A stretch of DNA of 35,222 bases from Bryobacterales bacterium (lineage in GTDB: Bacteria; Acidobacteriota; Terriglobia; Bryobacterales; Bryobacteraceae), in NCBI GenBank assembly GCA_003166865.1, contig PMUP01000088.1, positions 1 through 35,222 on the forward strand, written 5' to 3'. The notes under the pieces were generated by a model. That model was not told the origin of the DNA, made no database searches, and saw nothing but the letters and a program-made list of their open reading frames with translations. Position 1 is the stretch's first letter; the number at the start of each line of letters is the position of its first letter. The translations under genes were made by a program, and so were the position numbers. Below are positions 1-35,222 of the stretch, piece by piece.

Positions 1-1047
1 TTGGGCGATGGGCCCGCGCCTCCGTTCACTCTGCTGCGCCCGGCCACGCATCCCCTGGATGTAAGTCGCGCTACTTTCGATCTTTCAAGCCGCATCGCGG
101 ACAATCTCTTCTGGCTTGGCCGGTACACCGAACGGGTGGAGGCCGCGGTCCGGATCACGCGCGCTATCTTGTCGCGCTTTTTCCAGGAGGAGGACGGCGC
201 GCGCGCCGCGGGTTTGAAAGCCGGATTGGAGATATTGACAGCTCTTGGTTACATCTCGGGAGAACGGCCGTCCGCCGCCGAAAAGGAAGTGCTTGCGCTG
301 GTGTACAAGCCAGCCGCCTCCAATGGCCTGGTTTGGAACATCCATCAAGTGCGGCGTGTCGCGTGGTTGCTGCGCGACCGCATCTCGGTGGACGCCTGGC
401 TCATCTTGAATCAGCTCGACCAGCAATTCTCCACGCAACCGCCTTCCGACGAATTTCGCGTCAGCGCCGCGCAGGACCGGCTGAATCGCGCGATTATCAC
501 GCTTTCGGCTTTCGGCGGCCTGGTGATGGAGAGTATGACGCGCGGGGATGGCTGGCGTTTTCTCGACATCGGCCGCCGGTTGGAGCGCGCCATTCAAATG
601 GTGCAGCTGCTGCGCCATGGTATGCCGCAAGAGGGCTCGGGCGGCGCCGGTGTGCTGGAAGCGATTCTGGAGATGGCCGACAGCTCCATCACCTATCGCT
701 CGCGCTATTTGACGTCCGTGCAAGTCGATCTGGTTCTGGATCTGCTGCTGGTGGACGAAGCCAATCCGCGTTCCATTGCGTTTCAGCTGGCACGCTTGCG
801 CGAGCATATCCGCGAGCTTCCTGGCAGCAAAACTTCCATCCGGCGGCCCGCGGAAGAGCGCATGGCGCTGTCGCTGCTCAACACCGTGCAACTTATCGAC
901 GTGCGCGAGCTGGCCCGCTCCAACGGGCACCGCGCGGCGGAGGTTCGGGAAGCTCTGCTCGGCAAACTGATCGCGGACTTGGGCCTGCTTTCGGAAACAC
1001 TGACCCGCTCTTACTTCAGCCACGCGGCGCAGTCGCGGCGCCTCTGA
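1..1047 (+). CDS. Alpha-E domain protein (DUF403), probably C-terminal part of a circularly permuted ATP-grasp/alpha-E fusion; 5' end outside window
   Basis: The frame is open from base 1, so the true start is probably outside the window. The first ~30 residues (PPFTLLRP...DVSRATFDL) read like the linker joining a circularly permuted ATP-grasp domain to an alpha-E domain. They are followed by the alpha-E signature SRIADNLFWLGRYTERVEAA (about residues 30-49) and a helical domain to the end. Stand-alone alpha-E proteins usually begin right at this motif, so the extra leader favours a fusion. The family is associated with peptide-ligase chemistry and almost always sits beside a transglutaminase-like protease, as here (9-base gap). 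The actual substrate is unknown. Family assignment is strong; the fusion is inferred from the linker alone. Confidence 0.85.
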   Translation: MGDGPAPPFTLLRPATHPLDVSRATFDLSSRIADNLFWLGRYTERVEAAVRITRAILSRFFQEEDGARAAGLKAGLEILTALGYISGERPSAAEKEVLALVYKPAASNGLVWNIHQVRRVAWLLRDRISVDAWLILNQLDQQFSTQPPSDEFRVSAAQDRLNRAIITLSAFGGLVMESMTRGDGWRFLDIGRRLERAIQMVQLLRHGMPQEGSGGAGVLEAILEMADSSITYRSRYLTSVQVDLVLDLLLVDEANPRSIAFQLARLREHIRELPGSKTSIRRPAEERMALSLLNTVQLIDVRELARSNGHRAAEVREALLGKLIADLGLLSETLTRSYFSHAAQSRRL

Positions 1048-1056
1048 GATACTTCC

Positions 1057-1920
1057 ATGAAGCTACTGGCCACGCACATCACTCGCTACTGGTACTCGGG
1101 GCCCGTCTCCATGTGCCATACCGAAGTGCATCTCAAGCCGCGTCCGCGCAAGAACCAAGACATCCTGGAATTTGGACTGGAGGTGAGTCCAACGCCGGAT
1201 TCCTTGCTCTCTCGTGAAGATTACTTTGGCAACGGAGTAACATTCTTCTCCATCGCCGAACCGCACCGGGAGCTGGTCATAACGTCAAGATGCCTGGCGA
1301 ATTTGGATGCGCTGGCGCCGCCCGCGCTCGAATTATCGCCCGCTTGGGAACAAGTGCGCGAGGAAGCCGCCGCGCGCGACACGCCTGAGACGTTTGAGGC
1401 TGGCCAGTTTGTTTTCGAATCGCAGTCCATTCGCGTCGGCGCGCCGTTCGCCCAATACGCCGCCGCCTCCTTCACCGCCGGCCGTCCATTCCTGAGCGCC
1501 GTGGAAGATCTCTCGCGCCGCATCTTCACCGAGTTCCACTACGATCGCCGCGCCACCACGATTGGGACTCCGGTGGATGAAGTGCTGGGCTCCCGCCGCG
1601 GCGTGTGCCAGGATTTCGCGCACTTGATGATCGCGTGCCTGCGGTCGCTCAAATTACCCGCGCGTTACGTGAGCGGCTACCTGCGCACCGGCCGGGATCT
1701 CACGGGTGCTGGCGCATCGCACGCTTGGGTTTCGGCCTGGTGCCCGGTGTTCGGTTGGCAGGATTTCGATCCGACGAACAATGTGATGCCGCGTGGCGAG
1801 CATTTTACAGTGGCGTGGGGCCGCGACTATTCCGACGTCTCACCGGTGAAAGGCGTGGCGCTGGGCGGCGGCGAGCAAGTGATCAGCGTGTCGGTAGATG
1901 TGTCGCCGCAGCCAGACTGA
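1057..1920 (+). CDS. Transglutaminase-like cysteine protease with bacterial transglutaminase N-terminal domain
   Basis: A 287-residue protein with an N-terminal beta domain of the Bact_transglu_N type (residues 1-85, YWYSGPVSMCHTEVHLKPRP) and a transglutaminase core. The catalytic triad can be read as Cys184 in RGVCQDFAH, His222 in ASHAWVSAW and Asp238 in WQDFDPTNN. Length and domain order are normal for the family. No signal peptide is visible, so it is probably cytoplasmic. It starts 9 bases after the alpha-E gene and is probably translated from the same mRNA, although no clear Shine-Dalgarno precedes the ATG. In this family the enzyme is thought to act as a protease or amidase paired with the ATP-grasp/alpha-E ligase; the substrate is not known. 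Confidence 0.92.
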   Translation: MKLLATHITRYWYSGPVSMCHTEVHLKPRPRKNQDILEFGLEVSPTPDSLLSREDYFGNGVTFFSIAEPHRELVITSRCLANLDALAPPALELSPAWEQVREEAAARDTPETFEAGQFVFESQSIRVGAPFAQYAAASFTAGRPFLSAVEDLSRRIFTEFHYDRRATTIGTPVDEVLGSRRGVCQDFAHLMIACLRSLKLPARYVSGYLRTGRDLTGAGASHAWVSAWCPVFGWQDFDPTNNVMPRGEHFTVAWGRDYSDVSPVKGVALGGGEQVISVSVDVSPQPD

Positions 1921-2023
1921 AATCCACGCGGCCAATTTGTTCACCACGCGCGGTCACCAAATGCCCGCCCGGCGCATCTAACCAACGCAAGGGAGCATTA
2001 CCATTCAACCTCTGTTAGATAAA

Positions 2024-3148
2024 TTGGCCCCGAAGCGGAAACGCAAGCCGGTAGCGGGTGGCCGCGCCTATTTCTGCCGCTGTGGGAGACCAGTCTTCTT
2101 TCGCAACAGCGTTTGCCTGGCTTGCAAGACTCCGCTCGGCTACGAACCGCATTTGCGGCAGGTGTTGCCTTTGGCGCCCGCATCCGAGCCCGAGCTTTGG
2201 CAACTCGCGACCGATGGCGTCAGCTCGGAAAAGTACCTGCGTTGCGCGAATTTGGACTCTTCAGCCGGTTGCAACTGGCTGGTCTTGGAACAAGACGCGG
2301 CCGACAACCCGCGCAAATTGTGCATCGCGTGCCGCCTCAACAGGACCATTCCGGACCTTTCCGTGCCCGAGAATGGGGTGTTGTGGGGCCGCGTGGAAGC
2401 AGCCAAACGCCGCCTGGTCTCGTCGCTGATCGCGCTGAATCTTCCCGTGGACTCGCGCGTGGACCAGGACACCCAGCGCGGATTGGCCTTCGATTTTCTG
2501 AGTTCCCCGCCCGAGGGTCCGCGCGTGTTGACGGGCCATGCCGATGGGATTATCACCATCAACATCGAAGAGGCCAATGATTCCGCGCGCGAGCGCATTC
2601 GCGAGGAATTGCGCGAGCCGTATCGCACTCTGCTCGGTCACCTGCGGCACGAAGCTGGGCACTATTATTGGGGTCGTCTCATTGCCGGGTCAACGTGGCT
2701 GGACGATTTCCGTACGCTGTTCGGCGATGAGCGGCAGGATTACGCCGCCGCGCTACAACGCAACTACCAGCAGGGTCCGCTGCCAGGCTGGGAGCAACAG
2801 TACGTCAGCGCCTATGCCAGCGTGCATCCGTGGGAAGACTGGGCGGAAACGTGGGCGCACTATCTGCACATCGTGGATGTCTTAGATACCGCTCTCAGCT
2901 TCGGCCTGGATTTTCGCAAGCTCGAAATGGAGATCGAACCATTCAACCGCGAGGCGTTGTTTCGCCCAAATGAGGCCGGCGCCAAGCGCTTTCTCGCGGT
3001 CCTGAACGCGTGGATCGAACTTACGGCTGTGTTGAACGAACTGTCCCGCAGCATGGGCCAGCCCGATCTCTATCCATTCGCGCTGCCGCATCCGGCAGTG
3101 GCCAAACTGCACTTCATTCACCTGGTAATCGCGCCGCCCGTTGATTAG
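2024..3148 (+). CDS. Putative zinc-binding metallopeptidase with N-terminal zinc ribbon (DUF2248-like)
   Basis: About 374 residues. The N-terminus carries a zinc ribbon (FCRCGRPVFF...CLACKTPLG) followed by more Cys pairs (CANLDSSAGC, KLCIACRLN). A gluzincin-like motif LRHEAGHYYW gives His209, Glu210 and His213, and a downstream acidic stretch HPWEDWAETWAHYLH probably supplies the third ligand. This family commonly sits beside alpha-E and transglutaminase genes, as here. The start is uncertain: the TTG at 2024 has no close ribosome site. AAGGGAG at 1989-1995 would instead suit a non-canonical ATT at 2003, or less well a CTG at 2012; the frame is closed by a TAA at 1979-1981. Family confidence is high; the physiological substrate is unknown. 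Confidence 0.85.
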   Translation: MAPKRKRKPVAGGRAYFCRCGRPVFFRNSVCLACKTPLGYEPHLRQVLPLAPASEPELWQLATDGVSSEKYLRCANLDSSAGCNWLVLEQDAADNPRKLCIACRLNRTIPDLSVPENGVLWGRVEAAKRRLVSSLIALNLPVDSRVDQDTQRGLAFDFLSSPPEGPRVLTGHADGIITINIEEANDSARERIREELREPYRTLLGHLRHEAGHYYWGRLIAGSTWLDDFRTLFGDERQDYAAALQRNYQQGPLPGWEQQYVSAYASVHPWEDWAETWAHYLHIVDVLDTALSFGLDFRKLEMEIEPFNREALFRPNEAGAKRFLAVLNAWIELTAVLNELSRSMGQPDLYPFALPHPAVAKLHFIHLVIAPPVD

Positions 3149-3204
3149 TCCAAAAGTTATTAACTTGGGAAGCCTCGCGAGCAGTGATCAGGCCGGGCGG
3201 TGGC

Positions 3205-3233
3205 TTTCCGACCGTCAGGCTTGGGTGTATACT
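3205..3233 (+). promoter_or_regulatory. Possible sigma70-type promoter for the small membrane protein gene
   Basis: A good -10 hexamer TATACT at 3228-3233 with a weak -35 TTTCCG at 3205-3210 (17-base spacing) precedes the gene starting at 3255. Only the -10 is convincing. Confidence 0.35.
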
Positions 3234-3242
3234 GCCCCCCAG

Positions 3243-3252
3243 TGGAGGTGAG
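3243..3252 (+). promoter_or_regulatory. Strong Shine-Dalgarno site
   Basis: GGAGGTGAGG lies a few bases before the ATG at 3255. It is one of the few strong ribosome sites in this window and fixes the start of the small membrane protein. Confidence 0.8.
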
Positions 3253-3254
3253 GA

Positions 3255-3677
3255 ATGACGAGTGAAGCCCGACTGATGTCAGGCATAACTTTGATCACGG
3301 TGCCCACGATTCAGTACGGCGGATATTTTCTGCTGACCTCACTGATGAACCGAAGCTCTGGCTACATGGACAACGCGCTGCGCCAAAACTTCTTTCGTGC
3401 AGGCCACGCCCATGCTGGGGTGATCGTTCTGCTCTCGCTGATCTGTCAACTCCTCGCCGATTCTGCCGCGTTGCCCGTGCCGCTGGTTTGGGTCATTCGG
3501 ATTGGGGTGCCGCTCTCTGCGATTCTCATTTCGGCGGGATTCTTCGTTTCAATGCCTTCGCCGAGCGCTACAGAGCCGAACGGGGCCGTTGCTCTGATCT
3601 ATATCGGAGCTATCACACTGGCAATCGGCGTTTTGATGCTCGGAATCGGTCTATTGCGAGCGCCGCAAACAAACTAA
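3255..3677 (+). CDS. Small polytopic membrane protein of unknown function
   Basis: A 140-residue protein with about four hydrophobic segments (roughly residues 10-28, 53-70, 76-95 and 112-134). Between the first two lies a polar stretch containing RAGHAHAGV, whose two histidines next to a membrane segment could bind a metal or haem; that is only a suggestion. I do not recognise a named family. The start is well supported by a strong ribosome site. The gene converges on the long minus-strand gene that follows, and their 3' ends overlap by four bases. It appears to be a single-gene transcription unit with its own promoter. Confidence 0.75.
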   Translation: MTSEARLMSGITLITVPTIQYGGYFLLTSLMNRSSGYMDNALRQNFFRAGHAHAGVIVLLSLICQLLADSAALPVPLVWVIRIGVPLSAILISAGFFVSMPSPSATEPNGAVALIYIGAITLAIGVLMLGIGLLRAPQTN

Positions 3678-6600
3678 TTAGTCTGCAGGTGAAACGGATC
3701 GGCCCCGATGGTCCCCTCCAGCTCGCGCAAGTAGGCCGGCGCGCTCACTCGCGCCAGTTGCGAGCGCGCTTCTTCGGTGTTCGCGCAAGCGGCTTCAAGT
3801 GATCCCACATGGCGCGTCCACAAAGCAATGTCGCGTGCTTGTTTGACGGCCAGGCGTTCGCGATACCAGTCGCTCGCGAGCATGGCCTCTCGCGCGAAGA
3901 GTCCGCGGATTTCGGGAGCATCCACGCCCAAGCCTTCGTACGAGCCCTGCGCCATGATGTGCAGCAGCGCGCGCAGCGGCGGACATGCGGCGTTGACGCT
4001 GCCGTCTTCGAAATATTGGAGAGCCACGCGAGTCTGTGTTTCGACGATCGCGTCGACTCCGGCCGCGAATTGCGCGAGGTCCTGTTTCTCCGGCTGCAGC
4101 ATTTCGCCCGGGAAGACCGCATCCGGCGTTTCGAATATCCGGCCCAGGAAATGATCGGCAAACCGCTCCGTGATGCGGTAGCCGAGCCGGCTTGCCAGCA
4201 CCGTGCGGCCGCGCAGGCAGAAGTCGCGGACCTTTTCCAGATAGCCGTGGGCCTTCAAGAATTCGGGATCGCGCTCGTGCACGCGCATGCGGCACCAGAT
4301 TTCAGGAACCAGCAAGCTGATGTCGTGATCCACGCGAAAATGCGGACCCACGAATCCGGCCGATGTCGTGAAGCCAGCGTAGCCGGTCACAATCGCGGAA
4401 ACCAACGCATTGTTTAGATCCACCACCGGCCACAAAGCATTAAAGGGCCCCTTGGTCAGCGCGCCTTCGCTGCCGAATCCGGTGGTGGCGGGCGATTTCC
4501 CGGTGAGGCTGGAAACGAAGTCCATGAACAACTCGGGCAGTTCTTGGTAGTGGATAGGTCCATAAGCCGCGAGGGGCGGCGTGCCGGCTTTCGCATCGGC
4601 GGGGCTGTTCCTGCGTCCCGCGAGCACCGCGTTCACGGGCTGATAAACAGGGCGTGTGGAGGGGATCTCACGCTCCAAACGCGCCGCGATCTCCGCCAGG
4701 TAAGAATCGCGCGGATTCACCAGATCGGGCCGCGGCTGCAAATAGCGCGGATTTGTGGAGGGCGCTCCATTGACGACGCGCGGATGCGCCGAAGATACAA
4801 CGTAATCCGCCTGTGGATCGTGAAGGAAACTTTCCAGCCGTTGCTTCATCGGCTCGGTGTATCGATCGAACTCCACCACGTGATCCACCAATGCGCGCGC
4901 CTGCTCGGCATCGAACGCTTCGTAGTTCGAAAAGAAATTGCCCAGGCTTGCAATGTCGGCCTCGGCTTGGCGGTCGGCGCCGCGGCGCACCGCGTCATCC
5001 GGCCTTTGAAAAAGGCGCTGTTCGCAGTTGGCCACCAGCTTCACGCTCGGGTTTGGATATTCCGGATCGAGATCGCTTAGACTCTCGCGCGGCAAAACCA
5101 CGGAAGCGGTGATGTCGTCCTCGACCGCGACTTTGTCCGCCGGATGAAAATCCGGGCGCAGCTTGTAAATGCGCCAGGCGCCGCCGGGATCGAAACCCAC
5201 CCGCAGATAATTGCTCACCAGCGGCTGGTTCTCAAACTTCAGCTCATGCCCGAGAAAACCGTTGATGCGATCCACCGTGAAGTGCTCGCGCCAATTATTC
5301 CCCCACTCCGGCTGATAGTAGCGCTTCACGGTGAACAGAAGCTGCCGGATAGTTTGCGGGAGCTGCCGCACCCAGGCGTTATGTTCGTCGGTGTACTCGG
5401 GTGAAGCGGTCATCAATTGAATCACTGAACCAAGCGTGCGCTCAGGGCTCAGGATCGGCCGCCGCGTTCGCGCATCGGGAGCGCGCCGCCGGTAGATCGC
5501 GGAAAAATCGCGCTCAAAAATCTCGGCCACCTGATCCATGTCGCGATGGTAATCTTTGACGAACACCGGTCCCTTGAGCAGCGCGTTTGCGATGGATTTC
5601 GAGATCTCGGATTTGCCGCCGCCCGACACCGTGCAGGGCTTGTGGCACAGCGTTCCACGCGGCCGCGCGCCGACCAGTCTCCAAGCTGTCCCACCGTGTT
5701 GCTTCTCCAAGCGGATGCGGAAGCCGGATGGAAGGAAGTACGTGGCGTCGTTGTGTAGCGTCAGTTGCTCATCGCGATCGCCCCGCCGCCACGTAATAGT
5801 TCCCTCCAAAACGTTAAACACCGAATCCTCAGGCGCATAATAAATGTCGGAAAAGCGCTTGTCCTTCGCATATCCCTCCGGCCGCGGCTCCGCGAGATCG
5901 CCCAACAAACAGATCGCATCGGAGTATTTCGCTTTCTTCAAGCTGACCGTTCGGCCGGCATGAAACTCCTGGCCGAGAACATACGTCGCGAACGCAATGG
6001 CGCCGCCCGCGTGCTCCTCCTCACACAGCCCGAACAGATTCGCCGCAAAGCTGATCTGCGTCTTCACTTCTTTCTTGCAGTATCCGTAGTAATTGTCCGC
6101 GAGAATGGTGACCATCACGCCGCGCTGATCGCGGCACGTGATCTTGAACGCGGAGCCGCCGTTGTACCTTTCGTCTTCGGTCTCCCAGCACATCCCGTCG
6201 CGGCGCTGGCGATCGGTAGCTTCGCTCGCGTGCGGCAGGCCGATGTCTTTCTTCCTGATCCCTACCAAGTGCGGCGCCAGGATCACGCAGCCCGTGTGGC
6301 CGGTCCAATGCAAAGTATCCAGCGCGGCATCGTTCTCGGGAAGATACGGATCGCCGCCATTGCCGAAAATGCTTTCGACGAAATCGAGATTGCTGACCAG
6401 GCTACCCGGCGCAATGAAGCGGATCTCCATTGTTTTTTCCGGATCCCGTCCAGAAGCCGGACACACCAGCGGCCGCAGCAAGAGCGACATGAAGCAGCGC
6501 ACCAGCTCGTCCTGATCGGCGGTGAACGGGAGCACCATCATGCTGGCCGGCGGATCAAGCGCGGCGGCCCACAATGCAGCGAAAGCCTGCTTTGGAACCG

Positions 6601-6997
6601 CGATTTTATCCGCGGGAACCGGCAGCCCGCCCTCGGCGATGTGAAACAGACCTTGCGTGGTGCGCTTGTCGCTCTTCGGATTGTGCAGCACGCCTTGCGC
6701 GACGCGATAGGACTGGAGACATGGCGAGCTAAAAACGTCGGCGCTCGCGGGCAGCGACATACTGCGCGCCATGCCTTCGCGGTCCAGCACGAAGCTATTG
6801 ACAGGTAGCCGTGCGGCGCCGTTGGGACAGACATCGCGCAGGTAGCTATCGAGGAACGATCGAACGCGCGTGTCCGCCGGGCAAAGCCGATTGCCCAGCT
6901 GTCCGAGCGCCGCGAGCTTCAGGTTGATATAACGGACCAGTTCCAGGCTGCGGTCGGTGGACGGTTTTGCCAAAGTGGCCACGGCGGCGGCAGGCAT
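3674..6997 (-). CDS. Probable PPi-type phosphoenolpyruvate carboxykinase (large ~1100-residue family)
   Basis: A 1107-residue soluble protein. From memory of family hallmarks it matches the large diphosphate-dependent PEP carboxykinases described in Entamoeba and propionibacteria, often annotated as hypothetical. These interconvert PEP plus CO2 and oxaloacetate using PPi/Pi instead of a nucleotide. Conserved-looking blocks are VLHNPKSDKRTTQG near the N-terminus, NLDFVESIFGN, GYCKKEVKTQIS, a P-loop-like SGGGKSEISKS (Lys462, Ser463), and LTGKSPATTGFGSEG (Lys834). The start is supported by GGAG at 7007-7010, nine bases before the ATG. It is divergent from the GAF-glucan phosphorylase gene, which fits central carbon metabolism. 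It has no signal peptide or TM segment. If the identification is wrong, it is still clearly one intact, conserved large enzyme. Confidence 0.6.
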   Translation of the reverse strand: MPAAAVATLAKPSTDRSLELVRYINLKLAALGQLGNRLCPADTRVRSFLDSYLRDVCPNGAARLPVNSFVLDREGMARSMSLPASADVFSSPCLQSYRVAQGVLHNPKSDKRTTQGLFHIAEGGLPVPADKIAVPKQAFAALWAAALDPPASMMVLPFTADQDELVRCFMSLLLRPLVCPASGRDPEKTMEIRFIAPGSLVSNLDFVESIFGNGGDPYLPENDAALDTLHWTGHTGCVILAPHLVGIRKKDIGLPHASEATDRQRRDGMCWETEDERYNGGSAFKITCRDQRGVMVTILADNYYGYCKKEVKTQISFAANLFGLCEEEHAGGAIAFATYVLGQEFHAGRTVSLKKAKYSDAICLLGDLAEPRPEGYAKDKRFSDIYYAPEDSVFNVLEGTITWRRGDRDEQLTLHNDATYFLPSGFRIRLEKQHGGTAWRLVGARPRGTLCHKPCTVSGGGKSEISKSIANALLKGPVFVKDYHRDMDQVAEIFERDFSAIYRRRAPDARTRRPILSPERTLGSVIQLMTASPEYTDEHNAWVRQLPQTIRQLLFTVKRYYQPEWGNNWREHFTVDRINGFLGHELKFENQPLVSNYLRVGFDPGGAWRIYKLRPDFHPADKVAVEDDITASVVLPRESLSDLDPEYPNPSVKLVANCEQRLFQRPDDAVRRGADRQAEADIASLGNFFSNYEAFDAEQARALVDHVVEFDRYTEPMKQRLESFLHDPQADYVVSSAHPRVVNGAPSTNPRYLQPRPDLVNPRDSYLAEIAARLEREIPSTRPVYQPVNAVLAGRRNSPADAKAGTPPLAAYGPIHYQELPELFMDFVSSLTGKSPATTGFGSEGALTKGPFNALWPVVDLNNALVSAIVTGYAGFTTSAGFVGPHFRVDHDISLLVPEIWCRMRVHERDPEFLKAHGYLEKVRDFCLRGRTVLASRLGYRITERFADHFLGRIFETPDAVFPGEMLQPEKQDLAQFAAGVDAIVETQTRVALQYFEDGSVNAACPPLRALLHIMAQGSYEGLGVDAPEIRGLFAREAMLASDWYRERLAVKQARDIALWTRHVGSLEAACANTEEARSQLARVSAPAYLRELEGTIGADPFHLQTN

Positions 6998-7075
6998 GGT
7001 GTTCGACTCCGTTCAGAAATTTCGGGGACAAACACGTGGTCCGTGGTCGCTCCACAAGGCGCGGCAGGGAAGTAC

Positions 7076-7092
7076 TGTACCAGCTTAGTACA
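7076..7092. promoter_or_regulatory. Inverted repeat TGTAC-N7-GTACA in the divergent intergenic region
   Basis: Arms at 7076-7080 and 7088-7092 form a short perfect dyad between the putative PEP carboxykinase and the glucan phosphorylase genes. It could be an operator, but with 5-base arms it may be chance. Confidence 0.25.
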
Positions 7093-7127
7093 TACCTCAT
7101 TGTCTGATTCAGAGTGCTCTGCCCGAT

Positions 7128-7156
7128 TTGCCGCCAGCCACCGATCCGCATAGACT
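7128..7156 (+). promoter_or_regulatory. Candidate promoter of the GAF-glucan phosphorylase gene
   Basis: TTGCCG at 7128-7133 and TAGACT at 7151-7156 are separated by exactly 17 bases. Each matches the sigma70 consensus at four of six positions. The predicted leader to the ATG at 7289 is about 125 bases. Confidence 0.4.
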
Positions 7157-7288
7157 AGATAGGTAACCAATCGCCCTCCGACTGCCCGGAAGCAGTCGCG
7201 CCCCAAGTTCGCGCGGTTGGCCGTTGATGTCATAACCGTGTCGTTTGACGCTCAGGGATCAAGTGTCTCACGACAGGGAGTTTCGACT

Positions 7289-9949
7289 ATGACTCAAGCG
7301 GCCAGCGCTCGGGCTGCCAATTACGTACTGACGTTGGAAGAGATCGGCCATCTCGCGGCCGAGGGCGGAAAGCCCGCTGAGACGCTCATGAACGTCGTCG
7401 CTTTGATCGCCGGGCGCTTTCAGACCGACGTCTGCTCCGCGTATCTTCTGGAGCCCGACCGCGCGAATCTTGTGCTGGCGGCTACTCTTGGACTTCGCCC
7501 GAAATGCATCGGCACTCTTCGCATGGCGCTGAACGAAGGTCTCGCGGGTCTGGTTGCCGAGCAGGTGCGGCCGGTGGCCGTCGAGCATGCCACCAGTCAT
7601 CATCGTTTCAAATATTTCAGCGAAGCCGGCGAAGAGTCCTACCAGTCGTTTTGCGGTGTTCCGCTGATCGACCAGGGCGTCTTGCAAGGCGTGTTGGTGG
7701 TTCAAACCATCGAAGCCCGCGCCTTCACCGACGACGAAGTGCAGATGCTGGTGGAAGCCGCCGCGCAGGTCGGACCGGTGGTGAGCGAAGCGCGCGCGCT
7801 GGATCGATTCATCGCGCCCGTGCAAGAGCGCCTCTGGTCGCTCGCCCGCAATCTCTGGTGGAGCTGGGATAACGATTCCACCAGCCTGTTCCGCGACCTC
7901 GACCCGGTGCGCTTTCGGCAGTTGAATCACAATCCGATCGCGCTGCTGTCCGAGATCCCGCTGGCGAAGCTCGAGCGGCGCGCCGGCGAGCTCGTACTGC
8001 ACGGCCGCATCAATTACGCCTATCGCCGCCAGCAAGAGTATTTGCGCGCGGATCGCACCTGGGGCGCTACACGTGCCGGCGTATTGCGGCCGCGGCCGGT
8101 GGCGTACTTTTCGGCCGAGTTCGGGCTGCACGAGTCTTTACCGATTTACTCTGGCGGCTTGGGCGTGCTCGCGGGCGATCACATCAAGAGTGCGTCCGAC
8201 CTCGATATCCCGCTGGTCGGAATCGGCCTGTTCTACAGTCAAGGCTATTTCCGGCAGCGCCTGGATCGGCAGGGCTGGCAGCAGGAACAATACTTGCAAA
8301 ACGACGTGAGTCAGCTTCCCATGGAGCCGGCCATCGGCAAGAACGGCGAGCCTGTGGCTGTGGAGCTGGAGACTCGCAGCGGCATTATCCGCGCGAAGGT
8401 GTGGCGGGTGAAAGTAGGCCGGTGCGACCTGCTGTTGCTCGATTCAAATGTGGAGGGCAATGCTCCCGAGGATCGCCAGCTCACGTCGCGCCTCTATGGC
8501 GGCGATGGCCGCGAGCGAATCCGCCAGGAGTTGCTGCTCGGCGTGGGCGGATTCCGCGCCCTCAAAGCCATGGGCATCACGCCTTCGGTCCTGCACCTGA
8601 ACGAGGGTCACAGCGGATTTGCCGTGCTGGAAGCTATCGCCAGCCGTATGCAAGAAGAGGGACTCACTTTCGATCAAGCCGTGCCGCGCGTTTCCCGCGA
8701 GGTGGTTTTCACCACGCACACGCCCGTGCCCGCCGGTCACGACCGATTTAACGGGGGACTCATCGAGGAGCATCTGGGTCCGCTGCGCGAGCGGTTGGGC
8801 CTTTCCGATGGCCAGCTCATGGACCTCGGCCGCGAGATCTCAGGCAACGAGTTTGAGGAATTTTGCATGACCGTCTTGGGTCTGAAGCTGTCGCGGCGCG
8901 CCAACGCCGTCTCGGCCCTGCACGGCGAAGTTTCCCGCGCGATGTGGACTGGCCTCTATCCCGACAAACTCGAAGACGAAGTGCCGATCGGGCACATCAC
9001 CAACGGCGTGCACGTGCCCACCTGGCTTGCGCCGCAAATGTTCCGGCTCTATGATCGACACCTTGGCAACGGATGGCACGAGCACAGCGGCGAATCGCGG
9101 ATCTGGGAAGGAATCGAAAACGTCGACGATGGCGAGCTGTGGGAGACGCACGGAGCCCTGAAGCAGCGGCTGCTCGAGTTCATGCGCCGCCGGGCGGTGG
9201 ATCAAGCCGAACTCCGTGGCGAATCGCCCGACACTCTGCAAAGGCTCAGCCGCGTGTTCAGTCCGGACGCGCTTACCATCGGATTCGCGCGGCGCTTCGC
9301 CACCTACAAGCGCGCCAACTTGATTCTCGCCGATATCGAAAAGCTGGCTTTGATGGTCAACGATCCCAAACGCCCCGTGCAGTTTGTGTTTGCCGGAAAG
9401 GCGCACCCGCGCGATGAGCCCGGCAAGCGAGTTTTGCAGCAAATTGCAGAGTTAATGCGTGATCCGCAGTTCTCCGACAAGTTTGTCTTCGTCGAGGATT
9501 ACGATATCAACGTCGGCCGGCTCTTCGTTCAAGGCGTCGACGTATGGCTCAACAATCCGCGGCGTCCGCTGGAGGCCTCGGGCACCAGCGGCCAAAAAGT
9601 CGTGTTGAACGGAGGCCTCAATCTTTCCGTCCTGGATGGCTGGTGGGCCGAGGCATACGACGGGTTCAACGGATTCGCCATCGGCACCGGCCGAACGCAT
9701 TCCAACATGAATGTTCACGACACGCGCGACGGCGACGATCTCTACCGCGTGCTGCGCGAGGAAGTGATCCCGCTGTACTACCAGCGCGACCGGGACGGCT
9801 TGCCCCGCGGCTGGATTAAGCGCATGAAACGCACCATTCGCACGCTGGGCTGGCGCTTTAACGCCAATCGCATGGTGATGGATTACACGCTGAAATGTTA
9901 TGTCCCCGCCGCGGGCGGCACGTCAAGCGAGATGAACTCGCACGGCTAG
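7289..9949 (+). CDS. glgP: Alpha-glucan (glycogen) phosphorylase with N-terminal PtsP-like GAF domain
   Basis: An 886-residue protein starting at the ATG at 7289, chosen because AGGGAG (7275-7280) sits eight bases upstream; the frame is open back to 7217 but has no such site there. Residues ~20-160 form a GAF domain that closely resembles the one in PtsP (nitrogen-PTS enzyme I), with DVCSAYLLEPD, GLRPK, LNEGLAGLVAE, HHRFKYF and GVPLIDQGVLQGVLVVQ. A DUF3417-type segment follows (LWSLARNLWWSWDND), then the phosphorylase core (SAEFGLHESLPIYSGGLGVL). The PLP lysine is Lys770 in EASGTSGQKVVLNGGLN. The enzyme releases glucose-1-phosphate from alpha-glucans. It belongs to the shorter actinobacterial/Thermotoga-like phosphorylase branch. 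The GAF domain suggests allosteric control by a small ligand. Confidence 0.93.
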   Translation: MTQAASARAANYVLTLEEIGHLAAEGGKPAETLMNVVALIAGRFQTDVCSAYLLEPDRANLVLAATLGLRPKCIGTLRMALNEGLAGLVAEQVRPVAVEHATSHHRFKYFSEAGEESYQSFCGVPLIDQGVLQGVLVVQTIEARAFTDDEVQMLVEAAAQVGPVVSEARALDRFIAPVQERLWSLARNLWWSWDNDSTSLFRDLDPVRFRQLNHNPIALLSEIPLAKLERRAGELVLHGRINYAYRRQQEYLRADRTWGATRAGVLRPRPVAYFSAEFGLHESLPIYSGGLGVLAGDHIKSASDLDIPLVGIGLFYSQGYFRQRLDRQGWQQEQYLQNDVSQLPMEPAIGKNGEPVAVELETRSGIIRAKVWRVKVGRCDLLLLDSNVEGNAPEDRQLTSRLYGGDGRERIRQELLLGVGGFRALKAMGITPSVLHLNEGHSGFAVLEAIASRMQEEGLTFDQAVPRVSREVVFTTHTPVPAGHDRFNGGLIEEHLGPLRERLGLSDGQLMDLGREISGNEFEEFCMTVLGLKLSRRANAVSALHGEVSRAMWTGLYPDKLEDEVPIGHITNGVHVPTWLAPQMFRLYDRHLGNGWHEHSGESRIWEGIENVDDGELWETHGALKQRLLEFMRRRAVDQAELRGESPDTLQRLSRVFSPDALTIGFARRFATYKRANLILADIEKLALMVNDPKRPVQFVFAGKAHPRDEPGKRVLQQIAELMRDPQFSDKFVFVEDYDINVGRLFVQGVDVWLNNPRRPLEASGTSGQKVVLNGGLNLSVLDGWWAEAYDGFNGFAIGTGRTHSNMNVHDTRDGDDLYRVLREEVIPLYYQRDRDGLPRGWIKRMKRTIRTLGWRFNANRMVMDYTLKCYVPAAGGTSSEMNSHG

Positions 9950-10626
9950 TGCTTACTGGAGCGCTTCTTCATCCACCAGCCCGCCAGTAGCACGCCAATC
10001 GCGCCGGCCCCTTCCGCCGAGTAGCGCAACGTCACGCTGGGCGTGAACCTTTGCACAACAAACGCGTCGGTCATAATCATTTGCCCGGCGACTCTCCCGA
10101 GCAGCGCGGCTCCGATGTAAACGATCACTTGATATCTGTCCATCAAGGCTGCGAGCAGCCCACTCGCAAAGACCACCAGCGGTATGCTGATACCCAGTCC
10201 GAATAATAGAAGCGCGAAATTGCCCTGCGCGAGTGCGCCGACGGCCAGGATATTGTCGGTGGACATAGTCACATCGGCGACGATGATGAACCACATCGCC
10301 TTCCAAAACCCCGCCAGGCGCCCTGTCGAAGACTCCAGCAGGGGCTCTTCGCGAAAAAGATTGAGCGCGATCCAAAGAATCGCGACTCCACCGATCACCT
10401 GGAGAAATTTGACGTGCAGCAAACGCGTCACGAAAAAGGCGGCTGTGACCAGCGCAATCACGGCGCAAGCGGCTCCGGCGATCAGGGCCCGCTTCCGCAA
10501 CTCTGGCGGGACTGACTTGGCGGCTGCGGCGATCACCACCGCGTTGTCGCCGCTCAAGGTTAAGTCAACCACCACGATCGAGAGCAGACTCAGAATGAAC
10601 TGCCAATGCTGGTGGAGTAAACTCAA
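9946..10626 (-). CDS. TerC family integral membrane protein (YjbE type)
   Basis: A 226-residue polytopic membrane protein with about seven TM segments. It has the two diagnostic half-repeats DLTLSGDNAVVIAAA and DVTMSTDNILAVGALA, whose acidic residues lie in the membrane and are thought to handle metal ions. Relatives (TerC/YkoY/Alx) are linked to manganese or calcium export and to metalation of secreted enzymes. The only plausible start is a TTG at 10626. A TAGAAT hexamer lies six bases upstream, so the mRNA may be leaderless. I looked for a yybP-ykoY manganese riboswitch in the 123-base gap upstream and saw none. The gene converges on glgP, the two stop codons sharing a CTAG. Confidence 0.88.
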   Translation of the reverse strand: MSLLHQHWQFILSLLSIVVVDLTLSGDNAVVIAAAAKSVPPELRKRALIAGAACAVIALVTAAFFVTRLLHVKFLQVIGGVAILWIALNLFREEPLLESSTGRLAGFWKAMWFIIVADVTMSTDNILAVGALAQGNFALLLFGLGISIPLVVFASGLLAALMDRYQVIVYIGAALLGRVAGQMIMTDAFVVQRFTPSVTLRYSAEGAGAIGVLLAGWWMKKRSSKH

Positions 10627-10749
10627 ACGCCAATTCTAGCGTGCTTGAGCAGGGCGAACGCGCCTAGGCAACGTGCGATCTACTAATCGCAGCGCAGCGC
10701 GATCTGCGACCCACGTCCCACGACCATCTAGTACGATGAAGGTATCCCC

Positions 10750-13542
10750 ATGGGTGCCGCAAGCGTGGACGTGAAGAAAACTGTCAATCTGCCTCGAACC
10801 GATTTCCCAATGAAAGCGAATCTGGCTCAAATGGAGCCGAAAACGTTGCTTCGCTGGGACGCCGAGGATCTGTACGCGAAGATTCGCGCCGCGCGCGCTG
10901 GACGCCCGATGTACGTGCTGCACGATGGGCCGCCTTACGCCAACGGCAACATTCACCTGGGTCACGCGCTCAACAAAATCCTGAAGGATTTTATCGTCAA
11001 GCTCAAAACCATGGAGGGCTACGATTCGCCGTACGTCCCGGGCTGGGATTGCCACGGCCTGCCAATCGAGATCAAAGTCGACAACGAACTGGGCGCGCGC
11101 AAAGCGCAAATGACCACGGCGCAGATCCGCGCTGAGTGCCGCAAATACGCCGCGAAGTATGTCGATCTGCAGCGCGCCGATTTCATCCGCCTTGGCATTC
11201 TGGGGCAATGGCAGGATCCGTACCTCACCATGAGCCCGCAATACGAGGCGGTGATCGCGGGCGCGTTTGTTGAATTCCTGGACCGTGGCTACGTCTACAA
11301 AGGTCTGAAGACCGTGAACTGGTGCATCCACGATCGCACCGCGCTGGCTGAGGCTGAAATCGAATATGAGGAGCACACCAGCCCGTCCATCTGGGTGCGG
11401 TTTGCTCTGACGTCGGATCCGGCGTCGATCGATCCTTCGCTCCGCGGCCGAAGCGTCTACGGCCTGATCTGGACCACCACGCCCTGGACCATTCCGGCCA
11501 ACGTCGCCATTGCCTTTCATCCGAAGTTTGAATATGTCGCAGTCGACGTGGATGGCGCGGTCTACATCGTCGCGCTGGAATTGCTGAAAATCACCGCGGA
11601 GAAACTCGGTTGGGACAATCCGAAGGTCGTCGCCGCTTTCCCCGGCGCGAAGCTCGAAGGCGCTATCTTCCGTCATCCATTTCTCGATCGCGATTCGCTT
11701 GGGATTCTTGCCGATCACGTCACGCTGGAGCAGGGCACTGGCGCCGTCCATACCGCGCCTGGCCACGGTCAAGAGGATTTCGAGGTCGGAGTTAAGTACG
11801 GGCTTCCGGTGTACTGCCCGGTTGATCCCGCCGGACGCTTCTATCATGCCGAAGGCGCGGCGGGCCGGCTTCCCGAGGAGATCATCGGCAAAACGGTTTG
11901 GCAAGCGAACCCCATCGTTACCGAACTTCTGAAATCGCATGGAGCGCTGCTTGGCGAAGAAAAGATCAAGCACAGTTACCCGCATTGCTGGCGCTGCCAC
12001 AACTCGACAATTTTTCGCGCCACCGAGCAATGGTTCGTCGGAATGGAGCGCAACGATCTTCGCGCGCGCACGCTGAAAGCCATCCAGGACGTGAAGTGGA
12101 TGCCCGCGTGGGGCCAGGAGCGCATGTCCAACATGATCGCGACGCGGCCGGATTGGTGCATCTCGCGCCAGCGCGTCTGGGGCGTTCCAATCATCGCGTT
12201 CTATTGCGAGAATTGTCAGGAGCCGATGACGGATCGCAAAGTTCTCGATCATGTTGTTGAGCTCTTCCGCGAGCACACGGCGGATGCCTGGTATGAACGC
12301 TCGGCCGCGGAGCTGATTGGTTCAGCAGTTGCCTGCGCGCGTTGCGGCGGACGCGAATTCCGCAAAGAGTCCGATATCCTCGATGTCTGGTTCGATTCCG
12401 GCTCTAGCCACCTTGCGGTGTTAACGCCGGAGAATGGCCTGCCCTGGCCATCCGACATGTATCTCGAGGGCGGCGATCAATACCGCGGCTGGTTTCACAG
12501 CTCGCTGCTGATTGGCGTCGCCCTCAAAGGCTCGGCGCCGTATCGCGAATGCGCCACCAACGGCTGGACTCTCGATGAACAAGGCCGCGCCATGTCCAAG
12601 TCACTGGGCATCGGTGTCGAGCCCGAGGAAGTGATCTCGAAGTTTGGCGCTGACGTCCTGCGTTTGTGGGTATCGTCGGTCGATTTTGTTGAAGACGTCC
12701 GGCTTTCAGACACCATCCTGAAACGGGTGAGCGAAGCCTACGTCAAGTTTCGCAATAACATTTTCAAAAACCTGCTCGGAAATTTATATGACTTTAATCC
12801 GGACGCTGACGCCATTCCCGGCGGTGAGCTCTTGGAGATCGATCAATGGATTCTTCTAAAAACAGAAGAAGTAGTCGCGAAATGCCGCGCCTGGTATGAC
12901 GAATATGCGTTTCATAAAGTCTACCGTGCGGTTTACGATTTCGCCACCACAGAACTGAGTGCCGTCTGGGTTGATATCGCAAAAGACCGCCTGTACACTG
13001 CCGGCCCCCGCTCGCGCGCCCGTCGTTCCGCTCAAACGGCCGCGTACCGCATCGTCTACGCGCTGGTTCGGCTGCTCGCGCCGCTGCTGTCCTTCACAAC
13101 AGAAGAGGTCTGGGGCTATCTCTCGAAACCCGCCGGCAGCCCGGAGAGCGTACATCTCGCCCTTTTGCCGGAAGCGGATGAACTGGCGCAAGGCATCACC
13201 GAGAAGAACCTTGCAAAGTGGAACGCAGTGATGACGGTCCGCGACGACGTACTGAAGAAGCTTGAGATTGAACGAGCGGAGAAACGCGTCGGCAAATCAC
13301 TGGAAGCGAAAGCGATCGTGACAGCGCCGGACCCTCTCTACCCATTGCTTCAGGCATGTGCGGCAGATCTACCTGCCGTCTTCATTGTGTCCCAAGTGGA
13401 GCTCCGAGAAGGAGCCTATTCCATCGAAATCCAGGCTGCTGATGGAGTTAAATGCGAACGTTGCTGGAAATACACACTGGATGTGGGAAGTAATCCGGAA
13501 TTCCCGACGCTCTGCGCGGCTTGCAGTGATGCCATCAAATAG
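10750..13542 (+). CDS. ileS: Isoleucyl-tRNA synthetase
   Basis: A 930-residue class I synthetase that charges tRNA-Ile. The HIGH motif is HLGH at residues 69-72 in GNIHLGHALNK. The KMSKS loop is AMSKS at 614-618, with Ala replacing the first Lys as in some IleS enzymes. The editing domain region contains WTTTPWTIPANVA. A C-terminal zinc finger has Cys902, Cys905, Cys922 and Cys925 (CERC...CAAC), typical of the bacterial type. Length is normal. Its 3' end overlaps lspA by 14 bases, giving a translationally coupled ileS-lspA-lgt run; ileS-lspA linkage is common in bacteria. A weak -10-like TACGAT at 10732-10737 precedes the start, but no clear ribosome site is visible. Confidence 0.97.
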   Translation: MGAASVDVKKTVNLPRTDFPMKANLAQMEPKTLLRWDAEDLYAKIRAARAGRPMYVLHDGPPYANGNIHLGHALNKILKDFIVKLKTMEGYDSPYVPGWDCHGLPIEIKVDNELGARKAQMTTAQIRAECRKYAAKYVDLQRADFIRLGILGQWQDPYLTMSPQYEAVIAGAFVEFLDRGYVYKGLKTVNWCIHDRTALAEAEIEYEEHTSPSIWVRFALTSDPASIDPSLRGRSVYGLIWTTTPWTIPANVAIAFHPKFEYVAVDVDGAVYIVALELLKITAEKLGWDNPKVVAAFPGAKLEGAIFRHPFLDRDSLGILADHVTLEQGTGAVHTAPGHGQEDFEVGVKYGLPVYCPVDPAGRFYHAEGAAGRLPEEIIGKTVWQANPIVTELLKSHGALLGEEKIKHSYPHCWRCHNSTIFRATEQWFVGMERNDLRARTLKAIQDVKWMPAWGQERMSNMIATRPDWCISRQRVWGVPIIAFYCENCQEPMTDRKVLDHVVELFREHTADAWYERSAAELIGSAVACARCGGREFRKESDILDVWFDSGSSHLAVLTPENGLPWPSDMYLEGGDQYRGWFHSSLLIGVALKGSAPYRECATNGWTLDEQGRAMSKSLGIGVEPEEVISKFGADVLRLWVSSVDFVEDVRLSDTILKRVSEAYVKFRNNIFKNLLGNLYDFNPDADAIPGGELLEIDQWILLKTEEVVAKCRAWYDEYAFHKVYRAVYDFATTELSAVWVDIAKDRLYTAGPRSRARRSAQTAAYRIVYALVRLLAPLLSFTTEEVWGYLSKPAGSPESVHLALLPEADELAQGITEKNLAKWNAVMTVRDDVLKKLEIERAEKRVGKSLEAKAIVTAPDPLYPLLQACAADLPAVFIVSQVELREGAYSIEIQAADGVKCERCWKYTLDVGSNPEFPTLCAACSDAIK

Positions 13543-14044
13543 AAGGCTGTTCCCTTTTCTCATCGCCGCAGTGGTCGTAGTATTGGACCGGCTCACCAAA
13601 GTGATTATCAAGGCGCACGTTTCCGCCTTCGATTCGATCACTGTAATTCCGGGGCTGCTCAACATTGTCCATACGGAAAACCCGGGCATCGCATTCGGTA
13701 TGCTTTCGAACGCCTCCGGCGCTTGGCGTGGCATTTTGCTGATCGGATTCTCGTCGGCTGTATTGATCGCGATCTCGGCCGTGCTTCTGCGTGGCCAGAT
13801 GGATGCGTGGCTTCGTGCCGGGCTAGGGTTCATCCTGGGAGGCGCGTTCGGAAACCTGTATGATCGAATTGTCAACGGCACGGTGACCGATTTCGTTGAA
13901 GCGCACGCCGGACAGCATTACTTTCCGGCTTTCAATGTGGCCGATAGCGCGATTACGGTTGGCGCGTGCCTGCTGCTGTTGGATATGTGGTGGGCTAGGG
14001 AGCGGAAAGTCAGTCATGTTTCCGAAGTTAATATCGATCGGTAG
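13529..14044 (+). CDS. lspA: Lipoprotein signal peptidase (signal peptidase II)
   Basis: A 171-residue membrane aspartyl protease that removes signal peptides from prolipoproteins after lipidation. Four TM segments are evident. Conserved blocks are NPGIAFGM, GGAFGNLYDRIVNGTVTDF and FPAFNVADSAITVG, with the catalytic pair Asp121 and Asp139. The ATG at 13529 was chosen because the family normally begins just before the first TM segment; the frame is open further upstream inside ileS. It overlaps ileS by 14 bases and lgt by 29 bases. It works with the following gene in the same pathway. Confidence 0.95.
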   Translation: MPSNRRLFPFLIAAVVVVLDRLTKVIIKAHVSAFDSITVIPGLLNIVHTENPGIAFGMLSNASGAWRGILLIGFSSAVLIAISAVLLRGQMDAWLRAGLGFILGGAFGNLYDRIVNGTVTDFVEAHAGQHYFPAFNVADSAITVGACLLLLDMWWARERKVSHVSEVNIDR

Positions 14045-14819
14045 TTTCTTTATTCCCACTTACGGGACCCTGGTCGCCATCGGGTTTCTCGCGGCCTTAT
14101 GGGTGGTCACTCGCTTGGCGAAGCGAGCCAAGCTCCCCTCCGAGCGAGTCACCAATCTCGCCATCTACTGCGCGCTCGCCGGGCTCGCCGGCGCGAAGCT
14201 GTTCATGATCCTGTTCGATTTCAAGGCGTACTGGAACGATCTGGGTTCACTCTTCTCCCTGACCACTCTACAAGCCGCCGGCGTTTACCAAGGTGGTTTC
14301 GTAGTGGCTTTCGCGGTCGCCCTGCTGTACATGCGCCGCCAACATTTGCCGATTCTTGCGACTTGCGACGTATTCGCGCCCGGCATCGCGCTCGGCCAAG
14401 CCATCGGCCGCATCGGCTGTTTCTCGGCGGGCTGCTGCTGGGGCCTTGCGGCGCATGTGCCCTGGGCAGTGACGTTCCACAACCCCCAAGCAGCCGAACT
14501 CACCGGCGTTCCGCTCGGCATTCCGCTGCATCCCACGCAGCTTTACGAATCGGTCGCCGACGCGCTCATCTTTCTGTTCCTATATTTGCGGATCGGCAGG
14601 ACCCATACCGCGGGCGCCATTTTCGGTTGGTACCTAGCTCTTTATTCGGCCGCGCGCTTTGTCATCGAGTTCTTCCGCTTCCACGAGCAGGGCCTGCACT
14701 TGGGCCTCTCTTATACGCAGTGGATTTCACTAGCGACCCTGGCGGCCGGAGTTACGTTACTGAGCTCTTCCATTTTTCGATCGCAGCCAGCAGCGTTCGC
14801 GAGGGGCAGGGCTTCGTGA
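14016..14819 (+). CDS. lgt: Prolipoprotein diacylglyceryl transferase
   Basis: A 267-residue membrane enzyme that transfers diacylglycerol from phosphatidylglycerol to the lipobox cysteine, the step before LspA. The signature GQAIGRIGCFSAGCCWG is present and the essential Arg of GRIG is kept. Near the C-terminus ARFVIEFFRF matches the second conserved Arg region. The position corresponding to the HGG of the E. coli enzyme reads YQGG, as non-His residues do in many distant homologues. The ATG at 14016 follows GGGAG at 13998-14002 and overlaps lspA by 29 bases. The last 68 bases overlap the convergent receiver gene on the other strand. Confidence 0.95.
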   Translation: MFPKLISIGSFFIPTYGTLVAIGFLAALWVVTRLAKRAKLPSERVTNLAIYCALAGLAGAKLFMILFDFKAYWNDLGSLFSLTTLQAAGVYQGGFVVAFAVALLYMRRQHLPILATCDVFAPGIALGQAIGRIGCFSAGCCWGLAAHVPWAVTFHNPQAAELTGVPLGIPLHPTQLYESVADALIFLFLYLRIGRTHTAGAIFGWYLALYSAARFVIEFFRFHEQGLHLGLSYTQWISLATLAAGVTLLSSSIFRSQPAAFARGRAS

Positions 14820-15087
14820 GGAACTCATCAACTGGCAGTGTTGGATCCACTTCTCCACCAGAAAGAACGATGATCCGCGCGGCGCCCGCGATCGCCTGAA
14901 TCAGTCGCAATCCATCTTCGGGCTCTGGAATGCTAAGGTCCATCACCACCACTGGACAACCGGTCCACCGCTCCAGCGCTTCGGATGCATTTTGGGCGGC
15001 CACCACCTCGTGACCGGCGTGCTCCAGAATCTGTTTGCGCATCTCCAATTGGATGGCGTCGTCTTCCACCACCAGAATGCGCGCCAT
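14752..15087 (-). CDS. Stand-alone response-regulator receiver domain
   Basis: A 111-residue single receiver domain. The acidic pair is Asp9/Asp10 (LVVEDDAI), the phospho-acceptor is Asp50 (VVVMDLSIP), Ser76 is in VLSGG and Lys92 in FLTKP. There is no output domain, so it would act by protein-protein contact like CheY or Spo0F; its kinase is not in the window. It is the last gene of the tldD-pmbA-DUF2393-like operon, its ATG sharing one base with the stop of the gene before (TGATG), so it is translationally coupled. Its last 68 bases lie antisense to the end of lgt. Confidence 0.9.
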   Translation of the reverse strand: MARILVVEDDAIQLEMRKQILEHAGHEVVAAQNASEALERWTGCPVVVMDLSIPEPEDGLRLIQAIAGAARIIVLSGGEVDPTLPVDEFLTKPCPSRTLLAAIEKWKSSVT

Positions 15088-15518
15088 CAGGCGAACTCGA
15101 TGCGTGCGATCACCAACTGCGGCATCTGGTTGTTCCAGCCTCCGGGGATGTCATCAAACGGCAGCCGGAACGCTCGCGTCTCGCCCGGCTTCAAGTCCGT
15201 TGCCACAATGGGCACGCGCTCCCGCAGGATCACTTCGCCATACGAGTTGTAAAACACGCAATAGACATCGGCACGCTGCACGGTGCGGCCACCGGCGTTG
15301 GTGATCTTGCCTTCGATCTCCGTCACCATCTGCTTCACGTAGCTCTCGGTGGCCTTCATGGTCACTTCGGTGAGCTGCAGATTGCGAAGGTACGCCTTGG
15401 CGTCAGCCGACAACGGCGCGGTTGCGGCCGCGGGCTGGGGGCGATTGACGAACCACAGCAATCCAGCGGCCAAGGCCACCGCGATCACCAGCACATAGAT
15501 GGCGGTCTTACTGCCCAC
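15087..15518 (-). CDS. Membrane-anchored DUF2393-like protein
   Basis: A 143-residue protein with one N-terminal TM segment (residues ~6-23), a Pro/Ala-rich linker and a beta-rich extracytoplasmic domain. Recognisable stretches are YLRNLQLTEVTMKATESY, EIEGKITNAGGRTVQRADVYC and GETRAFRLPFDDIPGGWN, which fit DUF2393/FxLYD-like beta-sandwich proteins. The molecular role is unknown. It lies between pmbA (11-base overlap) and the receiver gene (1-base overlap) in one operon. Confidence 0.75.
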   Translation of the reverse strand: MGSKTAIYVLVIAVALAAGLLWFVNRPQPAAATAPLSADAKAYLRNLQLTEVTMKATESYVKQMVTEIEGKITNAGGRTVQRADVYCVFYNSYGEVILRERVPIVATDLKPGETRAFRLPFDDIPGGWNNQMPQLVIARIEFA

Positions 15519-16851
15519 TGATGGTCATCTCCCGGATCAGCAGCGTCGGCGACGCCACCGATCCTCGAAATTCCAGATCGGAGCCCGCGGCTTCCACGTC
15601 CATCAGCATCTGCTGCAGCGTGGCCGCGATGGTGATCTCAGACACAGGATAAGCGAACTCGCCGTTCTCGATCCACAAACCGGCCGCGCCTCGCGAATAA
15701 TCGCCGGTTACGATATTGACGCCGTGGCCGATCAGCTCGGTGACATACAGTCCGCGGCGGATTCCACGGATGATCTCCTCGGGCGGCCGCTGGCCCTTCT
15801 CGAGGAAAAAATTCCCGTGTCCGACGCCCGCATTCCCCGTGACGCCGCGCGCCGCGTTGCCCGTGCTGCGCATGCCCAGCTTCCTCGCGGTGTACGTATT
15901 CAACAGGTAACTCCGCAGCACACCGCGATCGATCACCACCGTCCGCCGCGACGGAACTCCTTCGTCGTCGAAGGGCGAGGTACCGAACAGCCCCGCGAGG
16001 CCGCCGTCGTCGATGACGGTGACGTTCTCCGACGCCACGCGCTCGCCCAGCTTGCCCTCCAGGAACGAAGCTTTGCGATAGATTCCATCGCCTTCCACTG
16101 CCTCGAAGATATTGCCGAGCAGCGATCGGGCGGTGATCGGATCGAAGATCACCGGCGCCTTTTGGGTCGGGACTTTGCGCGCGCCCAACCGCCGCACGGT
16201 GCGCTCCGCGGCGCGCTGGCCCACGTTAGCGGGACTGTCGAGATGGGAGTGGCTGCGCGCTAATGAATACCAATAATCGCGCTCCATCGAATCGCCTTGC
16301 CGCGCCACCGGCGTCGCGCTCAATGAGCAACTGCTCATGCGATAGCTGCCCGCAAAACCCCGCGAGTTTGCGAACACGCGTCCGCCCGCATACGCGCTGA
16401 ACGACGCTCCTTCGGAATTGGTGATGCGCGGGTCCCAGGCGAGCGCGGCTTCCTCGGCATCCATGGCGGCTTGAATCCGCGCCGCGGTGTCAAACTTGTG
16501 AATGTCGTCGGAATAAAGCCGCAAATCGCCCGTGAGCGACCCCAGCTCAGAGGATTCCGGCAAGCCGGCGTACGGATCTTCGGTCGAGATGGCCGCAACC
16601 GCCAAGGCCGATTCCACCATCTGGCTTATTCCCGCGTGCGAAAGATCGGATGTATGCGCCGAGCCCACGTGCTGGCCAATCAAAACGCGCAATCCCGCGC
16701 GCCGCGATCCGGCGTCCTTCAACGTTTCGAGCGCGCGCATGCGCACTTGCGCCGAAAATTCTTCGCCTTCCGCGAGGGTGCACTCGGCGTCGGTTGCCCC
16801 GCGCTCCAGCGCCGTGCGCACGGCCTGGCTGGCGAGTTCAGGTTCAATCAT
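15508..16851 (-). CDS. pmbA: TldE/PmbA-type metalloprotease-complex subunit
   Basis: A 447-residue protein of the TldD/PmbA family, the catalytically silent partner that with TldD forms a heterodimeric protease degrading unfolded or modified peptides. The N-terminal region ATDAECTLAEGEEFSAQVR and later ITNSEGASFSA, PVIFDPITARSLLGNIF and STGNAARGV are typical. It lacks the HExxxH zinc motif, as expected for the PmbA side. Its start overlaps the stop of tldD by four bases (ATGA), so the two are translationally coupled and made in equal amounts. It also overlaps the next gene by 11 bases. Confidence 0.92.
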   Translation of the reverse strand: MIEPELASQAVRTALERGATDAECTLAEGEEFSAQVRMRALETLKDAGSRRAGLRVLIGQHVGSAHTSDLSHAGISQMVESALAVAAISTEDPYAGLPESSELGSLTGDLRLYSDDIHKFDTAARIQAAMDAEEAALAWDPRITNSEGASFSAYAGGRVFANSRGFAGSYRMSSCSLSATPVARQGDSMERDYWYSLARSHSHLDSPANVGQRAAERTVRRLGARKVPTQKAPVIFDPITARSLLGNIFEAVEGDGIYRKASFLEGKLGERVASENVTVIDDGGLAGLFGTSPFDDEGVPSRRTVVIDRGVLRSYLLNTYTARKLGMRSTGNAARGVTGNAGVGHGNFFLEKGQRPPEEIIRGIRRGLYVTELIGHGVNIVTGDYSRGAAGLWIENGEFAYPVSEITIAATLQQMLMDVEAAGSDLEFRGSVASPTLLIREMTISGQ

Positions 16852-18281
16852 CCGCCAGTTCCACCCACCGTCATGCGATCGATCTTAACGGTTGGAATGC
16901 CGACGCCCACCGGCACGCTCTGCCCTTCCTTGCCGCAGATGCCTATGCCCTCGTCGAGCTTGAGATCGTGTCCCACCATGCTGACGTACTTCAGCGCCTC
17001 CGGTCCGTTGCCGGTCAACATGGCGCCGCGCACCGGCCGTGTGATATGGCCGTCCTCGATCAAATAACTCTCGGATGCGCTGAACACGAAATTGCCACTG
17101 GTAATGTCCACTTGGCCGCCGCCGAAATTCGCGCAGTACAGCCCGCGCGGCGTCGAACGGATAATCTCTTCCGGATCGCTATCGCCCGCCAGCATGAAGG
17201 TGTTGGTCATGCGCGGCATGGGAATGTGCTGATAACTTTCCCGGCGCCCGCTGCCGGTGGTCTTAGAGTGCAGCAACCGGCTGGAAAGCTTGTCGTACAA
17301 ATAGCCGCGCAGCACGCCCTTATCGATCAGCACGTTTTCCTGAGTGGGCGCGCCTTCATCGTCCACGTTGAGCGATCCTCGCCGGTTTCGAATGGTGCCA
17401 TCGTCAACAACGGTGCACAGCGGACTCGCCACCAGCTGGCCGATCCGGCCGCTGAACGCCGAAACCTTCTTGCGATTGAAGTCCGCCTCAAGGCCATGCC
17501 CCACCGCTTCATGCAGCAGCACGCCCGGCCATCCCGGTCCCAGCACTACCGTCATCTCGCCCGCGGGCGCCGGCACTGCATCCAATTGCACGATGGCCTG
17601 CCGCACCGCTTCGCGCGCGAAATGTTCCGGCGTGTGCTCCGTCTCGAAAAACTCGAGTCCCACGCGTCCACCACCGCCGGAATATCCTCGCTGCGAAACG
17701 CCGGCGCCCTCGCGCGCCAGCACCGCCACTCCCAAACGCGCCAGCGGCTGACGGTCCGTACTCAGCACGCCGTCGCTAGTTGCTATGAGCACATGACACA
17801 GGCTGTCGGCGTAGCTGGCCTGCACCTGAAACACGCGCCGGTCCGCCGCACGCGCCGCGAGGTCGGCCCGCTTCACCAGTTCCACGCGATCGGCCAGACT
17901 AGTCTCGTTTGGCGCCGTCACAACGGGATAAAGGTCGCGCCGCCGCGCCTCCACGAATCCGGTTTTGTCTACTTTAGAGGGTCCGCTCGCGATGCAGGCC
18001 GCCACGCGGGCCGCCTTCCGGATCTTCTCCGGACTCAGATCGTCGCTATAGGCGTACCCGGTCCGCTCGCCCCAGATCACGCGCACGCCCACGCCCAGCG
18101 AAACACCCTGCACCGCGCTTTTCACAATCGATTCGTCGATGCTGAGCTGGCTGGTGGCCAGGTATTCGAAATAGAGATCCGCGTAGTCGCCGCCGGCTCC
18201 CAGAGCCTCGGAAAGATACGACTCGAGATCGTGCTCGGTGATGCCAAATTTCTGGCCAAAGAACGAATCGGAAAGCGGCAT
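16848..18281 (-). CDS. tldD: TldD metalloprotease (catalytic subunit of TldD/PmbA)
   Basis: A 477-residue protein with the zinc motif HEAVGH (His257, Glu258, His262) in LLHEAVGHGLEADF. Glycine-rich family blocks such as GYSGGGGRVG and PRMTNTFMLAGDSDPEEI follow. The frame is open upstream to 18425, but that extension encodes the 9-bp tandem repeats (FLVFPVFPVP) and is not conserved. The ATG at 18281, with GGAA about ten bases upstream, gives the usual N-terminus (MPLSDSFFGQ). First gene of a four-gene operon; the family processes small peptides and modified precursors such as microcins. Confidence 0.92.
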   Translation of the reverse strand: MPLSDSFFGQKFGITEHDLESYLSEALGAGGDYADLYFEYLATSQLSIDESIVKSAVQGVSLGVGVRVIWGERTGYAYSDDLSPEKIRKAARVAACIASGPSKVDKTGFVEARRRDLYPVVTAPNETSLADRVELVKRADLAARAADRRVFQVQASYADSLCHVLIATSDGVLSTDRQPLARLGVAVLAREGAGVSQRGYSGGGGRVGLEFFETEHTPEHFAREAVRQAIVQLDAVPAPAGEMTVVLGPGWPGVLLHEAVGHGLEADFNRKKVSAFSGRIGQLVASPLCTVVDDGTIRNRRGSLNVDDEGAPTQENVLIDKGVLRGYLYDKLSSRLLHSKTTGSGRRESYQHIPMPRMTNTFMLAGDSDPEEIIRSTPRGLYCANFGGGQVDITSGNFVFSASESYLIEDGHITRPVRGAMLTGNGPEALKYVSMVGHDLKLDEGIGICGKEGQSVPVGVGIPTVKIDRMTVGGTGG

Positions 18282-18342
18282 GCGTGTGATTCCAGCGTAA
18301 CATCCAGGTGCAAGCTCACGCGCCGGAGGAGCAGCAGGAACA

Positions 18343-18369
18343 GGGAATACAGGGAATACAAGGAATACA
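18343..18369 (+). repeat. Tandem 9-bp repeat, three copies
   Basis: GGGAATACA, GGGAATACA and AGGAATACA lie head to tail between the tldD start and the small TM/coiled-coil gene. The unit AGGAATACA recurs once at 18665-18673 on the other side of that gene. Confidence 0.85.
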
Positions 18370-18391
18370 AGAAGCTTGCGGGTGGCCGTGG

Positions 18392-18601
18392 CTAGGATTG
18401 GCGGACCATGGGGCGTTCCGGGCAATCGAAGCGTTCATCGAGCCGCTTGACCTCGGATTTCAGCAACTCGCGGAGGTCGTCGAAGCGCCGGTTCATGGAA
18501 TCGCGTAGGTCGTCGATCCGCCGGTTTTGGAAGTAAATCCCGAGCAGGTAGCCGCCAACAATGACGGCGACCGGCCCCCACTGGCCGAAGGCGGGATTCA
18601 T
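18392..18601 (-). CDS. Small membrane-anchored coiled-coil protein
   Basis: A 69-residue protein with one N-terminal TM segment (GPVAVIVGGYLLGIYF, residues 9-24). A short charged coiled coil follows (RRIDDLRDSMNRRFDDLRELL, then KSEVKRLDERFD), with repeated RxDDLR units at heptad-like spacing. I recall similar small TM/coiled-coil proteins in Acidobacteria genomes, which supports a real gene. No function is known. The ribosome site is weak (AGG about 12 bases upstream). It is flanked on both sides by GGAATACA-type repeats. It may be shortened, since relatives tend to have longer coiled coils. Confidence 0.65.
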   Translation of the reverse strand: MNPAFGQWGPVAVIVGGYLLGIYFQNRRIDDLRDSMNRRFDDLRELLKSEVKRLDERFDCPERPMVRQS

Positions 18602-18736
18602 GGGCTTAGTGTACCTCGAAGTTTTCGGGGCAACGGAGGGTATCCAACGGAAGTCGAGGGATACGAGGAATACAACGGATCATGCGAGCCGGGGCTCGAT
18701 TGCGCCAAATCCCCGAGTCTGTCAAACTCTAGCTTG

Positions 18737-19552
18737 ATGCCAGGACGTCTTCCCCCACGTCTGATCGGCGCTTGTTTGGCCCTGGTGCTGATCCCCTCCG
18801 ATTCCCGACCCCAATCAGCGGTCCTGGCCGATGCCATTCCCTACAAAGGTTTTGAGGGCGCATCCGCCCCGTTCCCCTCCGCCGAAAAGCTCTCCTACGA
18901 CATCGAGTGGCGCTTGATTTATGCGGGCAGCGCCCATATGACCCTGGAACCCAAGCCGGGCGATCCCCACAGTTGGGATGGGCAACTGCGCATTGAATCC
19001 GGCGGACTGGTGTCCAAGCTCTTCAAGCTCGACGACACCTACAACGCCGGGATGGAAGATGGTTTTTGCACCGCTTTGACCGAACTCAACGCGATCGAGG
19101 GTAAGCGCCATCGCGAGACCAAGGTGGTCTACGATCACACGCGAGGGAAAGCCAGCTACGTGGAGCGCGATCTGGACAAGAACATCGTCATCAAGACATC
19201 TGAAGTCGATATTCCCGCTTGCACCCTGGATGCCCTGGCCGGCCTCTATAAGCTCCGCATCGACAAGCTCGAGCCCGGCCAAAGCAAGCAGGTTCCCATG
19301 AGCGATGGAAAGAAGAGCGCTTCTGTACGCGTGGAGGCTCAGGCGCGCGAGCCGGTCAAGATCAAAGCCGGAACCTTCGATACCATCCGCTATGAAGTTT
19401 TTCTGTTCAACGGCGTGCTGTACTCGCGCAAAGCGGATCTCACGGTGTGGCTGACGGATGACGCCCACCGCCTCCCGGTGCAAATTCGCGCCCGCATGAG
19501 TTTCCCGGTCGGAACGATCACGTTTGAGTTGACGAAGGACGAGCATCCGTAA
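18737..19552 (+). CDS. Secreted DUF3108 domain protein
   Basis: A 271-residue protein. The ATG at 18737 gives an N-terminal signal peptide (PPRLIGACLALVLIPS) with likely cleavage near AVLA-DA. The mature part begins FPSAEKLSYDIEWRLIYAG and continues with beta-rich stretches (AHMTLEPK, KLDDTYNAGMEDGF, KAGTFDTIRYEVFLFNG), matching DUF3108 periplasmic proteins. It ends LPVQIRARMSFPVGTITFEL, the usual family C-terminus. The frame extends upstream to 18527 but that part has no signal and overlaps the opposite-strand small gene. Role unknown; probably periplasmic, possibly lipid- or polymer-binding. It is followed by two strong hairpins. Confidence 0.85.
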   Translation: MPGRLPPRLIGACLALVLIPSDSRPQSAVLADAIPYKGFEGASAPFPSAEKLSYDIEWRLIYAGSAHMTLEPKPGDPHSWDGQLRIESGGLVSKLFKLDDTYNAGMEDGFCTALTELNAIEGKRHRETKVVYDHTRGKASYVERDLDKNIVIKTSEVDIPACTLDALAGLYKLRIDKLEPGQSKQVPMSDGKKSASVRVEAQAREPVKIKAGTFDTIRYEVFLFNGVLYSRKADLTVWLTDDAHRLPVQIRARMSFPVGTITFELTKDEHP

Positions 19553-19554
19553 CA

Positions 19555-19592
19555 GGCCGACGTGGGCGTCGGCCGCGGGCGAGGGCGCCCGC
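19555..19592 (+). terminator. Double perfect hairpin, repeat-like, after the DUF3108 gene
   Basis: GGCCGACG-TGGG-CGTCGGCC (19555-19574) is immediately followed by GCGGGCG-AGGG-CGCCCGC (19575-19592). Both stems are perfect. There is no T-run, so it is not a textbook terminator; it looks more like a dispersed palindromic element that may also stop transcription or protect the mRNA 3' end. Confidence 0.6.
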
Positions 19593-19662
19593 CCCACAAA
19601 CAAATCACTTTGATCGCAAGAATCGGATAGTTCCCAATTCGCGATTCGGATTAGCATTAGTC

Positions 19663-20712
19663 ATGTCACAGATAATGTTGGACGCCGTCGCCGCGCGCGA
19701 CCGCTCCATGGATGGCGTCTTCTACTATGCCGTGCTCTCCACCGGCATCTATTGCCGCCCGTCCTGCCCTTCCAAGCGCGCCCGCCGCGAAAATGTAGTT
19801 TTCTTTCGCGCGCGCGAAGCAGCCGAACACGCCGGATTCCGTCCCTGCAAGCGCTGCAAGCCGGAAGCCGCGGCGGCGGCCGATCCCAACGGGCAACTGG
19901 TCGAGAAAATTTGCCGGCATATCGATGCGCATCCTGGCGAGCCGGTCACGCTCGAGGCTCTCAGTCGCGCTCTCGGGATGAGTCCTTTCCACTTGCAGCG
20001 CACGTTCAAAGCTCGAACCGGCATTACGCCGCGTGCCTACTCCGATTCCCGCCGCCTGAATTCTCTCAAAGCCGGACTCCGTGAAGGACACTCCGTCACC
20101 AGGTCGCTCTACGATGCCGGCTACGGGTCAAGCTCCCGTCTTTACGAAAATGCCTCCGCACACCTGGGAATGACACCCTCGCGCTACCGCAAGCAAGGCG
20201 CAGGGGTGACTATTCGCTACACCATCGCGCCTAGTCCGATAGGCCAAATGCTGCTCGCGGCCACTGAGCGCGGAATCTGCGCGGTGCAATTCGGGAATTC
20301 AGTAGCGGCTTTAGAGCGTGAATTGCGCGCGGAATATCCCAAAGCGGAGATCGCTCGTTCGGATCGCAAGCTCACGGAGGAAGTGCGAGCGATGCGCGAA
20401 ATTATGGGCGGCAATTCCAGCCGGTCTCTTCCGCTGGACATTCAGGCCACCGCGTTCCAGCGGCGCGTTTGGGAAGCGCTGCAAGCGATTCCGCGGGGAG
20501 CCACGAAATCCTACAGCAAGATCGCCGCCGATATCGGACATCCGAAAGCAGCTCGCGCCGTCGCACGCGCTTGCGCGATCAACCCGGTGGCGGTTGCAAT
20601 TCCATGTCATCGTGTGGTGCGCGAGGATGGCGCGCTGGGCGGATATCGCTGGGGTGTGGATCGCAAGAAGAAGCTGCTTGCGCTGGAAGCAGCACGGAAC
20701 GACGTGGGGTGA
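19663..20712 (+). CDS. ada: Ada-type bifunctional methyl-DNA repair protein and transcriptional activator
   Basis: A 349-residue three-domain protein. The N-terminal Ada zinc domain has Cys31, Cys35, Cys62 and Cys65 (GIYCRPSC, CKRC); the first of these accepts methyl groups from phosphotriesters. An AraC-type helix-turn-helix lies at ~75-180 (VTLEALSRALGMSPFHLQRTFK). The C-terminal O6-alkylguanine transferase has its active Cys315 in AIPCHRVV. Domain order and length match E. coli Ada. It would repair alkylated DNA and, once methylated, activate its own regulon. A -10-like TAGCAT lies only five bases before the ATG and no ribosome site is seen, so the mRNA may be leaderless. Confidence 0.95.
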   Translation: MSQIMLDAVAARDRSMDGVFYYAVLSTGIYCRPSCPSKRARRENVVFFRAREAAEHAGFRPCKRCKPEAAAAADPNGQLVEKICRHIDAHPGEPVTLEALSRALGMSPFHLQRTFKARTGITPRAYSDSRRLNSLKAGLREGHSVTRSLYDAGYGSSSRLYENASAHLGMTPSRYRKQGAGVTIRYTIAPSPIGQMLLAATERGICAVQFGNSVAALERELRAEYPKAEIARSDRKLTEEVRAMREIMGGNSSRSLPLDIQATAFQRRVWEALQAIPRGATKSYSKIAADIGHPKAARAVARACAINPVAVAIPCHRVVREDGALGGYRWGVDRKKKLLALEAARNDVG

Positions 20713-20737
20713 TCTTTGGGTAGAATCAGTCAAGTCC

Positions 20738-21946
20738 ATGCCTCTCTTTGTGGGCGCTCGCCTCGGCCCGTACGAAATTCTTGCGCCCATCGGCGCGGGC
20801 GGCATGGGCGAGGTCTACCGCGCTCGCGATACCCGCTTGAACCTCTCTGTGAACGCTGAACTCGTCAACACGGACGACGACAGCGAATTGTGGGGCGACC
20901 GGTACAATCGCAAGCTCGCCGACGTCCTCGCCGTACAGCAGGACATCGTGGCGCAGATCGCCGGCAAGTTGCGGGCCAAGCTGAGCAACGCGCAGAAAAC
21001 GGAAATGGATCGAGGGCAGACTGAAAATCCAGAGGCGTATCAGCTTTATCTGAAGGGCCGCTACTACGCGGCGAAGTTCGACGCCGAGAATCTGAAGAAA
21101 GGCTATGCATACTTCCAGCAGGCCATCGCGCTCGATCCCAACTACGCGCTGGCTTACGACGGGCTGGCTTACTATTACGAGTTGGTGGAGGATCTGTATT
21201 TCCCGGTCGATGAGGTTATGCCGAAGGCCAAGGCGGCGGCACGGAAGGCGTTGGAGATCGACGACAGCATCGCGGAATCCCATGTCGAGATGGGCAACGT
21301 GGATTTCTTGTACGACTTCGATTGGGCCGGCGCCGAACGGGAATTTAAGCGGGCGATCGAGCTCAGCCCGAACTATGCCCCAGCGCACGAGTACTACAGT
21401 TGGTACCTCATCGCTGTGGGCCGCGCCACCGAGGCGGTGGCCGAGAGCCGGCGCGCCGAGGAACTGGATCCGCTGTCGCCGGAAATCAGTTCCTTCATCG
21501 GTTGGTGGCTGTACCTTGCGCACCGGTATGACGAGGCCGTGCCACAGCTTGACAGATGCCTGGATCTGGATCCGAATTATACTAATTGTTATTGGCTCCT
21601 GAGCCAGACCTATGAACAACAAGGCCGTTTTCCCGACGCGCTTGCCGCCGACGCGAAGGCCCTGAAGGTGGATACTGGCTGGAGCTGGGCGGCTGCCGAG
21701 TCCGCGCGGGTCTATGCGCTTTCCGGACGCGGCGCCGAGGCTCAGCGCGGGTTGGATGAGCTGCTAGCGCTGTCAAAGCGCAGCCATGTTTCCAACTATC
21801 TGCTGGCGACAGTTTATGCAGCGCTGGGGGACAAGAAGCACGCTCTAGACAGATTGGAACAAGCCTATTCCGAGCGGTCGTTTTTCTTCGATTTTCTGAA
21901 ATCCGATCCGCAGATGGATAGTTTGCGGTCCGAGCCGCGATTTTAG
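20738..21946 (+). CDS. TPR protein with a remnant Ser/Thr kinase N-lobe (internal deletion derivative, early stop)
   Basis: A 402-residue product. Residues 1-35 are the beginning of a bacterial Ser/Thr kinase: RLGPYEILAPIGAGGMGEVY is the glycine-rich loop, followed by RARDTRLN. The catalytic Lys, HRD and DFG parts are absent. The sequence jumps in frame near 20837-20848 to the region that in full-length relatives follows the kinase (NAELVNTDDDSELWGDRYNR) and then six or seven TPR units. The stop TAG at 21944 is followed in frame by ELLRRMNFPP and another TAG at 21977, the usual family C-terminus, so the last residues were probably lost to a nonsense change. It cannot be a kinase; it may be a TPR scaffold or a decaying gene. 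The ATG at 20738 is preceded by TAGAAT at 20721-20726. Confidence 0.75.
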   Translation: MPLFVGARLGPYEILAPIGAGGMGEVYRARDTRLNLSVNAELVNTDDDSELWGDRYNRKLADVLAVQQDIVAQIAGKLRAKLSNAQKTEMDRGQTENPEAYQLYLKGRYYAAKFDAENLKKGYAYFQQAIALDPNYALAYDGLAYYYELVEDLYFPVDEVMPKAKAAARKALEIDDSIAESHVEMGNVDFLYDFDWAGAEREFKRAIELSPNYAPAHEYYSWYLIAVGRATEAVAESRRAEELDPLSPEISSFIGWWLYLAHRYDEAVPQLDRCLDLDPNYTNCYWLLSQTYEQQGRFPDALAADAKALKVDTGWSWAAAESARVYALSGRGAEAQRGLDELLALSKRSHVSNYLLATVYAALGDKKHALDRLEQAYSERSFFFDFLKSDPQMDSLRSEPRF

Positions 21947-22072
21947 GAACTGCTCCGCCGCATGAACTTCCCTCCGTAGCGGCGGGGTAAGAGGAATCTC
22001 CGAGGAGGTTGAAAAATCTCCCGTAAACAACACAAACTAAAGTACTAATTCACCGTAAAACTGGGCGCTTGC

Positions 22073-22102
22073 TTCACTTTCTCCACATTGCCGTGCGATA
22101 CT
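22073..22102 (+). promoter_or_regulatory. Candidate promoter of the ATP-grasp-like gene
   Basis: TTCACT at 22073-22078 and GATACT at 22097-22102 are separated by 18 bases; the leader to the ATG at 22126 would be short (about 17 bases). The remaining intergenic sequence from 21980 shows nothing else recognisable. Confidence 0.35.
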
Positions 22103-22125
22103 AAGTCCAGAGAGCACGAATAAAA

Positions 22126-23484
22126 ATGAACCAGTTAAGCGAGGCCGTCACTCGCTATCACAAAATCCTGGAAGGCGACCACTACAAAAATCTTTCCTGG
22201 GCACACGAACTCCAGGAACGCATGAAGGCGCACAATTTGGTCGCCGGTGGAAAGCCCGTGTCTCCGGTTCTGCGTCCGCATTTTATCACGCGCAGACAGT
22301 ACGCTGGATTGGTGAAGGCGGTCGAGTCGTTTTCGAGTTCGCTGCAGCGGGTTCAGACCAAGGCGCTCGGCAGTCCCGCGCTGCTCGCGCGCATGGAATT
22401 GCTGCCCGCCGAGAAGATGCTGGCGGCGGTCGACCCCGGGTATTCGTTCCCGGCGGTCACGTCGCTACTCGACACTCATTTGAATAACGGCACGCTGCGC
22501 TTCTCACGCTACATCCCCGATACTCCGACGGGTGTCGCGTATGGCGAGGCGTTGTCTGATATCTTTTACGACGCTGCGCCGGTGAAGGAATTCCGCAAGC
22601 GCTATCGCTTGGAGAAATTGCCCGGCACCAAGCACCTGCTGAACGCCATTCTCAAGGCTTATAAGGAATGGGGCGGCAAGAACAAGAAGCCCAACATCGC
22701 GATTCTCGAATTGCGCCAGCCTTTCCAGGCCGCCGAGTCCGGCGAAAGCGCGATCCTGGCGGAGTTCCTGCGCCGCGACGGTTGCACGGTGGAAGTGGTA
22801 ACGCCCGAACAGCTCGATTATCGCGACGGCGTTCTGCGCCGCGGCGATTTCGCTATCGACTTAGTTTTCCGCCGCGTGAAAGTCCAGGAATTCCTGGTGC
22901 GGTTCGATCTGTCGCATCCCCTGCTGCGCGCCTATCGCGACCAGGCCGTGTGCATGGTCAACAGCTTCCGCTCCGAGCTGGCCCAGAAAAAGGCAATCTT
23001 CGATCTGCTCACGGACGAAGAGATCACCGCCGATTTTCCCGCCGCGGAGCGCAGAGCCATCAAGGAATTCGTGCCTTGGACTCGCGTGGTCCAGGAAGCC
23101 AAGACCAAATACCACAACCGGACCGTCGATCTTCCAGCCTTCATCTTGCACAATCGCAATAAACTTGTTCTGCGTCCCAACGACGAAGGCGCCGATCAGC
23201 AATCCTTCCGTGGTTCTGAAGTGGACGAAGCCGCCTGGGAGAAAGCTCTGCGCTCCGCTCTCCGCAATCCGTACGTGGTGCAGGAAGCCATGGATCCGGT
23301 GGTGGATGTGTTCCCGGTCCTGCAATACGGCCACCTGGAGATGCAGAAAATGCGCGTCGACGTGCATCCCCACTCCTATCTCGGCAAAGTGCAGGGGTGC
23401 TCCAGTTGGCTGACCGCGGTTGGCCCTTCGGGATTCTCCACGCTGTCCGGCGTCGCGCCCACGTTTATCCTGGAACAGAAGTAG
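22126..23484 (+). CDS. Putative ATP-grasp-fold protein (circularly permuted ATP-grasp / glutathionylspermidine synthase-like)
   Basis: A 452-residue soluble protein. The C-terminal third has the character of an ATP-grasp domain: NKLVLRPNDEGADQQSFRG resembles the lysine/glycine-rich nucleotide loop, NPYVVQEAMDP resembles the 'vvQe' strand, and MRVDVHPHSYLGKVQG comes near the end where metal ligands normally sit. The middle part (PNIAILELRQPFQ, ILAEFLRRDGCTVEVVTPEQL) looks like a Rossmann-like pre-ATP-grasp domain. Together this suggests a carboxylate-amine/thiol ligase that would form an amide-type bond; the substrate is unknown. No signal peptide. It is convergent with the Wzt-like gene (7-base gap), so it may not be part of the glycan cluster. 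Could be another nucleotide-binding family. Confidence 0.55.
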   Translation: MNQLSEAVTRYHKILEGDHYKNLSWAHELQERMKAHNLVAGGKPVSPVLRPHFITRRQYAGLVKAVESFSSSLQRVQTKALGSPALLARMELLPAEKMLAAVDPGYSFPAVTSLLDTHLNNGTLRFSRYIPDTPTGVAYGEALSDIFYDAAPVKEFRKRYRLEKLPGTKHLLNAILKAYKEWGGKNKKPNIAILELRQPFQAAESGESAILAEFLRRDGCTVEVVTPEQLDYRDGVLRRGDFAIDLVFRRVKVQEFLVRFDLSHPLLRAYRDQAVCMVNSFRSELAQKKAIFDLLTDEEITADFPAAERRAIKEFVPWTRVVQEAKTKYHNRTVDLPAFILHNRNKLVLRPNDEGADQQSFRGSEVDEAAWEKALRSALRNPYVVQEAMDPVVDVFPVLQYGHLEMQKMRVDVHPHSYLGKVQGCSSWLTAVGPSGFSTLSGVAPTFILEQK

Positions 23485-23491
23485 TCCGCCT

Positions 23492-24439
23492 CTACACTTT
23501 CTCGATCTTCACTTTTGCGCGCAAATTCGCCACGCCCGCGGTGTATCGCGAATCCGCCACCGCGAACGCCACCGCGTCATCCACCCAATCGTGCGTGGTG
23601 CCGTCCGCATCGTGCGACGCCGCCGTGATAGTGTATTCGCCCGGGCACAAATCGCAGCGGAACCCAAACTCGATCCGCATGCGCTCGCCCGCCGCGTAAA
23701 TTCCGGTGCTCACTTTCTCCAGCTCCGTATTCGTCCCGTACACTTCCAGTCCAATGCGCGTGCGAATCAGGATGCCGATCACCGGCTCCTCCACTCGATC
23801 GTGATACCGCACCGCGACGCGCACGGTCGCACTCTCGCCGCTCCGCCAGACAGCGGTCGGATTTCCCGCGGCGTCCAGGGTCTCGATCGACAAAATCTCC
23901 GCGCGTCCGTCCCCCCTGCGCATGGCGGGCCGCAGCGGACTCAGCATCGTACTCTGGAGGGTGGCACCCCACGCCCGCACTTTCTCCGCGATGCTTTGGC
24001 GATAGGCGTCCAGCACCTCGCGCGGATCCCCCCGCTGCGCCAGCGACCCTGCGTCCAGCCACCAAACTTCGTCGCACAGCGATTGCAGCAGATCCAGCTC
24101 GTGCGAAACGATCAACACCGTCGTGCCCGCGCTGCGCAGCCGGTCGATTCCAGCCACCGCGCGCGCCCTCACCAGCGCGTCATGGTGGGCCAGCGAATGC
24201 TCTATCAATAAAATATCGACTGGCGAAAGTTGCAGGGCATCCAACGGTCCCAGATAGCGCCGCTCTCCGTCGGCGATCACTTCCCCCGCTTCCGGTTGCA
24301 CCGCTCCCGACGCCAGCCTCAGCAGCGCGGCCTTGCCGGCGCCCTTTTCTCCAACTACGCCGATCACCGATCCATTGGGCGCCGAAATCGTCAGATCGCG
24401 CAACGGCGCCAAGCGCGCGCCGCGAAACTCAATGGCCAT
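23492..24439 (-). CDS. Wzt-like ABC ATP-binding protein with degenerate ATPase and C-terminal carbohydrate-binding-like domain
   Basis: A 315-residue protein from the ATG at 24439; an upstream in-frame extension to 24490 lacks support. The N-terminal half is ABC-like but much shortened. The Walker A reads GEKGAGKAA (Lys36, with Ala37 where Ser/Thr is required). The Walker B region is ILLIEHSLAHHD with Glu80-His81 in place of Asp-Glu. The stretch between them that should hold the Q-loop and LSGGQ signature is missing (only ~30 residues). The H-loop His113 (VLIVSHE) and LCDEVWWLDAGSL remain. Residues ~190-305 form a Wzt-C-like beta-sandwich (RAEILSIETLDAAGNPTAVW, GILIRTRIGLEVYGTNTE), which in O-antigen exporters binds the glycan end. 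No Wzm permease is in the window. Probably a carbohydrate-binding or regulatory partner rather than an active pump motor. Confidence 0.75.
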   Translation of the reverse strand: MAIEFRGARLAPLRDLTISAPNGSVIGVVGEKGAGKAALLRLASGAVQPEAGEVIADGERRYLGPLDALQLSPVDILLIEHSLAHHDALVRARAVAGIDRLRSAGTTVLIVSHELDLLQSLCDEVWWLDAGSLAQRGDPREVLDAYRQSIAEKVRAWGATLQSTMLSPLRPAMRRGDGRAEILSIETLDAAGNPTAVWRSGESATVRVAVRYHDRVEEPVIGILIRTRIGLEVYGTNTELEKVSTGIYAAGERMRIEFGFRCDLCPGEYTITAASHDADGTTHDWVDDAVAFAVADSRYTAGVANLRAKVKIEKV

Positions 24440-24455
24440 GTTAGTAGAATAACGC

Positions 24456-25742
24456 TTGATCCTTGCCCTACTGATGGTGCTGCCCCACACGGGAGTCGTT
24501 CATTTGCCCGCAGGCGTCACCGAGGTTTCGTCGGAACTGAAGCTCCCCGAAGGCGCGCACGATCTCACCATTGTCGGAGATAACACGACGCTTCACGCCT
24601 CTTCCAGCTTCCACGGCCGAGCGATGTTGAGCTGCCGCAACTGCCGCCGAATCAGCTTTCGCAATTTCGTAATCGATGGCAATCGGCCGGCGCTCGAACG
24701 GCCCATGCCGCTGCCGCCCACCGACAAGAGCTTTGCGAGCGTGTTCCCCAACAACGGCATCCTGATCGAAGACAGCGATGGCGTCGCTCTGGATCATGTC
24801 GACTTCGCAAACATCACCAACTTCGCCGTGCTTATCGCCCATTCAAAGAATGTCCTGATCGACCATATCTCGCTGAAAGACAGCGGGTCGTTGAATGCCA
24901 AAGGCCGAAACAACACCTCCGGCGGGATTCTCCTAGAAGAAGGGACCGAACAGTTCACCGTAACCGATTCGGTGTTTCGCAACATCCGCGGCAACGCGAT
25001 CTGGACGCACTCCCGTTACATGTCGCCCCGCAACGGCCGAGGCAAGATCGCCAACAACCAGTTCTTCGATATTGGACGCGACGCCATTCAAGTGGGCCAT
25101 GCGACTCAAGTCGGCGTGGCCGGCAATCGCGGCAGCCGCATCGGGTTGGCCGTGGAGCTGGTGGATGTCGAAAACGGCGGAACTCCAGTTGGCATCGATA
25201 CCGCCGGCAATGTCGACCAGTCGGTCTACGAGCGCAACAGCTTCGACGAAATCGACGGCAAATGCATCGACCTGGACGGCTTCCATGACGGCTCCGTGCG
25301 GGGCAATACGTGCACCAATCGCCGGCCGCCCGAGGATTATCCGTTCGGACACTTCGGCATTGTGTTCAATAACGCCAGTATCGAGATGCGATCGCAGAAT
25401 ATCGTGGTGGAGGATAACGAACTGGACGGCATGAAATATGGCGGCATATTTCTCATCGGTGCGGGGCACAGGATCCTACGCAATCGATTGCTCCACATAA
25501 ACACCGCGCACTGCAATGAAAATCGCCAGAGGTTCGGCTGCTCGGTGTTGGGCGAAGTGGAGGTTCTGGAAACCGGAATCTATTTGGGAAGCCACGCGGA
25601 ACACCCCGATCCGGCGCGCGGCAATGTGATTGAAGGCAACACCATTTCAGGCTGGAAAATGAAACTGCGTTGTATCCAGGCCGCGCCCGGCGTCAAGCTG
25701 TCGGACAACACCATTCGCAAGAACACCTGCACTGATGAGTGA
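24456..25742 (+). CDS. Right-handed parallel beta-helix repeat protein, probably exported
   Basis: A 428-residue protein with a short hydrophobic N-terminus (MILALLMVLPHTGVV) that may be a signal peptide. Many beta-helix coils follow, such as DLTIVGDNTTLHASSS, GILIEDSDGVALDHVDF, NVLIDHISLKDSG, KIANNQFFDIGRDAIQVG and NIVVEDNELDGMKYGGIFLI. This fold is typical of polysaccharide lyases, hydrolases and epimerases (NosD/CASH-like). No catalytic set can be named with confidence. The start is a TTG at 24456, with an in-frame ATG at 24474 as alternative. TAGAAT ends five bases before the TTG, and only 16 bases separate it from the divergent Wzt-like gene. The glycan-gene context suggests a role in surface or secreted polysaccharide processing. 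Confidence 0.75.
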   Translation: MILALLMVLPHTGVVHLPAGVTEVSSELKLPEGAHDLTIVGDNTTLHASSSFHGRAMLSCRNCRRISFRNFVIDGNRPALERPMPLPPTDKSFASVFPNNGILIEDSDGVALDHVDFANITNFAVLIAHSKNVLIDHISLKDSGSLNAKGRNNTSGGILLEEGTEQFTVTDSVFRNIRGNAIWTHSRYMSPRNGRGKIANNQFFDIGRDAIQVGHATQVGVAGNRGSRIGLAVELVDVENGGTPVGIDTAGNVDQSVYERNSFDEIDGKCIDLDGFHDGSVRGNTCTNRRPPEDYPFGHFGIVFNNASIEMRSQNIVVEDNELDGMKYGGIFLIGAGHRILRNRLLHINTAHCNENRQRFGCSVLGEVEVLETGIYLGSHAEHPDPARGNVIEGNTISGWKMKLRCIQAAPGVKLSDNTIRKNTCTDE

Positions 25743-25750
25743 CGACGTAG

Positions 25751-27088
25751 CTACTTGATCAGTTCAACCTCGACCGGCGCAGAAATGTTGTCTGCGCACT
25801 CCAGGCGGAGCTTGAACTTTCCCGGTGGCAGTCCCGAGGGCAGCGTCGCGTTCACTTGCTTAAAGCCTTTCGCGTCCGCAGCAGAGACGTAGACGGCGGG
25901 AAGATTCATGCCGTTCAACAGCACCAGCACCTCTTGCACGTCGCAGCCGTCTGGAACTCCGCGCGCCCAGAGGGACAAACAACTGCCGGCTCCAACCTTG
26001 ATACGCCCGCGTTCCCAGGTTTTGCCATCGGTAACTACGTTGACTTCAAGTTGCTCGGAGCCGGTGCCACCTTGATCTTCGACGGCCACATCCACCGGAA
26101 CGCGAACGGTATTGCTCCATTGGCTTTTCCGCACTCGCAGGCGAAGTGCGTGCCACTGCGCGTCGAGTCCGGGCGGAAGCTTGCAGACGGCCAGCCAGCC
26201 GTCTACACCGACGCCCACGACTTCCCCGGGACGAACTGCGTAGGGACCTACCTCAGCGTACACATCGTCGCACTGGATTCCGGGCGTCGCGCTTCGAAAA
26301 TAGATCGAAATATAGTCGTCCCTGGTCGTCGAGAAACTATGATCCCGTGAAATGCTGTTCTCCACGCAGATGATTTCCGGCGCTGTATCGCTCCCGGGTG
26401 TCGTTGACCATTTCCGGCGGCAGGTGACATGGGCTCGACTGGAAAGCACACTTTCAAATTGGACTTCGGCGAAGCCTGCCGTGCGAGCCATCGCAAGCAG
26501 ACAGGTCACATTCGGCCCCACCCAGTTGTCGAATTGCCCGCGCAGTTCGGTCCTCTCGTAGAATTCCATGATGGGTATGGCATTCAAGTCGGCAGGGTTG
26601 TCGATGACATACGACTCCACATACGCCGTATCGGCGGTCATTGAACACACGTTCTCCAGCGCCAACAGGGGATGTTTGAGGTGGTAAAGAACACCGAAGA
26701 AAAGAACGATATCAAACCGCCCGAGATCCTTCGACGACAATCTGCAGATGTCACCCACCACGTATTCCGCTTTGGATTTGACCAGGTCGCGAGCGAGCAG
26801 AAACTTTTCGTTGCGAAACAGGTCGAGAGCCACCACGTGGGCGCCGCGGCGCTCCATTTCGAAAGTGTAGAAACCGTCCCACGCGCCTATATCCAGCACG
26901 CGTTTGCCGCGAAGGTCTGCTGGTATTGCGAATTGAGTAAGCCTATTTCTTAAGCGCTCGACGCTCAGCAGGCCCGGCAGAACCTCTCCATTCGGCAATT
27001 CGATGGTGTGGTAGAAGCCGAGCGCCTCCATCTCGGCAATCTGTTTTTTCGTCTCCTGGGTTATGGCTTCATTTCGCGCCTGGGACAT
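25751..27088 (-). CDS. SAM-dependent methyltransferase fused to C-terminal beta-sandwich domains
   Basis: A 445-residue protein. Residues ~25-225 are a class I methyltransferase (DUF1698/CmoB-like): motif I VLDIGAWDGFYTFE at 64-77, acidic loop VVALDL at 85-90, and LFFGVLYHLKHPL around 130. Residues ~245-445 hold two beta-rich modules, the last (SLWARGVPDGCD...VYVSAADAKGFKQVNATLPSG) resembling TIGR03437-type Solibacter domains. The same module occurs in the methyltransferase encoded from 31457. No signal peptide, so both parts should be cytoplasmic. GAGG at 27093-27096 precedes the ATG. It is 11 bases downstream of the YfhO-like membrane gene and probably the last gene of that operon. A sugar-methylating or chain-capping role is inferred from context only. 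Confidence 0.8.
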   Translation of the reverse strand: MSQARNEAITQETKKQIAEMEALGFYHTIELPNGEVLPGLLSVERLRNRLTQFAIPADLRGKRVLDIGAWDGFYTFEMERRGAHVVALDLFRNEKFLLARDLVKSKAEYVVGDICRLSSKDLGRFDIVLFFGVLYHLKHPLLALENVCSMTADTAYVESYVIDNPADLNAIPIMEFYERTELRGQFDNWVGPNVTCLLAMARTAGFAEVQFESVLSSRAHVTCRRKWSTTPGSDTAPEIICVENSISRDHSFSTTRDDYISIYFRSATPGIQCDDVYAEVGPYAVRPGEVVGVGVDGWLAVCKLPPGLDAQWHALRLRVRKSQWSNTVRVPVDVAVEDQGGTGSEQLEVNVVTDGKTWERGRIKVGAGSCLSLWARGVPDGCDVQEVLVLLNGMNLPAVYVSAADAKGFKQVNATLPSGLPPGKFKLRLECADNISAPVEVELIK

Positions 27089-27099
27089 GTCGCCTCATG

Positions 27100-29415
27100 C
27101 TACCGCGTCGTGACCATGAACGCATTTCCGATGCAGCCATTCACCTCCACGCTGACTGGCGCGGAAGCCGGCGCGTCGTCCGGCCAGCGGAGGTCGATCA
27201 GGTTCGAGCCGTGAAACTCGAGGGGAGCTGGATGATCGCCGATCCAGACGCGGACCGCGTCACCGGGCCCGCCGCCGAAGTTCGATCCATAAATGGAAAC
27301 CTGCTGGCCGCGTTTCAGGGGCGGCTGCTGAGAGGTCCCGTTATCGACAATTCCCCCCAGGTTGATCATGGGTGGTTGGAAATGGGCGAACGCGTCCTCG
27401 GCCAATTGCACCGTTCGAGGCGCCATGGAAACCAACACAGCGCACGCGGCAACCGCTGGAATCACGGCTACCGCGGCGATCCAGACCTCTCTCACCCGCA
27501 ACAACAGCAACATAATCGTAACCAGCGTGATGGCGCGTCCCAGCCACGTGTCCCAGGACGCGCCGAATCGCAGCGTCACATGCCGCGGCCCAGGTGAGAC
27601 TCGGATCAACTGAAATCCGATGGGATCGCTATCGAGTGTTGCGCCGGCTGCTCGCCAGCCTGGATCGTTGTTGACCTTGAGCAGCACTGCTTCGTCCACG
27701 CCCAGGTTCACATTAAAGGCTGCTTCTCCGGATGAAGTCCAATGCACCGCGACCGGACGCTTGCCCATGGCCCACTTCACGTACGCGGTCAGAAACCCGT
27801 CGTCGGCCGTTGAAGCAATCCGAGGCAGACTGGCAAGCGCGCTAAGATCCACCACCACCGCTTCGTGCGGGTCGAAATTCGGAAGGCGGTAAACCCAGTC
27901 GCCCGCACCGTTATCCCACGCTACTGGCAGCGCGGCAAATCTGTTCGGCCGTGCGTACCAGTGAAAGTACTCGCGCGATGCGGCCCCGTGAACAACCAAT
28001 AGAGGCGCATTCAAGGCGCGCAGCCACAACTCCGCCACGCGTCCGGAATCCGCGTCGCATCCAAAAGCGATCTGGCGTTCCGCCGCGAAGACCAGGAAGT
28101 TCGACGGATCTTGTCCCGGGCCGCCCACCTGCGCGACATCGGTCCAGAGGTTCAGTGTGCTGTCCAGCTCGCCGGATGCCAGAACGCGCGCGCCACCCGC
28201 GTGATCCTTGAGCCACATGGCAACCTGAAATCCCACCTGCGTGCGCGGATCTTCCGCCTTTGGTTCAAACTTCCAGGAATGCGTGACAAAGCGAAAAGAA
28301 AGGGCGGTGCCCGCGGCGATCAGTACGGCTGCCGCCACCGTGCGAGTGGGAGGGGGCGCGAGCGATAGCAGGGCCGCGAGGAGCAGAGCCGTCCCGGCGC
28401 TAAACTCGAGCAGGTAACGGTGAGGCAACGGGAGAAGGTAATTTCCGGCCACCAGGTAGCACACCACCACCAGACCGGAGAGCGCGGTCCAGACCGCGAC
28501 CAGCGCGAGTTCGGAAGGGACACGCCGCCAGAAAGAAAACGCGAGCACCACGAGAGCCGCGGCAAGAATCATCCAGGTGGTGCCGTTCCATGGCGCGGTG
28601 AGCATGGTGTGCCGGAACACGACGCGGTTGTAAAACCTGGACGAGACAAAATACGCGGGCGTCATCCAGAACGCCGCGAGCCCGTACGCTGCGCCCGCCA
28701 AGCCAGCCACACAAGTCAGCGCTCGGACTGGGCCGAAATCGCGCCAGCGCGCCACCGCGATGCCCGCTAAGGGAAAGCCTAGACCGATCAGCCCGGGCCA
28801 GCTAGTCAGGAAGACCGCGGCGGCGAACAGCGCGGCTAGCGTCCAACGATTGCGCCATGCGGCGGCCACGGCGAGCAGCATGAACGGAAGTGCAAAGGCG
28901 TGCGGCGCTTCGTCATACGCAACTAGCGCGACGTAACTCCAGGGCGCGTTCGCGTAAGGATGGCCCAGCACGCGCAATTGCGGCAGCGCATAGAACAGCG
29001 AGGGAAACACGGCGAACGCCAGAGCGGCAAAGACGGCCGGCAATCGCGAGCGGAACAACTGGCGCCCGAGAATATACAAACACACCGGCGCAAGCGCATA
29101 TCCGATTCCGCTCACCAGATGAAACGCGCGCCCGATGGTGATGAAACGCATCAGGCCGGCCATCGTGGGAAGCATGGGCGGGTATAAGAAATGAAAGGGC
29201 GAGCCGCCATATTGCAGCGCGTTCCACATCGATGAACGATCGCGGAACATGCGAGCGATAGCGATGTAGATGTACCCGTTGTTCCAGGGTTGGTCGGAAA
29301 GATCGGTTGTCAGCCAGGGGCCCAGCAGCAGCAGATCGCCAATGAACAGGGCTGCCGCAATGCAAGCGTCGGCGATCACTCCCTTACGGTCGTGGTTCAG
29401 TAAGGAGCGTGGCAA
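27100..29415 (-). CDS. Large YfhO/GT-C-like membrane protein with C-terminal TIG-like domain
   Basis: A 771-residue protein with about ten TM segments in the first ~400 residues. A soluble domain follows, including VLLKVNNDPGWRAAGATLDS, a motif typical of YfhO-type glycosyltransferase-like proteins. Two more TM segments (WLGRAITLVTIMLLLL; IAAVAVIPAVAACAVLV) come next, then a C-terminal beta-sandwich (RGQQVSIYGSNFGGGPGD, LIDLRWPDDAPASAPVSVEV) of the IPT/TIG or Solibacter C-terminal kind. GT-C proteins use lipid-linked sugars to modify surface polymers; this specific activity is inferred. The frame starts with a TTG at 29415 inside a 61-bp repeat, giving the leader PRSLLNHDRKGVI identical to its upstream neighbour; the real start may lie further in. 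It overlaps that neighbour by 32 bases. Confidence 0.75.
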   Translation of the reverse strand: MPRSLLNHDRKGVIADACIAAALFIGDLLLLGPWLTTDLSDQPWNNGYIYIAIARMFRDRSSMWNALQYGGSPFHFLYPPMLPTMAGLMRFITIGRAFHLVSGIGYALAPVCLYILGRQLFRSRLPAVFAALAFAVFPSLFYALPQLRVLGHPYANAPWSYVALVAYDEAPHAFALPFMLLAVAAAWRNRWTLAALFAAAVFLTSWPGLIGLGFPLAGIAVARWRDFGPVRALTCVAGLAGAAYGLAAFWMTPAYFVSSRFYNRVVFRHTMLTAPWNGTTWMILAAALVVLAFSFWRRVPSELALVAVWTALSGLVVVCYLVAGNYLLPLPHRYLLEFSAGTALLLAALLSLAPPPTRTVAAAVLIAAGTALSFRFVTHSWKFEPKAEDPRTQVGFQVAMWLKDHAGGARVLASGELDSTLNLWTDVAQVGGPGQDPSNFLVFAAERQIAFGCDADSGRVAELWLRALNAPLLVVHGAASREYFHWYARPNRFAALPVAWDNGAGDWVYRLPNFDPHEAVVVDLSALASLPRIASTADDGFLTAYVKWAMGKRPVAVHWTSSGEAAFNVNLGVDEAVLLKVNNDPGWRAAGATLDSDPIGFQLIRVSPGPRHVTLRFGASWDTWLGRAITLVTIMLLLLRVREVWIAAVAVIPAVAACAVLVSMAPRTVQLAEDAFAHFQPPMINLGGIVDNGTSQQPPLKRGQQVSIYGSNFGGGPGDAVRVWIGDHPAPLEFHGSNLIDLRWPDDAPASAPVSVEVNGCIGNAFMVTTR

Positions 29416-29434
29416 GCCGTTTATTGTCGCACGT
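29374..29434. repeat. 61-bp direct repeat, copy 1 (imperfect palindrome inside)
   Basis: Identical to 31373-31433 except one base (T at 29420 versus A at 31419). It contains the imperfect inverted repeat CTCCCTTAC...GTAAGGAG. Here it covers both the stop of one YfhO-like gene and the start of the next. Confidence 0.9.
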
Positions 29435-31441
29435 CAGTAAGCCCAGTAATATGGTCGCGGTTAGCAGGCTGATGCCCAGGCACACGGCGCGCTCGGCCCC
29501 TTCGGTGAACTCCAGATCAATGGAGCGGGGACCGGCGCCGTCTGGATCGATGATCATCATGCCGATCTGATCGGGCCGAATGCGCAGGCTCCGTCCCGCC
29601 GTGGCCGCGCGCCATCCCGCGTCGTAGTTAACCTGAACGGAGATCACCTGAGACGGGGCAACCGTGGCGCTGATGCGGCCGTGGTCCGGATTCTCCCAAG
29701 TGAGCGATGCGCGCGGCAGCGTCGGGTCCTCGAGCGCCGTCACATATGCGCGCAGGGGCTCGACGTCCAGTCCATTCTCGGGCCGCCGAGTGACCACGGA
29801 GGAAGGGGGAATCACGTGAGCTAGCGAGGTGGAGCTCAAAGGGACTTGGTAGACGGAGTCGTCGCCCTCGTTCCAGACCAGCGGCAGCAGGCCATCGAAT
29901 TTGCGCGGATTAGCTATCGGATGATAAGCATCGCGACTGGCAGGGCCGGGTACAGTGACCGCGCCACAGCCAAAAGCCTTGAGCCAGAGCACCGAGATGG
30001 GACCGTCTTGCGCACCGGCGTTCTGGCCGGAATCAATCGTGTAGACCGCGACACGCTGTGCCCAGTTCGGAGCCGACGATTGGAGACCCGCGCTGAGCTG
30101 CGGATTGTCGGCAAACAAGTTGAACCAGAACTCGTTCTGGCCAGAGAGGAAGACGCGCTGGCCGGGGAGATGCGAGCCAATCCATTTGGACTGGCGGTAC
30201 GCGACGGTTCCGGTAATATCGACGGGATGGATCAACTTGCGCGCATATCCGTAATCGCTGGCGGCCATGAGGCTGAGCGCGATAGCGGCGAGAGTGGCTG
30301 CCGCGAACCTGAGCCTTGAAGAGAGTCTGCGCGCTAGCGGCGCGATAGCGAATGCGGCGAGCAGGCAGAGGCCAGGATCCATCTCCAACTGGTAACGATT
30401 CGGCTGAGGTAAGAAGCTCAGCCCCTTCCAGAAATATAGTGCGGTGATTCCGCCGAATACAGCCGAGAAAAGAATCGCGAAGCGCAGCATCGGATCGCTG
30501 AGGCGCCTGGTGGCAAACCAGAGCGCGACAATTACAATCGCGAACAGCAACCCGAAGATTCCCCCTTTGAGCGTGAACCGGAAATCGCCGCCATCCACTT
30601 GTGAGTTAACGCGGATCAGCCGGATCAGTGATGGCGGGAGGAACCGGCAAATCAGCAGGTAGGCACTCAGCAGAATCGCACAGACCGAAAGTAACGGCCG
30701 CAACCGGACCTGATTGCGCGCAAGCACCAAAATCGCGGACGATACCGCGACGGTAACGATGCCGAAGGCGTTGGTGGCCATCACAACGGCGGTTACGCAA
30801 ACTGCTAATGCGAGTCTTCTGGTGCTAGGCTTGTCCAGAAACATGACGAGAAACAACAGGGCCAGTGGCACCAACGATAGTGCGATGTTATGCGGTACTT
30901 CGCCATAGAATACGATCGTTTGCAGACGGCGGCTGCCCCACGCAGTGCCTGTGTCGGCAAGAATCTGCGGGATGAATACGGACGGGGAAAAAACCGACCA
31001 GAGCAAGCTGGCCGCGAACGCGGGCGCTGTTCGTCCCGAGACCCTCCGCGCGAACAGGAACAGAAAAACGGGCGCCAGGCAATAGGCGAGCGCTTCCAGG
31101 AAATGCAGAACGTGCGCCAATGAGGCGCCCGTCACGGAAGAAATCAGCGCCACCAGCGCCGGCACAAAGGGCAGATAGGCATTCTCCAACGGCAGGCCCG
31201 CATCGAACCATGGAAACCAGGCTGAGTGAGGGAAGTGCTGTCCCAGAAGACGAGCCAGGGACATGAACACGCCTTCGTTGGACTGAAAGTTGTCCAGATA
31301 ATCCGCGTGGAACAGCGGCCAGCAGATGGCGGCATTCAGAGCAAACAGGGCTGCGGCAAGCAACGCGCCGCGGATCACTCCCTTACGGTCGTGGTTCAGT
31401 AAGGAGCGTGGCAAGCCGATTATTGTCGCACGTTCAGTCAT
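29384..31441 (-). CDS. YfhO/GT-C-like polytopic membrane protein
   Basis: A 685-residue protein with about 11 TM segments, a soluble part near the C-terminus and a final TM segment (AVCLGISLLTATILLGLL). ISVQVNYDAGWRAATAGRS corresponds to the DPGW-type motif of YfhO-like proteins and aligns with the same motif in the following gene. The two are therefore tandem paralogues, though this one lacks the TIG-like tail. The first 23 residues (MTERATIIGLPRSLLNHDRK...) and the last ~20 are both encoded by copies of the 61-bp repeat, so the natural ends may differ. It probably transfers or flips lipid-linked sugars for a surface glycan. It diverges from the second methyltransferase gene with only 15 bases between start codons. 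Confidence 0.75.
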   Translation of the reverse strand: MTERATIIGLPRSLLNHDRKGVIRGALLAAALFALNAAICWPLFHADYLDNFQSNEGVFMSLARLLGQHFPHSAWFPWFDAGLPLENAYLPFVPALVALISSVTGASLAHVLHFLEALAYCLAPVFLFLFARRVSGRTAPAFAASLLWSVFSPSVFIPQILADTGTAWGSRRLQTIVFYGEVPHNIALSLVPLALLFLVMFLDKPSTRRLALAVCVTAVVMATNAFGIVTVAVSSAILVLARNQVRLRPLLSVCAILLSAYLLICRFLPPSLIRLIRVNSQVDGGDFRFTLKGGIFGLLFAIVIVALWFATRRLSDPMLRFAILFSAVFGGITALYFWKGLSFLPQPNRYQLEMDPGLCLLAAFAIAPLARRLSSRLRFAAATLAAIALSLMAASDYGYARKLIHPVDITGTVAYRQSKWIGSHLPGQRVFLSGQNEFWFNLFADNPQLSAGLQSSAPNWAQRVAVYTIDSGQNAGAQDGPISVLWLKAFGCGAVTVPGPASRDAYHPIANPRKFDGLLPLVWNEGDDSVYQVPLSSTSLAHVIPPSSVVTRRPENGLDVEPLRAYVTALEDPTLPRASLTWENPDHGRISATVAPSQVISVQVNYDAGWRAATAGRSLRIRPDQIGMMIIDPDGAGPRSIDLEFTEGAERAVCLGISLLTATILLGLLTCDNKRLATLLTEPRP
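31373..31433. repeat. 61-bp direct repeat, copy 2
   Basis: Second copy of the element at 29374-29434, 1999 bases away, 60 of 61 bases identical. It encodes the N-terminal residues PRSLLNHDRKGVI of the upstream YfhO-like protein. Confidence 0.9.
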
Positions 31442-31456
31442 GCGACCCTAACAGTG

Positions 31457-32743
31457 ATGGCAGATTCCGTCAGCGACCGCATGCGCGCCGATTGGAACCA
31501 ACGCGCCCGCGATGACGCCCACTTCTACGTCGCGTTCGGCGGCCTCGATCAAACCGAGGAAGAATTTCTAGCCACCGCCGCCGACGTTCTGCGGTCCATC
31601 GAAGGACAGCTCAAGCGTCTTCCCGCTACGGCGAATCGCCGGGCGTATCGGGCGCTCGAAATCGGTTGCGGACCCGGCCGCCTGGTGAAACCGCTCAGCC
31701 GGCATTTTGGAGAGGTTCACGGCGTGGATGTCTCCGATGAAATGATCCGTCTCGCGCGGGAGCGCTTAGGCGATATTCCGCACGCCCACTTCCACACCAC
31801 TGACGGCTCATCGTTGCCCCAATTTGCAGACGAGTCGTTCGATTTTATCTATTCTTACGCTGTCTTCCAGCACATTCCCAGCCGCGATGTGGTGCTCGAA
31901 TACATGCGCGAGATCCGCCGCTTGCTCAAACCCGGCGGCGTATTCCACGGCCAGTTCAACGGTGTCGCGCCTCCTGGCGATGCCGACACTTGGAGCGGCG
32001 TCAGCTTCTCGGCGGATGATATCCACGCTTTCACTCGCGAGAATAGCCTCCAGCTCCTGAACTTGGAAGGCGAGCACACGCAATACTTGTGGACCACCTG
32101 GCTCAAGGCGCCTTTCCCACGCCCCACAACCGCCTCCCCACAACCCGTTATTCGCCGCATCACCAACGCTTACACCGGCGATTCGCTGATCCCGCAGCGC
32201 GGCCGCCAGGCAGCGCTATCCATCTGGATCAACCATCTTCCCGCCGATTGCGATCTCAACAACATCGAGATTCTCGTGGAGGGCGTTCCGGGCGTTCCCA
32301 TCTACATCGGACCGGCCGATTCGCAAGGTCTTCAGCAGGTGAACGCGTGGCTCCCCGATGGTGTTCGCACCGGCCTTGTACCCGTGGAGCTGCGTGTGAA
32401 CGGACGGCCGTTGTGTCCGCTGGCGAGCGCTCGCGTAGTTCCCGCCGGTCCGCTGGTGCCTCGCATTATTTCCGTCACCGACGGCGTCAATCTCGTGTTG
32501 AAGAACGCCAGCAACACCGGGCTGGTGAAAGTTCACATCGAGGAAGTGATGTCGCCCGATTCGGTCAGGGTTACGATAGACGATCAGCCCGTGGCGCAAC
32601 TCGGTATCTTTCGCATCGATCCGCGCCCGCCGCGCCATCTGCTGGACATCGAGTTGCCCAAGGGCCTTGCACCCGGTCCGCACAGGCTCCAGATTCACAT
32701 TGGCCCGCGTCGCGTTCTCACGGCGCCCGTAACATGCCAATAG
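31457..32743 (+). CDS. SAM-dependent methyltransferase fused to beta-sandwich domains
   Basis: A 428-residue protein. Residues ~1-215 are a class I methyltransferase (UbiE/Methyltransf_11 type): RMRADWNQRARDDAHFYVAF at the start, motif I ALEIGCGPGRLVKPL, VHGVDVSDEMI, and FDFIYSYAVFQHIPS. After a Pro-rich hinge, two beta modules follow: LSIWINHLPADCDLNN...IYIGPADSQGLQQVNAWLPDG, homologous to the end of the methyltransferase at 25751-27088, then VRVTIDDQPVAQLGIFRID and IELPKGLAPGPHRLQIHIG. The ATG at 31457 was preferred to the GTG directly before it; there is no clear ribosome site. It overlaps the next membrane-protein gene by ten bases. Target unknown; context suggests a surface glycan or its lipid carrier. 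Confidence 0.82.
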   Translation: MADSVSDRMRADWNQRARDDAHFYVAFGGLDQTEEEFLATAADVLRSIEGQLKRLPATANRRAYRALEIGCGPGRLVKPLSRHFGEVHGVDVSDEMIRLARERLGDIPHAHFHTTDGSSLPQFADESFDFIYSYAVFQHIPSRDVVLEYMREIRRLLKPGGVFHGQFNGVAPPGDADTWSGVSFSADDIHAFTRENSLQLLNLEGEHTQYLWTTWLKAPFPRPTTASPQPVIRRITNAYTGDSLIPQRGRQAALSIWINHLPADCDLNNIEILVEGVPGVPIYIGPADSQGLQQVNAWLPDGVRTGLVPVELRVNGRPLCPLASARVVPAGPLVPRIISVTDGVNLVLKNASNTGLVKVHIEEVMSPDSVRVTIDDQPVAQLGIFRIDPRPPRHLLDIELPKGLAPGPHRLQIHIGPRRVLTAPVTCQ

Positions 32744-34128
32744 CTTGGCTGCGGGCTGCGTTCGTCGCCGCAGCGGCGGTGATTCTTTCGTTTCAGCTCT
32801 TCGTCCGGCCTGTCGTGGGCTTGGCGGACCAGGGAGATTTCACCCGCGTGATCGGCCGCTTCGGCTACGGCGCCGTAGACAAGTCCGCCGAGTACGCTTT
32901 CGTTGCCCGAAAGTATGCGCCCGAACCCAACGCCCGACTGCGCGTGTACGAACAGCTGAGCTCCGAGTACATTTTCGTTGGGGCCGCGATCCTGTTGAAC
33001 AAAGGCGTGTCCCTGGACGGCAGTTTGGACATCACGATCATTGGCTTCGTACACATGCTCGCGTTTCTGTACGCGTTTTATCGGCTGCTGCTGGTCACGG
33101 GTCCGCTTCGCGCAGCCCCTCTAATCTGGATACTAGCGTTGTTGGCTCTCACCGACGTCGGGTACGCCGCTTACTGGAACTCGTTTTACGCGGAGCCGGC
33201 TTCCTGCATCTTTTTCCTTTTGCTGCTTGCCGAGAGCATCGCGATCTGTCGCACCCAGGAAGTCCCCAGCGCCGAGGCCGTTCGCTGGGCTCTCTGGGCG
33301 GTCCTCTTTGTAATGGCCAAGCCGCAGAATGCTCCGCTCGGAATACTGCTGGCGCTGTTTGTGTTCCGCCTCCACGCTTGGAGCAAATCGTCAGCGGGCC
33401 GCGTTGCAATTGCGGGCTCGTTAGCGATCGTGGCTGCCGTGGTGTTCATCACGGTAACCAGTCCGGTCGCGAACATGTGGTCAAGCACCTACGATCAAGT
33501 CTTCATGGCGATACTCCCCGAATCGAAGACCCCGGCGCAGGACGCGCAGGCTCTGGGTTTGACTCCGGATTGGCTGAAATACTCGGGCACCGGCGCCTGG
33601 ACCGAAGGCACTAACCTTTATGAAGCGGTGAAGAGCGGCGTGATCGGCAAAACGATCACTCACGGCAGCATCGCCCGATTCTATCTGCTGCGGCCGGCTC
33701 GAATCTGGCGTCATGCCAAGCGCGTCTTGCCGGTCGCCTTTTCGTTGCGTCCCGATACGTGCGGCAACTTTGAACGGTCCGCCGGGTTCGCGCCGGGGGC
33801 CAAGAGCCAGACCTCCGATGCATGGAGCGGATTCCACGAACACGGTCTCACCGCCTGTGGCAAGCTCATCCTGATCGCTCTTCTGATATGTCCCGTCATC
33901 TGCGCCGCGGCGTGGTTTCGCACCGCCCGCGACGCGAGGCGATCCCTGGAATTCTTTGGATTGCTCAGCATTTGCTGCCTGCTATCCTTCGTGATCGCCA
34001 TTTGCGGAGACGCCTGGGACAACGTGAAGCACCTTTTTCTTTTCAACTTGCTGCTTGACACCTGGATGGTGGCTGGCATTGCATTCGCATTTCAGTCGCT
34101 CGTAAGGTACTGTACGGCATATAGATAA
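32734..34128 (+). CDS. Polytopic membrane protein, possible GT-C glycosyltransferase
   Basis: A 464-residue protein with about nine or ten TM segments, first at residues 4-24. The first extracytoplasmic loop begins LADQGDFTRVIGRFGYG; an acidic pair near the first TM segment is common in GT-C enzymes, and GDF-containing loops are seen in WsfD-like hexose transferases, a resemblance I cannot confirm. Other stretches are YWNSFYAEPASCIFFLLLL and MAKPQNAPLGILLALFVF. The ATG at 32734 overlaps the methyltransferase stop by ten bases, so the pair is translationally coupled; the open frame further upstream is a shadow of that gene. Probably works on the same glycan as the methyltransferase. Confidence 0.7.
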   Translation: MPIAWLRAAFVAAAAVILSFQLFVRPVVGLADQGDFTRVIGRFGYGAVDKSAEYAFVARKYAPEPNARLRVYEQLSSEYIFVGAAILLNKGVSLDGSLDITIIGFVHMLAFLYAFYRLLLVTGPLRAAPLIWILALLALTDVGYAAYWNSFYAEPASCIFFLLLLAESIAICRTQEVPSAEAVRWALWAVLFVMAKPQNAPLGILLALFVFRLHAWSKSSAGRVAIAGSLAIVAAVVFITVTSPVANMWSSTYDQVFMAILPESKTPAQDAQALGLTPDWLKYSGTGAWTEGTNLYEAVKSGVIGKTITHGSIARFYLLRPARIWRHAKRVLPVAFSLRPDTCGNFERSAGFAPGAKSQTSDAWSGFHEHGLTACGKLILIALLICPVICAAAWFRTARDARRSLEFFGLLSICCLLSFVIAICGDAWDNVKHLFLFNLLLDTWMVAGIAFAFQSLVRYCTAYR

Positions 34129-34133
34129 AATCC

Positions 34134-34163
34134 TTGACGACCCACTACATATTGGGTCATCAT
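34134..34163 (+). promoter_or_regulatory. Promoter of the class II ribonucleotide reductase gene
   Basis: TTGACG at 34134-34139 (five of six consensus bases) and CATCAT at 34158-34163 (four of six), 18-base spacing. Predicted leader is about 64 bases. The spacer is occupied by an NrdR box. Confidence 0.55.
34142..34157 (+). promoter_or_regulatory. NrdR box (repressor site for ribonucleotide reductase genes)
   Basis: CCACTACATATTGGGT matches the 16-base NrdR consensus (acaCwAtATaTwGtgt-type) at 13 positions and lies between the -35 and -10 elements. A much weaker half-like site begins at 34112, thirty bases upstream, the approximate spacing of paired NrdR boxes. Confidence 0.65.
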
Positions 34164-34218
34164 TGCAGACGTGCCGTAAAGCCGTACCGCCGTCGAGCAG
34201 TACCGGGACACAACGAAA

Positions 34219-34225
34219 AGAGGGA
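34219..34225 (+). promoter_or_regulatory. Shine-Dalgarno site of nrdJ
   Basis: AGAGGGA ends eight bases before the ATG at 34234 and fixes the start of the reductase. Confidence 0.7.
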
Positions 34226-34233
34226 AAATAGAG

Positions 34234-35222
34234 ATGGGCCTACTCACCGTAGATCTCAGCCGTATTGGAAACGACAGGATTTCCGACTTGCAGCCAACCA
34301 GCAAAAAAGCTCTCCCGGCCACCGAACGCAAGGGCGTCAGCTTTCCCAAATACTTCACGCAAAAGCTCGAAGCGGGCAGAACCCCCTACGACGAGATCGC
34401 CTGGGAGCTTCGCACCGCTGCGATTGCCAGCGACAAGGGTGCCATCATCTTTGAGCAAGATGAAGTGGAAGTGCCGGCCGATTGGTCCCAAACGGCCACC
34501 AACATCGTTGTCAGCAAGTATTTCTACGGTAAGATGGGCTCGCCCGAGCGCGAGAACAGCGTCCGCCAACTGGTGCATCGCGTGGTTGACACCATCGCGG
34601 ATTGGGGCGCTTCCGGGCGCTACTTCAAAACCCGCGAAGACTCGGAAAATTTCCGTAATGAGCTCGCGCACCTGATGCTTACCCAGAAGGCCTGCTTCAA
34701 TTCGCCGGTGTGGTTCAACGTCGGCGTTCAAGAGGCCCGCGGCTACGGCTATTACTATGATGAAGCCACCGACAACATCGTGAAGCTGAAGAAGGGCGAG
34801 TCGCGCCCGCAGTGCTCGGCCTGCTTCATCAACTCGGTAAAGGATTCGCTCGAATCCATCCTCGACCTCGCCAAGACCGAAGGCATGCTGTTCAAGTGGG
34901 GATCGGGCTCCGGCACCAATCTCTCGCCTCTGCGCGAAGAAGGTGGTGGACTCGGGGGCGGCGGATCAGCGTCGGGGCCGCTCAGTTTCATGAAGGGCTT
35001 CGATGCCTTCGCGGGCGTCATCAAATCCGGCGGCAAAACGCGCCGCGCCGCGAAGATGGTGATCCTGAACATCGATCATCCCGACATCGAGTCGTTCGTC
35101 TGGTGCAAAGCCAAAGAAGAGAAGAAAGCTCACACGCTCATCGACGCGGGCTATGATGCCGCGATTGATGGCGACGCCTACGGCTCCATCTTCTTCCAGA
35201 ACGCCAACAATTCCGTGCGCGT
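34234..35222 (+). CDS. nrdJ: Vitamin B12-dependent (class II) ribonucleotide reductase, N-terminal part; 3' end outside window
   Basis: The frame is open from the ATG at 34234 to the right edge, giving 329 residues of an enzyme usually about 900-1200 long. It reduces ribonucleotides to deoxyribonucleotides using adenosylcobalamin. Diagnostic stretches are TPYDEIAWELRTAAI and NIVVSKYFYGK near the N-terminus, then QKACFNSPVWFNVG, QCSACFINSVKDSLESI and FKWGSGSGTNLSPLR. The GGGLGGGGSASGPLSFMKGF loop and GGKTRRAAKMVILNIDHPD are typical of the long NrdJ type (TIGR02504). A promoter with an NrdR box and a good ribosome site precede it, so it should be controlled by NrdR in response to ATP/dATP. It stands as its own transcription unit after the glycan locus. 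Confidence 0.95.
   Translation, partial: MGLLTVDLSRIGNDRISDLQPTSKKALPATERKGVSFPKYFTQKLEAGRTPYDEIAWELRTAAIASDKGAIIFEQDEVEVPADWSQTATNIVVSKYFYGKMGSPERENSVRQLVHRVVDTIADWGASGRYFKTREDSENFRNELAHLMLTQKACFNSPVWFNVGVQEARGYGYYYDEATDNIVKLKKGESRPQCSACFINSVKDSLESILDLAKTEGMLFKWGSGSGTNLSPLREEGGGLGGGGSASGPLSFMKGFDAFAGVIKSGGKTRRAAKMVILNIDHPDIESFVWCKAKEEKKAHTLIDAGYDAAIDGDAYGSIFFQNANNSVR

Follow-up and report, generated by a model that had tools for sequence, protein, structure and literature searches.

A probable pseudo-ATP-grasp protein with degraded active-site motifs is widespread in the Bryobacteraceae

Does a protein that is predicted to fold like an ATP-grasp ligase still act as one when most of its active-site residues have been replaced? 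This question is raised by an open reading frame in the window—the whole 35,222-nucleotide stretch of Bryobacterales DNA analyzed here—for which a sequence-only reading had proposed an ATP-grasp-like ligase. The frame starts with ATG and encodes 452 amino acids, and the earlier call of a gene at this place was borne out: rather than a chance ORF, it is a conserved gene, matched in 179 of the 200 genomes belonging to its GTDB family (130 of the 140 good ones) and in 70 of 76 genera.

22126..23484, plus strand: circularly permuted ATP-grasp-fold protein with a degraded active site, a pseudo-ATP-grasp candidate (ORF, PF14403, AF2, Foldseek)

Profile searches returned a single Pfam match for this protein, to CP_ATPgrasp_2 (PF14403; E 3e-6, residues 133-419), whose score of 26.9 bits (23.4 in the genome search) lies below the curated cut-off of 32, and no match among NCBIfam profiles. 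Missing the cut-off is not decisive, since three relatives from outside the family (L032, L033 and L056; 25.8-26.4 bits) miss it as well; three others (L057, L067 and L072; 33.0-47.8 bits) exceed it. Used as the sole query against solved structures, the window protein had no relevant match, and a viral relative was rejected, as a viral structure library yielded no match at E ≤ 0.001. Where the sequence-only reading knew of no family to name, one can now be given: the protein is divergent but related to CP_ATPgrasp_2 and to 3n6x, a putative glutathionylspermidine synthase.

An AF2 model of the window protein, computed with 33 homologues, reached a mean pLDDT of 90.5 and a pTM of 0.87. Its top match in a Foldseek comparison with the PDB was human glutathione synthetase (8fbz, E 3.8e-15), and further matches included E. 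coli glutathionylspermidine synthetase (2io8), 3n6x, YjfC (7uk6) and Cp1B. The best 50 of 56 matches (E ≤ 0.001) comprised glutathione, homoglutathione, glutathionylspermidine and trypanothione synthetases, YgiC/YjfC, 3n6x, Cp1B and glutathione-synthetase-like effectors, with no other class among these 50; their alignments are sequential and cover nearly the whole chain, at TM-scores to the query of 0.48-0.68. An intact relative from Chloroflexota (L032), modelled with 13 homologues (pLDDT 86.4), retrieved largely the same set, with 3n6x on top. The model thus predicts a three-domain, circularly permuted ATP-grasp fold of the glutathione/glutathionylspermidine synthetase type. As regards the fold, the original assignment was right: a predicted fold without the ATP-grasp core had been named as the finding that would overturn it, and AF2 and Foldseek place that core in the protein, so the assignment stands.

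Homologues were gathered by a contig scan, which returned 33 loci (31 Acidobacteriota groups and two Chloroflexota), and by genome searches that enlarged the set beyond these. The alignment took in 126 loci with 123 profile matches; dropping two short and 15 identical rows left 106 distinct sequences. Grouping followed identity to the window protein (>0.42), not taxonomy, and gave 76 Bryobacteraceae-type sequences (the window protein, 31 from the contig scan and 44 from the genome searches; a sample and not every one of the 179 genomes with a match) and 30 outside relatives (27 from a phylum search, the class relative G057 and the two Chloroflexota). L120, from a same-family genome, fell among the outside rows by this rule and was reassigned by hand to the Bryobacteraceae type. 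Twelve positions were scored (R114, D116, E128, N130, K350, G356, G357, G359, D412, R428, N436 and G440 in window protein numbering), picked with the alignment in view because they are invariant outside and belong to recognised motifs.

All 12 positions are kept in each of the 30 outside relatives, whereas the 76 Bryobacteraceae-type sequences keep between none and six: none in four sequences, one in six, two in 24, three in 16, four in 11, five in 10 and six in five. The window protein keeps two, D116 and D412, and its motif regions read as follows.

22465..22473, plus strand: residues 114-116, LLD replacing R-x-D, D116 kept (R114 in 13/76 and D116 in 52/76, versus 30/30 outside)
22507..22515, plus strand: residues 128-130, RYI replacing E-x-N (E128 in 14/76 and N130 in 27/76, versus 30/30 outside)
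23173..23202, plus strand: residues 350-359, RPNDEGADQQ replacing KPND-x-YGG-x-G, the lid lysine and glycine-rich loop (alignment)
23359..23370, plus strand: residues 412-415, DVHP replacing D-L-D-P, D412 kept (51/76, versus 30/30 outside)
23404..23451, plus strand: residues 427-442, SWLTAVGPSGFSTLSG replacing TRLSS..LxNVTSGGG of relatives (alignment)

Across the 76 sequences, retention in the lid and loop drops from K350 (31) and G356 (21) to G357 (4) and G359 (1), and in the C-terminal segment from R428 (10) to N436 (2) and G440 (0), against 30/30 outside for each. Position 414, Asp in most outside rows, is His in 47 of 75 family rows. In the window protein, the R-x-D...E-x-N quartet of intact relatives has become L-x-D...R-x-I, the lid lysine is Arg (R350), residues 355-359 are GADQQ, and Trp and Gly take the places of the C-terminal Arg and Asn, respectively; residues 435-437 have a pLDDT under 50 in the AF2 model. 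Two features singled out by the sequence-only reading can be placed here. The ‘vvQe’ strand is real, Q386 being present in 76/76 Bryobacteraceae-type sequences and all outside rows. The nucleotide loop looks degraded beside that of the relatives. The term ‘ligase’ finds no support in the inspection of Mg/ATP ligands that the same reading had proposed, as the quartet (except D116), lid lysine, glycine loop and C-terminal Arg/Asn are all replaced. Judged by its sequence, the gene shows the combination that marks a pseudoenzyme, namely conservation of the gene with loss of its catalytic motifs.

The loss is concentrated in the motif regions. Among 59 sites at least 95% conserved outside, mean retention in the family is 0.41 for the 25 in motif regions versus 0.85 for the 34 elsewhere, and retention under 80% affects 20/25 versus 8/34 (Fisher p 2e-5, with the motif regions delimited after seeing the alignment). 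The identity floor is 34% among the 30 outside relatives and 35% among the 76 Bryobacteraceae-type sequences; divergence alone is therefore no explanation, since the outside relatives, down to 34% identity, all keep 12/12. As read from the alignment, motif loss is targeted.

Comparison with known systems sharpens this picture. Canonical homologues from other Acidobacteriota and Chloroflexota are about 30-37% identical to the window protein, homologous from end to end and similar in length, and have N279, T319-R320, G363 and Q386 in common with it; they keep 12/12 motif positions and often adjoin a RimK-like or GCS2 gene, whereas the Bryobacteraceae gene adjoins neither. 3n6x, from Methylobacillus, has the same circularly permuted fold (Foldseek E 7.1e-14) but possesses the E-x-N, lid lysine, glycine loop and C-terminal segment that the window protein lacks. 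In a profile of 16 intact relatives, the R-x-D and E-x-N of YgiC align with theirs, as do the E-x-N, the lysine/GG loop and the C-terminal R, N and GG of 3n6x, which carries Gly at R114. This arginine is not universal among motif-bearing CP_ATPgrasp_2 proteins, being Gly also in L083 from the window's own genome. E. coli YjfC and YgiC fold like the window protein (7uk6, E 1.5e-13; 7uk8, E 4.2e-12), and YgiC has the R-x-D...E-x-N of intact relatives; E. coli GspS uses R316, D318, E330 and N332, whose spacing is that of the intact relatives. Cp1B, a fungal protein of E-64 biosynthesis (9cjn, E 2.0e-11), again shares the fold and is an active ligase with R-x-D...E-x-N, unlike the L-x-D...R-x-I of the window protein. 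One paper terms YgiC/YjfC characterised peptidylpolyamine synthetases and describes R139, D141, E163 and N165 of Cp1B as surrounding the adenosine, with each change to Ala abolishing or significantly attenuating activity (PMC12568646). By analogy, we infer that these four residues correspond to the quartet positions of the intact relatives, whose profile alignment does not span them. In a tree computed without the motif columns (28 of the 76 sequences plus the 30 outside), the two groups stand apart with an SH-aLRT of 100. This tree is unrooted; because 3n6x, YgiC and Cp1B show features of the motifs, the intact motifs are taken to be ancestral, and we infer that the change ran from intact to degraded and that ligase activity is absent.

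The chief rival reading holds that the protein has diverged but is still an active ATP-grasp ligase, one whose ligands have moved or been substituted and whose substrate is new. It draws on the residues that persist. N279, R320, G363 and Q386 are invariant in 76/76 sequences, K288 is found in 69/76 with Arg in the remaining seven, and E387 in 63/76; by analogy, N279, R320, G363, Q386 and K/R288 would form part of the nucleotide pocket. Two thirds of the sequences still have D116, and two thirds D412; the K350-to-Arg exchange in 38 of 75 family rows is a mild one, and pseudoenzymes can prove active with other chemistry. Five sequences (L090, L092, L094, L044 and L012) keep six of 12 positions, namely D116, E128, N130, K350, G356 and D412, and residual or altered activity is therefore possible in these. 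Against an active ligase, the 76 sequences differ widely at the quartet positions, with 42 combinations of which the most frequent, LDEN, occurs in only seven; this looks like relaxed constraint and not like a new fixed set; the complete quartet R114, D116, E128 and N130 occurs in 0/76 Bryobacteraceae-type sequences, and D116, E128 and N130 together in only 7/76. Seventeen positions, counting the start Met, are fixed in the family and less well fixed, or not fixed at all, in outside relatives, among them W25, P84, R89, L93, P94, M98, R249, R259, L262 and H264. They hint at a new surface or site, but the only Asp, Glu or Asn they offer is D297, already Asp in 70% of outside relatives. On balance, we consider an active ligase unlikely.

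Genomic context separates the two groups as well. Around intact relatives (22 loci: 20 chosen stretches plus L032 and L033), a RimK-like ATP-grasp gene (~330 aa) lies at 14 loci, in 11 of them as the immediate same-strand upstream neighbor, and a GCS2 carboxylate-amine ligase gene lies at 13, in eight of them immediately downstream; nine loci have both partners and four neither. The GCS2 identity is firm, and the RimK-like label rests on sub-threshold NCBIfam matches. The 2009 work of Iyer et al. on amidoligases may describe operons of RimK-like, CP ATP-grasp and GCS2 genes. At the 32 loci of the Bryobacteraceae gene, 26 of which have at least 3 kb on both sides, no ORF matched the RimK-like or GCS2 profiles in a search that recovered the above 14 and 13 loci as positive controls, and no other conserved operon was found around the gene. 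Neither partner was found in the window's own genome at E ≤ 0.001. In the wider family, strong RimK-like matches (over 370 bits) occur in 31 of 81 genomes, as counted by hand from a list, and GCS2 matches in 29. Five genomes (G005, G009, G372, G381 and G401) carry both partners without the pseudo-ATP-grasp gene and the window's own genome shows the reverse, so the gene and its old partners appear to be inherited independently. None of 14 fetched regions around family RimK-like/GCS2 genes contained a CP ATP-grasp above 30 bits.

Where these partner genes do occur in Bryobacteraceae, the gene order runs from a putative esterase through the RimK-like ATP-grasp and the GCS2 carboxylate-amine ligase to an M29 peptidase-like protein and a protein of ~390 aa, with Pfam names taken from L159 and L160 only. 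The full order was seen in L159, L160, L168 and L172 and parts of it in nine of the 10 other regions; L169 has the RimK-like gene alone. One in-frame stop is present in six of the 31 strong RimK-like matches (G386, G390, G392, G393, G363 and G389). In G386 and G363 it probably falls at the end of the match, since ORFs of 309 aa (L161) and 356 aa (L172) still carry a high-scoring RimK-like match.

Could the gene simply be decaying on its way to loss? Of the 200 family genomes 21 lack it, 10 of these being among the 140 good ones, and in genus g8 it is missing from each of the five genomes listed; true losses therefore occur, the gene is dispensable in some lineages, and the motif columns do vary inside the family. 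However, no internal stop codon was found among the matches listed, most genera retain the gene, and the 17 positions vary less inside the family than among outside relatives. The closest pairs also show constraint: of the 25 pairs with the lowest dS, 13 have dN below 0.12, and these 13, which partly share sequences, show dN/dS ratios of 0.038-0.157 (about 0.08-0.13 for the window protein versus L002, L003, L004 and L016), and third codon positions dominate in the close pairs. The remaining 12 have dN values of 0.14-0.50 and ratios of 0.18-0.86, and 367 pairs with dS below 1.2 have a median ratio of 0.35; selection is thus less clear across all pairs, with biased dS suspected in the far ones. 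Given ratios of 0.04-0.16 in close relatives, we regard decay as very unlikely. An intact copy elsewhere in these genomes was also rejected: by the matches listed, all but seven of the 179 genomes have a single match. The extra matches were accounted for in five of these seven (all but G493 and G517), G018 and G414 showing adjoining pieces, G484 pieces at contig ends, and G406 and G460 one full match by profile search.

The window gene had been described as lying beside a glycan locus. The stop ends of the gene and of its downstream neighbor, which is convergent, are seven bases apart.

23492..24490, minus strand: shortened ABC-ATPase-like domain fused to Wzt_C, convergent neighbor (PF14524, E 2.6e-36; partial ABC_tran match)

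In a set of 10 such Wzt_C ABC-like proteins (the window's and L004, L007, L008, L009, L010, L011, L019, L030 and L034), a simple pattern search found an LSGGQ-type signature in none, and on visual inspection only the window's protein keeps the Walker A lysine, the other nine lacking it. By sequence, the neighbor is apparently a second degraded ATP-binding protein.

This neighbor is what a further rival would build on, by which the ATP-grasp-fold protein belongs to the neighboring glycan-export locus and acts with the Wzt_C ABC-like protein, seemingly a degraded catalyst too. Homologues of the latter lie within the next two genes at 10 of 32 loci; near-full-length copies occur in 44 of 81 family genomes; by hand count, 42 of these also have the ATP-grasp gene, and 16 of the 42 have the two genes within 2 kb. 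In 24 of the 42 genomes by that count, however, the two genes lie on separate contigs or, for G386 alone, at a great distance from each other, though contig breaks could hide some linkage, and G373 and G381 have the Wzt_C ABC-like gene without the ATP-grasp gene. Being convergent, the two genes do not form one operon. A check of conserved neighbors, also suggested earlier, thus returned the Wzt_C ABC-like gene as recurring and nothing else, and apart from it no neighbor ties the gene to the glycan locus. An enzyme of that locus was rejected for want of any other recurring linkage, and membership in a glycan-export system strikes us as most improbable.

At the start of the window, the sequence-only reading had seen the end of another ATP-grasp protein; frame 1 there encodes an Alpha-E domain protein instead (PF04168, E 1.9e-68), followed by a transglutaminase-like gene. 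Alpha-E, transglutaminase-like and zinc-ribbon Peptidase_Mx (2024-3148) genes stand in a row at 1-3148, and the window starts at contig base 1; upstream of it there may be a CP ATP-grasp gene that partners Alpha-E. In Anbu operons, Alpha-E and transglutaminase-like genes accompany an ATP-grasp gene (PMC6376114), and such a partnership may explain the earlier call. The accompanying suggestion of several ligases of this class holds in so far as two more CP_ATPgrasp_2 genes score above the cut-off on other contigs of the genome, but not for the window start. Neither of these two PF14403 genes matched the window protein at E ≤ 0.001. One of them, L084 (contig C53), reaches 530 bits with PF14403 yet reads VLADRT in place of E-x-N and has no glycine loop of the usual kind; degraded domains of the CP ATP-grasp type are thus not confined to the family of the window protein.

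Taking together the computed fold, motif loss, wide conservation, constraint in close pairs and missing adjacent operon partners, we think it probable that the gene encodes a lineage-wide pseudo-ATP-grasp, once a glutathione/glutathionylspermidine-synthetase-like ligase and now kept by selection for another function. Since most catalytic residues have been replaced and most members keep the altered version, its job probably differs from that of the ancestral enzyme. In the ancestor of the Bryobacteraceae, the gene would have been separated from the ligase operon; most residues for Mg2+, phosphate and acyl-phosphate would then have been lost, with selection keeping the degraded protein for its other function. 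The three-domain clamp would still fold and retain part of the nucleotide pocket (K/R288, Q386 and mostly E387) along with family-specific conserved positions (W25, several in 84-98, R249, R259 and H264). Such a protein would most likely serve as a sensor or scaffold that binds a nucleotide, a metabolite or another protein as its partner, and would perform no ATP-dependent amide ligation.

Kinases and phosphatases include many familiar pseudoenzymes. Among ATP-grasp ligases they seem little described: in open-licence full texts, the word pseudoenzyme was found together with ATP-grasp only for TTLL12, where it stands in a reference title, and phrases for an inactive, degenerate or pseudo ATP-grasp were matched by the word pseudoligase alone. 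TTLL12, a tubulin-tyrosine-ligase-like protein, is ATP-grasp-like and reported not to catalyse the expected reactions; it is eukaryotic, unlike the bacterial window protein, and belongs to a different branch of the ATP-grasp superfamily.

A more far-reaching and unlikely extension is that this widespread, usually single-copy pseudo-ligase left a peptide-ligase operon to become a nucleotide- or metabolite-binding regulator and that, where in some lineages it lies beside the ABC-like gene with its glycan-binding Wzt_C domain, two dead ATPases could sense or gate an envelope-glycan process. The gene at 22126-23484 also carries a warning, in that its fold alone is insufficient to name it a ligase. 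A degraded ligase kept in 179 of 200 family genomes would offer a clean example from nature in which to study what the ATP-grasp fold does without its chemistry.
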